Assembly: GCF_012913485.1 (NCBI RefSeq)
Contig: NZ_CP051774.1
Coordinates: 806,001-870,000, forward strand
Direction of reading: 5' to 3'
Length of the DNA: 64,000 nucleotides
From: Luteolibacter luteus
Lineage (GTDB): Bacteria > Verrucomicrobiota > Verrucomicrobiia > Verrucomicrobiales > Akkermansiaceae
Both the position numbers and the translations under genes were made by a program. The notes beneath the pieces were generated by a model that made no database searches, was not told where the DNA came from, and saw nothing but the letters and a program-made list of their open reading frames with translations. Below are positions 1 through 64,000 of this stretch, one piece after another; the first letter of the stretch is position 1, and each line of letters starts with the position of its first letter.

Positions 1-122
1 GCGGCTTCTCGATTGCGCTGGATTCCTTCGGACGCATCATCCGTTCAAGGGCTGACGTATCTCCCGGAGACATCGTCCGGACCAAGGTCAAGGATGGCGA
101 GATCCGGAGCGTGGTGGAATGA
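1..122 (+). CDS. xseA: Exodeoxyribonuclease VII large subunit, C-terminal end (partial)
   Basis: Only the last 39 codons are in the window, in the frame that starts at base 3 and ends at the TGA at 120-122. The tail reads GFSIALDSFGRIIRS, then a DVSPGDIVRTKVKDGEI segment. This matches the C-terminal beta-strand region of XseA, where a 'rGYsi' motif is followed by 'pGd...l.dG'. XseA is the large subunit of the single-strand exonuclease that trims DNA to acid-soluble oligonucleotides. No small subunit (xseB) gene follows on this strand. The call rests on a short tail. Confidence 0.7.
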   Translation, partial: GFSIALDSFGRIIRSRADVSPGDIVRTKVKDGEIRSVVE

Positions 123-208
123 GGTGAGCCCTCACGACGGTTGGGAAGGACGGAATCCAAGCACATTGGATTGATTTTCCGCTTTTGGTAACGGTTTCCG
201 TCACATTT

Positions 209-231
209 GCCCCCATAGGGGCCTTTTCCTT
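209..231 (+). terminator. Possible weak terminator after xseA
   Basis: A 5-bp GCCCC/GGGGC stem with a CATA loop (209-222) is followed by CTTTTCCTT. It lies between the end of xseA and the start of sucC. The short stem and interrupted T-run make it weak. Confidence 0.35.
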
Positions 232-280
232 GACCCCAACGGCTCGTCCCTTAGCGTCGCCGCGATTTTCCGACGGCCCC

Positions 281-1462
281 ATGAACATCCACGAATACCA
301 GGCGAAGGAGCTTTTCGACCGTTTCCAAGTCCCTAGCCCGAAAGGCAAAGTGGCATCCACCCCGGAAGAAGCGGCCGCAGCCGCCAAGGAATTCGAGGGC
401 GCCAAGCTCGTCATCAAGGCCCAAGTGCACGCCGGCGGCCGTGGCAAGGGTCACTTCAAGAACGGCTTCCAAGGGGGCGTCCACCTCATCGAGTCCCCGC
501 AGCAAGCCTCCGAGTTCGCCGGCAAGATGCTCAATGAGACTCTTGTGACCATCCAGACCGGTGAGGCCGGCAAGCTGGTCCGCAAGGTGATGGTGGCCGA
601 GGCCGTGGACATCACTCACGAATACTACCTTGCGATCCTCATGGATCGCGGCACTTCCCGCCCGGTAATTGTCGCCTCCACGGAAGGCGGCATGAGCATC
701 GAGGACGTGGCACATAACACGCCGGAGAAGATCATCCGCCAGTTCGTCCACCCGCTCCTCGGCCTGCAAGGCTACGAGATCCGCAAGCTGGCCGGAGCGC
801 TCGGCATGCATGGCGACATCGCCAAGCAATTCGGCAAGCTGCTTTCCAATCTCTACAAGCTCTTCATCTCGCTCGACTGTTCGATGGTCGAGATCAACCC
901 GCTGGTCACCACTCCGGACGGCCGCGTGCTGGCACTCGATGCCAAGTTCGGCTTCGACGACAATGCGCTCTACCGCCACCCGGAAATCGTGGCCATGCGC
1001 GACAAGGAAGAGGAAGACCCGCGCGAGGTCGCCGCTTCCGAGTATGAGCTCAACTACATCGGCTTGGATGGCAACATCGCCTGCCTCGTGAACGGTGCCG
1101 GGCTTGCCATGGCCACCATGGACATCATCAAGCACTACGGTGGCGAGCCTGCGAACTTCCTCGACGTGGGCGGCGGTGCTTCCAAGGAGCAGGTCACCGC
1201 GGCCTTCAAGATCATCCTGGCCGATCCGAACGTGAAGGGCATCCTGATCAACATCTTCGGCGGCATTATGGACTGTAACGTGATCGCCGAAGGCGTGATC
1301 GCCGCGGCCAAGGAAACCGGCCTCCCGATCCCCCTTGTTGTCCGCCTTGAAGGCAACAACGTCGAGCAGGGCAAGGCCACGCTCGACGCCAGCGGCCTGA
1401 ACATCGTCTCGGCCAGCACTATGGCGGACGGTGCGCAAAAGATCGTGGCAGCCGTCGCCTGA
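281..1462 (+). CDS. sucC: Succinyl-CoA synthetase (ADP-forming) beta subunit
   Basis: This is the beta subunit of the TCA-cycle enzyme that interconverts succinyl-CoA and succinate with nucleotide phosphorylation. The 393 residues match the usual 385-395. The N-terminus [12 protein letters not shown] is the family signature; the frame is open further upstream, but those 32 codons resemble no SucC and are excluded. An ATP-grasp domain fills roughly residues 1-240, with [11 protein letters not shown] for nucleotide binding and MVEINPLV for metal binding. The C-terminal flavodoxin-like ligase domain carries FLDVGGGA and [10 protein letters not shown]. It is the first gene of an unusual sucC-VOC-VOC-sucD group. 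Confidence 0.97.
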
Positions 1463-1483
1463 TGCGCTTACCGGTATCCCGCT

Positions 1484-1888
1484 ATGAAAGGAATCGGCAT
1501 TAAAGAAGCAGGCTTCACGGGATATCCGGCCCTCGATATCGAGGAAACGCGCAAATTCTATCGCGAGATCATCGGCCTCAAGGAGGGCATGGTCTTCGAT
1601 CACGAAGGAAAAGTCGGCTGGGTGGAATTTGAAATCCCCGGCGGACATACCCTCGCCATCGCACAGGCAAATGAGCAGTGGCAGCCAAACCCCGGGGGCG
1701 GCGGCCTCTGCTTCGAGATGGAAGATCTCGATGCCGCGGTGGAAAAATTGAAAACCGCCGGAGTGAAGATCTATTTGCCGATCCAGGATTTCCCGATCTG
1801 CCGCATGGCGCTGATCTCCGATCCAAGCGGTAATACGGTTGCCCTTCACCAGAAGAAGCCGAACCACCCGGAGTGTGGGGGACACTAA
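1484..1888 (+). CDS. VOC superfamily (glyoxalase/bleomycin-resistance fold) protein 1
   Basis: The 134-residue protein is a single vicinal-oxygen-chelate module: an N-terminal DIEETRKFYREIIGL segment, a central beta strand with VGWVEFEI (Glu as a likely metal ligand), and a C-terminal ISDPSGNTVALHQ strand. VOC proteins bind a divalent metal and act on varied substrates, so no substrate can be assigned. It starts 21 bases after sucC and ends 13 bases before a second VOC gene, so it is almost certainly co-transcribed with sucC and sucD. It lacks the IDHIGIAV start of methylmalonyl-CoA epimerase, so I do not assign that function. Confidence 0.85.
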   Translation: MKGIGIKEAGFTGYPALDIEETRKFYREIIGLKEGMVFDHEGKVGWVEFEIPGGHTLAIAQANEQWQPNPGGGGLCFEMEDLDAAVEKLKTAGVKIYLPIQDFPICRMALISDPSGNTVALHQKKPNHPECGGH

Positions 1889-1901
1889 TAGATCAAAGGT
1901 C

Positions 1902-2279
1902 ATGAAAGTCACCGAGATCGCTTTCTCCTGCTACCCCGTTACCGACATGGCGCGCTCCATCGCCTTCTACGAAGGCGTGCTAGGCCTGACCAAAACCATG
2001 GACCACGAGATGGAAGATGGCAGCGGGCACTGGGTCGAGTTCGACATCGGGGCGGGCACGCTAGGCCTCGGCAAAACGCCGGGCTGGGAGCCTAGCCCGA
2101 ATGGCTGCACCGTCGGACTTGAGGTCGAAGACTTCGAGGCCGCCGTCGCCAAGGTCCAAGCCGCCGGTGTCACGGTGACCATGGGTCCACTTGAAACCCC
2201 GGTCTGCCACATGCTCATGATCTCCGATCCTGACGGCAGCCCCCTCATCATCCACAAACGCAAGCCCGGCCACGCCTGA
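1902..2279 (+). CDS. VOC superfamily protein 2
   Basis: This 125-residue VOC protein resembles its upstream neighbour ([35 protein letters not shown]) and probably arose by tandem duplication. The ATG at 1902 is chosen because [19 protein letters not shown] begins the conserved first strand; the frame is open upstream only because it overlaps the previous gene. The two modules may pair, since VOC active sites form from two such units. Substrate unknown. Confidence 0.85.
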
Positions 2280-2325
2280 AGGCTCCGTTCCTCTTTCCTA
2301 CCGACCACTTCCCCACAGTTCCGCC

Positions 2326-3222
2326 ATGGCCATCCTTGTTGACGAAAATACCAAGCTCCTCGTGCAGGGCATCACCGGAAGTTTCGGTGCCCGGCACGCC
2401 TCGCTCTCCCTCGACTACGGCACCAAGCTTGTGGCCGGCGTGACGCCGGGCAAGGGCGGCCAGAACTTCGCGGACTTCGTGCCCATCTTCGATACCGTCG
2501 CACAAGCGGTGAAGGAAACCGGTGCTACCGCTTCCGCGATCTTCGTGCCCCCGCCATTCGCAGCCGACGCCATCCTTGAAGCAGTGGACGCAGGCGTTGA
2601 CCTCGTGGTCTGCATCACGGAAGGCATCCCGGTGATGGACATGATGCGCGTGAAGGAAGCGATGAAGGGCGCCAAGTCCCGCCTCATCGGCCCGAACTGC
2701 CCCGGCCTCGTGACCCCTGGCTACGGAGAGAAGTCGCACGGCGGCTGCCGCATCGGCATCACCCCGAGCCAGATCTGCAAGCGCGGCAACGTGGGCGTGG
2801 TCTCCCGCTCCGGCACCCTTACCTACGAGGCGGTCTTCCAGTTGACCCAGCTCGGCTACGGCCAGAGCACGCTCGTCGGCATCGGCGGCGACCCGATCAA
2901 TGGCACCAGCCACCTCGACGTGCTGCAAATGTTCAACGAGGACCCGGAAACCGAAGCAATCATCATGATCGGTGAAATCGGCGGCAACGCGGAAGTCGAA
3001 GCCGCCCGCTGGGCCAAGGATCACTGCAAGAAGCCGATCGCAGGCTTCATCGCCGGTGCGACCGCGCCTCCAGGACGCCGCATGGGCCACGCCGGTGCGA
3101 TCGTCGGCGGCGAGGAAGACACCGCGCAGGCCAAGAAGCGCATCCTCGCCGAGTGCGGCATCGCCGTTTCCGAAACGCCAAGCGACATGGCGAAGACACT
3201 GCTCGAGCGCTGGGGCAAGTAA
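2326..3222 (+). CDS. sucD: Succinyl-CoA synthetase (ADP-forming) alpha subunit
   Basis: This is the alpha subunit, which binds CoA and carries the phosphohistidine. The 298 residues are a normal length. An N-terminal CoA-binding Rossmann domain contains [19 protein letters not shown] and SRSGTLTYE are conserved ligase-domain motifs. The phosphorylated histidine is His255 in [11 protein letters not shown]. It is separated from sucC by the two VOC genes, whereas sucC and sucD are normally adjacent. A strong terminator follows. Confidence 0.97.
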
Positions 3223-3242
3223 GCCACCGCCGTCCTTTTCCA

Positions 3243-3280
3243 AGGCGCGACCGCATCCGTGGTCGCGCCTTTTTCTTTTT
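3243..3280 (+). terminator. Rho-independent terminator of the sucC-VOC-VOC-sucD unit
   Basis: A perfect 10-bp stem AGGCGCGACC/GGTCGCGCCT (3243-3252 and 3261-3270) with an 8-base loop is followed directly by TTTTCTTTTT. It lies 20 bases after the sucD stop. Confidence 0.92.
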
Positions 3281-3491
3281 CCGCATTCGGCAGTTTAGTC
3301 TCACAGGCGACACAGCCTTACGGGATCGCAAGCATCGAGCGGTCAAGAAAGCTCATCTGACGTTGCAAATCGCGCACCATGAGCCCCATGAATCGGACTG
3401 GTGGATAATTGCGAAAAAATGGTGCTGAACGATATGCGGCGAGGGTTGCCAGCCGCGGTTGGTGCCGTTATCGCCCCGCCTTTCGTTCCAC

Positions 3492-4976
3492 ATGAAGCGT
3501 GTAGAAACCATCGCGGAACCGGACGTCGTGTTGATCGGCGGCGGAATCATGAGTGCCACCCTCGGCGTGCTGCTGCATGAGCTGGACCCCACGCTGAAGA
3601 TCCAGATCGTCGAGGCACTCGCCGAAGTCGCGAGGGAAAGCTCGAATCCCTGGAACAACGCAGGCACCGGCCACGCCGCCCTCTGCGAGCTGAACTACAC
3701 GAAGGAACGGCCGGATGGATCCGTGGACATCTCGAAGGCGCTCGAAATCAACGAGGCTTTCGAGCTCTCCAAACAGTTCTGGGCCTACCTCGTGCAGCGC
3801 GGCCTTTTGCCTGATCCCGCGGACTTCATCACCGCGGTGCCGCACATGAGCTTCGTCCATGGCAAGGCGGACCAAGCATTCCTGCGCCGCCGCTACGAAA
3901 CGATGAAGAGCCATCATTTCTTCGCGGAGATGGAATACGCGGAGGATCGCACCACGATCCGGAAATGGGCGCCGCTTCTGCTGGACGGACGTGCCGCTGC
4001 AGAACCTCTTGCCGCGACACGTGCGGAGGGAGGCACCGATGTGAACTTCGGGGCGCTTACCCAAAGCCTCGTCGATCACCTCGCCTCGCGGGACGTCGTG
4101 AAAATCGCCACCAGCCACCAGGTTCGCGATATCCGCCGCAAGCGCGATGGCCGCTGGGAGCTCACCGTGCGAAACCTGAAGAAGAACATCAATCGCTCCA
4201 TCACTGCGCCCTTCGTCTTCGTCGGTGCAGGTGGGGCCTCGCTGCCGCTCTTGCAGAAATCGAAGATTCCCGAGGGCAAGGGCTTCGGAGGCTTCCCGGT
4301 CAGCGGACAGTTCCTCGTCTGCGACAACCCGGAAATCGTGAAGCGCCACCACGCCAAGGTCTACGGCAAGGCTGCCGTCGGCGCTCCGCCAATGTCGGTG
4401 CCGCACCTCGATACCCGCATGATCGACGGGAAGAACACCTTGCTCTTCGGTCCCTTCGCAGGCTTCTCGCCGAAGTTCCTGAAGTCCGGCTCGCTCTTTG
4501 ACCTGCCGGGTTCGGTGAGGCTCTCGAACCTCGTGCCGATGCTTGCGGTGGGAAAGGACAATCTCGATCTCACCCGCTATCTCATCGAGCAGGTGATGCA
4601 GAGTCCCGAGGACCGGCTCGAAGCGCTACGTGAGTTCTTCCCCGCAGCGGAGCTGGCCGACTGGCACCTCCTCACCGCGGGCCAGCGCGTGCAGATCATC
4701 AAGCAGGACGCGGACAAGGGCGGTGTCCTTCAGTTCGGCACGGAGATCGTGGCCGCGGCGGATGGCTCCATTGCCGCGCTCTTGGGCGCTTCACCTGGTG
4801 CCTCGACCGCCGTGGATGTGATGCTGGACATCATCGGAAAATGCTTCAGCAAGCGCCTCCCGGGATGGAAGGCAAAGCTCCGCGAGATGGTCCCCTCCTA
4901 TGGAAAGAGCCTGCAGAACGATGTGGATCTTTATCGTTCAGTGCGGGCGAAGGCCGACAAGGTGCTGGGGCTGTAA
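3492..4976 (+). CDS. mqo: Malate:quinone oxidoreductase
   Basis: This FAD-dependent, membrane-associated enzyme oxidises malate to oxaloacetate and passes electrons to quinone. With the ATG at 3492 it has 494 residues, close to the family norm. A TTG at 3459 would add 11 residues that look non-coding. Visible motifs are the FAD-binding [14 protein letters not shown] near residue 12, [21 protein letters not shown], and the C-terminal [12 protein letters not shown]. It has its own transcription unit after the sucD terminator and meets the next gene tail to tail. Confidence 0.97.
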
Positions 4977-4978
4977 AT

Positions 4979-5545
4979 CTACTCCCCCAGGATCTCCCGT
5001 AGCTTCGCGAAGAGCGTGGAGAAGGTGTCATCCCCGGTCACCGGGACAGCACCGGCCCGAGTTCCTTCCGGAGGTTCAGGCAAGGTAACCCAGCTACGGC
5101 ATCCGCCGTACTTCGCTTCATAGGGGAAATCCCACGGCTGCGCCAAGGCCTCGACTCGGACCAGCGCCACATGAATGCTGCCGCTGCTCATCCCCTTTCC
5201 TTCCCAATCGAAACGCTGGCGGATCGTCTCCTCGGTCCAGATATGGTAGGGCTCGAGGGCGGCAACCTTGTCCCAATCGGTGAGCGTCTTCGCCCACAGA
5301 GCTTCGCAGTAGTGCGTGATGCTCACCGTCTCACCGGCAACCCATTCCGGCTTGGCAACTATATTGCCCTCACGGACGAATTGGTCCTGATTGTGGAAAC
5401 GGGTAGGGAAAAGGAAGAAGGACTCTTGGGCAAAGGAGAATCCCGCACGGCCCTCGTGGATGCCACCTTTCCGCAAAATGATCGATTGCCGGCCGCTCGC
5501 GAGAGCATCGCACACCACTTGCCATTCCTTGAAGCCGCTTGCCAT
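4979..5545 (-). CDS. DUF1802 family protein
   Basis: The 188-residue protein matches the DUF1802 pattern: it begins GFKEWQVVCDAL, continues SIILRKGGIHE, and has a FFLFPTRFHNQ segment. It has no signal peptide or membrane segment. Function is unknown. It is the last gene of a minus-strand run and ends two bases from the end of mqo. Confidence 0.8.
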   Translation of the reverse strand: MASGFKEWQVVCDALASGRQSIILRKGGIHEGRAGFSFAQESFFLFPTRFHNQDQFVREGNIVAKPEWVAGETVSITHYCEALWAKTLTDWDKVAALEPYHIWTEETIRQRFDWEGKGMSSGSIHVALVRVEALAQPWDFPYEAKYGGCRSWVTLPEPPEGTRAGAVPVTGDDTFSTLFAKLREILGE

Positions 5546-5613
5546 GGCTTTGGGGTAACGCCGGGATGCCTCGGCCTCAATGGCAATTTGCCGGAGCGGC
5601 CTACAGAGCTCGG

Positions 5614-7500
5614 TTATTTCAGGAGCTTGTCGAAGAAAGGAAGCGCAGCCTTGTAGATCGCCTCATGGCCTGCCGCAGTCGGGTGCTGCCCATCGGCAGT
5701 TTCAAACCTGACCGCCCCGAGATCAACGAGACGCGTCTGCTTGTCCTCCGTGCCCTGAAGGTAGGCATTGACCGCCGCGGAGACCTCGTCGCGCGCACGC
5801 CCGGAAACCGGAACCATCACCACAATCCTCGTCTCCGGAGAGCAACGCCCGCGGAGCTTGGTCAAACCAGCGATGACAGTTTCCGCTTTCGGAGCACCGT
5901 TCTCACCCAGATTGACAAGAACGACTTGGGGACATGGCTGCAGCTTCTCACCCGTCAGGCGGGACTTGGTGCTCGTGATCTGGTCGACAAGCGCCGCCAG
6001 CTCCGGGTTATGCCCGAGTCCGCCGCCCCATGCATAACCTCCGAAGGCTAGGCGCGATTCACGATAGCCGTAGTGCTCCGCAAGCAAATGGCCGTAACTT
6101 GCCCGGGCATCATCGGAAGCCGCCCATTCATCGTCAGGCGGCCGCCCTTGACTACCGGAGTAAGCGGCAGCGTCACCCGAAAGGATCGAGTCGCCGACGT
6201 TCAGCCACAGTGGCGCCGTAGCTGGCACGGTCAACCGGCACTTCGCCGCAACAGTGAATCCGGTAATGCTTACCGCATTCGGAGGAACCTCGCCGGTGAA
6301 GCGATCCTCAAAGGGCGAGAGCCCCTTGATGTAGAGATTGATCACAGGATTCGCAGCGGAGTCGGAAAGCAACAATTCTCGCTCACCCGCTGCCAATTGA
6401 TGGGTCTGGACCGGCCCCTTGTTCACGGTCCACGCGAGAATGGGGAAGCGCAGCGGTGAGGAATAGCCGAGCTTGCTCGTATCCACGTTGAGGACAACCC
6501 GCTTCGTCCCCACAAAGGCAAATTTGAAATCGGCACCGCAAACCGAAGAATGAATCCCCTTGGCGTTGCGAATCCAGTTGAGCGGCGAGATCCCCGCAAG
6601 AACCTGAGGATCGCCGGACGGAATGAACTTGGAAGCCGCGGAGACCTCCTGCTTCAGCATCCCGATTTTCTCCAGCCACTTCAGCGAGGCTGCCTGCCAG
6701 GCATCCCATGATGGCCCCTTGTAGCCATTCAGCCCATGGCCGCCATCGGGCAGTTCCAGATACTCGTTCTCCACTCGATGAGCCTTGAGCGCGGCCACGA
6801 AGAGTTCGCTATTCTTCGGCACGACAACCGCGTCGTCCTTGGCATGGGCCAGGAAGGCCGGCGGGGACTTCGCGGTGACCCGCTTCTCGCTGGAGTATTC
6901 TTCGATCAACTCCTTCGAGGGATCAGGGCCCAGCAGATTGTTCCGCGAGCCTCCGTGACCTGGCTCGGTCATCGTGATCACGGGATAGATCAACATCGCG
7001 AAATCCGGACGTGAGCTAAAGCGGTCGACCGGGTCCTTGGCCTTCGCATCGCCGGAGTCGAAATGAGTCGCCGCCGTCGAAGCGAGATGACCACCCGCCG
7101 AAAAGCCGATGATTCCCAGTCGGGCCGGATCGATCTTCCAATCCTTCGCATGGGACCGCGCGAGGCGGATGGCGCGTTGCGCATCGAGCAGCGGAACCTT
7201 GTTCTTTCCCTGCGGCAACCGGTACTCGAGCACGAGCCCGGTGATCCCATGGGAATTCAGCCAGCGGGCAATCCCATGACCTTCCCCGTCCGTCACAAGT
7301 CCCCCGTAGCCACCACCGGGACAAATGATCACCGCCACGCCATTCGGCTGCTCCGCCTGATGAACGGTCAGCGTCGTGGTGGCCGGCGTCTCGCCACCTT
7401 GGCCATCGGGAGCCTTTTCGCCGGGCCAGACAGGAATGCGCTCGGGATCGCCAAAACATAGACCGCAGAAGGTCAGGAACAGCAACAAGGGTTTCATCAT
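5614..7500 (-). CDS. Secreted two-domain esterase: alpha/beta hydrolase fused to a CE2-like SGNH domain
   Basis: The 628-residue protein starts with a signal peptide (MMKPLLLFLTFCGLCFG). Residues ~20-285 are an acetylxylan-esterase/BD-FAE-like alpha/beta hydrolase with oxyanion PGGGYGG, nucleophile Ser134 in GFSAGGH, AKDDAVV supplying Asp and GGHGL supplying His. Residues ~290-628 look like carbohydrate esterase family 2: a beta-sandwich followed by an SGNH hydrolase with NVGDSI (block I) and DGQHPTAAGHE (block V Asp/His). The fusion predicts an extracytoplasmic enzyme removing acetyl groups from polysaccharides with two catalytic centres. It sits 15 bases after yraN. The family of the second domain is inferred from motifs. 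Confidence 0.82.
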   Translation of the reverse strand: MMKPLLLFLTFCGLCFGDPERIPVWPGEKAPDGQGGETPATTTLTVHQAEQPNGVAVIICPGGGYGGLVTDGEGHGIARWLNSHGITGLVLEYRLPQGKNKVPLLDAQRAIRLARSHAKDWKIDPARLGIIGFSAGGHLASTAATHFDSGDAKAKDPVDRFSSRPDFAMLIYPVITMTEPGHGGSRNNLLGPDPSKELIEEYSSEKRVTAKSPPAFLAHAKDDAVVVPKNSELFVAALKAHRVENEYLELPDGGHGLNGYKGPSWDAWQAASLKWLEKIGMLKQEVSAASKFIPSGDPQVLAGISPLNWIRNAKGIHSSVCGADFKFAFVGTKRVVLNVDTSKLGYSSPLRFPILAWTVNKGPVQTHQLAAGERELLLSDSAANPVINLYIKGLSPFEDRFTGEVPPNAVSITGFTVAAKCRLTVPATAPLWLNVGDSILSGDAAAYSGSQGRPPDDEWAASDDARASYGHLLAEHYGYRESRLAFGGYAWGGGLGHNPELAALVDQITSTKSRLTGEKLQPCPQVVLVNLGENGAPKAETVIAGLTKLRGRCSPETRIVVMVPVSGRARDEVSAAVNAYLQGTEDKQTRLVDLGAVRFETADGQHPTAAGHEAIYKAALPFFDKLLK

Positions 7501-7515
7501 CGCTCTTACGGAAGA

Positions 7516-7893
7516 TCAGAAGGCATTTTCCACACGTCTCACCACCGGCTTCTCCCCGTGGGTCAGAATCACTTCGATCACATCGAAACGCCACGGGATC
7601 TCCCGCGTGCCCAACAGGCGCAGCCAGGCATTTGCCCCGCGCTCGATGAGCCTCTCCTTCTCTCGTCCCACGGCATCCAAGGGACGACCAAGACCTCCGG
7701 CCCGCCGCGTCTTCACCTCGGTAAAAAGCAGCAGCTTCCCCTCCCGGGCCACGATGTCCACTTCTCCGCCCATCGGGCCCTTGAAGTTGCGGTAGATCAC
7801 CTTGGCGCCATTCGCGGTCAGCCAGGCACGCGCGATCTTTTCGCCCAATACGCCGATCGCCGCAGAACCGATCCCGGCCCCCTCAGCAGTCAC
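7516..7893 (-). CDS. yraN: YraN/UPF0102 family endonuclease-like protein
   Basis: This small restriction-endonuclease-fold protein shows LGEKIARAWL, GGEVDIVAREG, LLLFTEVKTRR and a C-terminal WRFDVIEV, the UPF0102 core with the D...EVK nuclease-like signature. The frame is open up to 8010, inside rnhB. I chose the GTG at 7893 because it gives 125 residues, the normal length, and an 11-base overlap with the rnhB stop. An ATG at 7956 is the alternative. Adjacency to rnhB is common for yraN. The cellular role is poorly known. Confidence 0.88.
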   Translation of the reverse strand: MTAEGAGIGSAAIGVLGEKIARAWLTANGAKVIYRNFKGPMGGEVDIVAREGKLLLFTEVKTRRAGGLGRPLDAVGREKERLIERGANAWLRLLGTREIPWRFDVIEVILTHGEKPVVRRVENAF

Positions 7894-8506
7894 CAAGTTG
7901 CAAGGTGAGTTGAGCGACCGGTTGAAACGTGCGGCGATGAATGCGGCAAGGCCCATGGCGTCGAAGCGCTTCGAGATGCTCCGGCGTACCATAGCCCATG
8001 TGCCGTTCAAAGCCGTATTCCGGAAACTCCCGGCCCATTTCGGTCATCAGGCGGTCCCGCGACACCTTGGCAATGATGCTGGCCGCCGCGATCGAGAGCG
8101 AAATGCCATCTCCCCCCACCACGCCATCATGCGCGAAAGGAAAGTTCGGCACCCGCAAGCCGTCGATCAGGCAGTGATGGACCTTCTTCTTCAGCCCCTG
8201 CACCGCACGCGCCATCGCGGCATGAGTCGCACGCAAAATGTTGATCTGCTCGATCTCCTCGGTCTCCGCGTAGGAGAGACACCAGAAAACACGGCGATCT
8301 TTGATGATGATCTCGTAGAGCTTCTCCCGTTTCGCGGGCGTCAGCTTCTTCGAATCGTCCAAGCCCTCGCAGCACCAGCCGGAGGGAAGGATCACGGCGG
8401 CAACCGCCACCGGTCCGGCGAGAGGTCCCCTACCCGCTTCATCCACGCCGGCGACCCATTTCAGGCCGCGGGCGCGGAGAGCGGATTCCAGGGAGTCGTC
8501 AGGCAC
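7883..8506 (-). CDS. rnhB: Ribonuclease HII
   Basis: RNase HII cuts the RNA strand of RNA-DNA hybrids and single ribonucleotides in DNA. The signature VAGVDEAGRGPLAGPV near residue 18 carries the catalytic Asp-Glu pair. LDDSKKLTPAKRE and AAASIIAKVSRDRLM follow in the expected order. The 207 residues are typical. It begins 7 bases after the CAP-domain gene and overlaps yraN, so the three are probably one operon. Confidence 0.97.
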   Translation of the reverse strand: MPDDSLESALRARGLKWVAGVDEAGRGPLAGPVAVAAVILPSGWCCEGLDDSKKLTPAKREKLYEIIIKDRRVFWCLSYAETEEIEQINILRATHAAMARAVQGLKKKVHHCLIDGLRVPNFPFAHDGVVGGDGISLSIAAASIIAKVSRDRLMTEMGREFPEYGFERHMGYGTPEHLEALRRHGPCRIHRRTFQPVAQLTLQLGDC

Positions 8507-8513
8507 CCGGGCA

Positions 8514-9083
8514 TCAGAACGCCCGCATGCGATTGGTCAATGACATATGAGAGTGATCCTCGGACGCGAAGATCTGCGTGGCAAATACCGTCCCATCCGA
8601 ATCGACGACAGCGCCGATGCCGGTGGCATTCCAAGAGCCCTTCATGTTCTTCATGTGGCCGGAGGAATTTTTCCAAGCATTGACCAGAACGGCGGCGGAG
8701 TTACCGGCGGAACCGGAACAGGTGCCGATGTTCTCGCCCACGTTACTCATCTTCATCATGCGCTGGGCAGCCATGGCCCGCTCCTCGAAGCCGTAGTGGG
8801 TGAGGTTCGACTTGCCGAATTTCCCGCGATTCTGACGCATGAACTCGCAGTGCTGCTGGGCCATGCGGTCAAGACCGGCGTGACGCTTGAGCTCCGAACG
8901 GCCATTGGAGGCGCGAAAGGAGTTCACTTGGGAGTAGATGTTTCCCACAAGGGAACCATCCGACTTGGAGACCGAGGCATGCGAGGCCATCGGCACGGTG
9001 GTGGTGGATAGCTGCGGGCCACACGACGCAAGCATCGTGGCTCCGGCAGCGACCACCCAGAGGCGGCTGGGTGTGATTTTCAT
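8514..9083 (-). CDS. CAP-domain (SCP/PR-1-like) lipoprotein
   Basis: A lipoprotein signal (MLASC, Cys21) precedes a CAP domain at residues ~48-170. Recognisable elements are VNSFRASNGRSEL, LDRMAQQHCEFM, HYGFEERA, VGENIGTCSG, NAWKNSSGHMKNM and a closing FATQIF strand. CAP proteins are extracellular and of varied, mostly unproven function. It is the first gene of the minus-strand run with rnhB and yraN, downstream of an unusually AT-rich leader. Confidence 0.9.
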   Translation of the reverse strand: MKITPSRLWVVAAGATMLASCGPQLSTTTVPMASHASVSKSDGSLVGNIYSQVNSFRASNGRSELKRHAGLDRMAQQHCEFMRQNRGKFGKSNLTHYGFEERAMAAQRMMKMSNVGENIGTCSGSAGNSAAVLVNAWKNSSGHMKNMKGSWNATGIGAVVDSDGTVFATQIFASEDHSHMSLTNRMRAF

Positions 9084-9120
9084 GTAAGGGACAGCACCGG
9101 AACCTTCTCAAGGGCAGCTC

Positions 9121-9251
9121 GAAATATAAAGGAAATTTTATATTCCGCTCCGGTTGCGCACTACCAATCCGTTTATTTTGATAAAAATCAAAACCTTACA
9201 GCCTAACGGTTCGCCGTGAATCTACGCAGTCCGGAACTCCTTAAAATAAGG
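9121..9251. repeat. AT-rich leader with three inverted repeats
   Basis: Three perfect hairpins lie within 131 bases upstream of the CAP lipoprotein: AATATAAA/TTTATATT (9123-9144), TTTTGAT/ATCAAAA with an AAAA loop (9176-9193) and CCTTA/TAAGG (9239-9251). The region is strikingly AT-rich compared with the GC-rich genes around it. It probably holds the promoter and regulatory sites for the minus-strand run. Confidence 0.5.
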
Positions 9252-9336
9252 CATTTTGCACTATCAACAGGGAGCGAACAAAGTCCCGCACCGCCCCGAT
9301 TCAAGCGGCCGCCAAATATGCAAAAGATCTAACAAG

Positions 9337-9684
9337 TTACCCCGCGTTCTCCGCCATCCGCCCTTTGACCAGCCTCTTCACCAGCGCTGCTGACAAGGGT
9401 TTGGCGGGCTGAAAACGGATCGTCCCCTTGCTCGTGTCGTAGCCTCTCAACTCCTCGGTAAAGCCCTCCAGCAATGTCCCGCTCATCACGTAGAAAGCAC
9501 AGTGCTTCTTCGTCGCGCCGAAGCCCACCAGCATCCCGTTCAACCGGAAAGCCGGGATGCCATAGCTAATACATTCTTCGGCCCCTGGCGCGGCCGCATG
9601 GATCGCCTTGCGAAGGGCTTCGAGGGCGGCACGCTGAGCCGGATCGACGGAGGCCAGATAGTCATCGATGCGTCCCCCTTTCAT
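9337..9684 (-). CDS. DUF1801 (YdhG-like) family protein
   Basis: The 115-residue protein matches DUF1801: IDDYLASVDPAQRAALEALR at the start, then AEECISYGIPAFRLNG and CAFYVMSG. The family is small, cytosolic and of unknown function. The frame runs open to 9918, but the upstream part overlaps the next gene antiparallel in frame and looks non-coding; the ATG at 9684 begins the conserved sequence. It follows the preceding membrane-protein gene by 7 bases. Confidence 0.85.
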   Translation of the reverse strand: MKGGRIDDYLASVDPAQRAALEALRKAIHAAAPGAEECISYGIPAFRLNGMLVGFGATKKHCAFYVMSGTLLEGFTEELRGYDTSKGTIRFQPAKPLSAALVKRLVKGRMAENAG

Positions 9685-9691
9685 TGCAGCA

Positions 9692-10096
9692 CTATGAAGC
9701 ACTGCGGAGGCTGCCTGCCAGCGCGAACCACGCCCGCGCCGTGACCACGAAGATAAAGGTGGCGATGGCGTAGGAAATCGCGGTGGCGGTGCAGTCCCAA
9801 CAGAACTCCGGCGCGATCGATGAAGGGATGCGTCCGAACTGCTTCGCGAGCCACAGCGAATGCCCCACCATGAAGGAGCCGAAGGCGATGATCGCCAGGA
9901 AAAACACCGCCACGGCATGGCTGACCGGCCTGAAAGCGGGACTCTTCACCAAGGACTCACCGCTTTTCCAAGCTCCCGCGATGATCGCGTAGGACAGTGC
10001 GCATGAAACCACCCACCAGATGATCCCGATCGTCTGGACCGAGTTCAGCTGCGTCACCTTCAGCTCCACCAGTGTCTTGGCGTCTTCTTCCAACAT
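9692..10096 (-). CDS. Small integral membrane protein, unknown
   Basis: The 134-residue protein has three hydrophobic segments (about 22-42, 60-80 and 105-127) and a short polar N-terminus. I recognise no family. The codon pattern and tight coupling to the DUF1801 gene support it being real. Confidence 0.6.
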   Translation of the reverse strand: MLEEDAKTLVELKVTQLNSVQTIGIIWWVVSCALSYAIIAGAWKSGESLVKSPAFRPVSHAVAVFFLAIIAFGSFMVGHSLWLAKQFGRIPSSIAPEFCWDCTATAISYAIATFIFVVTARAWFALAGSLRSAS

Positions 10097-10179
10097 TTCA
10101 AACAGGGAGTGGGATCTAACAGGTCATTCCTCTCACAAGGACCCGCTTCTGGCGATAAGAATCGAAGACGCGAAGACGT

Positions 10180-10246
10180 CATCCGCAGGAAGGCGGATGT
10201 CTCAAGCGGCCATTCCCCGGGGCTAGCAAGCCGGGAGGACGTCCTC
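10180..10246. repeat. Hairpin and palindrome beyond the 3' end of mpl
   Basis: A perfect 12-bp palindrome GAGGACGTCCTC (10235-10246) abuts the mpl stop codon, and a 7-bp hairpin CATCCGC/GCGGATG (10180-10199) follows in the direction of mpl transcription. No clear T-run is present, so these may be 3'-end structures rather than a classical terminator. Confidence 0.4.
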
Positions 10247-11632
10247 TTATCCGAGCTTCTCCAGCAACTTCTTGTGGATGCCACCGAAGCCCCCGTTGCT
10301 GAGCACGGCCACCACGTCCCCGGGCTTTGCTTCACCCGCAACCGTGGCGACGATCTCGTCCACGGTGTGGATGTAGCGGCCTGTCCCGCCGTGACGACCG
10401 ATGTCGGCGACCAACTTGTCAGGATCGAGGCGATCATTCTCCGGGAACTTGTGAAGATCCGGGATTTCGGAAACCACGGCTTGGTCAGCGAGTGCCAGAG
10501 CCTCCGCCAACTCGTTCTGGAAAACGGCGCGACGTGTGGTGTTCGAGCGTGGTTCGAAAAGGATCCACAGCTTGCTGCCATTGTAGCGCTGACGCAGGCT
10601 GCCGACCGCATACTTGATGGCGGTCGGGTGGTGCGCGAAGTCATCGATCACCTTCACTCCGCCAGCCTCCCCGCGGAGTTCCTGGCGACGGGCCACACCG
10701 TCGAAGCTTTCCAAGCCACCGCGGATTTCCTCCGGCGTCAGCCCCGCGAAGAGCGCGGCCGCCGTGGCCATCGCCGCATTGCGCACATTGAACTCCCCGG
10801 TCATCCGCAGCGAGTAGCGTTCGCCGCCAAGGGTGAAGGAGCTACGATCCGTGTCGTAGCTCACGTCCGTGATCCGGAGCTGGTTGCCCTCGTTCAGGCC
10901 AACGGTTTGCACCGGGCATGGCGCCTTTTCGGAAACAGCCAGGCAGTTCACATCGTCCCCGTTGATGATCGCCAGACCGGTCCGCGGCACCACGTTTAGC
11001 AGGCGCTTGAAGGTGAGCTTGATCTCGTCCAGACACGAGTAGATGTCCGCGTGGTCGAACTCGATGTTGTTCACCACCGCTACTTCGGGAAGGTAGTGCA
11101 GGAACTTCGAGCGCTTGTCGAAGAAGGCCGTGTCGTACTCGTCGCCTTCCAGCACCGTGAAATCGGACTCCGTGAAATTCGCACCACGTCCGAGGTTCTT
11201 CGGCAGTCCGCCGATCATCCAGCCGGGATCGCGCCCGGCGGAGAGAAAGAGCCAGGTGAGCATCGAGCTGGTGGTCGTCTTCCCATGGGTTCCGCTCACC
11301 ACGTAGTTCCGCTTTCCGCGCAGGAAGTGCTCCTTCATCACCTCCGGGAGGGATTGATAGAGCAGCTTGCGGGACAGTGCGGCTTCGGCCTCCTCGTTGC
11401 CACGGCTGATCGCATTCCCGATCACGATCACATCCGCCCCTTCCGGCAGGTTTTCCGCGCGGTAACCCTCGGCGATCTCGATCCCCTCACCCCGCAGGAA
11501 ATCCGACATCGGCGGATACACGTTCGTATCGGACCCGGTGACGGTGTAGCCCTTGCGCTTCATCGCGACGGCCACGGCTCCCATGGCAGTCCCGCAGACG
11601 CCGGTGAAATGGAAATGCTTTTTCTCGGACAT
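10247..11632 (-). CDS. mpl: UDP-N-acetylmuramate:L-Ala-gamma-D-Glu-meso-DAP ligase
   Basis: Mpl reattaches recycled murein tripeptide to UDP-MurNAc. The 461 residues are the normal length for this Mur ligase branch. The N-terminal HFTGVCGTAMGAVA and GSDTNVYPPMSDFL (binding UDP-MurNAc) distinguish Mpl from MurC. The ATP loop is GTHGKTTT at residues 114-121, and EYDTAFFDKRSKFLHY plus NNIEFDHADI are Mpl hallmarks. It implies peptidoglycan recycling with meso-DAP in the stem peptide. No other mur gene is adjacent. Confidence 0.95.
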   Translation of the reverse strand: MSEKKHFHFTGVCGTAMGAVAVAMKRKGYTVTGSDTNVYPPMSDFLRGEGIEIAEGYRAENLPEGADVIVIGNAISRGNEEAEAALSRKLLYQSLPEVMKEHFLRGKRNYVVSGTHGKTTTSSMLTWLFLSAGRDPGWMIGGLPKNLGRGANFTESDFTVLEGDEYDTAFFDKRSKFLHYLPEVAVVNNIEFDHADIYSCLDEIKLTFKRLLNVVPRTGLAIINGDDVNCLAVSEKAPCPVQTVGLNEGNQLRITDVSYDTDRSSFTLGGERYSLRMTGEFNVRNAAMATAAALFAGLTPEEIRGGLESFDGVARRQELRGEAGGVKVIDDFAHHPTAIKYAVGSLRQRYNGSKLWILFEPRSNTTRRAVFQNELAEALALADQAVVSEIPDLHKFPENDRLDPDKLVADIGRHGGTGRYIHTVDEIVATVAGEAKPGDVVAVLSNGGFGGIHKKLLEKLG

Positions 11633-11779
11633 GAAAAGGGGTTCGGAAAACGAATCGGCAGATTCACCGCGAATAGGCGCGGAAGGCCAAGTTTCTAACG
11701 AAACTAAATTTCTTCCCTCCGCCGCCCGGCTGCTTGACCAGTCGGGCGAAAACCCGCTTTCCCGGCGAATCCATCGGCA

Positions 11780-12661
11780 TCAGAAGGTAGGTGCGGCCAC
11801 GGTGGAACTGTCCCTCTCCTCGGCACGGCGGCGCAGGATCCGGTCCGCGATCTCGCGCACCATCTCCGTGAGCAGCAGCCAGAGGTGCGAGCCTTGGCGG
11901 TAGTCGGCGGGAGCGATGTGTTTCACGCGCCCGGCGTGGGCGGAAAGCTGGAAGCACTTGCGGAAGCTGCGGCCGCTTGCGTCCTCCGGATTGTAGACGG
12001 CGATGCCGTGCCCGCCGTTCTTGTTCATCACGGTGAAGCAGGGCACGTCCGTCGGACCATCACCCACATACACCATGTTCTCGAAGGGGATCGGCCGCTG
12101 GTCAGCCGGCATGTGGTCATTCACATCCTGCGAGTAGTCCAGCATCCCCTTGTTGATGCGGAAGAGGAATTGGGTCTTCGTGGTGTGGGAAATCGCGCGC
12201 TTCGGGAAGCTGATGAAGCCCTGTGCGTCCTCGCCGAACTCACACCCGAAGATCGCCTTCACCTTGTTCCGCAGGCGGCTGCCATCGAGCAGCGCCTTCA
12301 GGCCGGAGGAAATGATATAAAATTCAATCCGGATACCCGCGGCTTCATGGTCGTGACCAAGGCAAACTTGCGGGAGCTTGTCGAAAATCTCCGGCACGCC
12401 GGGGAAGAATCGCAGGCCGGCTCCCAGCGCGGACAGGCGGGCATTGCTGACCCGGTCCATCTGCAGGTAGTCCAGCAGGCACTTCAGGTAGGCCAGCTCG
12501 CCATCCCACTGCTGCTCCACCACCAGCGCATTGCACTTCTTCCAGAACTGCGCCGGATCGATCCCGAATTCCGGGAACAACACGTCGTCCTGCATGTAGG
12601 TCGGGCTGAGCGTCTGGTCGTAGTCAAAGACCAAGGCAATCGTGTTCTGCGGAGCGGCCAT
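11780..12661 (-). CDS. HAD-superfamily hydrolase
   Basis: The 293-residue protein opens with the HAD motif [10 protein letters not shown] (nucleophile Asp13, acid Asp15). A later IISSG is motif II, and [12 protein letters not shown] is motif IV. A helical cap of about 100 residues separates motifs I and II. It is probably a cytosolic phosphatase resembling the phosphoserine phosphatase class. The substrate is unknown. It stands alone between mpl and a divergent secreted protein. Confidence 0.88.
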
Positions 12662-12728
12662 CGGGCAGCGCGAAGCGAACCAGCCCCTCTCCCGCCCCGC
12701 AAGTGCAATCGGGACTTGGAAGCTTCCG

Positions 12729-12740
12729 AAGCCGCGGCTT
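12729..12740. repeat. 12-bp palindrome between divergent genes
   Basis: AAGCCGCGGCTT is a perfect palindrome in the 122-base gap between the HAD hydrolase (minus) and the secreted protein (plus). It could be an operator shared by the two, but nothing else supports this. Confidence 0.3.
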
Positions 12741-12783
12741 TGGACTTCCTGTCAAAACGGTCGCAGTTCACCCTATCCGGAGG

Positions 12784-13329
12784 ATGTTCCCACACGCTAG
12801 AATCATCTTGGCTCTCGCCGGGATCCTCTTGGTTGCCAGCCCACACCCCGGCATCACCAGGGAACCCGGACCGTTTGAGAAGCTTGCCGTGGCACCAGCC
12901 CTTTCGACCTCCCTTCCCGACTATGAGCGCGTGGAAGTCCTGCAACTAGGAGACACCGTGGCGCTACCGCTCGCGAACACATTCCCGATCCGCGGTGACC
13001 AACAGGGCTCGGACTCGAGACACGCTCTGATTCTCTCCCGGAAAACGCTAACCGGTCCCGGGGCAACCGAGCTCTGCGGATTATGGCGGAAATTGACCTT
13101 TGATCTCCACAGCCAGGCGAAAGAACAAGCACCTGACTTCGCCCTGCGCTTCTATCGTGCCGATACGTTGGAGTTTGAAACCAGCATCAGCTTTCGAAGC
13201 AGCAACTTCAGCTATTCGCCTGCGCCGGGAGCCTTCTCCTTCCACGGCTTTCTGAGCGATGGGGACTCCAAGGCCCTTGAAGCTCGTTTGGCTAAGATCG
13301 ATACGCCCAACCCAAAGGGAGGCGATTGA
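12784..13329 (+). CDS. Secreted protein, unknown
   Basis: The 181-residue product starts at the ATG at 12784 with GGAGG just upstream. A signal peptide is clear (MFPHARIILALAGILLVASP). The mature part is mixed alpha/beta with no recognised domain; a FALRFYRADTLEF segment and several aromatic beta strands suggest a compact periplasmic fold. The 27 codons open upstream are GC-rich non-coding sequence. Confidence 0.6.
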   Translation: MFPHARIILALAGILLVASPHPGITREPGPFEKLAVAPALSTSLPDYERVEVLQLGDTVALPLANTFPIRGDQQGSDSRHALILSRKTLTGPGATELCGLWRKLTFDLHSQAKEQAPDFALRFYRADTLEFETSISFRSSNFSYSPAPGAFSFHGFLSDGDSKALEARLAKIDTPNPKGGD

Positions 13330-13348
13330 TGAAATCAGGATATCCCCC

Positions 13349-14278
13349 TCAAGCCACCGCTGGCGCCACTCCCTTGGCTCCAACCAAGTCGTCCAACGCC
13401 AGCTCCAGCGTTGGATAACGGAACCGGAAGCCGCTATCCTCCAGCACCCGCGGCGCCACCCGCTGGCTTGAAAGAACCACCGAGGCAAAGTCCGCGAGCA
13501 TCGCCCGCAGCGCGAAGCCCGGCACCGTCATGATCGCAGGGCGGTCGAGCGCCTTGCCCAGTTTCTTGGAAAAGTCGGCATTTCGTTCCGGCTCGGGAGA
13601 GACGCCATTCACCGGACCCACCAACTCACCATGGCTGATGCCATGCAAGATCGAGGCCGCCAGATCCTCGATATGGATCCAGGACATCCACTGCTTCCCG
13701 GATCCCAGCTTTCCACCAAGCCCCATCTTGAAAGGCTTCAATAGCGACTTGAAGCCATCCCCGTCCTTGGCCAGCACCATGCCCGTGCGCCACTTCATCA
13801 CGCGGATGCCTTGCGCCGCCACCGTATCAGCGGCCGTCTCCCAATCCCGGCAAAGATCAGCCAGGTAGCCCGTCCCCGGTGCCGAGCTTTCTTCCAAGAT
13901 CTCCTCGCCGCGGTCACTATAGATGCCGATCGCCGAAGCGTTCACCAGCACCAGCGGCCGCTCCACGCGGGCGAGCTGGGTCAGGCCCCGGGCGATCCCG
14001 ATCGTCACCCCGATCCGGCTTTCCCAGAACTCCCGCTTCCGGCGGTTCGTCCACTTCTGGTTGATGGGATCACCTGCCAGATTCACCAGCGCGGAAATTC
14101 CGGAAAAATCGGGGAGATCCGACCAATCGCGCCACTCCTCCACCGTATCATCGGGAGTGTGGGGCTTGCGGCTGAAACCACAGACCCGCCAGCCGGCTTC
14201 TGCGGCTTGCTTGGATAGTTCGCGACCGACCAGTCCGGACGCCCCAACAATTCCCAGGGTGACGCTTTGCGCGCTCAT
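13349..14278 (-). CDS. TIGR01777 family NAD(P)-dependent epimerase (YfcH-like)
   Basis: This extended short-chain dehydrogenase family protein starts VTLGIVGASGLVGRELS (Rossmann GxxGxxG), followed by LVNLAGDPINQKWT and SRIGVTIGIARGL. WMSWIHIEDLA and GPVNGVSPEP are diagnostic of the TIGR01777/YfcH group. The first codon of the open frame is TTG at 14287; the ATG at 14278 gives 309 residues and fits better. The substrate of this family is not established. Confidence 0.93.
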   Translation of the reverse strand: MSAQSVTLGIVGASGLVGRELSKQAAEAGWRVCGFSRKPHTPDDTVEEWRDWSDLPDFSGISALVNLAGDPINQKWTNRRKREFWESRIGVTIGIARGLTQLARVERPLVLVNASAIGIYSDRGEEILEESSAPGTGYLADLCRDWETAADTVAAQGIRVMKWRTGMVLAKDGDGFKSLLKPFKMGLGGKLGSGKQWMSWIHIEDLAASILHGISHGELVGPVNGVSPEPERNADFSKKLGKALDRPAIMTVPGFALRAMLADFASVVLSSQRVAPRVLEDSGFRFRYPTLELALDDLVGAKGVAPAVA

Positions 14279-14371
14279 TCGTTTCAATGATCATCGGTTG
14301 GCGTCATCTCGCAACCGCTTTCCGGCTTTGCCCTTTACTTAGCTACGGTGAACCACTCTCATCCCGCCACG

Positions 14372-16930
14372 ATGAGGGCCGCCGTTCTCCCTGCCATACT
14401 TTTTTCGACGCTCCGGCTCGCCGCCCAAAATCCTGAAGTCCTTCCCGAGGCCAACCCGGCTCCGGAGGAAGTCCCAGCCCCCATCGCTCCCGTCCCCCTG
14501 CCCAAGGGCGTCGAGATCAATCCGGAAAACACCGAGACCCTGATCCCCGACCTGCCGAAGGATGTGAAGATCAAGGACTACGGGAATTCGACCTCCTATG
14601 ACATCCTCACGAAGGTCGCGGTCTTCGGTGGGCCCTTCGAGGCCATCACGGACAACGGCATGACCCTGCGCTCCGAGAAGGCTCGCTGGAATGGTGCCGA
14701 GCGGAAGTTCTACGTCGATGGTTCGGTCAAGATGACCACCAAGGAAGGCATGGAGGTTTTCGCCGATCGCGCGGTGGCGGATGCGAACAACTCTTCCGTG
14801 GTCCTGACCGGGGACGTCAGTGTCTATCAGGGAAATATCCTGCAACGCGGCGATTCCTTCACCTACTTCTGGAAGGAGCAGCGCGGCGACATCGCCGGCC
14901 TCCGCGCCGGAGCCGACCCGCTGATTCTCGAGGCCGGAAAATTCACCATCGAAAACCGGAACGGCAAACAAGTCTTCGTCGGCCACGACGCCGGTGTAAC
15001 CACCCATGACGTGGAAGAGCCGGGCTTCTGGCTGCGCGCCAAGGAGACCACGGTTTATCCGGACGACAAGGTGGTCTTCAAAGGCCTGAAGCTCTACGCC
15101 GGGGAAACGCCGATCTTCTGGCTGCCCTACTTGGCCCAGCCCTTGGATGCCGATCTGGGCTACCACTTCGTGCCCGGTGCCCGTTCGAACTGGGGCGCTT
15201 TCCTGCTAAACAGCTACGGCATCATGCTGGGCGGCAGACCGGACCCGGAGACCGGGGAAAACGAGGACGCCTGGCTGCTCTCCCGCTGGCACTTCGATCT
15301 CCGCACCCGCCGCGGCGTGGGCACCGGTGTGGACCTGATGGATCGCAACGAGGACAACCCGAACCTCAAGGGACTCTCGCTCTACTACACGAACGATCTC
15401 AATCCCGACGTCAGCCGCACCGGCATCACCCGCGGTTTCGTGAATGAGGACCGCTACCGCCTGGCCTTCCAGGATCGCTTGGAGCTGGATTGGGAGAAGG
15501 AGCGCGCCGAGTGGCGCCTCGACAGCAATTTCAATATCCTCAGCGATAACTACTATCTCGAAGACTTCGAGCCGGAGTTGTTCCGCACCGATCCGAATCC
15601 GGACAACACGCTGGGGCTCTTCCGCCGCGACGACAACACGCTCTTCAGCCTCTACGGCCGCTTCCGTCCGAACGAATTCTATCGCTCTGACACCCGCTCG
15701 CCGGAGATCGCCCTCGATTTCGCGCGGCGCCCCCTCTTTGACTCGCCGATCCTCCATGAGGGGAATACCTCACTCTCCTTCGTGGAAGAGGAGATCGGCA
15801 GCGCCTCGCTCTCGGCCATCCGCCCCTTGCTGACCCTGCCGGCGAACGACCCGCGGGTGCCCCTGCTCCTGAGCCAGCTGCCAACCTACGAGCAGCAGCT
15901 CATCCAGACCATCCGGTCCCTGCCTCCAGGCAGTCCGGCTTTGCCCGGACTCACCGACCAACTCTTCAGCCCGGGTTACAACCGCTTCCATACCTATCAG
16001 GAATTCTCCATGCCGACCCAGATCGGCGGCTTCCTGACACTGACCCCTGAGCTGGGCCTCGGATACAGCCGCTACTGGGAAGTGAACGGCCCATCGGATT
16101 CGATCGACCGTGTGCACATGCATGCCGGGCTTGAGGCGTCGATGAAGTTCTCGAAGAACCTCGGTGTCGGCCAGAACCGCTTCATCGGCTTGGATGGCTT
16201 GCTCCACGTGATCCAGCCTTATGGCCGCTTCTCCTACATCTCCACGGATGATCTGGACCCGCTCTTCCCGATGGTGGATCGCGAGACCTTCAGCACCCGT
16301 CCGCAGCCGCTCTCGGTCCCCAGCTTTACCGCCATCGATAGCCTGCGGGATTGGAACATCATCCGCTTCGGTGTGAGGAACAAGCTGATCACGAAGCGCG
16401 ACGGCCAGAGCTTCGACTGGCTCTCCATGGACACCTACATGGACGGCTTCATCACCGATCCCGACTACGACCGGACCTTCTCGAATCTCTACAACGATCT
16501 GCGCTGGAATCCCCTGCCTTGGTTCGGCATGACCTTGGAAACGCAGTTCCCGGTAATCGACAGCGGCTCCGGTTTCTCGGAAGTAGCCGCTCGCGCCCGC
16601 TTCATGCCGAATGAGAATGTCGAATTTTCGATCGGCCACCGCATCCTCGACAACCACCCGGTGCTCGTGGATTCCCACCGCATCGACGTGCGCACCTACA
16701 TGCGCTTGAGCGACAAGTGGGGTGTCGGTGCCTTCCAACTCTGGGAACTGGATGATGGCACCTTGGAAGTGCAGCAGTATACCCTTCACCACGATTTCAA
16801 TCACTGGGTCGGCTCCGTGGGTATCACCCAGCGCGACAACCGCCTCCAGGACGAGTTCGGCATTATCTTCAGCTTCACCCTGAAGGATTTCCCATCTGCC
16901 TCCGTGCCCTTCAAGCTCGACGCTCCCTGA
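14372..16930 (+). CDS. lptD: LPS-assembly protein LptD (OstA family)
   Basis: LptD is the outer-membrane beta-barrel that inserts lipopolysaccharide into the outer leaflet. The protein has a signal peptide (MRAAVLPAILFSTLRLAA), a proline-rich linker, then an OstA/LptA-like beta-jellyroll at residues ~60-200 (DNGMTLRSEKARW, VFADRAVADAN). A barrel with alternating aromatic strands fills the rest. The ATG at 14372 is preferred to a GTG at 14348 because the leader then fits. Its 852 residues are slightly long. LptF/G and LpxI in the same window agree with an LPS-bearing envelope. Confidence 0.9.
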   Translation: MRAAVLPAILFSTLRLAAQNPEVLPEANPAPEEVPAPIAPVPLPKGVEINPENTETLIPDLPKDVKIKDYGNSTSYDILTKVAVFGGPFEAITDNGMTLRSEKARWNGAERKFYVDGSVKMTTKEGMEVFADRAVADANNSSVVLTGDVSVYQGNILQRGDSFTYFWKEQRGDIAGLRAGADPLILEAGKFTIENRNGKQVFVGHDAGVTTHDVEEPGFWLRAKETTVYPDDKVVFKGLKLYAGETPIFWLPYLAQPLDADLGYHFVPGARSNWGAFLLNSYGIMLGGRPDPETGENEDAWLLSRWHFDLRTRRGVGTGVDLMDRNEDNPNLKGLSLYYTNDLNPDVSRTGITRGFVNEDRYRLAFQDRLELDWEKERAEWRLDSNFNILSDNYYLEDFEPELFRTDPNPDNTLGLFRRDDNTLFSLYGRFRPNEFYRSDTRSPEIALDFARRPLFDSPILHEGNTSLSFVEEEIGSASLSAIRPLLTLPANDPRVPLLLSQLPTYEQQLIQTIRSLPPGSPALPGLTDQLFSPGYNRFHTYQEFSMPTQIGGFLTLTPELGLGYSRYWEVNGPSDSIDRVHMHAGLEASMKFSKNLGVGQNRFIGLDGLLHVIQPYGRFSYISTDDLDPLFPMVDRETFSTRPQPLSVPSFTAIDSLRDWNIIRFGVRNKLITKRDGQSFDWLSMDTYMDGFITDPDYDRTFSNLYNDLRWNPLPWFGMTLETQFPVIDSGSGFSEVAARARFMPNENVEFSIGHRILDNHPVLVDSHRIDVRTYMRLSDKWGVGAFQLWELDDGTLEVQQYTLHHDFNHWVGSVGITQRDNRLQDEFGIIFSFTLKDFPSASVPFKLDAP

Positions 16931-16948
16931 GCCCAAGCCCTCTCTCTG

Positions 16949-17587
16949 ATGACTCCCGACCAACTGCTCGATTCGCTCAAATTCCGCTACGCCACGAAAC
17001 AATTCGACGCGACACGGAAGATACCCGAAGCCGAGTGGGAGGCTCTTGAGAAATCGCTGGTGCTGACGCCTTCCTCCTTCGGCTTGCAACCGTGGAAATT
17101 CGTCATCGTAAAGGATCCCGAGCTCCGCGGCCGCCTGCGGAAACGCTCTTGGAACCAATCCCAAGTCACGGATGCCTCGCACTTCGTGGTCTTCACCACC
17201 CGCACGGACCTGACGGAGGAAGACGTGGACCGCTTTTTCGCTACCTTGGCGGCATCTCAGGGGCGCGATGTCGAATCCTTCGCCGGATATCGCAACGTAG
17301 TGGTGTCCTTCGCGTCTGCCATGACCCAGGAAAGCCGCCACGCGTGGAATATCCGTCAGGCTTACATTGCGCTTGGGCAGTTCATGACCGCCGCGGCGAT
17401 GCTTGGCATCGACACCTGTCCCATGGAGGGTATGGAGCCCGCAGGCTACGACGAGGAGTTGGGCCTGACCGGCAGCGGCTATGCCACCGCGGTTGCCTGC
17501 GCCGTGGGCTATCGCTCACCGGAGGACAAGTATGCCGAGGCACCAAAGGCCCGCTTCGCGCATACCGAGGTCATCGAGCACCGCTGA
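16949..17587 (+). CDS. Nitroreductase family NAD(P)H-dependent oxidoreductase
   Basis: The 212-residue FMN enzyme resembles NfsB: FRYATKQFDATRKIP at the N-terminus supplies FMN phosphate contacts, LTPSSFGLQPWKFVIV follows, and the C-terminal half has AYIALGQFMTAAAMLGIDTCPMEG. These enzymes reduce nitro groups, quinones or flavins as homodimers. It begins 18 bases after lptD, which may only reflect tight packing. Confidence 0.93.
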   Translation: MTPDQLLDSLKFRYATKQFDATRKIPEAEWEALEKSLVLTPSSFGLQPWKFVIVKDPELRGRLRKRSWNQSQVTDASHFVVFTTRTDLTEEDVDRFFATLAASQGRDVESFAGYRNVVVSFASAMTQESRHAWNIRQAYIALGQFMTAAAMLGIDTCPMEGMEPAGYDEELGLTGSGYATAVACAVGYRSPEDKYAEAPKARFAHTEVIEHR

Positions 17588-17752
17588 CAGTCTCTCCTGT
17601 TCACTCCTGAACGGAGGATAAAAATCAGCAATTCCGGCTGATCACGCCAAACCCTTGTCGCGAGAAGCGCCTCAAGCGTTTCAATCAATTTGGCTTGTCC
17701 GGCGCGGGGCCGAACATAAAAGGTGATCGGAGCAATCCAACCTCCCCGCCCA

Positions 17753-18181
17753 ATGAGTGATTCCGTCCTCAGCCCTGAAGAAGTCGGCCGTTTGTGGTTT
17801 GAGCGCATGTGGGACCGCCGCGAGATCCACCTCATCCGCGAACTCCTCCATGAGAACGCCGTCGGGCACTTGGAAGGGGGAGAAAGGGTGGTCGGACATG
17901 ATGCTTTCGAGAGCTTCCAGGAGGAGTTTGTCGAAGCCATTCCGGACATCCGGCTCAAGATAAACAAGCTCTTGGCCGGTGACACTGACGTCTGCATTCA
18001 CTGGAATGCCACCGGCACCCATAGCGGCGCGGGCTTCGGCTGCAACGCGACCGGCTGCGAGTTGTGCTTCCAAGGCGTGACCTGGCTGCGCGTGGAAAAT
18101 GGCAAGATCACCGAAGGCTGGGACTTCTGGAACATGGACCGCCTGATGAGGAAGATGTCCGGCGATGCTGTCGGTGTCTGA
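17753..18181 (+). CDS. SnoaL-like ester cyclase family protein
   Basis: The 142-residue protein has the NTF2-like SnoaL pattern: LWFERMWDRREIHLIRELL, a VGHDAFESFQEEF segment, IPDIRLKINKLLAGDTDVCIHW, and a closing TWLRVENGKITEGWDFWN. SnoaL proteins include polyketide cyclases but also many unknowns in central metabolism. The ATG at 17753 is used. It precedes the ferritin-like and halogenase-like genes on the same strand with 59 bases between it and the next. Confidence 0.87.
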   Translation: MSDSVLSPEEVGRLWFERMWDRREIHLIRELLHENAVGHLEGGERVVGHDAFESFQEEFVEAIPDIRLKINKLLAGDTDVCIHWNATGTHSGAGFGCNATGCELCFQGVTWLRVENGKITEGWDFWNMDRLMRKMSGDAVGV

Positions 18182-18240
18182 ACTCGTGCCACTGCCGATC
18201 TTGGAAATATCGGCACCCTCGCTACGGTAGAGCTGTAGCC

Positions 18241-19689
18241 ATGGATCACATCGAGGGATACCGGAGCTTGAAGGGTTTGCCCGCCTTGGCGGGAATCGCG
18301 GATTTCCCTAGCGCTGCAGGACCGGGACTTTCAGTCGATGCTGCGGTCCTGCGGCTGAAGCGCCTTCACTATGCCAGTCAGCGCCTGTGGCAAACCTGTC
18401 TGGCCCGGCTAACCTCGGAGCCGCTCTATGAGTTGAAAATGGGCTTCAGCTACCACGCCTATCTCGCGGCGGAACACATCACCTTGTTGCGCGAGCGGGT
18501 GGCGGAAATGCGTCATCCTCCCTTGGGCCTCGACAAGATTCCGGATCCTGCGCTCGAGAGCTTCTTCGATGAAATCCTCGCCGCTCCGACTTCACGCCTG
18601 CTGCTAGGCGGCCTCTATCAAGTCGCCCTCCCGGCATTGTTCTCCGCAGTCGAAGCCATGCAGCGGGACTGCAATCCTCTCGCGGAGGCTCCCACCTTGC
18701 GGGTGCTAAGGACCCTCCACACCGATCTTCTGGAAATGATCGCGTGGGGAAAGGAGAGCTTGGCGGTCTTGCCAGCGGAGCCGGAGGAAATGCCCTGGCT
18801 TCACGAGCTTGCAGCCTGGTTGGATGCAGCTGGCAGCCTCGATGGTACTGGCGCGCCAAGCTCCGCTCCCCACCCACGCTACGCAGCGAACGGCTTTCGC
18901 TATGATCGCACGCCGCAGCGGGACGAGCGCTTCCCCGATCCCTATAACATGGGAGTCCATGCGGAAGAGTTCCTCTACGATCCCGCCTTCCCCGTTCGGG
19001 ACAAGGTCCTGATGATGCTCTTCAAGCGCCTGCGCGAGATCGACGTGCCGGAAATGATGGCGAGCCTCCTCTACGAAATGGTGACCGCCACGGGCGATGA
19101 GGAAGCCGGTGGCAAGAAGTGGGCTTTCTACCGGGACATGACCCGCCAACTGTGGGACGAAGCACGGCACGCCATGATGGGCGAGGTCGGCTTCGCCCGG
19201 CTGGGCATCGATTGGCCGAACTTCGTGTGCGTGAACTTCACCTGGTCGAAGGGGCTTAACGAACAGCTGACTCCGCGCGAGCGGCATGCCGTGCTCTGGT
19301 TCATCGAACAAGGCCTGATGTCAAAGACCGGCAAACGCTTCGAATGGGAGCTCGGTCGTGACTCCGGAGATGCCTACGCCGAGTTGATCCAGGATTACGA
19401 TTGGGCCGATGAGGTTCTGCATGCACGCATCGGCAGGGACTGGTATGTCGCGGGCTTTCCCGATGTGAAGACCGCCGCGGAATACGGGAGCGCCTGCTGG
19501 GACAAGGTGGTCGCCGATTGGGAGCAGTGGCGGAACGACGGCCTGACCCGGCACTTCAACTGGTGGCCCGGCCTCTATCGCGAGGCCTGCCGTCTCCGGG
19601 GAGAAGAGCCCGATCCGGAAATCGAGCGCTATTCCGTCAGCTACGCGGAGACGCGCGCGGATCTCCGGAGGATCGCGGCCTCGGGTTGA
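18241..19689 (+). CDS. Ferritin-like helical protein, unknown function
   Basis: The 482-residue protein is almost all alpha-helical. Ferritin-like metal-binding patterns are visible: an EH pair in YLAAEHITLLRER (around residue 80), a Glu in LLYEMVTATGDEE, and ExxH as Glu307-His310 in WDEARHAMM. This suggests a carboxylate-bridged di-iron or related metal site, possibly an oxidase or oxygenase. I cannot name the subfamily, though it resembles DUF455-type ferritin-like proteins. Position between a SnoaL-like gene and a flavin halogenase-like gene hints at a modifying pathway. The ATG at 18241 lies right at the start of the coherent helical region. Confidence 0.65.
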   Translation: MDHIEGYRSLKGLPALAGIADFPSAAGPGLSVDAAVLRLKRLHYASQRLWQTCLARLTSEPLYELKMGFSYHAYLAAEHITLLRERVAEMRHPPLGLDKIPDPALESFFDEILAAPTSRLLLGGLYQVALPALFSAVEAMQRDCNPLAEAPTLRVLRTLHTDLLEMIAWGKESLAVLPAEPEEMPWLHELAAWLDAAGSLDGTGAPSSAPHPRYAANGFRYDRTPQRDERFPDPYNMGVHAEEFLYDPAFPVRDKVLMMLFKRLREIDVPEMMASLLYEMVTATGDEEAGGKKWAFYRDMTRQLWDEARHAMMGEVGFARLGIDWPNFVCVNFTWSKGLNEQLTPRERHAVLWFIEQGLMSKTGKRFEWELGRDSGDAYAELIQDYDWADEVLHARIGRDWYVAGFPDVKTAAEYGSACWDKVVADWEQWRNDGLTRHFNWWPGLYREACRLRGEEPDPEIERYSVSYAETRADLRRIAASG

Positions 19690-19817
19690 AATCGCCACTC
19701 CCGGCTCGCGCTTGCTTCCCCTGCCACCCGAATGGGGGGCAGCGCCTAACATTCACAAGCGGATGAAACCGTGCAGACTTGCCGGACGATCGTCTACCCG
19801 ATTGAAATCGGGATTGA

Positions 19818-21317
19818 ATGATTCGCTCGATCCTGGTCTTGGGCGGCGGCAGTGCCGGCCTGCTGGCAGCTCTCACCTTGAAGCGCAAGATCCCGGCTCT
19901 GAGTGTGGAGGTCATCTACAGCAGCCGGATCGGGGTGATCGGCGTGGGTGAAGGAACGGTGCCCTACGTCCCGTCCCATCTGCACCACTACCTCGGCCTG
20001 GACGAATACGAGGTCTTCAACGCGATCCAGCCGGTGATCAAGCTGGGGGTCCGCTTCACCTGGGGGAAACGGTCTTACTTCGACTACACCTTCACCGGCC
20101 AGCAGCACTCATGGCGCTGGCCGGACCTCCCGCGGAACAACGGTTTCTATGGCTTCGAGGATCCCACCGCCATGGATCTCTCCTCGGCGCTGATGGATCA
20201 CGCGAAGGCCCTGCCCCGCCGCAGCGATGGCGTCCCGGACCTGCCCCCTCCAGGTAGCAACTTCGCTTGGCACATCGAGAACAAGCTCTTCGTCGCGTGG
20301 CTGGAGAAGGCCTGCAAACGAGAGGGCGTGAAATTCACCGATGCCGACTTGAGCGGCGCGGAAACCAGCGACGGAGGAATCTCCCGGATCATCCTCTCCG
20401 ACGGCTCCGAGCGCAGGGCGGACTTCTATATCGATGCCAGCGGCTTCGTCTCCGAACTGGTAGGCAAGTCATTGGCCGAGCCCTTCGAAGACTACTGGTC
20501 TTCCCTCTTCTGCGATCGCGCGGTAGCAGGCGGCTGGGATCGCGGCGACGAACCCATTCTCCCCTACACGCTTTCCGATCCCATGGACTCCGGCTGGTGC
20601 TGGCGCATCGACCACCCGGATCGCATCCATCGCGGCTATGTCTTCTCAAGCAGCCATGCCAGCGATGACCAAGCGCTGGAAGACTATCAGAAGATCGCGC
20701 CGAAGGCGGCAAACCCTCGGGTAGTGCGCTTCCGTTCCGGACGATACCGGAGAAGTTGGATCGGAAACGTGGCTGCGGTCGGCAATGCCGCCGGATTTGT
20801 CGAACCGCTGGAAGCCACCGCGCTCATGGTAATCTGCCTGCAATGCCGCTGGCTCACCGACGGCCTGATCGATTCCCAGCTCAGTCCCAATCCCAGCCTG
20901 GCCGGACTCTACAATACCCTCAATGGATCCATCTGGTCACAGATCCGCGATTTCCTCGCGCTGCACTACAAGTTCAACGACAAGCAAGATACGCCCTTCT
21001 GGCTCCGCTGCCGTTCGGAAATCCCCTTGAATGATGTAGAAGGATTGGTCGGCTTCTATCAGGAGAACGGACCTTCGGCGATCAATGCGGGACATCTGCC
21101 CGCGGGCAATCCCTTCGGCATCGAGGGCTACCTCGCCATCCTCGCCGGTCTGAAAGTGCCCCACGCGCGGCTCTATCAGCCACTTCCTCCCGAGCTCCAG
21201 CGTTGGAATGCCTATCGCGAGCGACACCGCCAGATCGCTGCCGCTGGTGTCGGAATGAATGAAACCCTCCGTGAACTTTCCAAGCCCGAGGCATGGAAAA
21301 AGATCCGCAGAAAATAG
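19818..21317 (+). CDS. Flavin-dependent tryptophan halogenase-like protein
   Basis: The 499-residue protein shows the FAD-binding GGGSAG (residues 9-14) and GVGEGTVP of this family. Lys75 in VIKLGVRF sits where the catalytic, hypohalite-relaying lysine is expected. The family's EPLEST motif reads EPLEATA here, keeping the Glu but losing the Ser. The WxWxIP monooxygenase-excluding motif reads WCWRID, so the Pro is replaced. True tryptophan halogenation is therefore uncertain; it may act on another substrate or lack halogenation. A partner flavin reductase is not adjacent, although a nitroreductase lies 2.2 kb upstream. Confidence 0.85.
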   Translation: MIRSILVLGGGSAGLLAALTLKRKIPALSVEVIYSSRIGVIGVGEGTVPYVPSHLHHYLGLDEYEVFNAIQPVIKLGVRFTWGKRSYFDYTFTGQQHSWRWPDLPRNNGFYGFEDPTAMDLSSALMDHAKALPRRSDGVPDLPPPGSNFAWHIENKLFVAWLEKACKREGVKFTDADLSGAETSDGGISRIILSDGSERRADFYIDASGFVSELVGKSLAEPFEDYWSSLFCDRAVAGGWDRGDEPILPYTLSDPMDSGWCWRIDHPDRIHRGYVFSSSHASDDQALEDYQKIAPKAANPRVVRFRSGRYRRSWIGNVAAVGNAAGFVEPLEATALMVICLQCRWLTDGLIDSQLSPNPSLAGLYNTLNGSIWSQIRDFLALHYKFNDKQDTPFWLRCRSEIPLNDVEGLVGFYQENGPSAINAGHLPAGNPFGIEGYLAILAGLKVPHARLYQPLPPELQRWNAYRERHRQIAAAGVGMNETLRELSKPEAWKKIRRK

Positions 21318-21346
21318 AACAGATTCCCACTGATCCCGAACCGACC

Positions 21347-21383
21347 AAGCTGTAAGACAGGCAGATTGCTTGTTATACAGCTT
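21347..21383. repeat. Inverted repeat after the halogenase-like gene
   Basis: AAGCTGTA/TACAGCTT form a perfect 8-bp stem with a 21-base loop, 30 bases after the halogenase stop. A T-run (TTTTTT) follows about 20 bases later, so it could be part of a terminator. The rest of the 233-base gap is AT-rich and presumably holds the promoter of the large surface protein. Confidence 0.4.
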
Positions 21384-21550
21384 TGAGGAATAGCACGTCC
21401 TTTTTTATATCCTATTTCCTTAAAAACTGCGATCGAAGACCGCTTTAGCCTTGTCAAAGGCTGCCTTCAACTCGCATAGGTTAAGCCTGTCGGAATCGTT
21501 TTCCAAATCCCAAGAACCCAAAGGATTCGGTCCCGAAAACCCCAAAACCC

Positions 21551-24500
21551 ATGAATACCAACCGCAGTATCCTCCTGCGCGCGGCACTCCGTACTCTGGC
21601 CATTTCGGCCATGCCGGTTGCCGTACATGCGCAAAATGTGATTAGCCTGAACTTCACCGACGGCGGCTCCGCCCCGGGAAGTACGATCTCCGCAGGAACC
21701 CCGGGGGCGATCCCGATCGCCGCCAGCCGCTGGACAAACCTCGACAGCACGAATGGCGACGGCACCGTCGCCAGCTTGATCGATAACACCGGCGCCGCGA
21801 CAACTACCGGCATCAACTGGATCTCCGCTAACACTTGGCGGAGCGGCGGCACGACCGTTAACGGCAATGGCCAGCTCACCAAGGGCTATCTCGATGATGG
21901 CAGCGGTGGCTGCCAGATCACGCTCTCCGGTATCCCCTATCTTTCCTACAATGCCTACATCATCGTCGGCACCGACCAAGGCGGCGGCACCCAAGGCACG
22001 GCCAACTACCGGCCCGTCCGCGTCAATGGCATCCCTTGGAGCCACAATGATACTGCCACGGTCCAAGCAGATGCAAACTGGACCGGCCAGAACTGGACCG
22101 ACGGCACCAGCCTGGTGGAAGGCCAGAATTACCTGAAGGTCCCGAATCTGGGCGGACTCACGCTTTCCATCACCGGCGGTAATAACAGCGGCGGTGCCCG
22201 TGGCCCCATCGCAGGCCTCCAGATTGAGAACTCCTACACCGGGCTCTTCTCCTATTGGGATATCAATGGAACCACTGCGGGAGCAGGCGGTGCCGCACCG
22301 GCTGGCACTTGGAGCAATAGCGCCACGAACTGGAACTCGAATGCGGATGGCACCGGCGTCACGGCCGGCTGGGCAGGAGCAGGACACACCGCCGTCTTCG
22401 CGGCAGGTGCTGATGCCACCGGGAGCTATACCGTGAACATCTCCGGCACCCAGACCGCGGATGCCGTGATTACTGAACAAGGTAACATTACCTTGAGTGG
22501 CGGCGGCCTGAATCTCGCTGCACCCGCAGTGCTGCGCGCGGGCACCGGAGCCAGCCTGACGATCAATACCGCCCTCTCCGGCACGAATGGCGTGGTGCTC
22601 GAAGGAGCTTCCGACATCAGCGTATCGGGTGCCCACACGGTGAGCGGTGCGGCAGTCGTATCCGTTCCCTCGCTGATCCTGAACAGCGGCACCAGCTTCC
22701 CTTCGCTGGGTGGCCTGGTGGTTGGCAACAATGTGACGATGATCGCGGACACCTCCAGTCTCACGACCACCGGCGCGATGTCCGCCGGCAATGGCGCGCA
22801 GATCAATTCCGCAGGCACCACCTTGGCTATCGGAGGCAATATCAACTTCACCGGTTCCGGCTACTCCGGATCCGGCGCCTCCACCATGACGGGACGGGGC
22901 CTCTTCATGAACCAAGGAGTGGTTGATTCCTCGGTGGCCCTGACCAATACCTCTGCCATCACCCTCACCGGTGCCGGCACGGCCCAGGCGAACTTGGAAT
23001 TCAATGGCGGCTCGGTGAGCCTGCTCGATTCCTCGAAGATCACCACCGACCGCTTCGTGAACCGCGGCAATGCACGCCCGCACACGCTGACGATCGGCGG
23101 CAGCTCGCAGATCAACGTCACCGATGACCTGATCTTCGGCGACAACACGAACGCCGCCATCACCATCAACCAGACCGGAGGATCGGTCACCAACATCGGC
23201 ACCACCAACAACCCTGGCGGCAATGACATGTCGAACCGCTGGGGCCACTGGGGCGGTGGCACCACCGTTTACAATCTGAGCGGCGGCACCCTGAACCTCA
23301 CCGGAGCTCCCCTCTACCTCACATGGGATGGTCCTGCCACCCTGACGGTGAGCGATACGGGCATCGCGAACCTGAGAGGTATCGACATGGGCTTCGGCGG
23401 AAGAACCCAGGCCTCCACCATCAATCTGAACACCGGCGCACGCATCAATATCGGCGCGGCCGGCATCACAACCGGCGGGACTGCCAACAAGGTGATCAAC
23501 CTGAACGGCGGCACCCTCGGCTCCTTGGCCACATGGACCGGCACCGTCCCCATGAACGTGCTGGCTGCTACCACGTTTGACACTACGGGCGGCAGCATGC
23601 AGCTGAATGGAGCTCTAACCGGAACCGGCACCCTGACGATCCAAGGCGGCGGGACGGTCGGCCTCGCGGGTGTGAATACCTACACCGGAGCCACCACCGT
23701 CACGGGCAATAGCCGCGTGCTCTTCGGTCAAGGGGGTGCGAACGCCTCCACCGTCACCGTCCAATCCGGATCCAGCTTCGGCGCAGGATCCCTGACGACT
23801 CCGGGTATCGGTGCCGCCAATAATGTGGTCTCCGAAAATGGCGGGGGCTCGAACTTCCGCGTCGGGCCGGTGAACTCCGACATGGTGGACCTGCTCAATC
23901 TGAACGTGACGGGCACCCACACCTTGACCGTCACACCGACGGGACAGATCGCGCCAAACACGGTCTTCACCGTGATCGACTACGCGGCTCTCTCCGGTGC
24001 GGGCTATGCGGGCATCAATGTGGTTTCCTCCACACCCCGCGCGGTCGTCACCAAGGAAGCCGACAATGGCTCCACCATCGACGTCAAGGTCGTGTCCTTC
24101 GACGCCGTGGCGTGGAAAGGCAATCACCCCACAACCCCGAACTTGTGGGACCTGAACACGACGCAGAACTGGCAGACCACCGCGACCAACGTCGCGACCA
24201 CCTTCCAGCAAAACGATATCCTCATCTTCGACGACACCGCCGCGACGGGGAACATCACGCTGGCTGGCACCTTGTCGCCGGCTTCCATGGAGTTCAATAA
24301 CTCGACGTTACCTTACGTGCTCTCCGGCAGTGGCACCCTGGCCGGAAACGCGAACCTCACCAAGAATGGCACCGCCTTGCTCGAGCTTGGCAATGCCAGC
24401 AATACCTACACCGGCACCACCACCATCACTGATGGCATCCTGCGGATCGGCAATGGCACCACCGGTGCCCTGCCCGCAGGCGGAGTCCTGGTGATGGATG

Positions 24501-26092
24501 GCGGTGAAGTGCAGGTGAATACCGCAGCCGGAAGCACCTTCGCCAATCCGGTAACGATGAATGCGGGCACGCTGGCCTTCAAGGGCACCGGCGATCTCGC
24601 CTTCGATGCTCCGATTACCAACGGCCTCGGGAACCTGTTCTTCGACCGTGCGGGAACCGTGCTGCGCAGCGCGCAGACCCCGATCACCGGCACCTTGATC
24701 GTGAACTCGGGAACCTTCGCCTTCGATGGCACGCAGACCCAGAATTTCCTGCCGGCGAACAAGCTGGTGACGGTAAATCCTGGAGCCACCTTCGAGCACC
24801 GGGGCCTGAACGCTTTCCCCACCGCGGCCAATGGCATCGATGTGGAAGCCACGGATGCCACGGTGCGCTTCATCTCCGGTGGCAGTGTTGCCAGCGGGGC
24901 GGAGACCCAGAGCCATGCTCACCTTCGTAACCTAACGATGTCCGGCTCCACGCTGGAACTCGGTTACTTCGGAACCGGTGCCGCCTACAACGAGGAGAGC
25001 TTCCAGCTCAATGGCGTGCTCGGCATCACCGGCACCACTCCATCGGTGGTGAATACCCTGGCAGGAGCCACGCCCGCCACCTCGGGCATCGCGCTCATCG
25101 CGGGCAGCACCATCGATGTGCCGGACGTGACCGGCTCGCCGGCCGCTGACTTCACCATCAATGCCGAACTCGAAACCAGCGATGCCAATGCAGGATCCCT
25201 GCTCAAGTCCGGCACCGGCACCTTGGTGCTGAACAATGCCAACACCTACCCCGGCGCCACCACAGTGCCGGAAGGCACGCTGATCGTGAATGGCTCGCTG
25301 GCAGGCGGGGCGGTGACGATCGATCCCGGTGCCACCTTGGGCGGCAGCGGCGTGATCGGCGGTCAAGTGACCATCTCCGCGGGCGCCACCGTGGCACCCG
25401 GTGCTTCTGCGGGCGACCTCACGACGGGAACCGCCTTCCTGACCGGCACCTACGCATGTGAAATCGATGGGACGAATGCCGATACTCTGGTGGTAAACGG
25501 TGATCTGGACCTCACCGGCTCCACATTGAATATTACGACGCTGGGCGGAGGCACTACCCTCGGCACCTACGTCATCGCCAGCTACACCGGCACCCTCACC
25601 GGCACATTCGACACCGTCACCGGCGTGCCCAGCGGCTATTCGCTGAATTACAATGCCGTGGCGAAGCGGATCGAGATCACCAATGGCACCGATGCCTACG
25701 GATCTTGGGAGGCTGCCAATGGCATCACCGGAGCGGGTGGGAATGCGGATTCCGACAACGATGGCATCTCGAACGCCATTGAATTCGTGATCGGCGGTGA
25801 TCCATCAGGACCGGGCTCCGACTCGAACTCGAAGAAGCCGACCAGCACCGTGGACGCGACCTACCTGAATGTGACCTTCCGTCGCACGCAGGAGTCGCTC
25901 TCCTACGATCCGGGAATTGAGTACGGAAACGACCTGAGTGGATGGGCTCCGGCACAGAACGGGGTGGACGGGGTCATTATCACCGTGACGCCGAACATCG
26001 AACCCGGCGTGGACAGCGTGTTCGTGAAGATCCCTCGAGCCCTTGCCGAGGACGATAAGTTCTTCGCCCGCTTGAAGGTGACGGTCCCATGA
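21551..26092 (+). CDS. Giant surface protein with autotransporter-associated beta-strand repeats
   Basis: The 1,513-residue protein has a signal peptide ending near AMPVAVHAQ. The body is Gly/Thr/Asn-rich beta-helix, with passenger-type repeats such as NTYTGATTVTGN, NTYTGTTTITDG and NTYPGATTVPEG, each followed by a 'GTLxxxNG' strand. The C-terminal ~110 residues form a different module: GSWEAANGITGAGGNADSD, then the calcium-binding-like DSDNDGISN, then a beta domain ending FFARLKVTVP. No transmembrane beta-barrel and no PEP-CTERM anchor is visible, so export of the passenger is unexplained. It is probably secreted or cell-surface. Confidence 0.88.
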   Translation: MNTNRSILLRAALRTLAISAMPVAVHAQNVISLNFTDGGSAPGSTISAGTPGAIPIAASRWTNLDSTNGDGTVASLIDNTGAATTTGINWISANTWRSGGTTVNGNGQLTKGYLDDGSGGCQITLSGIPYLSYNAYIIVGTDQGGGTQGTANYRPVRVNGIPWSHNDTATVQADANWTGQNWTDGTSLVEGQNYLKVPNLGGLTLSITGGNNSGGARGPIAGLQIENSYTGLFSYWDINGTTAGAGGAAPAGTWSNSATNWNSNADGTGVTAGWAGAGHTAVFAAGADATGSYTVNISGTQTADAVITEQGNITLSGGGLNLAAPAVLRAGTGASLTINTALSGTNGVVLEGASDISVSGAHTVSGAAVVSVPSLILNSGTSFPSLGGLVVGNNVTMIADTSSLTTTGAMSAGNGAQINSAGTTLAIGGNINFTGSGYSGSGASTMTGRGLFMNQGVVDSSVALTNTSAITLTGAGTAQANLEFNGGSVSLLDSSKITTDRFVNRGNARPHTLTIGGSSQINVTDDLIFGDNTNAAITINQTGGSVTNIGTTNNPGGNDMSNRWGHWGGGTTVYNLSGGTLNLTGAPLYLTWDGPATLTVSDTGIANLRGIDMGFGGRTQASTINLNTGARINIGAAGITTGGTANKVINLNGGTLGSLATWTGTVPMNVLAATTFDTTGGSMQLNGALTGTGTLTIQGGGTVGLAGVNTYTGATTVTGNSRVLFGQGGANASTVTVQSGSSFGAGSLTTPGIGAANNVVSENGGGSNFRVGPVNSDMVDLLNLNVTGTHTLTVTPTGQIAPNTVFTVIDYAALSGAGYAGINVVSSTPRAVVTKEADNGSTIDVKVVSFDAVAWKGNHPTTPNLWDLNTTQNWQTTATNVATTFQQNDILIFDDTAATGNITLAGTLSPASMEFNNSTLPYVLSGSGTLAGNANLTKNGTALLELGNASNTYTGTTTITDGILRIGNGTTGALPAGGVLVMDGGEVQVNTAAGSTFANPVTMNAGTLAFKGTGDLAFDAPITNGLGNLFFDRAGTVLRSAQTPITGTLIVNSGTFAFDGTQTQNFLPANKLVTVNPGATFEHRGLNAFPTAANGIDVEATDATVRFISGGSVASGAETQSHAHLRNLTMSGSTLELGYFGTGAAYNEESFQLNGVLGITGTTPSVVNTLAGATPATSGIALIAGSTIDVPDVTGSPAADFTINAELETSDANAGSLLKSGTGTLVLNNANTYPGATTVPEGTLIVNGSLAGGAVTIDPGATLGGSGVIGGQVTISAGATVAPGASAGDLTTGTAFLTGTYACEIDGTNADTLVVNGDLDLTGSTLNITTLGGGTTLGTYVIASYTGTLTGTFDTVTGVPSGYSLNYNAVAKRIEITNGTDAYGSWEAANGITGAGGNADSDNDGISNAIEFVIGGDPSGPGSDSNSKKPTSTVDATYLNVTFRRTQESLSYDPGIEYGNDLSGWAPAQNGVDGVIITVTPNIEPGVDSVFVKIPRALAEDDKFFARLKVTVP

Positions 26093-26125
26093 CCCTTCCC
26101 TGATAGCTGACAGAAATCATTCGCG

Positions 26126-26166
26126 ATCGCGCCGCTGGAACTTCCGGCGGCGCGATTGATTTTTTC
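26126..26166 (+). terminator. Rho-independent terminator of the surface-protein gene
   Basis: A 10-bp stem ATCGCGCCGC/GCGGCGCGAT (26126-26135 and 26147-26156) is followed by TGATTTTTT. It lies 34 bases beyond the stop codon. The remaining ~200 bases before the next gene hold only a small AGGAAT/ATTCCT hairpin. Confidence 0.88.
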
Positions 26167-26384
26167 GGCAGAACTACGCGATGACGGGGTTCCGGAGGCG
26201 GGAGCGCTTGGTAGAGTCCCTCCCATGCAAGCCGTTTACGGGTGGCTTGCGGTGTTGTAAGGAATTTTGTCAGGATTCCTAGTCACGGGCGTCGGAGACT
26301 TCTCACCTCCGGCGCTCGCTGGCCCCCGCGGATTTCCCAACGGAACGCGATGAGGGAATCACTCTCCCCGGCGCTGCCTGGCCT

Positions 26385-27044
26385 TTACCAGTCCACGTTC
26401 TGACCGCGGGTATCGATGTGGGTGAAGCCGCTGTAACGGCCCACTCCTCCACGGAAAAGGTTCCGCGAACGCAGGCTCCGGGCTGTCTGGGCCACGGTGG
26501 ATGGGCTGGAGGCGAAGGTCACGTCGATGGCGACATTCACCTGATGATAGGAGCCGCTCTTTGCACCCGGGCAGGTGGCATTGTAGGAAGGCGAACGGTA
26601 GGCGGAGATGATCTCGTCGACCGGCTGTCCGAGTTCCATGGCCACCCGGTCGATGACCCGCAGTGTGGGAGCCATCTGGCGCCACATGGTACGCGGCGGC
26701 AGGGTATTCCAGATCGAGCCATGCTTCTTCGCGTGGGCCTCGATCACTTGCTTCGGCGTCAGGCGCTGCAGGCGCAGGCTGGCTAGGAAAGCATTGTAGT
26801 CCTTGAGATTCGGACCTTGGCGGGCCACCCACTCCGTAGGCAGTTCACGGAGATCCATGGCCGCCGTGGAAGAGGCGGAATTCACAATCACACGCGGAGT
26901 GGTCGATTTCCGCGAGAAAAAGGCGGCGGCCGGCGTATTCGATCCAAGCAGGGCTAGGGCACCGAGGCCAAGAGTGCCGAGGGCACCGCGACGCGACTGT
27001 AGGGCGAGGTTCCGGGTTTCCCCGGAGGCTTTTGGCTGGGACAT
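26385..27044 (-). CDS. YcbK/M15-like peptidase with twin-arginine-type leader
   Basis: The 219-residue protein begins with a leader containing SRRGALGTLGLGALALLG, consistent with twin-arginine export. The C-terminal domain has SAYRSPSYNATC, then SYHQVNVAIDV with likely zinc ligands His and Asp, and GGVGRYSGFTHIDTRG with the second His. This is the M15/DUF882 (YcbK) pattern of D-Ala-D-Ala-type carboxypeptidases, though YcbK activity is little studied. It is divergent from the next gene. Confidence 0.87.
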   Translation of the reverse strand: MSQPKASGETRNLALQSRRGALGTLGLGALALLGSNTPAAAFFSRKSTTPRVIVNSASSTAAMDLRELPTEWVARQGPNLKDYNAFLASLRLQRLTPKQVIEAHAKKHGSIWNTLPPRTMWRQMAPTLRVIDRVAMELGQPVDEIISAYRSPSYNATCPGAKSGSYHQVNVAIDVTFASSPSTVAQTARSLRSRNLFRGGVGRYSGFTHIDTRGQNVDW

Positions 27045-27327
27045 GTAGTGAGGGTTCGGGCTGGCTGGGAGGAGGCGGCAGGAGCAAGCCCCGTGCCGCT
27101 GTGACGTGTTTCGGAAAGTGCCGGACCACCCGGCAAATTCGCGGTGGAGAAAAGCAAGGTCAGCGGGAGCCGCAAGGATTTTCGACCGAATCGACTAACG
27201 GTTAGGACATTCCGCCGATTTCACCCCCTGCTTCCGAAAAGCAAAAGCTTGGGTAGCGCCGTCAGCTAAGGCGGTTATCTATATTTGATCGGGAATTTTC
27301 CCGGTTGGAACCCCCACCCCCCGAGCT

Positions 27328-27660
27328 ATGAAGAAATCCCTCGTCTGGGTCGGCATAGCCGCCCTGCTCATTCCCGCCTCGGCTCTCATCGAGCTGCGCG
27401 CGCAATCCTCCGTCCCCCCGGAGGTCTCGAAGGTCACCTTCCCCTATGGGTTGGAGTGTGTGATCACCTTGGATCGGAACACCTTGAATCTCGACCAGAC
27501 AAACGCCGCTCCTCCCCCGGGCACCTCCGGCTTCTATAGCGACTGGACCGCCCGGGGAGAGCTTATCTACCTCAATGATGAGTGGTGCGTGCTAAGAGAC
27601 GGCACCTACGAAAACTGGATTCCCAGGAATAAGATCCTGATGATCCGCGCCTCGCGCTGA
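27328..27660 (+). CDS. Small secreted protein, unknown
   Basis: The 110-residue product has a signal peptide (MKKSLVWVGIAALLIPASA) and a short mature domain rich in beta strands, ending ENWIPRNKILMIRAS. Two cysteines (in GLECVITLD and EWCVLRDG) could form a disulfide. I recognise no family. The 283-base gap upstream contains CGGGAA/TTCCCG (27290-27303) and appears to be promoter sequence for two divergent genes. Confidence 0.6.
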   Translation: MKKSLVWVGIAALLIPASALIELRAQSSVPPEVSKVTFPYGLECVITLDRNTLNLDQTNAAPPPGTSGFYSDWTARGELIYLNDEWCVLRDGTYENWIPRNKILMIRASR

Positions 27661-27841
27661 CCCCCTCGCGGCTCAAGTGATGCCGGATTCCGTCCCGCCG
27701 GAATCCGGCTTCTTCCTTTCGGGCCTCCCGCTTTCCACGGCGTTTGAAATGGTCTGGTTAGATCCCTGCCTCTTCCGCTCCCCGGGTGAATGACTCCCCT
27801 CTGGACAGTCCGGTTCACAAGGGCCAAGCTCGGCCACACGC

Positions 27842-28981
27842 ATGCGTCTCTCCGACCGCTACATCGGGCGCCAGATTCTCTTTGGCACGCTCTTTGCCAT
27901 TGTCCTTCTGAGCACCATCCTTGTGATGGGGAGCCTGTTCCAGAGCCTGCGCATGCTGATCGTGGATTTCGGCGCTCCGCTTTCCATCATTCTCGAGTTC
28001 CTGCTGGCGACGATTCCCTTCTCCCTGATCTACACTGTCCCTTGGGCTTTCTTGTCAGCGGTACTGCTGGTTTTCGGCCGCATGTCCTCGGACAATGAGC
28101 TGATCGGCTTCCGGGTGGCCGGCCTCAGTCTGAAGCGCCTCTCGCTTCCCGTGTTCGTGATCGGGGCGGTCCTTTCCGCGCTTTGCCTCTGGCTGAACCT
28201 TGAGGTGGCCCCGCAGGCGAAGGCCAATGTAAAGAACATCTCGCTCCGGGCTTTCTTCACCGACCCGCAACGGATCCTCAGCGCCGCAGCGGAAAAGGAC
28301 GGGCTGGAACGGCTCGAGAAGAGCGCGGGCAACGTGCGTGCCTACATCGACAAGTCCGACGGCTCGCTGATGGAAGGCATGCACCTCTTCCAGATTCCGA
28401 AGCCGGGAGACAAGAACGAGGGACGAAATACCTATGTCCACGCGATGAAGGCAGAGGCCGTCATCGACAACGTGAAGAAGGAATTCCGCTTCCATCTCTA
28501 CGACGCTTTGTTCGAGACGGTGGACAAGGAAGGCCTGCCAAAAATCGCCCTCGCCCGTGAGGCCGTTCCGGTGGTGCTACCTTTCACCCCGGCACCGCAA
28601 AAGCAGGACCCGGCAACCATGGGGAATGCGCAGATCAAGGACTTCATCCGCAACATCGATACCAATCTGCCCTCGTTCAAGGACAAGCCCGATCTCAAGA
28701 ACACCGTCATCTCCCGCTACAATGCGGAGGTCCAGCGGCGCTACGCTTCGTCCTTCGCCTGCATCGCCTTCGCCTTCATCGGCGTGCCACTGGGCGTGAA
28801 AGCCCGGCGCAAGGACACCTCCACCGGGCTCATCATCAGCCTCCTCATCGGCGGGGCCTATTTCATCTGCGGGATGCTGGGAGGAAAGACGCCGAATGGA
28901 GTCGTGATCGCCAATTGGGCTCCAAATGTGGTATGCGTGATTCTGGGACTCTACCTGCTGCGCCGCGCCCGCTTCCGGTAA
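27842..28981 (+). CDS. LptF/LptG family permease
   Basis: The LptF/G permeases form the transmembrane part of the ABC transporter that extracts LPS from the inner membrane. This 379-residue protein starts MRLSDRYIGRQILFG, the family signature, and has six predicted membrane segments, three on each side of a periplasmic jellyroll (about residues 115-270). ETVDKEGLPKIAL lies in the jellyroll and YASSFACIAFAFIGVPLG opens the second membrane block. Whether it is LptF or LptG cannot be told here; no LptB ATPase is adjacent. Confidence 0.92.
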   Translation: MRLSDRYIGRQILFGTLFAIVLLSTILVMGSLFQSLRMLIVDFGAPLSIILEFLLATIPFSLIYTVPWAFLSAVLLVFGRMSSDNELIGFRVAGLSLKRLSLPVFVIGAVLSALCLWLNLEVAPQAKANVKNISLRAFFTDPQRILSAAAEKDGLERLEKSAGNVRAYIDKSDGSLMEGMHLFQIPKPGDKNEGRNTYVHAMKAEAVIDNVKKEFRFHLYDALFETVDKEGLPKIALAREAVPVVLPFTPAPQKQDPATMGNAQIKDFIRNIDTNLPSFKDKPDLKNTVISRYNAEVQRRYASSFACIAFAFIGVPLGVKARRKDTSTGLIISLLIGGAYFICGMLGGKTPNGVVIANWAPNVVCVILGLYLLRRARFR

Positions 28982-28996
28982 GATCCAGGAGAACCG

Positions 28997-30871
28997 ATGA
29001 TCCCGCATTTCCATCCGCGCCGCATTCTCCGCCGAACGACGGAGTTCTTCCGCGGCGGAAAGCTGGATCCCTTCCCCATTCTCCACACGCTGCGAAAGTA
29101 TGATCGCGAGAAGTTCCGAGCGGACGGGAAGGCGGCGCTGAATGTATCCCTCCTCGATATCCCGCAGGGCATCGCCTACGCGGCCATCGCCGAACTGCCG
29201 ATCGTCTTCGGCATCGCGTGTTCCGCCACGGCCTCGCTGATCGCTCCGCTCTTCGCGGGCTCCCGGCACACGATTCTGGGGCCAACGAATGCGACGGCTT
29301 TCATGCTCTTCGGCTTTTTCGCCATGGAGCCGGCCTTGGCCGTCCGGGAAACCCAGCTCGTGCCGCTGCTGGTGATGATGGTCGGGATCTTCTGCCTCCT
29401 CGGTTCGATCCTCCGGCTGGCGGACCTGCTGCAGTATATCTCCCGCTCCGTGCTGGTAGGCTACGTCTCCGGTGCCGCGGTGCTGATCATGACGAACCAG
29501 ATGAAGCACCTGTTGGGCGTGGCTTACGAGGTGGACGTCCTGCGGCCCCGGACCTTCGTAGGCTTGGTGGAAGCCTTGGTCCTTTCCCTGCCCCATGCGA
29601 TCTGGCCGCCGATGGTGATCGGTGCGGTGACCTTCGTAATCTTCACCGTGCTGCGAAAATGGAAGCCGCGCTGGCCAAACCTGGCGATTACCCTGGTGGC
29701 AGTGTCGGCAGTCTTCGGAACCCTCGCCCATCAGAAAGGCAGCCCCTTCGAACAGGTCGCGCGCTTCCGCACCTTCAGCCCGGAGGACCTGATGCCTTCC
29801 CTGCCCTCGCTCGCCTACTCGGGCGTCTTCGAGGATATCGCCGCGCTCCTGGGGGTGGCACTGGCCATCGGCTTCCTAGCTTGCCTGGAAAACACCCTGA
29901 TGGCGAAGACCATCGCTTCCCGCTCGGGCGACCGCGCCGACGTAAACCAGGACATGTTCGCCGTGGGTGCCGCGAACCTCGCCTCAGCCATCGCCGGCGG
30001 CATGCCGGCTTCCGGCTCGCTGCTGAGATCGACGTTGAATTTCAACTCGGGCGCACGCACGCGGATGTCGTCGATCTACTCAGGGCTGCTGGTTCTCTCC
30101 GCCGCGCTGATCATCGCGTGGCTCCCCCGCTACGGCGGAATCGCGCTCATCGACTACGTGCCGAAGGCCGCGCTCGCCGCACTCATCATCGGCATCGCAC
30201 TCGCGCTGATCAACCGGCATAATATCCGGATCTGTGCCCGCTCCACGCCAGACGATGCGGCGGTGCTGGTGACAACCTTCATCGCCACGCTGATCGCTCC
30301 GCTTCACTTGGCGATCTTCATCGGCGTGGCGCTTTCCGTGAGCCTTTTCCTGCGCAAGGCCAGCCGCCCCCACCTCGTCGAATATGAGTTCAACGACGCC
30401 GGTGAACTGCGGCAGATGGGTGAGAAACGCCAGCGCCCGAACCCCGCGATCTCGATCGTTCACGTCGAGGGCGACCTTTTCTTCGGCGCAGCGGAACTGT
30501 TCCGCACCCAGATTCAGCGCACCGCTGCAGATGCCTCGCTGAAGATCATGATCCTGCGCTTGAAAAACGCGCGCCATCTCGACGCCACCTCGGTGCTGGC
30601 GCTGGAGGACTTGATCAAGTTCATGCGCGCGAACGATCGCCACGTGCTGATCTCCGGGGCCACACGTGATGTCTACCGCGTCTTGAAGAATTCCGGTGTG
30701 CTCGAAACCATCCAGCAAGGCGCCGATCGAAAGGCAGGCCAGAGCAATATTTTCCTCAACCGCCCGAGCAACCCGAACCTCTCCACGCGGGATGCGTTGA
30801 AGCGTGCTCAACAATTGCTCGGCGGCGAGAAAGCGGACATCCGGATCTTCTACGATCCGGCGAAGAAATAG
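28997..30871 (+). CDS. SulP family anion transporter with STAS domain
   Basis: The 624-residue protein has a SulP membrane core with about 12 helices. The motif DIPQGIAYAAIAELP in the first helix is characteristic, and NLASAIAGGMPASGSLLRS is the second-repeat motif. The C-terminal cytoplasmic STAS domain (~480-580) includes VHVEGDLFFGAAE and LDATSVLAL. Substrates in this family include sulfate and bicarbonate; none can be assigned. It starts 15 bases after the LptF/G gene. Confidence 0.95.
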   Translation: MIPHFHPRRILRRTTEFFRGGKLDPFPILHTLRKYDREKFRADGKAALNVSLLDIPQGIAYAAIAELPIVFGIACSATASLIAPLFAGSRHTILGPTNATAFMLFGFFAMEPALAVRETQLVPLLVMMVGIFCLLGSILRLADLLQYISRSVLVGYVSGAAVLIMTNQMKHLLGVAYEVDVLRPRTFVGLVEALVLSLPHAIWPPMVIGAVTFVIFTVLRKWKPRWPNLAITLVAVSAVFGTLAHQKGSPFEQVARFRTFSPEDLMPSLPSLAYSGVFEDIAALLGVALAIGFLACLENTLMAKTIASRSGDRADVNQDMFAVGAANLASAIAGGMPASGSLLRSTLNFNSGARTRMSSIYSGLLVLSAALIIAWLPRYGGIALIDYVPKAALAALIIGIALALINRHNIRICARSTPDDAAVLVTTFIATLIAPLHLAIFIGVALSVSLFLRKASRPHLVEYEFNDAGELRQMGEKRQRPNPAISIVHVEGDLFFGAAELFRTQIQRTAADASLKIMILRLKNARHLDATSVLALEDLIKFMRANDRHVLISGATRDVYRVLKNSGVLETIQQGADRKAGQSNIFLNRPSNPNLSTRDALKRAQQLLGGEKADIRIFYDPAKK

Positions 30872-30877
30872 ACCTTC

Positions 30878-31564
30878 CTACTTGTCCTCCGAGATGAAGC
30901 GGTAGACGAAGGCACCAAGGACCGCACCGATGATCGGAGCCACCCAGAAGAGCCAAAGCTGCTGAAGAGCCCAGCCACCGGCAAATACCGCCACCGCCGT
31001 GCTGCGGGCCGGATTCACCGAAGTATTCGTAACCGGGATGCTGATGAGGTGGATCAAGGTAAGCCCCAGGCCGATCGCAATCGGCGCGAAGCCCTGCGGT
31101 GCCCGCTTGTCCGTGGCCCCCAGGATGATGATCAGGAACATCATCGTCATCACGATCTCGGTCACGAGACCCGCCACCATCGAATACTTGTCCGGAGAAT
31201 GTTCGGCATAGCCGTTCGAAGCAAACCCGCCCGCCAGACTGAACCCGGCCTTCCCGGATGCGATGAGATACAGCACGGCAGCACCAGCAATACCACCCGC
31301 GACTTGCGCACCAATATAGGGCAGCAGCTTCGAAGACGGAAAGCGTCCGCCCAGCATCAAGCCGATCGAAACGGCGGGATTCAGGTGGCATCCGGAAATG
31401 TGGCCGATGGCGTAGGCCATGGTCAGCACGGTCAGGCCGAAGGCGAAGGCCACCCCGACAAAGCCGATCCCTAGCTCGGGATAACCGGCGGCAAGCACGG
31501 CACTCCCGCAACCGCCAAGAACCAGCCAGAAGGTTCCGAAAAATTCAGCAGCGTACTGTTTCAT
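30878..31564 (-). CDS. aqpZ: Aquaporin Z-type water channel
   Basis: The 228-residue protein has six membrane helices and both NPA boxes, HLNPAVS and [30 protein letters not shown] is a typical AqpZ N-terminus (broken here into its parts: [13 protein letters not shown] then CGSAVLAA). It is expected to pass water across the inner membrane. It ends six bases from the SulP gene, tail to tail. A palindrome sits just before the start. Confidence 0.95.
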
Positions 31565-31568
31565 ATAT

Positions 31569-31582
31569 CACATGCGCATGTG
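31569..31582. promoter_or_regulatory. 14-bp perfect palindrome at the aqpZ start
   Basis: CACATGCGCATGTG is a perfect 14-bp palindrome, four bases upstream of the aqpZ start codon where a ribosome binding site would lie. It could be an operator or a leader hairpin. Its position makes chance less attractive, but there is no second copy in view. Confidence 0.4.
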
Positions 31583-32103
31583 TTTGAGTTGGAGACGACG
31601 ACTGCCAACCGGCCCTCCGGCAGGAGCAGGGCCGGGCATAAAACAGCACCGGCTCGCTCCAAATCCGGCTTTATGCGCCGATTGACACCATCGCGCGTAT
31701 AATCAGGCCGGCGCTATGGATCAAGAACAAAGGGGAAGCATTCCCGTTAGAAGAAGGTCACTATCCGAAGACTTCCAAGGGCCGATAGAGTTCGTTAGAG
31801 CACCCCGGACAGTTATGCGAACGAAAGCCCGCGCCGGCACCCACCGGGGTCTCCGATATTCTTCGTTCCGCGGCAGTAGAACCTCATTCCAGCATGGGCG
31901 AAACTACGCGCCCATGCCTTCCACATCCGCTTGTTCCTCTTCACAAAGCCCTTCACCGGCAAAACCGCCGGAATCTTTCAACTGCCAGCTAGCGCGCCGG
32001 ACAGGGCCCGCCTGTTATTTTTTCTCTTTTAACAGGTGGAACAGGCGTGAAATTCCAGAGGTCCCCGGTATCCGCAGGGCGCGAAGCCAGCCCCGGTTTC
32101 GAG
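31583..32103. other. 521-base intergenic region with no convincing gene
   Basis: Between aqpZ and lpxI I find no believable gene. A 148-codon plus-strand frame at 31716-32162 has Arg/Ser/Pro-rich non-protein composition and overlaps lpxI. The region holds the aqpZ promoter, a TATAAT at 31698-31703, and an inverted repeat at 32011-32036. A small RNA is possible but not shown. Confidence 0.5.
32011..32036. repeat. Inverted repeat CCTGTTA/TAACAGG
   Basis: Two 7-base arms flank a 12-base T-rich loop (TTTTTTCTCTTT), 68 bases beyond the lpxI stop. The T-run is in the loop, so it is not a standard terminator in either direction. Confidence 0.4.
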
Positions 32104-32934
32104 TCAACGCCCCCCTTCATCCATGGCGTGCACGCTCACCCCATGCTCTAGGCAGAGCTTGAAGACCGTGTCGCGCTCCAGCACCAGGGTCTTGTTCGCC
32201 TCCACGGTGATCGCCTTCACCCCGGCCTCGACGCAGGTCTGGATGGTCAGGGGACCGACCACCGGCACATCGAAGCGAAAGTCTTGGTTCGGCTTGGAGA
32301 CCTTTACCAGCATCACGTCCTTGCCGTGGCCCAGTTCACCGCCGCGCTTGATGCAAGCATTGGTGCCCTCGAAAGCCTCGACCGCCAGCACCGTGCCATG
32401 ACGGACCACCACGGTCTGACCGATGTCGAGACGGCTGGTCTCCTTCGCCATGCGGAAACCGAACGCGGCATCCTCAAGCTGGCGCTTCTTCATCACCGGC
32501 CCGCAAACGTGCCCGGCTGGCGGCAAGAGGTCTTCCAGAAAGGTGGTGGCAGGCAGCAGGCGAATCCCGTCCTTCTCCAGTTCGTCCGCGATGCCGCCGA
32601 ACAGCGATTCCGCATTCCGCTCCTTGAGCCGTGCCAGCAACATCAGCGTCCGCAGGTCCGGCCGCAGGTCGAAGAGATTCTTCGGCGCGATCTGGCCAAC
32701 CATGATGGCCTCCTTCGCCTTCTGGGACTTGAAAAACTTGATCAGCTTTCCGAGCTGCCCGACGCGAAACCAATCGGCCGCGTCCACAAGCTCGAGGAAT
32801 TCCGGCTTCGTTTCCCCTTGGAAGGCCGCGGCCACAAGCTTCACCTCCGGGGATTTCGCCCGGGCCGCGCGCGCGAAGGTTTCCGGGTAAACCCCGTTGC
32901 CCGCGATGATGCCGATGATCCGTTGTTCCGCCAT
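32104..32934 (-). CDS. lpxI: UDP-2,3-diacylglucosamine pyrophosphatase LpxI (DUF1009 family)
   Basis: LpxI cleaves UDP-2,3-diacylglucosamine to lipid X, an early lipid A step that other bacteria do with LpxH. The protein begins IIGIIAGNGVYPETFARAA, contains GQTVVVRHGTVLAVEAFEGT, and ends with KPNQDFRFDVPVVGP and EANKTLVLERD, the family signature. The ATG at 32934 gives 276 residues, the usual length. Upstream codons to 32994 look non-coding. Lipid A synthesis here agrees with the LptD and LptF/G genes. Confidence 0.93.
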   Translation of the reverse strand: MAEQRIIGIIAGNGVYPETFARAARAKSPEVKLVAAAFQGETKPEFLELVDAADWFRVGQLGKLIKFFKSQKAKEAIMVGQIAPKNLFDLRPDLRTLMLLARLKERNAESLFGGIADELEKDGIRLLPATTFLEDLLPPAGHVCGPVMKKRQLEDAAFGFRMAKETSRLDIGQTVVVRHGTVLAVEAFEGTNACIKRGGELGHGKDVMLVKVSKPNQDFRFDVPVVGPLTIQTCVEAGVKAITVEANKTLVLERDTVFKLCLEHGVSVHAMDEGGR

Positions 32935-33051
32935 GCCTCGAAATCCGGACAGGCCATGCCTTTCGCTGCGCCTCGCCGGTGGCGGAATCCTCACGATTGC
33001 CGGAGGATGCGGCTAGCCGAAAAAATCCCCGCTGACTCAAATCGCTCCTCC

Positions 33052-33828
33052 TCAATATTCGCAGCGCACCTGGAAATCCGCATAGCCGTTCGCATTCCAA
33101 TCCACCACCCGGACCCGGAATTCCTCCCCCAGATCCTGGTTCAGATCCACCGCGATGCCGTTCACATACACGCCGTCCCCCGCTTGCTTCGGAGCCCGGT
33201 ACTCCGGCGTCACCCGCTGGATCACATTGCCTCCCGCATCGCTCACAATCACCCGGAAATGCTCGGCGGAGGCGGAATCGTAGTCCGGTCGCTGCCAATT
33301 CACCATCAGTCGCGCCTTCACTTCCATCGCTCCGAGGATCTCGGCGATCTCGTCCTCCCGATAAAGCTCCACTCTCAGCTTCACCGCCCTCTCGTTCTTC
33401 ACTTCTGCCTGCGACTGCAGCCGGATCTCGAGTCCCTCTCCCTCGGCAGGCGCCACGACAAATGCCTTTGGCAATTTCACTGGCGGAGGAGTTTGCTTCG
33501 CCTGCTCCTTCTCCCGTGCGGCCCTCAGCATCGCCTCGAGTTCGGCATACTTTCGTGCCTTCGCCTTTTCATAGGCCGCGGCCTTCTCGGCATCGAGGTC
33601 GTGCCTGCTTCGGACTTCCTCGGGCAAGCTCGCCACCGGCAATTTCGCCGTGCCCGTGGAATGTCGGATCGAAAGCCCGTCCGGCTCCACCTTCGTCACG
33701 CTCACCTCGTGGAATGTCCGGCCATCGGTCGTCGTCAGATCTTCCGATTTCACGTAACCACAGGTCAGCAGGGCCACGGCGCTCAGGTAACCAAACGGCT
33801 TAGCCAAAGAGGTGCGATTCGCGTGCAT
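33052..33828 (-). CDS. Secreted protein with coiled coil and beta domain, unknown
   Basis: The 258-residue product has a signal-like N-terminus (FGYLSAVALLTCGYVKS). Residues ~25-65 resemble a short SLA1/SHD1-like beta unit (TTTDGRTFHEVSVTKVEPDG). A Lys/Glu/Ala-rich coiled coil follows (~70-110). A C-terminal beta domain (~125-258) ends DWNANGYADFQVRCEY. I recognise no family for the last part. The open frame runs on into the tRNA-Leu upstream, so the ATG at 33828 is the only sensible start. Confidence 0.65.
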   Translation of the reverse strand: MHANRTSLAKPFGYLSAVALLTCGYVKSEDLTTTDGRTFHEVSVTKVEPDGLSIRHSTGTAKLPVASLPEEVRSRHDLDAEKAAAYEKAKARKYAELEAMLRAAREKEQAKQTPPPVKLPKAFVVAPAEGEGLEIRLQSQAEVKNERAVKLRVELYREDEIAEILGAMEVKARLMVNWQRPDYDSASAEHFRVIVSDAGGNVIQRVTPEYRAPKQAGDGVYVNGIAVDLNQDLGEEFRVRVVDWNANGYADFQVRCEY

Positions 33829-33894
33829 GCCGCTTTGGAGCGGATATACGGGAAAAGTATTCAACCCGAAGTCATTCTCCGGGGAAAAAGAAAG

Positions 33895-33974
33895 TACCGG
33901 CTGTGGGACTCGAACCCACACTCGTTAGAACTCGATTTTGAGTCGAGCGCGTCTACCAATTCCGCCAAGCCGGC
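33895..33974 (-). tRNA. tRNA-Leu (CAA)
   Basis: The minus strand folds as a cloverleaf: acceptor GCCGGCT/AGCCGGT, a GCG/CGC D-stem, anticodon stem CTCGA/TCGAG with anticodon CAA in the loop CTCAAAA, an 11-base variable arm and the T arm GTGGG/CCCAC. The discriminator is A and CCA is not encoded. The acceptor starts with a G-U pair. The 80-base length is on the short side for tRNA-Leu because of the small variable arm. Confidence 0.93.
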
Positions 33975-34117
33975 TTGGGGTGTGCGCGGGGTTTTAATGG
34001 CTCCCGGGGATCGGAGGCAAGGGTGAATCCAAGCTTTCCGAAAAGGTGCCTCGCCCCGGTGAGCCCGGATTCTCCCCCCAGATCACCCAAGCTCTGGCCC
34101 GGGACGAAGCATAGGAA

Positions 34118-37100
34118 CTATCGCAAGTCTTGGGGGCGGGGCAACACCGATCCATGCCGATGGCGGGTTTCCGAGATCGCCTGCTCCCGGAAAAACCCCG
34201 GAAGTTCAATCTTTCCCGACGAAACCGGCGCGTGCCGCACGAGACGGACACCCGCTTCAACGGCGGCAGCTGCAAGCTCCGGACCCGGTGAAGGCGCGCG
34301 CAGGATACCGGCACGGGTCGAGGCCAGGCGGCGGGCCAGATCGGACTCGCTTTCCCGGCGCAGAAGAACCCCGGAAACGGAGCAAGCCCGGTCGACCGGA
34401 ACCGAAACCTCCACCGCAACCCCTGCTGCCGCTGCGGCCAGGATCATGCGGGCCAGCTCGGTATCGCTGGTGCTCTCGTTCGCGCGGATCACACCATGAT
34501 CAAAACGACGGTAGCGGAAGAGGTTGCTTTCACACTCGAGCGCGGAGGGATCATGAACCGCACCGAACTCGTGCTCTATCCACCAGGCATCGCTCCCGGC
34601 AGCCGCATTGAGCTCGGCAGCATCCACTCCCGGCAGGGCGATGAAGATCGATTTGAGCAGATCGATGATCGGTCCGGAAAGCGGGGCCCGGAAATGAGGC
34701 GCCCTGTCGTTCTTCCAGGTCGCGAAGAGCGCCACGTAATTCGGGCCACCCGCCTTGGCACCCGGGCCGAAACAAGAGCGCTTCCAGCCACCAAACGGCT
34801 GGCGCTGGACAATGGCTCCCGTGATCGGGCGATTGATGTAGGCATTGCCCACTTCCACTTGCTCACGCCATTGGTCGAGTTCGGCCGGATCGAGCGAATG
34901 AATCCCGCCGGTGAGGCCGAATTGGGAATCATTCTGGATGCGGATCGCGTGCTTGAGATGATCCGCACGGATCAAGCCGAGCACCGGCCCGAAGCACTCG
35001 GTGCGGCGATACCAGCCGTCCGGCGCCACACCCAGCTTGATGCCCGGCGACCACAGGCAAGGATTGCCATCGACCATCTGCGGCTCGAGCAACCATTCTT
35101 CGCCGGGATCCAGCGTCGTCAGCGCACGCTGCAGGGCATCTCCGGGCTCTCGGATCACCGGCGTGGCAATCGAATCGTATTCCCAAGACGGGCCAACCTT
35201 CAGCGAAGCCGCGGCATCGCGGAGTTGGCGGCGGAAACCGGGGTCATCATAGACCTCCGCCTCGACGATCGCGAGCGAGGCTGCGGAGCACTTCTGCCCG
35301 GAATGACCGAAGGCGCTCTTCACCAGATCCTTCACCGCGAGGTCGGGATCAGCCGCCGCGGTGATCACCAGCGAGTTCTTCCCGGAGGTCTCGGCAAAGA
35401 GGCGCATCTGCGGGTTCCAGGACAGGAACATCCGCGCCGTTTCATAAGCACCGGTCAGCACCACGGCCCCAATCCGAAGATCGGTCACAAGGGAGCGTCC
35501 GATCTCATTGTCCGGACAGGGCAGGAACTGGAGTACCTCCCGCGGAATACCGGCGTCCCAAAGGGCATTCACCATCACCCACGCGGTGAGCACTGTCTCC
35601 GGGGCTGGCTTCAGGATCACTGTGTTCCCGGCAACCAGCGCGGCGAGGATGCCGCCGCAGGGAATTGCATAAGGGAAATTCCAAGGCGGAGTTACCAGCA
35701 CCGTGCCCAGCGGCTCGGAAGAAAGGCCATCGAAGTCCTCGTCCTTGGAAAAACTGCGCGCATAGTAATCGGCAAAGTCGATCGCCTCACTCAACTCGGC
35801 ATCCGCTTCCATCACGGACTTGCCGGCATCCAACACCATGGCCGCGATCGCTTCGCGGCGGTTGGCGGCGATGGATGCGGCAGCCTTGCAGAGCAGTTCA
35901 CCCCTTCCCTGCCACCCGAGATCCTTCCACACGGAGCGGGCATCCACCGCGGCGACCAGCGCCTGCTCCACTTGTTCCGGACCCGCAAGCGCATGGCGAT
36001 AAGCGACGATACCGGGACGGGAGGGATCATTCCCGGCTTCTTCCGCAGACCCGTTCACTGTCTGGCCTGCAATCTGAAGCGGCACGAAGGCAGGAGGCGC
36101 GTTGCGAAGCTCATCCACACGGCCGCGGATCCAGCGAACATTGTGAGTCAGCGACCAATCGGTGTCGGCTTCGTTGTGGAAAGGTGCATCAAGCGCATGA
36201 GGCTCACGGAATTCATTGGTGCGATCTTGCACACGCTGCGGACCGGCGAAGACCGTCTCCATCAGCGCACAGGCATTCAGGAAGCGCTCCTTCTGGCGCT
36301 CCCACGCCGCATCTCCCGGCTGCATGCCGAAGAGATCGTGCAAGAAATTCTCCGGGGATGTATTCTCATCCAGACGGCGGACGAGATAGGCGATCGCACT
36401 GTGGAAGTCCTCGCGCTTCACCACCGGCGCATACAGCAGCAGGCCCTTCGCGGCATCGCGCACAGTACGCGCTTGATGGTTCGCCATGCCTTCCAGCATC
36501 TCGAATTCCACGTGGTCCTCCACGGCTTCCCGGGCGCGGAGCAGCAGGCCGTAGGCGATGTCGAAAAGATTGTGGCTGGCTACGCCGAGACGCACCGCGC
36601 GGGCATTCTCCGGACGACAGCCTTCGTGAAGCATGCGCTTGAAGTTCGCATCCACCTCCACTTTCGAGCGATAGGGAGCGAGCGGCCAATCATGGATCTC
36701 GGAATCCACCTTTTCCATCGCAAGGTTCGCGCCCTTCACAATGCGGATCTTGATTCCCGCCCCTCCTGCATCGACACGGTTGAGAGCCCAAGCATTGAGT
36801 TCCTTCTGCACCGGCCACGCATCGGGCAAGTAGGCTTGGAGCACGATACCCGCTTCCAGCTTGTGGAATTCCGGTTCGTCCAGCACTTCGCGAAAAGCAG
36901 CGCAAGTCAGGCGCAGGTCGCGATACTCCTCCATGTCCAGGTTCACGAACTTCGCGCCGCCATCCGCCCGCCGATGCTGCACGGCCGCGCGATAGAGCAC
37001 GCGCAGGCGATCCTTGATCGCGACCAAAGTTTCATCGAGCGCGACCAGATGAATCTGGCTGAAGATCGCGGAGATCTTCACCGAGATGTAATCTGTCTCC

Positions 37101-37657
37101 GGATCCGCGAGACGCGCGAGGTTCGAATCAAGACGATGCCGCGCCTCTTCTTCACCGAGTACCGCTTCGCCGAGTTGGTTCAGGTTCATGCGCATCCCTG
37201 CCTCGCGGCGACGGATCAGGTGCTTGCGAAGCTTCTCTTCTTCCGCAGGCAAAATGACGGACGAGCTCTCCTGACGCATCTTCTCCGCGACCAGCGGCAT
37301 GACCACGTCCGGCACCGCAGCGGAGGCGATCTCGCCGGCCCGCATGGCGACGCGCGCTCCGAGCGGCAGATACTGCGGCACTCCATAATCATCGATGAGA
37401 TCGCGGAAGCGCTTCGCTTCGCGAGCCGCCGTCGGCGGGCGGAACACTTGATCGGCCATCGCGAAGGTGAAGGCCTTGCCCGCCGCATCGTGCATCATCG
37501 CGGCCATCTGGCGGGCTTGCATCTTCTCGCCCCAGCGCTGGCCGCGGGTTGCTTCGCGCAAAAGTTCGGCAGCCAGTTCAACGGCCTCCGCCGGAAGCGC
37601 GGCGTCGGACGGTCGGAATTGGCGGCAACGATCGATGCGGTCGCAAACACTAGTCAT
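34118..37657 (-). CDS. putA: Bifunctional proline dehydrogenase / P5C dehydrogenase
   Basis: This 1,179-residue enzyme oxidises proline to glutamate in two linked steps. The first half (~90-480) is the FAD proline dehydrogenase barrel, with YISVKISAIFSQI and GIVLQAYLPDA and KIRIVKGANLAME. The second (~530-1000) is an aldehyde dehydrogenase with FAETSGKNSLVIT and the catalytic Cys790 in GQKCSAAS. A ~190-residue C-terminal region of PutA type follows. There is no N-terminal ribbon-helix-helix, so it is not a self-repressor. I start at the ATG at 37657; the frame is open to 37855 without similarity. Confidence 0.95.
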   Translation of the reverse strand: MTSVCDRIDRCRQFRPSDAALPAEAVELAAELLREATRGQRWGEKMQARQMAAMMHDAAGKAFTFAMADQVFRPPTAAREAKRFRDLIDDYGVPQYLPLGARVAMRAGEIASAAVPDVVMPLVAEKMRQESSSVILPAEEEKLRKHLIRRREAGMRMNLNQLGEAVLGEEEARHRLDSNLARLADPETDYISVKISAIFSQIHLVALDETLVAIKDRLRVLYRAAVQHRRADGGAKFVNLDMEEYRDLRLTCAAFREVLDEPEFHKLEAGIVLQAYLPDAWPVQKELNAWALNRVDAGGAGIKIRIVKGANLAMEKVDSEIHDWPLAPYRSKVEVDANFKRMLHEGCRPENARAVRLGVASHNLFDIAYGLLLRAREAVEDHVEFEMLEGMANHQARTVRDAAKGLLLYAPVVKREDFHSAIAYLVRRLDENTSPENFLHDLFGMQPGDAAWERQKERFLNACALMETVFAGPQRVQDRTNEFREPHALDAPFHNEADTDWSLTHNVRWIRGRVDELRNAPPAFVPLQIAGQTVNGSAEEAGNDPSRPGIVAYRHALAGPEQVEQALVAAVDARSVWKDLGWQGRGELLCKAAASIAANRREAIAAMVLDAGKSVMEADAELSEAIDFADYYARSFSKDEDFDGLSSEPLGTVLVTPPWNFPYAIPCGGILAALVAGNTVILKPAPETVLTAWVMVNALWDAGIPREVLQFLPCPDNEIGRSLVTDLRIGAVVLTGAYETARMFLSWNPQMRLFAETSGKNSLVITAAADPDLAVKDLVKSAFGHSGQKCSAASLAIVEAEVYDDPGFRRQLRDAAASLKVGPSWEYDSIATPVIREPGDALQRALTTLDPGEEWLLEPQMVDGNPCLWSPGIKLGVAPDGWYRRTECFGPVLGLIRADHLKHAIRIQNDSQFGLTGGIHSLDPAELDQWREQVEVGNAYINRPITGAIVQRQPFGGWKRSCFGPGAKAGGPNYVALFATWKNDRAPHFRAPLSGPIIDLLKSIFIALPGVDAAELNAAAGSDAWWIEHEFGAVHDPSALECESNLFRYRRFDHGVIRANESTSDTELARMILAAAAAGVAVEVSVPVDRACSVSGVLLRRESESDLARRLASTRAGILRAPSPGPELAAAAVEAGVRLVRHAPVSSGKIELPGFFREQAISETRHRHGSVLPRPQDLR

Positions 37658-37751
37658 ACCCGTCACTTTAGCACCCCCGTCTTGACCGATTCGACCAAAG
37701 GCCACGGCGTCGGGGGCAAATTGCGGGGTTTTCACAACAAATGAAAAAGGC

Positions 37752-37775
37752 CTACCTAGATGAATAGACAGGTAG
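37752..37775. promoter_or_regulatory. Inverted repeat between putA and the divergent heme-type gene
   Basis: CTACCT/AGGTAG arms with a 12-base spacer lie mid-way in the 199-base divergent promoter region. It could be an operator for either gene. Confidence 0.3.
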
Positions 37776-37856
37776 TCCGCGGGCACAATCCATGGAATAT
37801 TTTGCCCTGAGCCCACCGTATAGGGGCGACAACCCAAGCCTGCATTTTCCGTCACG

Positions 37857-40800
37857 ATGCGATTGCCTCTTTATCCGATCTTCGCGCTGGGAAGCGTCCT
37901 CATCCCTCAAGCCCACGCCGAATCCACGGCGCCGGGAGAGGGCGAGCTGTCATTCAACGACGCCATCCAGCCGCTGCTTTCCGAAGCCTGCTATCACTGC
38001 CACGGACCGGACAGCGGCACCCGCGAACCGAAGGATGATCCCCTGCGGCTGGATCGGAAGGAGTTTGCCTTCAAGCCACGCGCCAATGGGAAATCGGTGA
38101 TGATTCCCGGCAAGCCCGAGGAGTCCGAGCTGATCAAGGTGATCCGCAGCATGGACCCTGAGGTGAAGATGCCGCCGCCGAAGGCCCACCGTCAGCTCAA
38201 GCCGGATGAGATCGCATTGCTGGAGCGCTGGGTGAAACAAGGTGCGAAGTATGAGGAACACTGGTCCTTCATCCCGCCCGCCAAGAAAACGCTACCCCAA
38301 GAAGCCGACGACAAGTGGTCGCGCAATCCGATCGATCATTTCATCCTGCACAAGCTGAAGCAGACCGGACTCTCCCCCGCCGGGGCAGAAGACCCGCGCA
38401 CGTTGATCCGCCGGGCAACGCTGGACCTTACCGGCCTTTTACCGGATCCCGCCGATGTCGAAACTTTCGCTGCGGACCCGAGCGATGCTGCCTATGAAGC
38501 TTATCTCGACAAGCTGCTGGCATCCCCGCGCTATGCCGAGCACCGGGCCCGCTACTGGCTGGACTACGTGCGCTACTCCGACACGCACGGCCTGCATTTC
38601 GATAACCTGCGCTCTATCTGGCCTTATCGCGACTACCTGATTCGCGCCTTTCAGAACAACAAGCCCTTTGACCGCTTCCTGACCGAACAGCTCGCAGGCG
38701 ATCTTCTGCCCGCGGCAAGCGTCGATGAAATGGTGGCTACGGGCTATATCCGCGCGAACGTTTCCACCAACGAAGGCGGAACGATCCCCGAGGAGGTGCT
38801 GGTGAACAATACGCGCGACCGGACCGAAGCCTTCGGTGCCACCTTCCTGGGACTAACAGTGGGCTGCTCCGCCTGCCACGACCACAAGTTCGATCCGACC
38901 TCGCAGAAGGATTTCTACAGCCTGTCCGCGTTCTTCAACAACACCGCGGAGAAATCGTGGGATGAGAACATCCAGGATCCTCCACCGGTGCTGCGGCTGC
39001 CCGGCAACGACAAGATGCCGGAACTCGAGCGGGCGGTGGCCATGCGCCAGGAACCCGCCGAGAAGTACGAGAAGCTCCGTACCGAAGCTGCCACGCAGTT
39101 TGCCGAGCAGGAAGCCGCGGGCTTGAAAGCCCAGCCGGTCTCCGAAGACGGGCTGAAAGTTCATTTCCGCTTCGACGAAGGGAAAGGCGACGTCGTCAAG
39201 AACAGCGCTCCGGGAGCAAACCCGGCAACCTACACGGTGGATACCAATCCTCTGGTGTGGGGCGAAGATGCGTGGCTCTGGCCTTCCATGCGGATGGACA
39301 TCAGCAGCCGCCTGCCGCTGCCCGACCAAGGTGACTTCGAAGCAAACGAGCCTTTCTCCCTCGCCTTCTGGACGATGGCCCGACTGAAGGTGGCAAACAT
39401 CGACACGGGCATGGGCGGCATCGTTTCCCGCATGGGTGATAGCGCCCGCAATTCCCACCGCGGCTGGGATCTCTTCTGCGATGGCAGCAAGTTCGTGATC
39501 CACATCATCCACCAGTGGCCGCAATATGCGATCCGCGTGGAGAGCGAGCCCTTCGCACGCGGACAGTGGCGCCACGTTGGCTTCACCTACGATGGTTCGT
39601 CGAAGGCCTCCGGCGTGACTCTCTACGTCGATGGCAAGCCGGTGCCGCTAAAGATCACCAACGATACCCTGCAGCCGGGCCAGACCATCCGCACGGATGC
39701 CCGCATGCACATTGGTCGCCGCGAAGATGAGCAGCCGTTGCGCGAAACCCGCTTTCAGGATCTGAGGCTCTACTCGAGGGCTCTAAGTGCTGAAGAATTT
39801 ACCCGCCTGCCCTTCGAGGACGTTGCATCGCAGATCATCGCCCGTGAACCGGACCCGGCGAAGTGGAGCGAAGACGAGAAGTTCGTGGTTCTGGATCGCT
39901 GGTATCTCGGGTCGAAGAACGAGGAAGCCCGGCGCTTGCGTGGTGAACTGGACCGGATCGACGGAGAGATCGCAAAGGTCGGCGAAGGCGGCACCCCTAC
40001 CCTGATCGCCCGCGAGAAGCCGACGCCGGCGACCGCTGCAGTGCTGGATCGCGGTGTCTATAGTGCCCGCAAGGAGCGGGTCTTCGCAGCCACGCCTTCT
40101 TTCCTTCCTCCAATCGCCAATGGCGAGCCTCACAACCGCCTCGGCTTGGCTCACTGGCTCTTGCAACCGGATCATCCCCTGCTCGCCCGCGTCACGGTGA
40201 ACCGCATGTGGCAGGAGCTTTTCGGCACCGGCATCGTGGAAACCACGGATGACTTCGGCATCATGGGTTCGCGCCCCAGTCACCAGGAACTCCTCGATTG
40301 GCTCGCGGTGGATTTCCGCGAATCCGGTTGGGACATGCGCCGCCTTTACAAGCTGATGCTGACCTCCGCCACTTACCGGCAGAGCACGGCAACTACCCCG
40401 GACAAGCTGGCGAAGGACGACAAGAACCGCCTGCTTTCCCGTGCCCCCCGTTTCCGCATGGATGCCGAGGTGCTCCGCGATAGCGCGCTGCAAGCTTCCG
40501 GCCTGCTGGTTGAGAAGACCGGTGGTCCGCCAGTGAAGCCCTATCAGCCGACGGGTGTGTGGGAAGCCGTGTCGATGCCGGAATCGAATACCAAGCAGTA
40601 TGAGCCTGACAAGGGTGAGAACCTCTATCGCCGCTCGATGTATTCCTTCTGGAAGCGCTTCGCCCCGCCGCCGTCGTTGGAGACCTTCGATGCGCAGGCA
40701 CGTGAGGTGGTGTGCACACGACGCGCACGCACCAATACACCTCTCCAGGCGCTGGTGACGATGAACGATCCGCAATTCGTGGAAGCTGCCCGCAAGCTGG

Positions 40801-41078
40801 CGGAACGTGCGCTCAAGGGTGCGGCGGACGACAAGGCACGCATCGATCTCATGTCCCGTGTCACTCTTGGACGTAGCCTGAGCGCCGAAGAAATACCTGC
40901 TTTCGAAAAGAGCCTCGGGCGATTCCGCAGCCACTTCAGCGCCCACGCGGAAGATGCCACGGCCCTCCTTAGCACCGGCGATTCACCGGCCGATGCCACC
41001 CTCGCCCCAGCTGACATCGCCACGTGGACGATGGTCGCCAACCAATTCCTGAACCTCGACGAGTACGTCACAAAATGA
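37857..41078 (+). CDS. DUF1549/DUF1553 protein with planctomycete-type cytochrome and LamG domains
   Basis: The 1,073-residue secreted protein has a signal peptide ([21 protein letters not shown]). A planctomycete-type cytochrome C domain carries the heme motif CYHCH near residue 45. DUF1549 follows (~150-360) with a second CxxCH, CSACH, in [16 protein letters not shown] LamG/concanavalin-like domain (~431-650) is inserted, and DUF1553 closes the protein (~740-1060). The LamG domain suggests binding to a polysaccharide. Function of the family is unknown; redox action on an extracellular polymer is my inference. It overlaps the next start by ATGA. Confidence 0.92.
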
Positions 41079-42601
41079 AGCCGTTCCACTCCATGCATCC
41101 GTGCTCCGATTTCTCGGGCGAAGGTCCGTCCGTTCTGGATCTGCCCGTTCCCACGGCGCTCAAGCAGCAGTGGCTGGAACTCGCCACGCGCCGCCAGTTC
41201 CTCGGACGATCCGGCAAGGCGCTCGCTTGGGCGGGACTCGCCAAGCTCATGTCCGGAAATGCGATGGCATCGTCCGGGGATCCGGGTGTGCTGTTACCGC
41301 ATTTCGCGCCGAAGGCAAAACGGGCGATCTATCTCTTCATGGCGGGAGCGCCGTCTCAGTTCGAAACCTGGGACTACAAGCCGGAGCTGATCAAGCGCTT
41401 CGACCAGGATCTCCCGGAGTCGGTGCGCGGTGGCCAGGTTCTGACAGGCATGACTGCCTCGCAAACCCGCTTCCCGATCGCGCCGAGCGTCTTCAATTTC
41501 CAGCAACACGGCGAGGCCGGCCACTGGTGCAGCGAGCTCTTCCCGCACACGGCGAAGGTCTCCGATGAATTTGCGGTGATGAAGTCACTGCACACCGATG
41601 CGATCAATCACGAGCCTGCGATCCTACTGGCGAACTCCGGCAACATGGTGCCCGGCAAGGCATCGATCGGTTCGTGGATCTCCTACGGACTCGGCTCGAT
41701 GAATGAGGACCTGCCCACCTTCGTGGTGCTGACTTCGAAGCTCCCGCTTTTCACGAACATCCAGGCGCTGTCCTCCCGCCTTTGGTCCTCCGGCTTCCTT
41801 TCCCCGGAACACGCCGGTGTCGCGCTTCGCTCCGGCGGGGATCCTGTGATTCACCTCTCCAATCCGAAAGGCGTCAGCCGCGAGCTGCGCCGCGCGATGA
41901 TCGACGGCGTGAATGACATGAACCGCCAGCTCCACGATCGCATCGGGGATCCGGAAACGAACGCACGCATCGCGCAGTACGAGATGGCCTTCCGCATGCA
42001 GGCCTCGGTCCCGGAGCTTACCGACCTCTCCGACGAACCGGAATCGATCTGGGAAATGTACGGCCCGAAGGCGAAGGAGCCCGGCACCTATGCCTACAAT
42101 TGCCTCATGGCCCGACGCATGGCGGAGCGCGGAGTACGTTTCACCCAGATCTTCCACCGCGGCTGGGACACCCACGGCGATCTCCCAAACCGCATGAAGA
42201 TCCTCTGCGAGGACATCGACCGTCCCACCGCCGCCTTGATCGCCGACCTCAAGCAGCGTGGCCTGCTGGATGACACGCTGGTCGTCTGGGGCGGTGAGTT
42301 CGGACGCACCGTTTATTCGCAAGGTGGCCTCTCGAAGGAAAACTATGGCCGAGACCACCACCCGCGCTGTTTCTCGATGTGGATGGCCGGTGGCGGCGTG
42401 AAGCCGGGCTCCGTATATGGAGAGACTGACGAATTCTCCTACAACATCGCCAAGGACCCGATGCACATCCGCGACCTAAACGCGACCATCCTGCACCTGC
42501 TCGGAATCGACCACGAGAAGCTCACCTTCAAGTTCCAAGGCCTGGAGCAGAAGCTGACCGGCGTGGAACCCGCGAAGGTGGTGAAGGAGATCTTGGCTTA
42601 G
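41075..42601 (+). CDS. DUF1501 family protein (sulfatase-like fold) with twin-arginine leader
   Basis: The 508-residue protein starts at an ATGA overlap with the upstream stop. It has a twin-arginine motif [16 protein letters not shown] preceding a hydrophobic stretch, so it is probably exported folded. The DUF1501 core shows [35 protein letters not shown] and [17 protein letters not shown], an alkaline phosphatase/sulfatase-like layout, ending with [14 protein letters not shown]. Paired with the preceding gene as in many Planctomycetes and Verrucomicrobia. The substrate is unknown. Confidence 0.92.
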
Positions 42602-42657
42602 AAGGGACATCTTCGGTCTTCACAGGCCCTTCGCACCTCTCCAGAGTCGCCAGCATC

Positions 42658-44436
42658 ATGAGATGTGTGATGCTGGCAGCACTGGCATGCTGCGGAACGA
42701 TGAGAGCGGAGGACAGGGTTACGCTGCCTGATCTGCTGTCCCGGATTCCTGTAACAGCCGCAGAGAGCAAGGGCATGGTTGAAACCGAGCAAGACCTCGC
42801 CCGGCTGATTTCATCTTACCGGACAGAGGCTGCCGACTCACTGATCCCCATGTTGGCATCAGACAACGAAGAGATCGTCCAGTTGGTCCAATATTGCATT
42901 CTGGAGCTGCCTTCCGGAAGCCTGCTTGATCGCCACCTTCCAGCCTTGATGGAAGCCTGTCGCAAGGACCGGGGCTGGCTTCCCTCGGCGATCGCCGATA
43001 TCAAGGGCGAGGCTTCGGTGGCCTTCCTTGTGCAGGAGTTCCGACGTTCTCCCGAACTGGGAGCCCAAATCGACAACGCCATCGAGCATAGGAGCCCCGA
43101 ATCGCTTCCTCTATTGATTCGTGAGCTTGCGGCAGCGGACGAAAGCGAGACCGAGTTCCTTGACGCCCTGCCTCAGCTCTTCAAGCAGTTGGGAGAGAAG
43201 GCAAAGCCGGCAGCGCCCCTTCTGCTTGGGATAGCACGTCAGGAAGAAGCTCCGATCTTCCGAAGGAATCGAGCAATCCAGTGCCTCGGAGCCATCGGAC
43301 CTTCTGCTAAGGATACCCTCCCGGAATTGGAAGCTTTGGCTCTTCGCGAACCGGAAAACTTTGAGGTGGCGGTGCAAGAAGCTATCATCGGTTCCAGAAC
43401 CGAAAGAGCTGCCAAAGAGCTTCTTCGTGTTGCTTTAGCCAAGGTCCGACACAAAGGTGAACTGCGTATCCTTCGTAACATTGCCCTCATGGGAGAAGAG
43501 GCTGCGGTGATCGGTGACGAACTGGCAGAATTGCTTGACGACCCCAACGCCAACGTCCGGCTAGGCGCAAGTCGAACCCTCGGCTTTACCGGACGTTTGG
43601 ATCTCTGGCCACATTTGGCGAGGGCCCTCAAGGATTCCGATTGGCGGGTGGCTTTCTCAGCCTGCGTATCACTCGGGCAACTGAAAGCAAAGGGAGCCGA
43701 CGTCTCATTGGAAAATCTCGGCAAGCAGCATTGGTATCCCCGGGTTCGCCACGCCGCGAGCTACGCCCGCTCTCTCATCCAAGGAAAGGAACCCTCACAA
43801 GAGGACGTCCGTCACGTGGGAGGAGAGGCCTCAATTTTCTTCCTCTATGAGCAAGAAGATCTCTCGTTGCTCCCCCTTAAAGAAAGCCAACCCGCGTTTC
43901 CACCGTTGCCAAAGCGGGAATTCATCATCTGGGGCGGCTCGGGTTCCGATAACATCATCGAAGGATCTTTCAGAGCAAAGCATCCGGAATTGCATGCGGC
44001 CATCTCCACCCTGCCGGAATCGAGAAGGGGTGGAGATCTTACCATACTTACAGGCATCCTCGAAAAGGAGGGCGTGAACTTCGTCGCTCTCCGAGCGGGC
44101 GAGTGGGTCGGCGGCCTATTCGCAGTCGACAAAATGGGAAAAGCTTCTCTTCTGATCGATGAAAATATCATGGAGCTTCTCGATTGGAACGGCAGGATCG
44201 TCGCTCTTGGCGGGCTCTCTCACATGGGCATGGACCATGGCTCTCTCTATGAGGTGACGATGGAAGACGGGAAAGCAGCCGCGAAACTTCTTCGTGCCTT
44301 GCCCGGCTGTCCTTGGAGAGGGGCCATCCTCCCGGACGGACGTCTTTTCGCAAACTGTGAAGGAGGCGCAGTGGCCATATCTTCGGACAATACCATCACT
44401 TACCTTGGTAGTGGCGACGGACGCCCGGAGGAATAA
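42658..44436 (+). CDS. HEAT-repeat protein, secreted, unknown
   Basis: The 592-residue product has a signal-like N-terminus (MRCVMLAALACCGTMRA). Residues ~25-400 form about ten HEAT-like helical repeats; the clearest is LLDDPNANVRLGASRTLGF, followed by ALKDSDWRVAFSACVSLG. The remaining ~190 residues are beta-rich and resemble part of a propeller (EGVNFVALRAGEWVGGLF, GHMGMDHGSLYEVTMEDG-like region). HEAT repeats bind other proteins. It follows the DUF1501 gene by 56 bases and may be part of its operon. Codon use looks less GC-biased than its neighbours. Confidence 0.7.
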   Translation: MRCVMLAALACCGTMRAEDRVTLPDLLSRIPVTAAESKGMVETEQDLARLISSYRTEAADSLIPMLASDNEEIVQLVQYCILELPSGSLLDRHLPALMEACRKDRGWLPSAIADIKGEASVAFLVQEFRRSPELGAQIDNAIEHRSPESLPLLIRELAAADESETEFLDALPQLFKQLGEKAKPAAPLLLGIARQEEAPIFRRNRAIQCLGAIGPSAKDTLPELEALALREPENFEVAVQEAIIGSRTERAAKELLRVALAKVRHKGELRILRNIALMGEEAAVIGDELAELLDDPNANVRLGASRTLGFTGRLDLWPHLARALKDSDWRVAFSACVSLGQLKAKGADVSLENLGKQHWYPRVRHAASYARSLIQGKEPSQEDVRHVGGEASIFFLYEQEDLSLLPLKESQPAFPPLPKREFIIWGGSGSDNIIEGSFRAKHPELHAAISTLPESRRGGDLTILTGILEKEGVNFVALRAGEWVGGLFAVDKMGKASLLIDENIMELLDWNGRIVALGGLSHMGMDHGSLYEVTMEDGKAAAKLLRALPGCPWRGAILPDGRLFANCEGGAVAISSDNTITYLGSGDGRPEE

Positions 44437-44473
44437 CTCGTTGCAAGAAGACTTCCTGTCGCATCGATCCGAG

Positions 44474-44503
44474 AAGCCCGCTGAACTCGCGTAGGGCTTT
44501 TTT
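44474..44503 (+). terminator. Terminator after the HEAT-repeat gene
   Basis: AAGCCC/GGGCTT arms (44474-44479 and 44494-44499) with a 14-base loop are followed by TTTT, 37 bases after the stop. Confidence 0.6.
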
Positions 44504-44559
44504 GCCACCGCATTTCGTTTGCCAGGGATTCACCGCTTGCTGTGTAGGTTCCTTCTACG

Positions 44560-45300
44560 ATGAGCCGGATCCCTTGCACGAAATGCGGAGCGATGATTCT
44601 TCCTGCAACTGCTGCCGCGAATGATGGTCTTTGTGCCCCTTGCCACCAAGGCCGGGGCAAGTGTGAAGCCTGCGGAATCTCCATGCAGCGCTCCAACGGC
44701 GGCCCGATGATCTGCCACCGGTGCCGCGAGGCAAAGGAGATCGCCGGGATCCCTCTCCTCCAGACGGATTGGGAGAGTTTCGAGGATATCAACTGGGACC
44801 GGATCGCAATCAACTACGAACTGCTAGGAAGGGAACAGCTGCGGCTCTTCGCCGAGCAGCAAGGTGAGGACACTATCTATGGCCTCGTGTTCCAGCTTTC
44901 GCAGAACTACCTCCTCGAAATCCATATCAACACCCTGTCGGGCATCGCAGGAATCCCGGGAAAGATGCGCCAGATCGCCAACTGGGGACAAGAGCTCAGC
45001 GACGATGGGTGGCGCGAGAAAGTCGGCCTATGGTATACCCCGGCTTGGAAGTTCGATTGCCTGGGCATGACCTTTCAAGGCGAGCTCTCGGCGGTGGACG
45101 ATTTCCACTATCGCCTCTTCGAAGAACTTCATGATGACTCCGGGGGTGGGGCGCAGCTCGATGAGGCCCGGCTCAAGGCCATCGCGGCCATCCAATCCTC
45201 CCCGGAGTATGCCTCTATCCGGAAAGCCGTGAATTTCCGCTTCTACATCGCGGATGACGACGGCTTGGATTATCACACGAAGGAGCACATCGGGAGCTGA
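44560..45300 (+). CDS. Zinc-ribbon protein, unknown
   Basis: The 246-residue cytosolic protein has eight cysteines in four CxxC pairs (6/9, 25/28, 35/38, 52/55), which fit two zinc ribbons. Residues ~70-246 form an alpha/beta domain with no family I recognise (YGLVFQLSQNYLLEIHIN, WYTPAWKFDCLG). The combination resembles small housekeeping or immunity-type proteins in overall shape, but no function is assigned. It lies alone between a terminator and the SMP-30 gene. Confidence 0.6.
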   Translation: MSRIPCTKCGAMILPATAAANDGLCAPCHQGRGKCEACGISMQRSNGGPMICHRCREAKEIAGIPLLQTDWESFEDINWDRIAINYELLGREQLRLFAEQQGEDTIYGLVFQLSQNYLLEIHINTLSGIAGIPGKMRQIANWGQELSDDGWREKVGLWYTPAWKFDCLGMTFQGELSAVDDFHYRLFEELHDDSGGGAQLDEARLKAIAAIQSSPEYASIRKAVNFRFYIADDDGLDYHTKEHIGS

Positions 45301-45361
45301 CGAAGGAATGACATCTTTCCGCGAAGACTCCTCGCCGGAGATTGCGTAGAGAGCGGTCATC

Positions 45362-46321
45362 ATGAAATCCCTGCGTCTCCTCTTCCTCATCCCCGCCCTC
45401 GCATCGGCCCAAGAGAGCATCGAGCGACTCGATCCTGCGCTGGATGCGATCATCGCGCCGGACGCGAAGATCGAGACACTTTGCAAGGGCTTCGACTGGG
45501 CGGAAGGACCGGTCTGGGACCAGAAGAACAACCGCCTGCTCTTCTCCGACGTCCCCCGCAACACCATCTACCAGTGGAAGGAAGGCGATACCGAGGCCTC
45601 CGTTTTCATGAAGCCTTCCGGCTTCACCGGGGTAGGCACCTATGGTGTGGAGCCCGGCTCGAACGGTCTCGCGATGGATGAGAAGGGCCAGCTCTATGCC
45701 TGTGAGCATGGTGACCGCCGCGTGTCCTACCTGACTCCGGGCGGAGGCAAGCGCACCCTCGCCGACAACTACAATGGCAAGCGCTTCAACTCTCCCAACG
45801 ACCTGGCCATCGCGAAAAATGGCGACGTGTATTTCACCGATCCGCCATATGGCCTTCCCGGCCGCGAGAACGACACCGAATTCAAAGAGCTCCCTTTTAA
45901 CGGCGTCTTTCGAGTGACACCGCAAGGCGTGGTCTCCCTGATCACCCGCGATCTCGACCGCCCGAACGGCGTCGCCCTTTCGCCCGACGGCAAGATCCTC
46001 TACGTGGCCCAATCGCACGGCCCGCTGCCGGTGATCATGGCCTATCCGCTGAAGGCGGATGGCAGCGCGGAGCCCGGGAAGGTCTTCTTCAATTGCAAGG
46101 AGCTCAAGGGCCCGGGTGCGCCGGATGGCATCAAGGTGGACTCAAAGGGCAATGTCTTCTCCACAGGCCCCGGCGGCTGCCTGATCTTCAATCCGGATGG
46201 CAAGCTGTTAGGCCGTATCCTCTGCGGACGTCCGACCGCCAACATCGCCTTCGGCGAAAACGGCACACGTCTCTACCTCACCTCTGACGACCGAATCCTG
46301 CGGGTCTCGCTCGCTCATTGA
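45362..46321 (+). CDS. SMP-30/gluconolactonase family protein
   Basis: The 319-residue protein has a short signal peptide (MKSLRLLFLIPALASA) and a six-bladed propeller typical of SMP-30/LRE lactonases. Motifs are CKGFDWAEGPVWDQKNNRL (metal Glu), RFNSPNDLAIAKNGDVYFTDPPYG (metal Asn and Asp) and PNGVALSPDGKILY. These enzymes hydrolyse sugar lactones with a divalent metal. The periplasmic location fits sugar oxidation outside the cytoplasm. Confidence 0.94.
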   Translation: MKSLRLLFLIPALASAQESIERLDPALDAIIAPDAKIETLCKGFDWAEGPVWDQKNNRLLFSDVPRNTIYQWKEGDTEASVFMKPSGFTGVGTYGVEPGSNGLAMDEKGQLYACEHGDRRVSYLTPGGGKRTLADNYNGKRFNSPNDLAIAKNGDVYFTDPPYGLPGRENDTEFKELPFNGVFRVTPQGVVSLITRDLDRPNGVALSPDGKILYVAQSHGPLPVIMAYPLKADGSAEPGKVFFNCKELKGPGAPDGIKVDSKGNVFSTGPGGCLIFNPDGKLLGRILCGRPTANIAFGENGTRLYLTSDDRILRVSLAH

Positions 46322-46416
46322 GCGGGGCGCGGAGAACGGCTGCTGCGATACGGCTTTCCCAAGCGCTTCTGCCCGGGGATCGCTCGCAGGGGGATCTTTC
46401 GGCGGAATCCGGGACA

Positions 46417-47544
46417 TCAGCTCCACTTGGGCAGCAGGTCCCGCTCGCTGTCGAAAGAATGCCATTGCTTACCCATGGCTCTCAACAGGATCAGGGCCGC
46501 CTCGTGTGAAGCCTCCAATGCCTTACCTGCGGGTGCACACCCGGCCATCCGGGAAAGCGCGACAAAGACCGCTTCACGCATCCCCCAAGAGTCGGCCCAA
46601 GGGCGGTTCTCCCGGATCACATCGGGCGGAATCCACGTCAGGATCGCCCATGCGCGATAGGCACATAGACAGGCCCAAGCCTCGGAGAATCGCAGCTCAT
46701 CCCGCGCCAAGGGAAAGCTTCTCGCAAGCTCGTCACGGAAACACTTTCGCATCTCTTCGACCAAAGCCACCGGCAAGGGACAGAGCACGTTCCACGCAGT
46801 GATATCGTAGAGCGCGTGACGGAAGCCTCCGTATTCAAAATCGATCAGCCGTGGACCTGCCTGGCTGAAATGATTGTTAGAAGGGGCCGGATCCCCGTGG
46901 CTGAAAGCAAGGAATCCCTCCGCGTCCGCATAGGCAGCCGCGATGAATGCGAGGCTATCCGCAAAGCCCGCCGGACATTGGCAACCCAAGGCCTCGAACC
47001 AAGCGAAGATCTTCTCGCGGCTGACTAGCCAATTCTCCGCCTCCTTCTTCCGGCCCAGTCCCGACCCGCCGGGGAGAGAAGAACGAATCGCATCAAAAGC
47101 GTCCTCCTTCCCCACTGTGGACGAATGCAGACGGGCCATCCGGGAAGCAAGGTCCCGGAGAGCAGCCACCACTTCCGTCGGATTGCCTCCCGTCAAGATC
47201 CCCTGAAGGTTTCTACCCTCCCCTAGATCCCCCATCAAAAAGAGGCGGCTCACAGGATCCCCGCCAAGAAAGCGGGGCACCAGTTCATGTGCTCCAGGCT
47301 GGCCTTCGAGAAAAGCCAAGCTCGCCCAATCGGAAAAACCACGTTCCGGCTCCTCCTTGATTTGTTTCAAGATCAGCGAGGGGATTGCTGCGGCAGAGGA
47401 TTCCACCTTGCAGCGCAGGACGCGGCTGCGCCGCCAATCCTTGATCACTACGGGATGCGAAAGGACCACGGGACATCCGCTGCTTTCCTCAAAGGCAAGC
47501 TCAGCGCGGGAAAGCAGATCAGCGAAGTCCCCAGAGTCCTCCAT
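46417..47544 (-). CDS. Phosphotransferase family (APH/choline-kinase fold) protein
   Basis: The 375-residue protein has the catalytic loop FSHGDPAPSNNHF and the DFEYGGFRH metal-binding motif (Asp) of the aminoglycoside-phosphotransferase/choline-kinase fold. The N-lobe is less conserved; SLILKQIK supplies a possible ATP-binding Lys. The substrate could be a small molecule or sugar, and nothing suggests antibiotic resistance. It starts one base after the upstream hydrolase gene ends, so the two are translated together. Confidence 0.85.
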   Translation of the reverse strand: MEDSGDFADLLSRAELAFEESSGCPVVLSHPVVIKDWRRSRVLRCKVESSAAAIPSLILKQIKEEPERGFSDWASLAFLEGQPGAHELVPRFLGGDPVSRLFLMGDLGEGRNLQGILTGGNPTEVVAALRDLASRMARLHSSTVGKEDAFDAIRSSLPGGSGLGRKKEAENWLVSREKIFAWFEALGCQCPAGFADSLAFIAAAYADAEGFLAFSHGDPAPSNNHFSQAGPRLIDFEYGGFRHALYDITAWNVLCPLPVALVEEMRKCFRDELARSFPLARDELRFSEAWACLCAYRAWAILTWIPPDVIRENRPWADSWGMREAVFVALSRMAGCAPAGKALEASHEAALILLRAMGKQWHSFDSERDLLPKWS

Positions 47545-47545
47545 G

Positions 47546-48394
47546 CTACTCCTTTCTCGCTTCCTCCATCGCCTTCACGATCCTCTCCGGCGCGAGATCG
47601 GAGAGGTTATTGTGCCGGCCACCCGGGATCTCGATATAGCGGACCACAGCGGGGAATTCCCTCGCCAAGGTTCGCGACATCTCTACCGGGATCGCCTCAT
47701 CGTCATCTCCGTGGAGGATGAAGACAGATGCCTCGCCGCGGCTGGAGATCTCCTTCAGCCGTGCCCGATTGTCGAAGCGATGGAGCACGAGAGGCCCCAG
47801 ATTCACACCGAGCATCACCTTCGTCATCTCCATGGTGCTGGTGAAGGGCGTGAGGATCACACCGCGGCGGATATCAAACTCATCCGCGCCCATGAGGCAG
47901 ACCGCGGCACCCAGGCTGTGGCCGAAAAAACGCAGCTTTCCCTGATCCGCCGGTAGCGTCCACCCGAGCTGCGCCATTCCCGCCGGCACCACGGCCTCCA
48001 AGCTGTGGCGGATCGTGGAAGGATGCGCTTTCCCGGAGCAGGCCCCGTAGCCGGGGATATCGATCATCAACCAGGCATCCTGCGAGGGCGCATTCTCCCT
48101 CAGCCAATCCGACCACTCCAAGGCGAGTGTGCCATTTCCCCCGCAGACGAGCCAGAGCCGTTCCGGCTTCGGAGTGGCCGAGAGGAGGTAGGCCTGCTGC
48201 TTGCCCTCCTTCGTCTCGTAATTGATCACCGTGGTCCCGGGCTCGGAGGCCCAGTTTGCCACATGATTGTTTCCGTAGGGCCGGGGAAAATAGATCAGCT
48301 TGTTCTGGCAACCCATCAGGAGCAGCAAGAGCCCCGCAATCGGCACGAAGATCCAGAAGAACATGTGGCGCAAGATGCGGGACCGGGTAGCCAT
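47546..48394 (-). CDS. Lipoprotein alpha/beta hydrolase
   Basis: The 282-residue protein carries a lipobox LLMGC (Cys29) after a hydrophobic leader. The alpha/beta hydrolase nucleophile elbow is GHSLGAA, with later HGDDDEAIP (Asp) and GGRHNNL (His), and LIYFPRPYG just after the leader as in the YfhR/BEM46 group. It is presumably anchored at the membrane facing the periplasm. The ATG at 48394 is used in place of a TTG 24 bases upstream. Coupled to the phosphotransferase gene. Confidence 0.85.
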   Translation of the reverse strand: MATRSRILRHMFFWIFVPIAGLLLLLMGCQNKLIYFPRPYGNNHVANWASEPGTTVINYETKEGKQQAYLLSATPKPERLWLVCGGNGTLALEWSDWLRENAPSQDAWLMIDIPGYGACSGKAHPSTIRHSLEAVVPAGMAQLGWTLPADQGKLRFFGHSLGAAVCLMGADEFDIRRGVILTPFTSTMEMTKVMLGVNLGPLVLHRFDNRARLKEISSRGEASVFILHGDDDEAIPVEMSRTLAREFPAVVRYIEIPGGRHNNLSDLAPERIVKAMEEARKE

Positions 48395-48570
48395 GGTGGA
48401 AGGATTAATAGGGAACAAAAGCTCACGAAGCTAAGGAATGCCGCGGCATGCCCGAAAATCGAAAAACTTTGGCAGATCATCGCCATAACCGATGAATCCT
48501 GCTACCCGGCACCGGAATGCTGACACTCATTCTTGCGAGATCCCCCTCCTTCCGCTTGTAATCTCGGGTC

Positions 48571-49593
48571 ATGAAAACCCCGCTCCTCGCCTTCCTTTTG
48601 TCGCTTCCCCTCGCCGCGCAGGATCTTCCGTCGATCGCGCTGATGAAATCCGCGGCTGACAGTTTCCTCGGCTCGCTCGACGAGTCAAAGCGCGAGAAAG
48701 CCGTCTTCCCCTTTGACGGGGACCAGCGCGAGAACTTCAAGTTCACCCCCCAGCAGCGGGTCGGCCTGCCGCTGAAGGACATGGACGAGAAGCAGAAGGA
48801 CGCCGCCATGAAGCTTCTGGAGGCCGCCCTCAGCGACAAGGGCAAGCTCAAGGCCATGCAGATCATGACGCTGGAAGGCGTGCTGCGGGAGATGGAGAAA
48901 AACCCCGAGTATCGCGATCCGGGCAAATACTACGTCTCGATCTTCGGCAAGCCGGGCGATGAGAAGGGCTGGGGCTGGAAGTTCGAAGGCCACCACCTCG
49001 CGCTCAACTACACGGTCGTCGGCGGCAAGGAGATCTCCGTCACGCCATCTTTCTTCGCCGCAAATCCGGCCGAAGTCCGCCAGGGCGAACACACCGGCCT
49101 GCGCGTCCTGAAGGCCGAGGAAGACCTGGCAATGGCGCTGGTGAACGTGCTGCTGGAAGGCGGCAAGAAAGAGGTCATTTTCAGCGAGAAGGCTCCGGGT
49201 GAAATCCTCACCGCGGAGAACCGAAAGGCCACCGCATTGGAATCCGTGGGAGTGCCCGCTGCCGACATGAGCGAGGCCCAGAAGAAGGCGCTGCTCGAAC
49301 TGATCACTGAATACACCGGACGTCACCGCAAGGATCTGGCCGATGCCGATATGGCGAAGATCGAGAAGGCCGGCATCGACAAGATCCGCTTCGGCTGGGC
49401 CGGCGGGACCAAACGCGGCGAGGCATGGTACTACCGCATCCAAGGTCCGACCTTCCTGATGGAAGCCGCGAACACCCAAAACAATGCCAACCACATTCAT
49501 GCCACCTGGCGTGACTTCGAAGGCGATTTCGGCCGCGACATCCTTTCCGAACACTATCACCAGCACGAGAAGGACCACGGCGATCACCAGTGA
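48571..49593 (+). CDS. DUF3500 family secreted protein
   Basis: The 340-residue product has a short signal peptide (MKTPLLAFLLSLPLAAQ). DUF3500 features are ISIFGKPGDEKGWGW-like sequence, FEGHHLALNYTVV, FFAANPAEV and a C-terminal WYYRIQGPTFLMEAANTQNN with ANHIHATWRDFEGDFG. Clustered His residues near the end (HYHQHEKDHGDH) could bind metal. Function is unknown; the family is common in Planctomycetes and Verrucomicrobia. Confidence 0.9.
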   Translation: MKTPLLAFLLSLPLAAQDLPSIALMKSAADSFLGSLDESKREKAVFPFDGDQRENFKFTPQQRVGLPLKDMDEKQKDAAMKLLEAALSDKGKLKAMQIMTLEGVLREMEKNPEYRDPGKYYVSIFGKPGDEKGWGWKFEGHHLALNYTVVGGKEISVTPSFFAANPAEVRQGEHTGLRVLKAEEDLAMALVNVLLEGGKKEVIFSEKAPGEILTAENRKATALESVGVPAADMSEAQKKALLELITEYTGRHRKDLADADMAKIEKAGIDKIRFGWAGGTKRGEAWYYRIQGPTFLMEAANTQNNANHIHATWRDFEGDFGRDILSEHYHQHEKDHGDHQ

Positions 49594-49602
49594 TCGGCTC
49601 CC

Positions 49603-49631
49603 GAACGCTTGCGCCGACGCGTTAAGCGTTC
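49603..49631. repeat. Inverted repeat after the DUF3500 gene
   Basis: GAACGCTT/AAGCGTTC are perfect 8-base arms with a 13-base loop that has an inner GCG/CGC. It starts 9 bases after the DUF3500 stop and may be a transcript end, though no T-run follows. Confidence 0.4.
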
Positions 49632-49752
49632 TCCTGAGCATCCTCGGGGTCTTGGAGAGCGCCTGAATGCACGCCGGACCGCCTGCATCTGCACTTTTGC
49701 CGCGATCGACCGCCCTGCCCCAGCACCTCTGGCAGCGGCGGTCCAAGCTCGA

Positions 49753-49790
49753 TTGGCCCTGAAGAATTGCCCGAATCGGGTCAGGGCCAA
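49753..49790. promoter_or_regulatory. 10-bp inverted repeat with nested hairpin before the ECF sigma gene
   Basis: TTGGCCCTGA/TCAGGGCCAA are perfect 10-base arms separated by 18 bases that contain a nested CCCG/CGGG hairpin. It ends 45 bases before the ECF sigma factor start. It could be an operator, an attenuator, or a terminator lacking a T-run. Confidence 0.5.
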
Positions 49791-49835
49791 ATTTCCGCGA
49801 AAGATTTCCCGGGATTCCGGTAAGGTTCTGTGGAG

Positions 49836-50354
49836 ATGTCCGCCGAACCGCACAATGCCGAGGAACAGATCGTGGGGCTGATTGCCCGGCACCAGCCGGA
49901 AATCCACCGCTACGTGCTATCCCTGCTGCCTGACCGCATGCTGGCGGACGATGTGGTGCAGGAGACGAATCTGGTGCTGTGGCGGAAGGCCGCGGAGTAT
50001 GATCCGGCCCAGCCTTTCCTGCCGTGGGCCTTCACCATCGCGCTGTATCAGGTGAAGGCGGCACGCCGTGATGCGGGTCGCGATCGCCATGTCTTCGACG
50101 ACTCGCTGGTAGAACTGCTCGCCGCGGAGTGCCTAGAAGAACACCAGGGCGATCTGGACCAAGCGCTGGAGAAGTGCCTCCAGGAGCTACCCGAACGCCA
50201 GCGGCAGCTGATCCTGGAGCGCTATGCACCCGGCTCCTCCGTCCAGGATCTGGCGGCGGCACGGAAGCAGACGCCCACCGCCCTATCCCTCTCCCTGATG
50301 CGGATCCGCAAGGCCCTCGAAACCTGCATCGAGCGCAAGCTCGCCACGCCATGA
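49836..50354 (+). CDS. ECF RNA polymerase sigma factor (FecR-linked)
   Basis: The 172-residue protein has region 2 at the N-terminus (HRYVLSLLPDRMLADDVVQETNLVLWRKA) and the characteristic WAFTIALYQVKAARRD. Region 4 is LPERQRQLILERYAPGSSVQDLAAARKQTPTALSLSLMRIRKALE (given here as separate motifs LPERQRQLIL and SVQDLAAARKQT). The pattern matches Planctomycete/Verrucomicrobia ECF groups that sit beside FecR-like proteins. It overlaps the FecR gene by ATGA. It should direct transcription of its own operon. Confidence 0.92.
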   Translation: MSAEPHNAEEQIVGLIARHQPEIHRYVLSLLPDRMLADDVVQETNLVLWRKAAEYDPAQPFLPWAFTIALYQVKAARRDAGRDRHVFDDSLVELLAAECLEEHQGDLDQALEKCLQELPERQRQLILERYAPGSSVQDLAAARKQTPTALSLSLMRIRKALETCIERKLATP

Positions 50355-51658
50355 AGGAAGACCGTCTCGACCTGCTCCTGCACGCGCTCTTCGAGGAGTC
50401 CCTCGGCACTGCAGAGCGTGAGGAATTGAACGCGCTGTTGATCGAGAGCCCGGAAGCACGCGTCCACTACCGGCATGCTGCGGCTCTTCATGCGGCACTG
50501 GCGCGGAAGGCAGCCGCTCCGACTTACTTCGAAGCCGCACCGGAAAAAAAGATCACCCGTTTCCCGAAGCCATGGCTTGCTGCGGCAGCCGCGGTCGCCT
50601 TGTTAGGGACAGCCACCGCGATCTTCGTCACCCGCCCGCGTGGACCGGTGGCGAATGTGCTGGAAGCCCAGGGCATTGCGTGGGCGGAGGGATCTCCCGC
50701 GCCTGCGAAGGGACGGGTTCCAGTTTCCGTACCGGTGGAATTCCGCAGCGGCTTCATCCGCCTCGGCTTCCCCAGTGGGGCCAGCGTGACCTTGGAAGGT
50801 CCCTGCCGCTTCCGTCTCGATGAAAAGGAGGCACTCACCGTGCTTCATGGTCGCGTCTCGGTTCACACGCCGGATGGCGCGGAAGGCTTCCGCGTCGATA
50901 CGCCGGGTGGACGCTTCGTCGATCTGGGCACCGAGTTCGGTCTCGCGGTAGGTAGCGATGGCGCGGCACCGGTGGTGCTGACGGAAGTCTTCAAGGGCGA
51001 GGTCGAGGTTCAGACGGCCTCGCAGGACAGCAAGCGCCTGACCATCGGCCAGAGCGGTGCCTTGGTCCGTGAGTCGGGGCAATCGAAGCTTTTGTCCTAT
51101 CTCGATGAGTCGCCGGTGATGCTGGTGAATCACACCAAGGAACTTCCCTTCAGCTCCACGAGCGAAGGGAACCTAGCACTGGGCAAGCCGGTCTTCAGCC
51201 CGGGCTATTGCACGCGCCCGCACGGCTCGGTCTTTCCTCCGGACAATCTCACCGATGGCCGCCTGAATGACAGCGGCGTGCCCGGCGATTGGTCCTTCTG
51301 GCTCGCACCGGATTCGGAGGACGGCGAGTTCACGGTAGACCTCTTGGAGCCCTCGAAGATCGGCCGACTGTCGATGCAGAACACGAACAACCGCGGCAAT
51401 GACGACCGCGGGATCCGGACCTTCGATGCCTACGGGTCGATCGATAACAAGACCTTCTTCCCGCTCGTGAAGGGCGAGATCCCGCGCGTGGAGAAGGATG
51501 ACGGCGCGGAATTTCCCTTCCACGACTTCAGCTTCGATTCCGTGGAGGCCCGCTACGTGAAGGTGGTGGTGACCAGCCACTATCGTCACCTCAAGCGCCC
51601 CGCCAATCATCCCTGCCAGGGCGGCGGCCTGAACGAGATCCGAATTTTTGCCCGATGA
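50351..51658 (+). CDS. FecR-like anti-sigma regulator with discoidin-like C-terminal domain
   Basis: The 435-residue protein has a cytosolic N-terminal region (~1-70) that probably binds the sigma factor, a single membrane segment (~74-94) and a FecR domain (~100-260; FRVDTPGGRFVDLGTEFGLAV and LTEVFKGEVEVQT). The C-terminal ~165 residues (272-435) look like an F5/8 type C/discoidin sugar-binding domain (NLALGKPVFSPG, YVKVVVTSHYR, NEIRIFA). No TonB-dependent receptor is nearby. The discoidin module may sense an extracellular glycan directly. Translationally coupled on both sides by ATGA. Confidence 0.87.
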   Translation: MKEDRLDLLLHALFEESLGTAEREELNALLIESPEARVHYRHAAALHAALARKAAAPTYFEAAPEKKITRFPKPWLAAAAAVALLGTATAIFVTRPRGPVANVLEAQGIAWAEGSPAPAKGRVPVSVPVEFRSGFIRLGFPSGASVTLEGPCRFRLDEKEALTVLHGRVSVHTPDGAEGFRVDTPGGRFVDLGTEFGLAVGSDGAAPVVLTEVFKGEVEVQTASQDSKRLTIGQSGALVRESGQSKLLSYLDESPVMLVNHTKELPFSSTSEGNLALGKPVFSPGYCTRPHGSVFPPDNLTDGRLNDSGVPGDWSFWLAPDSEDGEFTVDLLEPSKIGRLSMQNTNNRGNDDRGIRTFDAYGSIDNKTFFPLVKGEIPRVEKDDGAEFPFHDFSFDSVEARYVKVVVTSHYRHLKRPANHPCQGGGLNEIRIFAR

Positions 51659-54570
51659 GCCGGAAACCCAAGGCATGTCGTTCCGGCTGGAGCCGGGGAA
51701 AACTGGCGGCTTCGTCGTCGCTGCTGCTTCTGTTAGGGAGCAGCGCCCGCGCGGAAGTCGACTTCGCCCATGACGTCCGCCCCATCCTCAATTCGCACTG
51801 CACGGCTTGCCATGGCGGCGTGAAGGAAGCGGGCGAGGTATCCTTCATCTACCGTGACAAGGCGCTGGGGAAAGGGGAATCCGGCAAGCAGATCATCGTC
51901 CCCGGAGATCCGGATGGTTCGGAGATGATGGCACGCATCCTCTCCACGGATCCGGATGAGGTGATGCCAAAGCCCGAGCATGGCCCGCCGTTGCCCGCGA
52001 AGGAAATCGAGACGCTCCGCCAATGGATCAAGGAAGGAGCCAAGTGGGGCGAGCACTGGTCCTTTGTCGCGCCGATCGCGCACACCGCACCGGAGGTCAA
52101 GGATGCAGCATGGCCGAAGAATCCAATCGACCGCTTCCTGCTCGCCCGCATGGAGAGCGAAGGCCTAAAGCCATCGAAGGAAGCGGACAAGGCCGCGCTA
52201 CTACGCCGGCTTTCGCTCGATCTCACCGGCCTGCCGCCCTCGGTGGAAGAGCTGGATGCCTTCCTTTCCGACGCCGCTCCCGATGCCTATGACAAGCAGG
52301 TCACGCGCTTGCTTTCCTCAGCCCGTTTCGGCGAGCGCTGGGCCAGCGTGTGGATGGATCTGGCGCGCTACGCCGACTCGGAAGGCCTCGGCCTGGACAA
52401 GCGTCGCGACGTCTGGAAGTACCGTGACTGGTTGATCTCCGCTTTTAACAAGGACCTGCCCTACAACGAGTTCACCATCGAACAACTCGCAGGCGATCTC
52501 CTTCCCCATCCGAGCCTCGACCAACGCATCGCCACCACCTTCCACCGCCTCTCGCAGGCGAACAATGAGGGCGGCACCGATGACGAGGAGTTCCGAGTGG
52601 TGGCGGTGATGGACCGGGTCGCGACCACTTGGGAAGTCTGGCAGGGTGTCACCATGGGTTGCGTGCAGTGCCACAGCCATCCCTACGATCCGATCGAGCA
52701 TGCCGAGTACTACCGCTTCATGGATTTCTTCAATCGCAGCGTGGACAATGACGTACCGGAGAATCATCCGGTCATCCAGGTGCCGCTCGATCCTGCGCGC
52801 CATGCGGAGGCCGGGGAGCTGGAAAACAAGATCCGCTCACTGGAGGAGGATATCTTCCAGGTCCGCCAATCGCTCGCCTCGCGCACCAAGTGGACGGAGA
52901 CCAGCGGGATGAGCGGCAGCAGCCAGAAGGCCAAGCTGGAGGTCGTGAAGCATGAGGGCGTGGAGGAATTTCGCACCATCGGTAATGTCTCCGCCGGTGC
53001 GGTCCACACCCTGGACATCCCGAAGCCGGGTGGAATGAACACGCTCACCGCCTTCCGAGTGGAGATCCGCCCGGTCGATGAAGCCAAGGCGCTACATACG
53101 CCGGAGTGGGGTGCGATGCTCAAGACCATTCAGATCCAACTGTTGGATGCCGAGGGCAAGGCCAGCGAGGTGCCTCTGGCCGAGATCATCGCCGATGAAG
53201 CGCACCCGATCTTCGATCCCAACCGCTCGATCAAGGGCTCGAACCGCGGCTGGGGCCAATACACCAAGATCTTCAAGCCCCGCCACGCGATCGTGACGCT
53301 GAAGCAACCGCTCAGCCTGCCGGAGTCGAGTTCCCTGCGGGTGATCCTTTCCCACGCCACGGACTCGGCGGGCGGTGCCTATCCGCTGATCGCGAAGCGC
53401 GGCCGCATCGCCCTCACCGATGAGGCAGGATGGACCACGCAGCACCCGGAGCTCGATGCGAAGAAGGGTGAACTCTCCGAGGCAAGGAAGGCACGGAAGG
53501 CGATTCCTTCGACGACCACTCCCGTCATGGAGGACCTGCCACCCGCCCTCGCTCGTGAGACACGGCTTTTCATCCGTGGCAATTGGATCGACAAAGGCGA
53601 GGTCGAGAAAGCGGGCACGCCTGCCGTATTTCCTCCGCTCGAGATCGAGGGCGAGCCGAACAGACTCTCGATGGCCAGATGGATCGCCTCACCCAAGAAT
53701 CCGCTCACCGCACGTGTCGCCGTGAACCGCTTCTGGCTGGAGATCTTCGGCACCGGCATTGTCCCCACGCCGGAGGACTTCGGCTCGGCGGGCGAAAAGC
53801 CAACCCATTCCGAGCTGCTCGACACCCTCGCGGTGCGCTTCCAGGGCGAAATGAGGTGGAGCATGAAGACGCTGCTGCGTGAACTCGTCAGCAGCGCCGC
53901 GTATCGCCAGGATGCCACGCTCACTCCAGCTCTCGAGGAACGCGATGCCGGCAACCGCCTGCTCGCCCGCGGCCCGCGCCAGCGCCTAACCGGTGAAATG
54001 GCTCGGGACAACGCACTCGCCGCCGGCGGCCTGATCACGCAGCGCGATGGCGGTGCGCCGGTTCATCCGCCGATCCCCGGCGGCGTCTGGAGGCCATTCG
54101 ATTCCGACGACGCATGGAAGACACCTGAGACTGGAAATCCGGAGCGCTACCGCCGATCCGTGTATGTCTACTGGAAGCGTAGTATCCCCTATCCTACCTT
54201 GGTCACTTTCGATGCTCCTTCCCGCGAGCTCTGCTCGAAGCGCCGCATCCTTTCGAACACCCCGTTGCAATCGCTGGCGGTGCTGAATGACCCCGCCTTC
54301 CACGAGTGTGCCCAGGGTCTTGCCCGCCGGATGAAATACGATGCCAGCGGCAGCATCGATGACCGGCTTTCCCGCGGCTATCGCATCGCGACCTCCCGAC
54401 AGATCACACCAGACCGCCTCAGCGAACTGAAGAACCTCTTCACCAAGCTCGAAAAGGATTACGCCGCCCAGCCCGAACTGATGAAGGGCATGGCTGGCAC
54501 TTCCGATGGAGCCGCCTACACGGTCGTCGCCTCCGTCCTCCTCAATCTCGATGAAGCCCTGATCCGCTAA
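51655..54570 (+). CDS. DUF1549/DUF1553 protein with planctomycete-type cytochrome domain (second copy)
   Basis: The 971-residue secreted protein is a paralogue of the one at 37857-41078. A signal-like leader precedes the cytochrome domain with heme motif CTACH (near residue 45). DUF1549 contains the second motif CVQCH in MGCVQCHSHPYDP. In place of a LamG domain, residues ~440-590 are a different beta-rich domain (VHTLDIPKPGGMNTLTAFRVEI). DUF1553 ends the protein. Its start overlaps the FecR stop by ATGA, placing it under the ECF sigma. Confidence 0.92.
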   Translation: MSRKPKACRSGWSRGKLAASSSLLLLLGSSARAEVDFAHDVRPILNSHCTACHGGVKEAGEVSFIYRDKALGKGESGKQIIVPGDPDGSEMMARILSTDPDEVMPKPEHGPPLPAKEIETLRQWIKEGAKWGEHWSFVAPIAHTAPEVKDAAWPKNPIDRFLLARMESEGLKPSKEADKAALLRRLSLDLTGLPPSVEELDAFLSDAAPDAYDKQVTRLLSSARFGERWASVWMDLARYADSEGLGLDKRRDVWKYRDWLISAFNKDLPYNEFTIEQLAGDLLPHPSLDQRIATTFHRLSQANNEGGTDDEEFRVVAVMDRVATTWEVWQGVTMGCVQCHSHPYDPIEHAEYYRFMDFFNRSVDNDVPENHPVIQVPLDPARHAEAGELENKIRSLEEDIFQVRQSLASRTKWTETSGMSGSSQKAKLEVVKHEGVEEFRTIGNVSAGAVHTLDIPKPGGMNTLTAFRVEIRPVDEAKALHTPEWGAMLKTIQIQLLDAEGKASEVPLAEIIADEAHPIFDPNRSIKGSNRGWGQYTKIFKPRHAIVTLKQPLSLPESSSLRVILSHATDSAGGAYPLIAKRGRIALTDEAGWTTQHPELDAKKGELSEARKARKAIPSTTTPVMEDLPPALARETRLFIRGNWIDKGEVEKAGTPAVFPPLEIEGEPNRLSMARWIASPKNPLTARVAVNRFWLEIFGTGIVPTPEDFGSAGEKPTHSELLDTLAVRFQGEMRWSMKTLLRELVSSAAYRQDATLTPALEERDAGNRLLARGPRQRLTGEMARDNALAAGGLITQRDGGAPVHPPIPGGVWRPFDSDDAWKTPETGNPERYRRSVYVYWKRSIPYPTLVTFDAPSRELCSKRRILSNTPLQSLAVLNDPAFHECAQGLARRMKYDASGSIDDRLSRGYRIATSRQITPDRLSELKNLFTKLEKDYAAQPELMKGMAGTSDGAAYTVVASVLLNLDEALIR

Positions 54571-54579
54571 GCCAAGATC

Positions 54580-56055
54580 ATGTTCCCGGAACTCAAAGCC
54601 CAAAAACTCCAGCACATCACCCGCCGGCGCTTCCTGCGCGATTGCCCGGCTGGCATCGGTGCCTTGTGGATGGCCTCTCAGGGACTCTCCTCCGCAGCGG
54701 GAAAGCTGAAGATTTCTCATGATCCCAGCGCGCCCCTAGCACCGCTGCTGCCCGGTTTCGCGCCGAAAGCAAAGCGGGTGATCTACCTGCACATGGATGG
54801 GGCACCGAGCCAGCTCGAGCTCTTCGACTACAAGCCGCAGCTGGTGCGCCACAATGGCAAGGAGTGCCCGAAGGAGTATCTGGAAGGCCAACGATTTGCT
54901 TTCATCCAAGGAGTGCCGAAGATGCTCGGTCCGCAGTTCGAGTTCAAGCAGCACGGCCAATCCGGAGCATGGGTTTCCGACCGCCTGCCGGAGCTGGCGA
55001 AGCACGTGGACAAGCTCTGTTTCATCAAGACGATGCAGACGGACCAGTTCAACCATGGTCCCGCGCAGCTCCTTCTCCACACCGGGAACCAGAACCTCGG
55101 CTATCCCGCGATGGGTTCCTGGCTGACCTGGGGGCTCGGCACGGACAACCAGAACCTGCCCGGCTTCATGGTGCTGATCTCCGGCGGACGCTTCCCGCGC
55201 GCGGGTGCCTCGCTGTGGGGTAGCGGCTTCCTGCCCTCCGTCTATCAGGGCGTGCAGTGCCGCTCCGCGGGCGACCCGATCCTGAACACGACCAATCCCG
55301 CCGGGATCAACCGCGAGGTCCGGCGCGCCGCGCTGGATACGCTGGCGAAGCTGAACACGAAGGCGCATCAGGACTTCGGTGATCCGGAAACGATCACCCG
55401 CATCGCCCAGTACGAGATGGCTTACCGCATGCAGGTCTCGGTCCCGGAGGTCATGAGCATCGCCGATGAGCCACAGTACATCCACGAGATGTATGGCACT
55501 CAGCCGGGGAAGGATTCCTTCGCGAACAACTGCCTGCTTGCCCGCCGTCTGGCGGAGAATGGAGTGCGCTTCATCCAGCTCTTCGATTGGGGATGGGACT
55601 CCCATGGCTCGAATGCCGGGGAATCGCTCAACGATGGCTTCGTGAAGAAGTGCCAGGATATCGACAAGGCTATCGGGGCGCTGCTGACCGATCTGGACCA
55701 GCGTGGCATGCTGGAGGACACCCTGGTCATCTGGGGTGGTGAGTTCGGCCGCACGCCGATGCAGGAGAACCGCGGCGGCGGAAACGGCAATGCGTTCACC
55801 GGCCGCGATCACAATCCGAATGCCTTCACCATCTGGATGGCGGGCGCCGGTGTGAAGCCCGGCTTCACCTATGGCGAGACGGATGAAATGGGCTACCATG
55901 TCGCATCCAACCCGGTGCACCTCCGTGACCTCCACGCGACGATGCTCCACCTCTTCGGCTTCGAGCACCAGAGGCTGGCCTATCCTTTCCAAGGGCTCGA
56001 TCAGAAGCTCACCGGTGTGAAGCCTGCGAAGGTGGTGAAGGGCATCCTCGCTTGA
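54580..56055 (+). CDS. DUF1501 family protein with twin-arginine leader (second copy)
   Basis: The 491-residue protein is a paralogue of the one at 41075-42601. It has a twin-arginine motif [52 protein letters not shown] and NPNAFTIWMAGAGVKPG. It starts 9 bases after the DUF1549/1553 gene. It is the last gene of the ECF operon; no clear terminator follows. Confidence 0.92.
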   Translation: MFPELKAQKLQHITRRRFLRDCPAGIGALWMASQGLSSAAGKLKISHDPSAPLAPLLPGFAPKAKRVIYLHMDGAPSQLELFDYKPQLVRHNGKECPKEYLEGQRFAFIQGVPKMLGPQFEFKQHGQSGAWVSDRLPELAKHVDKLCFIKTMQTDQFNHGPAQLLLHTGNQNLGYPAMGSWLTWGLGTDNQNLPGFMVLISGGRFPRAGASLWGSGFLPSVYQGVQCRSAGDPILNTTNPAGINREVRRAALDTLAKLNTKAHQDFGDPETITRIAQYEMAYRMQVSVPEVMSIADEPQYIHEMYGTQPGKDSFANNCLLARRLAENGVRFIQLFDWGWDSHGSNAGESLNDGFVKKCQDIDKAIGALLTDLDQRGMLEDTLVIWGGEFGRTPMQENRGGGNGNAFTGRDHNPNAFTIWMAGAGVKPGFTYGETDEMGYHVASNPVHLRDLHATMLHLFGFEHQRLAYPFQGLDQKLTGVKPAKVVKGILA

Positions 56056-56143
56056 GCCATCCTTCAAGTTCACGCTCCCGCTTGCACAAGGTGAATCTCC
56101 GGGCGAGGCTGCGTGCGCTCCGGCGACGGAGGAAAACGCAGCC

Positions 56144-57748
56144 ATGTCTTCTTCCATCACCCTTTCCGATGTCACGTGGCTCACTCCGGAAGGCCGCCCG
56201 GTCTTCTCCAATCTCAATCTGAGCTTCGGAACCGAGCAGGCTGGCCTCGTCGGACGCAATGGCGTGGGAAAGACCACGCTGCTCAAACTCATCACCGGTG
56301 AGCTTCGGCCTGCGTCAGGGAAGATATCCGTCCACGGAAGCTTGGGGCTACTGCGCCAGACCGTACAGGTCGATGCCCAGGAGAACATCGCAGATCTATT
56401 CGGCGTGGGCGATAGCCTCGCCCTCCTGCGACGCGCGGAAAGCGGCGAAGCCAGCATGGAAGAACTTCCCGACACGGATTGGACCCTCGAGGGCAGGATG
56501 CTCTCGGCACTTTCCCGCATCGGACTGGATGCCGAACCCGAGACGCTGCTGGCGAAGCTCTCCGGTGGCCAGCGCACCCGCGCCAGCCTCGCTGCAATGA
56601 TCTTCGCCGAGCCGGACTTCCTGCTGCTCGATGAGCCCACCAACAACCTGGACCGCGAAGGCAGAAGCGCCCTTGTGAGCTTTCTTTCGAAGTGGCGTGG
56701 TGGTTCGATCGTGGTGAGCCATGATCGCGATCTACTCGAGACGATGGACTCCATCGTCGAACTGACCACGCTCGGTGCCACACGTTACGGCGGCAATTGG
56801 AGCCACTATCGCGAGCTGAAATCACTCGAGCTTTCCGCCGCGCAGCACGAGCTGGCCGATGCCGAGAAGCGCATCGCGGATGTAGCCAAAAGCGTCCAAA
56901 CCACTGCGGAACGAAAAGCCCGCAAGGATAGCGCCGGCCAACGCACCGCAGCAAAGGGAGGCATCCCCCGCATCGCGCTGGGTCTGATGAAGAACCGCAG
57001 TGAAAGCACCAGCGGCGAAAATGCCCGCTTGGCCGAGCGCCTGCGAAGCCAAGCACAGGAAGCTGCCGCGTCAGCCCGCGAGCGCATCGAGATTCTCCAG
57101 CCGCTTTCCCTGGAGCTGCCCCCGACGGGTCTAGCTCCGGGCAAGGCCGTGCTCAGCGTGGACTCGGTGACGGTCGGCTATAAGGAGGGCATGCCTATCA
57201 TCCGCGACTTATCCTTCGAGATCAGCGGACCGGAGCGCCTGGCAGTGAGCGGCGCGAATGGCTATGGCAAGACGACCCTCTTGAATCTCATCACCGGTCA
57301 GCTTCCGCCATGGAGCGGCAAGGCGAAGATCCACACCCGCTTCGCCATGCTGGACCAACGGGCAAGCCTCCTCGATCCGGAGATCTCCATCCGCGACAAC
57401 TTCGCACGCATCAATCCGGACACCGATGAGAATGCCTGCCGCGCCTCGCTCGCACGCTTCATGTTCCGGGCAGATGCCGCCCTTCAGATCATTTCCACGC
57501 TCAGCGGCGGCCAATTGCTCCGCGCTGCGCTGGCCTGCGTGCTGGGTGGCCCACAGCCACCTCCCCTTCTGATCCTCGATGAGCCAACAAACCACCTCGA
57601 CATCGACTCGATCGAATCCATCGAAGCAGGCCTCCGTGCCTATGATGGGGCCCTGCTGGTAGTGAGCCATGATGAGTCCTTCCTGGAGGCTATCGGGATC
57701 ACACGTCGCATCGAAATCCCCGCACAGGGGATCACGCGCCCTTCGTGA
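56144..57748 (+). CDS. ABC-F family ATPase
   Basis: The 534-residue cytosolic protein has two ATP-binding cassettes without membrane segments: Walker A GRNGVGKTTLL and GANGYGKTTLL, signatures LSGGQRTRASLA and LSGGQLLRAALA, and Walker B LLLDEPTNNLD and LILDEPTNHLD. A charged linker of ~90 residues joins them. ABC-F proteins act on the ribosome or protect it from antibiotics; the subgroup is not clear. It overlaps the next gene's end by 17 bases, tail to tail. Confidence 0.95.
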   Translation: MSSSITLSDVTWLTPEGRPVFSNLNLSFGTEQAGLVGRNGVGKTTLLKLITGELRPASGKISVHGSLGLLRQTVQVDAQENIADLFGVGDSLALLRRAESGEASMEELPDTDWTLEGRMLSALSRIGLDAEPETLLAKLSGGQRTRASLAAMIFAEPDFLLLDEPTNNLDREGRSALVSFLSKWRGGSIVVSHDRDLLETMDSIVELTTLGATRYGGNWSHYRELKSLELSAAQHELADAEKRIADVAKSVQTTAERKARKDSAGQRTAAKGGIPRIALGLMKNRSESTSGENARLAERLRSQAQEAAASARERIEILQPLSLELPPTGLAPGKAVLSVDSVTVGYKEGMPIIRDLSFEISGPERLAVSGANGYGKTTLLNLITGQLPPWSGKAKIHTRFAMLDQRASLLDPEISIRDNFARINPDTDENACRASLARFMFRADAALQIISTLSGGQLLRAALACVLGGPQPPPLLILDEPTNHLDIDSIESIEAGLRAYDGALLVVSHDESFLEAIGITRRIEIPAQGITRPS

Positions 57749-58262
57749 GGTAATAGAAGACGTAGTGCTGGATCGTTCCCGCCAGCTCCTTCGTGTCCGC
57801 GTGGGAATACACCGCGCCGATCTTTTCCGCGGCTCTTCTTGAGCGCTGATTGTCCTTTCCGATGTGCAGCCACACGCGGTCCGCCCATTGATAGGCGTGA
57901 TCCAGCATGAGGCGCTTCATCTCGCGATTGTATTCGCCGCCCCAGTAGCTGCGCGAGAGGAAGGTGAAACCGATCGCAATCTCCTTCTTCGCAGGATCCC
58001 AATCATAGTAGCGAGACGAGCCGATCATCTCGCTCGTCTTATTGTCGTAGACGACCAAGGTCCCGCGCGACTCCATCGCGTGATGGAACCATCGTTCGAA
58101 GACCTCCCGCTGGTAGCGCGTCGGCTCCGGATGTTGCTCCCAGATCAGCGGATCGGAAGCCACCGCATGCAGGGCTTCGAAATCAGATGCCAGCAGCGGA
58201 CGTAGCGTGATAAGTTCACCTTCCAGGGTGGGCTGGAGATCGAAGTCGGGGCCGGGATTCAT
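57732..58262 (-). CDS. GNAT family N-acetyltransferase
   Basis: The 176-residue protein is a RimJ/RimL-like GNAT: ITLRPLLASDFEALHAV at the start, MIGSSRYYDWDP, a IAIGFTFLSRSYWGGEYNREMKRLML segment forming the pyrophosphate-binding loop region, and HIGKDNQRSRRAAEKIGA. It uses acetyl-CoA; the target is unknown. The 3' end overlaps the ABC-F gene by 17 bases. Confidence 0.93.
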   Translation of the reverse strand: MNPGPDFDLQPTLEGELITLRPLLASDFEALHAVASDPLIWEQHPEPTRYQREVFERWFHHAMESRGTLVVYDNKTSEMIGSSRYYDWDPAKKEIAIGFTFLSRSYWGGEYNREMKRLMLDHAYQWADRVWLHIGKDNQRSRRAAEKIGAVYSHADTKELAGTIQHYVFYYLTKGA

Positions 58263-58366
58263 CGCTGGGCGAACTTGAAGGAGCCACGGCAGCGCATCAA
58301 GGGGGTCGGCGAAAAAAAATCCGCGCTGCGAGGGGTGGGATCGTCGCGAAACGTTGGTCCGGTGAA

Positions 58367-59053
58367 ATGCGGCTTTATCGCTTCATCCCCCTGCTCCTCG
58401 CGCTCGCCACCCTTTCCTGTCGGGAGAAGGTGCGAACGAGTCCCCCGTCATCCGGAACACAGCCATCCTCAGCTCCCGCCGCATTTCCTCCAGTCCCGCC
58501 ACTAAAAGTCGCCAGTATCGACATACAGCGACTCTTCAAGGGCTATTACCGGACTGAGGAGATCCAGAAGGAGTTGAACGTGGAGCAAGTGGCCATCAAG
58601 GGCGAGAGCGATGCCCGGCTCGAAACCTTGCGGTCCATCGAAACGGAGCTCCAAAACTCTGCGAGGCAACTCGCCGATCCCGCGCTGGCCGGATCCGTGA
58701 AGGAGAAGGTTGCCCAAGACCGCGCCCTACGCCGCGAGGAAGCCATCGCCTTGGAGCGCGCGCGACGTGAATTTATCGACATCAAGGGGAAACAGATCAA
58801 CGAGAAGGCAGCCGCCCAAATGAGGGGGATCGTCGCGGAGATCCGGAAAAGCATCGAGGACATGGCCCGGCAGGAGGATTACGACTATGTTTTCGACAGG
58901 TCCGGCCTAACCACCTCGCAGGTGCCCTTCTTCCTCTTCAGCACGGAAAGCACGGATCTCACGGCGGCCATGCTGGAGAAGCTCAACCGCGATCACTCCA
59001 TGCAAACGAAGACTGGAGAAGCCACACCGGATCCGCTAGAAGGCAAAGATTGA
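58367..59053 (+). CDS. Skp/OmpH-like lipoprotein
   Basis: The 228-residue protein has a lipobox TLSC (Cys18), a Pro/Ser-rich linker, and an OmpH/Skp domain (~48-200) beginning VASIDIQRLFKGYYRTEEIQ. A long charged coiled coil follows and DYDYVFDRSGL ends the domain. Skp chaperones outer-membrane proteins in the periplasm. A lipid-anchored version is unusual. Its stop overlaps the start of the following sigma factor gene (TGATG). Confidence 0.87.
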   Translation: MRLYRFIPLLLALATLSCREKVRTSPPSSGTQPSSAPAAFPPVPPLKVASIDIQRLFKGYYRTEEIQKELNVEQVAIKGESDARLETLRSIETELQNSARQLADPALAGSVKEKVAQDRALRREEAIALERARREFIDIKGKQINEKAAAQMRGIVAEIRKSIEDMARQEDYDYVFDRSGLTTSQVPFFLFSTESTDLTAAMLEKLNRDHSMQTKTGEATPDPLEGKD

Positions 59054-59589
59054 TGGAGGAGGAGATCGTCACGCTCACCCGCGACATGATCGCGTGCAAG
59101 GAAGAGGCCTGGTGCCGCTTCCACGAGCGCTACTATCCCCTCTTGTTGGCCCAGGCGATCGCCCGAGGCATTCCTGCTGCGGATGCGCCGGATATCGTCC
59201 AAGGCGTCTATCTGCGCGTGCTCCGCCATGGAAAAGCCTTTCGCGACAGCGGAAATCTGGAGGCATGGCTCGCCTGCCTGACTCGCTGCGAGACGATCGA
59301 TGCCGTCCGTCGTTCAAAGCGGCGCAGTTGGCTTGGAGAGCGCTTCCAGCAATGGCAAGAGGCGAGACGAGACGTTCATGCCGCGGATATCACGGATCTT
59401 GATCAAGCGCTAGAGAGCCTCGACGACAGCGAGCGCCGGCTTCTCTCCCGTCACTATCTCGAAGGCTGGTCCCAAGAGGAGATCGCCTCCGAGCAATCCA
59501 CTAGCACCAAGGCCGTGGAGTCCAAGCTAGCCCGACTTCGGCGCAGACTTCGCGGTGAACTGGAGAACCTCAACACCTGTAAATCATGA
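59053..59589 (+). CDS. ECF RNA polymerase sigma factor (coupled to Skp-like lipoprotein)
   Basis: The 178-residue protein has region 2 with FHERYYPLLLAQAIARGIPAADAPDIVQ and WLACLTRCETIDAVRRSKRR, and region 4 with LDDSERRLLSRHYLEGWSQEE and KAVESKLARLRRRL. The ATG at 59053 overlaps the upstream stop. The next gene overlaps by ATGA. It is not the same subgroup as the FecR-linked sigma factor. Confidence 0.92.
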   Translation: MEEEIVTLTRDMIACKEEAWCRFHERYYPLLLAQAIARGIPAADAPDIVQGVYLRVLRHGKAFRDSGNLEAWLACLTRCETIDAVRRSKRRSWLGERFQQWQEARRDVHAADITDLDQALESLDDSERRLLSRHYLEGWSQEEIASEQSTSTKAVESKLARLRRRLRGELENLNTCKS

Positions 59590-59945
59590 CAAGCCGCGAC
59601 CACACCGCCGACCGGGTCTGGGAGCAGACCCTGCAACAGATCCGCAGCACCCGCGCCCGGCGCAGGCTGCGCCGCACCGCGCTCACCGCCGGTGCCACGG
59701 CCGCCCTCGCGTGCGCCGGGCTTTTGTTCCCCGCAGGCAGACCTTCCGCCGTTCAGCCGCCGGAAATCGTCCTTCGTGTCGACCCGCCCACCGAAGCAGG
59801 GAGGGCAACGCTCGTCGCCTTGATCTGGCGTGATGGCCATCCGGCCTTGGAGCAACTGGATCCCGATGAGCTGGGCTACCCGGACATCCCCTTCAGCCTG
59901 GAGCCCGTGCTGGCCTACTCGGACGCCCGGTGGGACGCGTTTTGA
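59586..59945 (+). CDS. Small single-pass membrane protein, candidate anti-sigma factor
   Basis: The 119-residue protein has a basic N-terminus of ~30 residues, one membrane segment (RTALTAGATAALACAGLLF, about 32-50), and a ~70-residue periplasmic tail. It has no zinc-anti-sigma HxxxCxxC motif and matches no family I know. Its ATGA overlap with the sigma factor and its topology suggest an anti-sigma role; this is inference. Confidence 0.6.
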   Translation: MTSRDHTADRVWEQTLQQIRSTRARRRLRRTALTAGATAALACAGLLFPAGRPSAVQPPEIVLRVDPPTEAGRATLVALIWRDGHPALEQLDPDELGYPDIPFSLEPVLAYSDARWDAF

Positions 59946-60016
59946 ACCTGTCATCGCCCTTTTGGATGGAAAGAATCCCTCGCCTCCGAACGTTGGTGCG
60001 GCGTATTGCTTTATTC

Positions 60017-60877
60017 ATGATGAAACGCCGCTCGCTCTTCACGATGGTTCCTGCCGCTTCGGCCCTGCTCGCCCTGCGCTCGAATGGCAAGCCGATCCCC
60101 CAAGACGCGCTCACCGCCGCCGGGTTCACGATCTCCGTCCAGTGCTGGTCCTTCAAGGAATTCACCCTCTGGGAAGCGATCGCCATGGCTGCGGCCGCAG
60201 GTGCTTCCGCCGTGGAAGTCTTCCCGGGTCAGAAGATCGGCGGCGATCTGGGCGACAATAAGCTCGATCCCTCCCTTTCCGACGAGGATATCACGAAGCT
60301 GCTGGCCTATGCGAAGGAGCAAGGTATCACTCCCGTGAATTTCGGCGTCACCGGCATCTCGAAAGATGAAGCCGAAGCCCGCAAGACCTTCGAATTCGCC
60401 AAGAAGATGGGCCTCTACGGTGTCACCACCGAGTCCCTTGATGCCCTCGATACCCTTGAGAAGCTGGCGAAGGAATACGATATCAAGGTTTGCTTCCACA
60501 ATCACCCGAAGCCCTCTTCCCTCTGGGACCCGGACAAGATCTGGGACGCGATCAAGGACCGCCACGAAAACATCGGCTACTGCGCCGACCTCGGTCACTG
60601 GGCCACCTCCGGCCTCGATCCGCTGGAGGTGATCAAGAAGGTTGCCCCGCGCGTGCGATCCTTCCACATGAAGGACCGCGAGGCCGTGGGCAAGTGGACC
60701 CATGACCGTCCTTTCGGCACCGGCGTCATCGACAACGCCGCGATCCTCGACGAGGTCCGCAAGCACGGCTTCGCCGGCAACGTGACGATTGAATACGAGC
60801 ACAACTGGAAGACCAACATCACGGAAGTCGCCCAGTGCGTCGGCTATCTTCGCGGCTACTCGAAGATCAAGGCCTGA
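60017..60877 (+). CDS. Sugar phosphate isomerase/epimerase family (TIM-barrel) protein
   Basis: The 286-residue protein carries a twin-arginine-like leader (MMKRRSLFTMVPAASALLAL). The xylose-isomerase-like barrel contains TISVQCWSFKEFTLWEAI, HNHPKPSSLWDP (metal His), IGYCADLGHWATSG (Asp) and RVRSFHMKDRE, with a closing VTIEYEHNW (metal Glu). Substrate unknown; periplasmic homologues are abundant in Verrucomicrobia. Start is either of two adjacent ATGs. Confidence 0.92.
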   Translation: MMKRRSLFTMVPAASALLALRSNGKPIPQDALTAAGFTISVQCWSFKEFTLWEAIAMAAAAGASAVEVFPGQKIGGDLGDNKLDPSLSDEDITKLLAYAKEQGITPVNFGVTGISKDEAEARKTFEFAKKMGLYGVTTESLDALDTLEKLAKEYDIKVCFHNHPKPSSLWDPDKIWDAIKDRHENIGYCADLGHWATSGLDPLEVIKKVAPRVRSFHMKDREAVGKWTHDRPFGTGVIDNAAILDEVRKHGFAGNVTIEYEHNWKTNITEVAQCVGYLRGYSKIKA

Positions 60878-60912
60878 TCGGTTCCTTCCTCACCATCTCC
60901 CTTTTCCGAAGA

Positions 60913-60941
60913 GGCGGCCCGTGAAAGCGGGTCGCCTTTTT
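60913..60941 (+). terminator. Rho-independent terminator after the isomerase gene
   Basis: GGCGGCCCG/CGGGTCGCC (9 bp with one G-U pair) with a TGAAAG loop is followed by TTTTT, 36 bases after the stop. Confidence 0.88.
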
Positions 60942-61011
60942 GCTGTGGCAGGATGGAGTTTCGGCTGAACGTGAGAGCCGGTCATTCCTGCCACCCTGTT
61001 TCGCAGTTCGA

Positions 61012-61674
61012 TCAGCGATCCGTCGGCTCGTGAGCTCCATGAAAGCCCCATTCCCTATCGTCTTTCTCCACCCTCGCGCCGGGGAGCTTTGACTGGAGGC
61101 GCTTCACGGCTTCCATCGATACGTTCGGGCAACCGCCGAGCTGCACCCATCGCAGACGAGGCATCCTCGCGATATGATCCAATCCGCGATCGGTGATGCC
61201 GCTGCAGCCCCGCAGATCGAGTTCGGTGAGGCCCTTCATCCCCCGCAGCTCGGTCAAGCCGGCATCCGAGATCCCCGGGCAGGCCATCAGGCTCAGCCGC
61301 GTCACGGAATCCATCTTCGCCACATGCCGCAGGCCCGCATTGGTGATGCCCTCGCAGTACCCCAGATCCAGATTCACCAGTTGAGGCAAGGGCACTCGAC
61401 TCAAGAACAGGAGGCCCTTGTCCGTGATCTTCGCTTCCTCCACCGCGTAGCCATCCGAGAAGAACAGCATCCGCGTGTCAGGACGTGCCACCAACGCCGG
61501 GATGTCCTCATCCGCCAAGCCACGGACTTGGAGATCCACGTGGCGTCGCGACACGCGATCGATGTCCTCCTTCGAGTTCAGGCTCGGAGGATAGTAGCCA
61601 CAGCCAGCGGGCGACAGAAGGCCTAACAGGCACGCCGCGATGAGACGGCGTCCATACGGATATGCGGGCATCAT
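61012..61674 (-). CDS. Leucine-rich repeat lipoprotein
   Basis: The 220-residue protein has a lipobox (SPAGC, Cys25) and about five cysteine-containing leucine-rich repeats of AMN1/F-box type (LVNLDLGYCEGITNAGLRHV, LTELDLRGCSGITDRGLDHI). It is probably anchored at the membrane and makes protein contacts. The frame is open upstream to 61791 into rnc, so the ATG pair at 61674 is the true start. Function unknown. Confidence 0.82.
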   Translation of the reverse strand: MMPAYPYGRRLIAACLLGLLSPAGCGYYPPSLNSKEDIDRVSRRHVDLQVRGLADEDIPALVARPDTRMLFFSDGYAVEEAKITDKGLLFLSRVPLPQLVNLDLGYCEGITNAGLRHVAKMDSVTRLSLMACPGISDAGLTELRGMKGLTELDLRGCSGITDRGLDHIARMPRLRWVQLGGCPNVSMEAVKRLQSKLPGARVEKDDREWGFHGAHEPTDR

Positions 61675-61741
61675 GTGAATCCGGCCAGCCTCGCCGAGAT
61701 CCGGCGTCCGCCAAGATCGAAACCACGGGAGCGCAGCCTTA

Positions 61742-62431
61742 CTACTTCTCCTTCTCCCACACCCGAGCGCGCAGCGCTTCGCCCGCGGCACGGGCTTCCG
61801 CCTCCTTCTTGCTCTTACCCTTGCCCACGGCGAGGATCAGGCCTTTCCAAGAGACCTCAGCTTGGAAGACCTTGCGGTGATCCGGACCGCTTTCGCCTAG
61901 AATGCGGTAGTTCGGAGCCTGAGGAGAAATCGCCTGCAGGCACTCCTGGAGCTCTCCTTTCGGATTCCGCTCTTCCGGGCTGCCGGCCAGCGCTTCGATC
62001 TCGGATTGGAAAAGACGCAGCACCAGATCTCTGGCACCGGTGTAGCCGCTATCCAGATAAACGGCGCCGATCAGCGCTTCGAACCCATCCGCCAGAGTCG
62101 ACATACGGCGGCGGCCACCGGTGGCCTCCTCCCCCTTTCCTAACAGCACGTAGCTGCCAAGGTCGATGGTGAGGGCGAAGCGCGCCAAGGCACGGCGGGA
62201 GACAAGCTGGGAGCGGAGCTTGGTAAGACGTCCTTCGGGGAAATCCGGGAACATCTTGTAGAGATCTTCTGTCAGAATGAGCTGCAACACGGCATCGCCG
62301 AGGAACTCCAGACGCTGGTTGTCGAAATGGGGCCGTTGAGATTCGTAGGCGAGACTCGGATGGGTCATCGCTTCTGCAAGGAGAAGCGAATTGCGAAACT
62401 TGTATCCGAGGCGACTCTCGAGGCTTTCCAT
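61742..62431 (-). CDS. rnc: Ribonuclease III
   Basis: RNase III cuts double-stranded RNA in rRNA and mRNA processing. The nuclease domain contains QRLEFLGDAVLQLILTEDLY (signature) and ADGFEALIGAVYLDSG. The C-terminal dsRNA-binding domain includes NPKGELQECLQ and KKEAEARAAGEAL. The ATG at 62431 gives 229 residues; the frame continues upstream only into the tRNA-His gene. Confidence 0.97.
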   Translation of the reverse strand: MESLESRLGYKFRNSLLLAEAMTHPSLAYESQRPHFDNQRLEFLGDAVLQLILTEDLYKMFPDFPEGRLTKLRSQLVSRRALARFALTIDLGSYVLLGKGEEATGGRRRMSTLADGFEALIGAVYLDSGYTGARDLVLRLFQSEIEALAGSPEERNPKGELQECLQAISPQAPNYRILGESGPDHRKVFQAEVSWKGLILAVGKGKSKKEAEARAAGEALRARVWEKEK

Positions 62432-62494
62432 GACAAGGAGCCGCTTACTTCCGCCTCCTCCGACCGGAACCGCCGAGGTTCCCGAAGAAAGAGG

Positions 62495-62570
62495 TGGGGT
62501 GACCGACGGGACTCGAACCCGCAACAACCAGAATCACAATCTGGGGCTCTACCATTGAACTACGGCCACC
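62495..62570 (-). tRNA. tRNA-His (GTG)
   Basis: The minus strand folds as a cloverleaf with acceptor GTGGCCG/CGGTCAC, anticodon stem CCAGA/TCTGG and anticodon GTG in the loop TTGTGAT. A G at -1 pairs with C73, the histidine identity element. CCA is encoded at the 3' end. Confidence 0.95.
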
Positions 62571-62630
62571 ATTTTAACGGCGGGCGGGAGAACTAAGGCA
62601 TCGGTGCCCTCTTGCAAAGGCAAAAATACC

Positions 62631-62984
62631 ATGAGTGCGGAAGATCCTCGCGGGATTGCCATTTCTCCGGAAGAAGAACCCCTAACGAATCACCCCATGG
62701 ACGAGGATCCCCACCGCATCCCGATCACGAACGAATTGGATCTCCACACCTTCCGGCCCTCTGAAATCGGGGATCTGCTGCCGGAATACTTCGCCGAGTG
62801 CCAGCAGGCGGGATTCCGCGGGGTCCGCGTGATCCATGGCAAGGGCACCGGCGCCCTGCGCGAGGGCGTGCATGCCCTCCTGCGTAGAATGCCGGAGGTG
62901 GAGGAGTTCCACTACCCCGCGGCCGAGGGCAGCTGGGGAGCCACTTGGGTGATCCTCAAGCCGCCCGCGCCAGAATCCACATGA
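62631..62984 (+). CDS. Smr-domain protein
   Basis: The 117-residue protein has a C-terminal Smr (MutS2-type) nuclease-like domain: ELDLHTFRPSEI (the LDLH motif), RGVRVIHGKGTGALREGV, and a closing SWGATWVIL strand. Stand-alone Smr proteins may act on RNA or DNA. Its N-terminus is divergent and the start could be 62697. It overlaps cobO by 29 bases, tail to tail. Confidence 0.88.
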   Translation: MSAEDPRGIAISPEEEPLTNHPMDEDPHRIPITNELDLHTFRPSEIGDLLPEYFAECQQAGFRGVRVIHGKGTGALREGVHALLRRMPEVEEFHYPAAEGSWGATWVILKPPAPEST

Positions 62985-63480
62985 GATCGGAGAGGCGGTT
63001 GAAGTAGAGCCGCAGGACCTGCGGGACCTCTTCCCCACCCTCGTGCAGCTTCAGCACGGTGCGCTCGCAGCGTCGCGCGGCGGTCCTCGCGAAATCGAGA
63101 CCCGCTCTCGCCAAGGAATGATCGGCCCCGGGCCGCGCCCAGCCTTTGAAGGTGATGCCCCGTTTCTCGAAGTCCCGCGCCGTCGCCACCACCCAATCGA
63201 GGTCTTCCTGCCCCACCGAGGAAAAGCCGGCTTTCTCGTAGCGGGCCTCATCTCCCGGCTGGCAGGCGAACTGGCCCATCAAGCCGATCAATTGGTCCTG
63301 CACCCGGTCGATGATCTCTTCCACTTCCCCGGAAGCCCCCGCTGCCCGGGCAAGGCCGAGCGCCGCATTTAGTTCATCCACGCAGCCCAGCACTTCCACT
63401 CGCAGGGAAGTCTTCGAAATCCGGCGACCAAAGAGCAGGTCGGTTTCTCCTTCGTCGCCGCGGCCCGTGATGATGCTCAT
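62956..63480 (-). CDS. cobO: ATP:cob(I)alamin adenosyltransferase (PduO type)
   Basis: The enzyme attaches adenosine to cob(I)alamin to make adenosylcobalamin. The ATG at 63480 gives MSIITGRGDEGETDLLFGRRI, which includes the PduO ATP-binding TGRGDEG-T. A CVDELNAALGLARA segment, DLMGQFACQPGD-like sequence and RCERTVLKLH follow in the order expected for the family. The 174 residues are normal. No other cobalamin-synthesis gene is in view. The symbol is by function; PduO and CobA/CobO types differ in fold. Confidence 0.9.
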   Translation of the reverse strand: MSIITGRGDEGETDLLFGRRISKTSLRVEVLGCVDELNAALGLARAAGASGEVEEIIDRVQDQLIGLMGQFACQPGDEARYEKAGFSSVGQEDLDWVVATARDFEKRGITFKGWARPGADHSLARAGLDFARTAARRCERTVLKLHEGGEEVPQVLRLYFNRLSDLMWILARAA

Positions 63481-63486
63481 GGGGGT

Positions 63487-63540
63487 GGAAGAAATCACTT
63501 CGATTGATGATTGGAAGATTGATGATTGGTGATTTCTTCC
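63487..63540. promoter_or_regulatory. Shared divergent leader with 12-bp inverted repeat and tandem direct repeats
   Basis: Perfect 12-base arms GGAAGAAATCAC (63487-63498) and GTGATTTCTTCC (63529-63540) flank a spacer in which GATTGATGATTGG occurs twice (63502-63514 and 63517-63529). The arms lie 6 bases before cobO and 4 before queE, so both genes read GTGATTTCTTCC just upstream of their ATG. Confidence 0.6.
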
Positions 63541-63544
63541 CCGC

Positions 63545-64000
63545 ATGCTCCTCGCGCGACTGAACGACGGTCCGGAAATCTTCTTCACCCTGCAGGGCGA
63601 AGGCGTTTCCGCCGGCCTGCCTGCAGTCTTCGTAAGGGCATCCCGCTGCAATCTCCACTGCCGCTGGTGCGACACGGATCATACCTGGAACTTCGAGGGC
63701 ACCCCGTGGCCCCACGAAAAGGATGCCGATCCTGCCTATCGGAAGCACAAGAAGGAGGACGTCACCATCGAAGCGAATCCCGCGGATATCGTGGCGCAGG
63801 TGGCTGCATTCCCCTGCCGCCGGGTAGTCCTCACCGGTGGGGAGCCGCTGCTCCAGCAGGAGGCTTGGCTGGAGCTGATCGAGGGGCTCCGGGCGATCGA
63901 CCCCGCCTATATTTTCGAAGTGGAAACCAATGGGACAAAGGCTCCCACTCCGGAATTTCGGGCTGCGGTGAACCAATTCAATGTTTCACCGAAACTGGCA
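63545..64000 (+). CDS. queE: 7-carboxy-7-deazaguanine synthase (partial, 3' end beyond window)
   Basis: QueE is a radical-SAM enzyme that makes the 7-deazaguanine core of queuosine. The 152 codons present include the GPEIFFTLQGEG start, the CNLHCRWCDTDHTWNF cluster motif (a Cys-x3-Cys-x2-Cys [4Fe-4S] site), VVLTGGEPLLQ and VETNGT. The gene runs off the window end. Confidence 0.95.
   Translation, partial: MLLARLNDGPEIFFTLQGEGVSAGLPAVFVRASRCNLHCRWCDTDHTWNFEGTPWPHEKDADPAYRKHKKEDVTIEANPADIVAQVAAFPCRRVVLTGGEPLLQQEAWLELIEGLRAIDPAYIFEVETNGTKAPTPEFRAAVNQFNVSPKLA

Follow-up and report, generated by a model that had tools for sequence, protein, structure and literature searches.

The window analysed here, 64,000 nucleotides of Luteolibacter luteus (contig NZ_CP051774.1, genome G000 below), contains a gene for a Skp/OmpH-family periplasmic protein followed by an ECF sigma factor gene and by the gene of a small membrane protein, here called X. 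The question raised by this locus is why a chaperone family that handles unfolded outer-membrane proteins is built into a sigma factor operon, preceded by a promoter-like element that in its exact form is unique to this site in G000. To our knowledge, the surveillance of outer-membrane protein folding in bacteria without the enterobacterial sigma-E relay is largely open, and the Verrucomicrobiota have been little studied in that respect.

The reading favoured here, at a probability of roughly 0.55, is that the locus encodes an autoregulated envelope-stress switch, with an anti-sigma role for X and a sensor role for the Skp-like protein. The three genes would form one operon, turned on by its own sigma factor. 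X would cross the inner membrane and hold the sigma factor by its short basic cytoplasmic helix, and the Skp-like protein would serve in the periplasm as a sensor of folding state acting on the periplasmic tail of X, as either an inhibitor or an activator of the switch. On failure of outer-membrane protein folding, unfolded clients would alter the interaction between Skp and X and free the sigma factor, which would transcribe mainly its own operon, so that more of the Skp-like chaperone and of X would be made and the switch would reset. If this reading is true, the locus would represent a compact three-part sensor of folding load, of a size that could be reconstructed in a laboratory strain, and an example of a sigma/anti-sigma pair whose periplasmic partner has been swapped in evolution.

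Operon layout and conservation of the linkage

The coordinates of the locus are given in Table 1. The first-pass annotation had described three genes overlapping stop to start, and the open reading frames and junctions agree with that description: ompH and the sigma factor gene overlap by one base (TGATG), and the sigma factor gene and the X gene by four (ATGA). An alternative start for the sigma factor, a TTG at 59050, was present in the list of open reading frames. Bacterial genes often overlap stop to start, and it is the conserved linkage, rather than the overlaps themselves, that goes beyond chance expectation.

Table 1. Positions of the operon, its promoter-like element and the parts of X, in window coordinates
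Feature	Position	Strand	Remarks
Putative ECF-type promoter	58329..58356	+	-35 CGAGGGGT at 58329-58336, 15-base spacer, -10 CGTTG at 58352-58356, 10 bases before ATG
Skp/OmpH-family periplasmic protein gene	58367..59053	+	228 aa, PF03938
ECF sigma factor gene	59053..59589	+	178 aa from ATG at 59053
Protein X gene, candidate anti-sigma factor	59586..59945	+	119 aa, single-TM
X cytoplasmic basic helix, residues 1-31	59586..59678	+	Candidate sigma-binding part; model helix 6-47 continuous with TM
X transmembrane segment, residues 32-50	59679..59735	+	Hydropathy scan
X periplasmic beta-hairpin, residues 76-91	59811..59858	+	Model strands 76-82 and 85-91
X conserved C-terminal tail, residues 92-119	59859..59942	+	LGxxELxFSLxPV core, Phe end

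The sigma factor matched Pfam families Sigma70_r2 (E 4.5e-11) and Sigma70_r4_2 (E 2.5e-11), both over cut-off, and TIGR02937 (E 3.2e-21; 75.7 bits, cut-off 42.9). Placement in the Rhodopirellula/Verrucomicrobium subfamily TIGR02989 was rejected at 61.6 bits against a curated cut-off of 124.55.

X was found in 10 of the 97 genomes of a first family sample, and in nine of these, G000 included, it lay one sigma factor gene downstream of an ompH gene. A profile search with the sigma factor alignment in 260 family genomes gave 19 genomes matched at E 1e-22, 14 of them with more than 200 bits (G000, G006, G020, G030, G036, G042, G056, G061, G071, G093, G339, G346, G349 and G364). Left out were G068 in the first X search, G327 and G408 in the X profile search, and 13 weak matches (E 7.8e-4 to 0.0064). 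All 14 loci had ompH immediately upstream of the sigma factor gene and X downstream, with ompH cut by a contig end in G093 and G364, and with the X of G020, missed by the X profile, assigned from its position and a weak 22-bit match. The first-pass annotation had staked its proposal on interaction as well as on conserved linkage in related genomes, and the linkage was borne out, the sigma clade lying between ompH and X in 14/14. The linkage spans four genera, and in a class-wide sample of 384 genomes all matches above 200 bits (8 genomes) fell within the same family, the next match scoring 122 bits. The 14 trio sigma factors formed a single clade (support 100/98) in a tree of 21 sigma factors; both this tree and the C-terminus control described below were made without L156 (G374), a near copy of L155.

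The sigma clade had no match in the same-genus genomes G019, G039, G048, G079 and G085, and this sparse distribution (14/260), which shows the module to be dispensable, counts against the full switch reading. Remnants resembling the C-terminal half of X were observed in G328 (L146, 5032-5427) and, weakly, in G267 (L147, 5543-5764), in both cases without this sigma factor or a trio ompH. The G328 remnant adjoins the same downstream isomerase gene as the window trio and, taken with the same-genus genomes that have no sigma gene, suggests loss.

The isomerase gene is also common to the G006 and G071 loci. Directly upstream of the trio in G006, G030, G056 and G071 is a counterpart (91-92% identical) of window gene 54580-56055, which we take to be of DUF1501 type. 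In the window that gene is separated from the trio by two others, one for an ABC-F and one for a GNAT protein (56144-58262), and both are absent from that position in the other four genomes; the ABC-F gene scored 352.7 bits with an NCBIfam ribosomal-protection-like model, below its cut-off of 380. The gene order in G020 is ompH, ompH, lpxD, ompH, sigma, X, ompH (L154, 7848-12626, minus strand), which ties the module to the skp-lpxD region. Since duplicates arise easily in an ompH cluster by lpxD, this arrangement speaks for simple hitch-hiking, in which a sigma-X pair landed by a duplicated skp and the linkage is functionally meaningless. However, the linkage holds in every one of the 14 genomes with the sigma gene and across the four genera while the neighbours differ, the gene upstream of the trio in the window was found in 4/14 loci compared, and a shared promoter precedes ompH. 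Hitch-hiking is thus considered very improbable.

The promoter-like element and the search for a regulon

In the trio loci, an element of the form CGAGGGGT-N15-CGTT ends about 9-14 nt ahead of the ompH ATG, close enough to suggest that the leader is very short or lacking. A first, strict version (GAGGG[AG]T, spacer 13-17, CGTT) derived from 8 loci was present in two of five further trio loci (G346 and G093), and the upstream regions of the other three (G349, G339 and G020) contained the relaxed form alone, G[AG]GGG[AG]T-N15-CGT. This relaxed form was present in all 13 readable trio loci (G364 being without upstream sequence), starting 36-40 bases before the ATG with a fixed 15-base spacer, a count that is descriptive because the form was written after all 13 loci were known. 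The controls are shuffled sequences and other ompH genes: over 2000 sets of shuffled upstream regions the relaxed form appeared in a mean of 0.035 of 13 (maximum 2), and it was found in none of 30 other ompH genes, namely 29 non-trio family loci drawn from a longer list and the housekeeping ompH of G000. The C preceding the relaxed form and all of its non-degenerate positions were invariant in the 13 loci, two positions being degenerate. In G093 the promoter region is on contig C209 and the sigma gene on C248; they were paired by exclusion, C209 being assigned to the trio because the other copy (C199) has upstream DNA resembling that of the housekeeping gene.

As the element accompanies the sigma gene and not ompH in general, autoregulation is the simplest reading. 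Their co-occurrence argues strongly that the trio sigma factor uses the trio promoter, and the operon is very probably regulated by its own sigma factor. This dedicated promoter, together with the G020 trio inside an ompH-ompH-lpxD-[ompH-sigma-X]-ompH cluster, strengthens the earlier proposal of an independent module.

The exact 13-base pattern has a single copy in G000, at this operon. A regulon was sought using CGAGGGGT-N15-CGTTG with up to one mismatch, a stringency that weaker variants would escape, in 14 genomes (9 with the trio and 5 of the same genus without it). Totals compared with a backward control were 6 vs 8 in G000, 104 vs 88 in the 9 trio genomes and 73 vs 55 in the 5 others. 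One-mismatch copies were in excess of this control in G093, which has the trio (26 vs 8), and in G085, which has none (23 vs 9). Nine non-trio matches were inspected (5 in G000, 2 in other trio genomes and 2 in G039) and rejected as regulon members, each being overlapped by an open frame of more than 330 aa on either strand. One of the five in G000, the one-mismatch copy at C1:2137853-2137880 (L150), is followed after 14 bases by the ATG of an open frame that spans 413 aa or more and presumably encodes a PhoD-type phosphatase; this copy may be due to chance and was not counted as regulon. No wider regulon beyond the operon was found at the stringency tested (up to one mismatch, 14 genomes). 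This result is unlike a general envelope stress response, and counts against the full switch reading.

The position of ompH as the first gene behind a conserved promoter also favours the main rival to that reading, in which the Skp-like protein is an output only: the sigma factor and X would be an ordinary ECF/anti-sigma pair sensing something else, and the operon would supply spare Skp. It accords with the status of skp as a sigma-E target in enterobacteria (PMC6737893). We regard this alternative as possible, though on the whole unlikely, for reasons that lie in the proteins themselves.

The Skp-like protein, its replacements and protein X

The Skp-like protein matched OmpH (PF03938) over residues 47-206 (E 1.6e-13; 51.5 bits, gathering cut-off 32.4). 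Its AlphaFold2 model (pLDDT 81.7, pTM 0.61) was closest to SkpA in the T9SS complex (8gl8, E 1.4e-6) and to the solved Skp structures 1sg2 and 1u2m (E about 3e-6, TM 0.28-0.35 by query length), with a weaker match to Caulobacter OmpH (4kqt, E 0.009, TM 0.53/0.70). By family match and predicted structure, it is a member of the Skp family with the Skp fold. The further claim that it is lipid-anchored fared less well. Its signal sequence carries a weak lipobox, TLSC, with Cys18 at 58418-58420, which fits a relaxed but not a strict pattern; this feature is not conserved, the relaxed pattern occurring in 4 and the strict pattern in 1 of 12 trio OmpH rows, and a lipid anchor appears doubtful.

The 13 trio OmpH proteins tested did not form one clade. 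Forcing their monophyly cost 153 log-likelihood units (AU p 9.28e-07; the OmpH trees exclude the truncated G364 gene, and the G093 rows were included in the test). The OmpH tree has long branches, by which a test of this kind can be led astray, but in G020 and G093 the paired sequences are close. The trio OmpH of G020 grouped with the housekeeping OmpH of the same genome (support 94/77, 88% identical; with G007, 97/87), and that of G042 with the housekeeping OmpH of a same-genus genome (99/100). The two ompH copies of G093 are 96.5% identical in DNA over 375 bases, with the same reading across the shared protein core. Contigs C199, C209, C248 and C245 of G093 (L065, L066, L060 and L067) all break inside these two nearly identical genes, pointing to a recent copy or gene conversion. 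From the lack of monophyly and these three pairs, it appears that the housekeeping skp gave rise to a new Skp partner, or that such a partner was recruited, on more than one occasion. Over 21 pairs from 7 genomes, housekeeping OmpH proteins were 75-95% identical and trio OmpH proteins 33-56%, indicating two different constraints; apart from renewal, the trio Skp is, on these comparisons, a fast-changing protein. Renewal from the housekeeping gene fits the need for a plain working chaperone, as expected if Skp were an output only, but against that rival the trio Skp diverges far more than the housekeeping copy.

It is also at odds with an output-only role that another secreted protein fills the same position beside related sigma factors. 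A layout of secreted protein, sigma factor and X-like protein was recognised by visual inspection at family loci in G372, G374, G385 and G405 and in second loci of G056, G071 and G364, and in all seven loci opened (L163-L169) among 19 further genomes with matches class-wide, where a signal sequence was evident in six of the seven partners. OmpH was not found as the partner in those family and class-wide loci. One of six partners (E 0.02) and four of seven (E 0.0018-0.12) matched Secretin_N; as every match was below cut-off, the name 'secretin-like' was rejected in favour of weakly secretin-N-like, and one such partner gave no match when compared with the PDB. The L161 partner looks different from the others. 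Loci L155-L162 and L163-L169 make up a recurring Verrucomicrobiota layout of a weakly secretin-N-like secreted protein, an ECF sigma factor and a single-TM protein. The profiles of X and the X-like proteins matched at 96% (E 3.6e-9), over the basic helix, TM segment and linker only, a similarity that may partly be one of composition. If this is read correctly, the secreted partner in the Skp position would have been swapped during the evolution of the sigma-X pairs.

X has one hydrophobic segment, with 9 positive and 3 negative charges before it and 5 and 12 after it, which places the N-terminus inside; hydropathy and charge gave this N-in single-TM topology for 13 of 13 X proteins. The basic helix has the consensus VWxxTLxxVRxTRxRRRxRR (alignment A3, 13 X proteins). 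The first-pass annotation stated that the candidate anti-sigma factor has no known motif. This holds for Pfam, no family being over cut-off in the 13 X proteins, but the build of X is conserved, and distantly related proteins occur next to related sigma factors. The X model gave no PDB fold match at E 0.001. By its position, its topology and precedent, X is probably an anti-sigma factor; its cytoplasmic part, of about 30 residues in one model helix, counts against the full switch reading.

Aromatic C-termini are typical of outer-membrane proteins. The last residue was F, W or Y in 10/14 Skp-linked X proteins and in 1/14 X-like relatives (0/7 in the family and 1/7, L163, class-wide), with a Fisher p of 0.0013 that overstates independence because the X rows are related (G036 and G349 being near copies). 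That the aromatic tail accompanies the Skp partner is a further point against Skp as an output only, and its absence from 4/14 counts against the full switch reading as well. From the swapping of partners and this tail, we infer that the Skp-like protein may be the sensor and not a product alone.

In the monomer model of X, confidence falls along the tail after the hairpin, to below 50 at residues 109-115 and 117-119. DegS reads the C-termini of unfolded outer-membrane proteins in E. coli (PMC6737893). The aromatic tail, its low-confidence model and the DegS precedent together lead to the speculation that the tail is a decoy. In such a chaperone-titration switch, the tail of X would mimic the C-terminus of an unfolded outer-membrane protein and the Skp-like protein would read folding load by choosing between its true clients and the decoy; the housekeeping skp would rewrite the sensor gene repeatedly, keeping its client range matched to that of the housekeeping chaperone, and the sigma-X pair would stay. 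This version is put forward tentatively and is judged unlikely.

The same precedent allows for proteolysis as in the sigma-E pathway, with a PDZ or C-terminal protease reading the aromatic end of X and the Skp-like protein shielding or presenting X. The low-confidence tail and its frequent aromatic end would suit a substrate of this kind, and in E. coli the pathway is kept off by RseB while it is bound to RseA (PMC6737893). However, a scan of the trio and three neighbouring genes, six window genes in all, gave no protease family over cut-off, and four of the 14 X proteins lack an aromatic end; a proteolytic switch is considered quite improbable.

Comparison with known systems

ECF modules with periplasmic partners are already known, and Skp was not found as such a partner in the literature searched. 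Likewise, no report of a trio of ECF sigma factor, Skp and membrane protein, or of Luteolibacter sigma factors, was found in that literature, which was mostly open-access, the large ECF classification lying outside it. The trio copy shares its family and fold with the housekeeping Skp/OmpH, its probable repeated source, and differs in that the housekeeping gene is without the trio promoter.

In CpxP/CpxA, a chaperone-like periplasmic protein, encoded by one of the system's own target genes, acts back on an inner-membrane regulator. The logic proposed for the trio is the same, but CpxP/CpxA is a two-component system instead of a sigma/anti-sigma pair, and CpxP is Spy-like and not Skp-like. FecI-FecR resembles the trio in that an ECF sigma factor lies beside a single-TM protein, and the class relatives of the trio add a further likeness in their weakly secretin-N-like secreted partner. 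The 13 X proteins gave no FecR match, and the scan of six window genes no TonB-dependent receptor. RpoE-RseA-RseB with DegS/RseP is similar to the trio in having an ECF sigma factor, an N-in inner-membrane protein, a periplasmic partner and a presumed outer-membrane protein signal. In contrast, the place of RseB is taken in the trio by Skp itself, a wide regulon was not detected, and the 13 X proteins contained no RseA domain up to E 0.1.

The precedent in build is CnrYXH, the cobalt/nickel ECF module of Cupriavidus metallidurans. A CnrYXH-like trio is also present elsewhere in G000 (C1, about 2611572-2612906; L049 643-1977), with a small TM protein, a PF13801 partner (E 2.5e-14) and an ECF sigma factor. 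In CnrYXH there is a periplasmic partner, and the sigma factor lies in the embrace of a small TM anti-sigma factor until the signal induces its release (PMC4598750, PMC7689651). Like CnrYXH, the trio combines an ECF sigma factor, a small single-TM protein whose cytoplasmic part is short, and a periplasmic partner of helical build. The cytoplasmic domain of CnrY consists of two helices (PMC4598750, PMC7406223), and a 50-aa limit is given for class I anti-sigma domains (PMC7406223). X, with one continuous helix (6-47) in the monomer model and about 30 cytoplasmic residues, is shorter than both the CnrY domain and that limit. PF13801 was absent from the window partner, PF03938 being its sole match up to E 1; the partner is thus of the Skp/OmpH family and not a Metal_resist (PF13801) CnrX, and the trio has no known link to metals and a gene order other than Y-X-H. 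By analogy, the trio plausibly works like CnrYXH and yet stands outside it, with a Skp-family partner and a gene order of its own.
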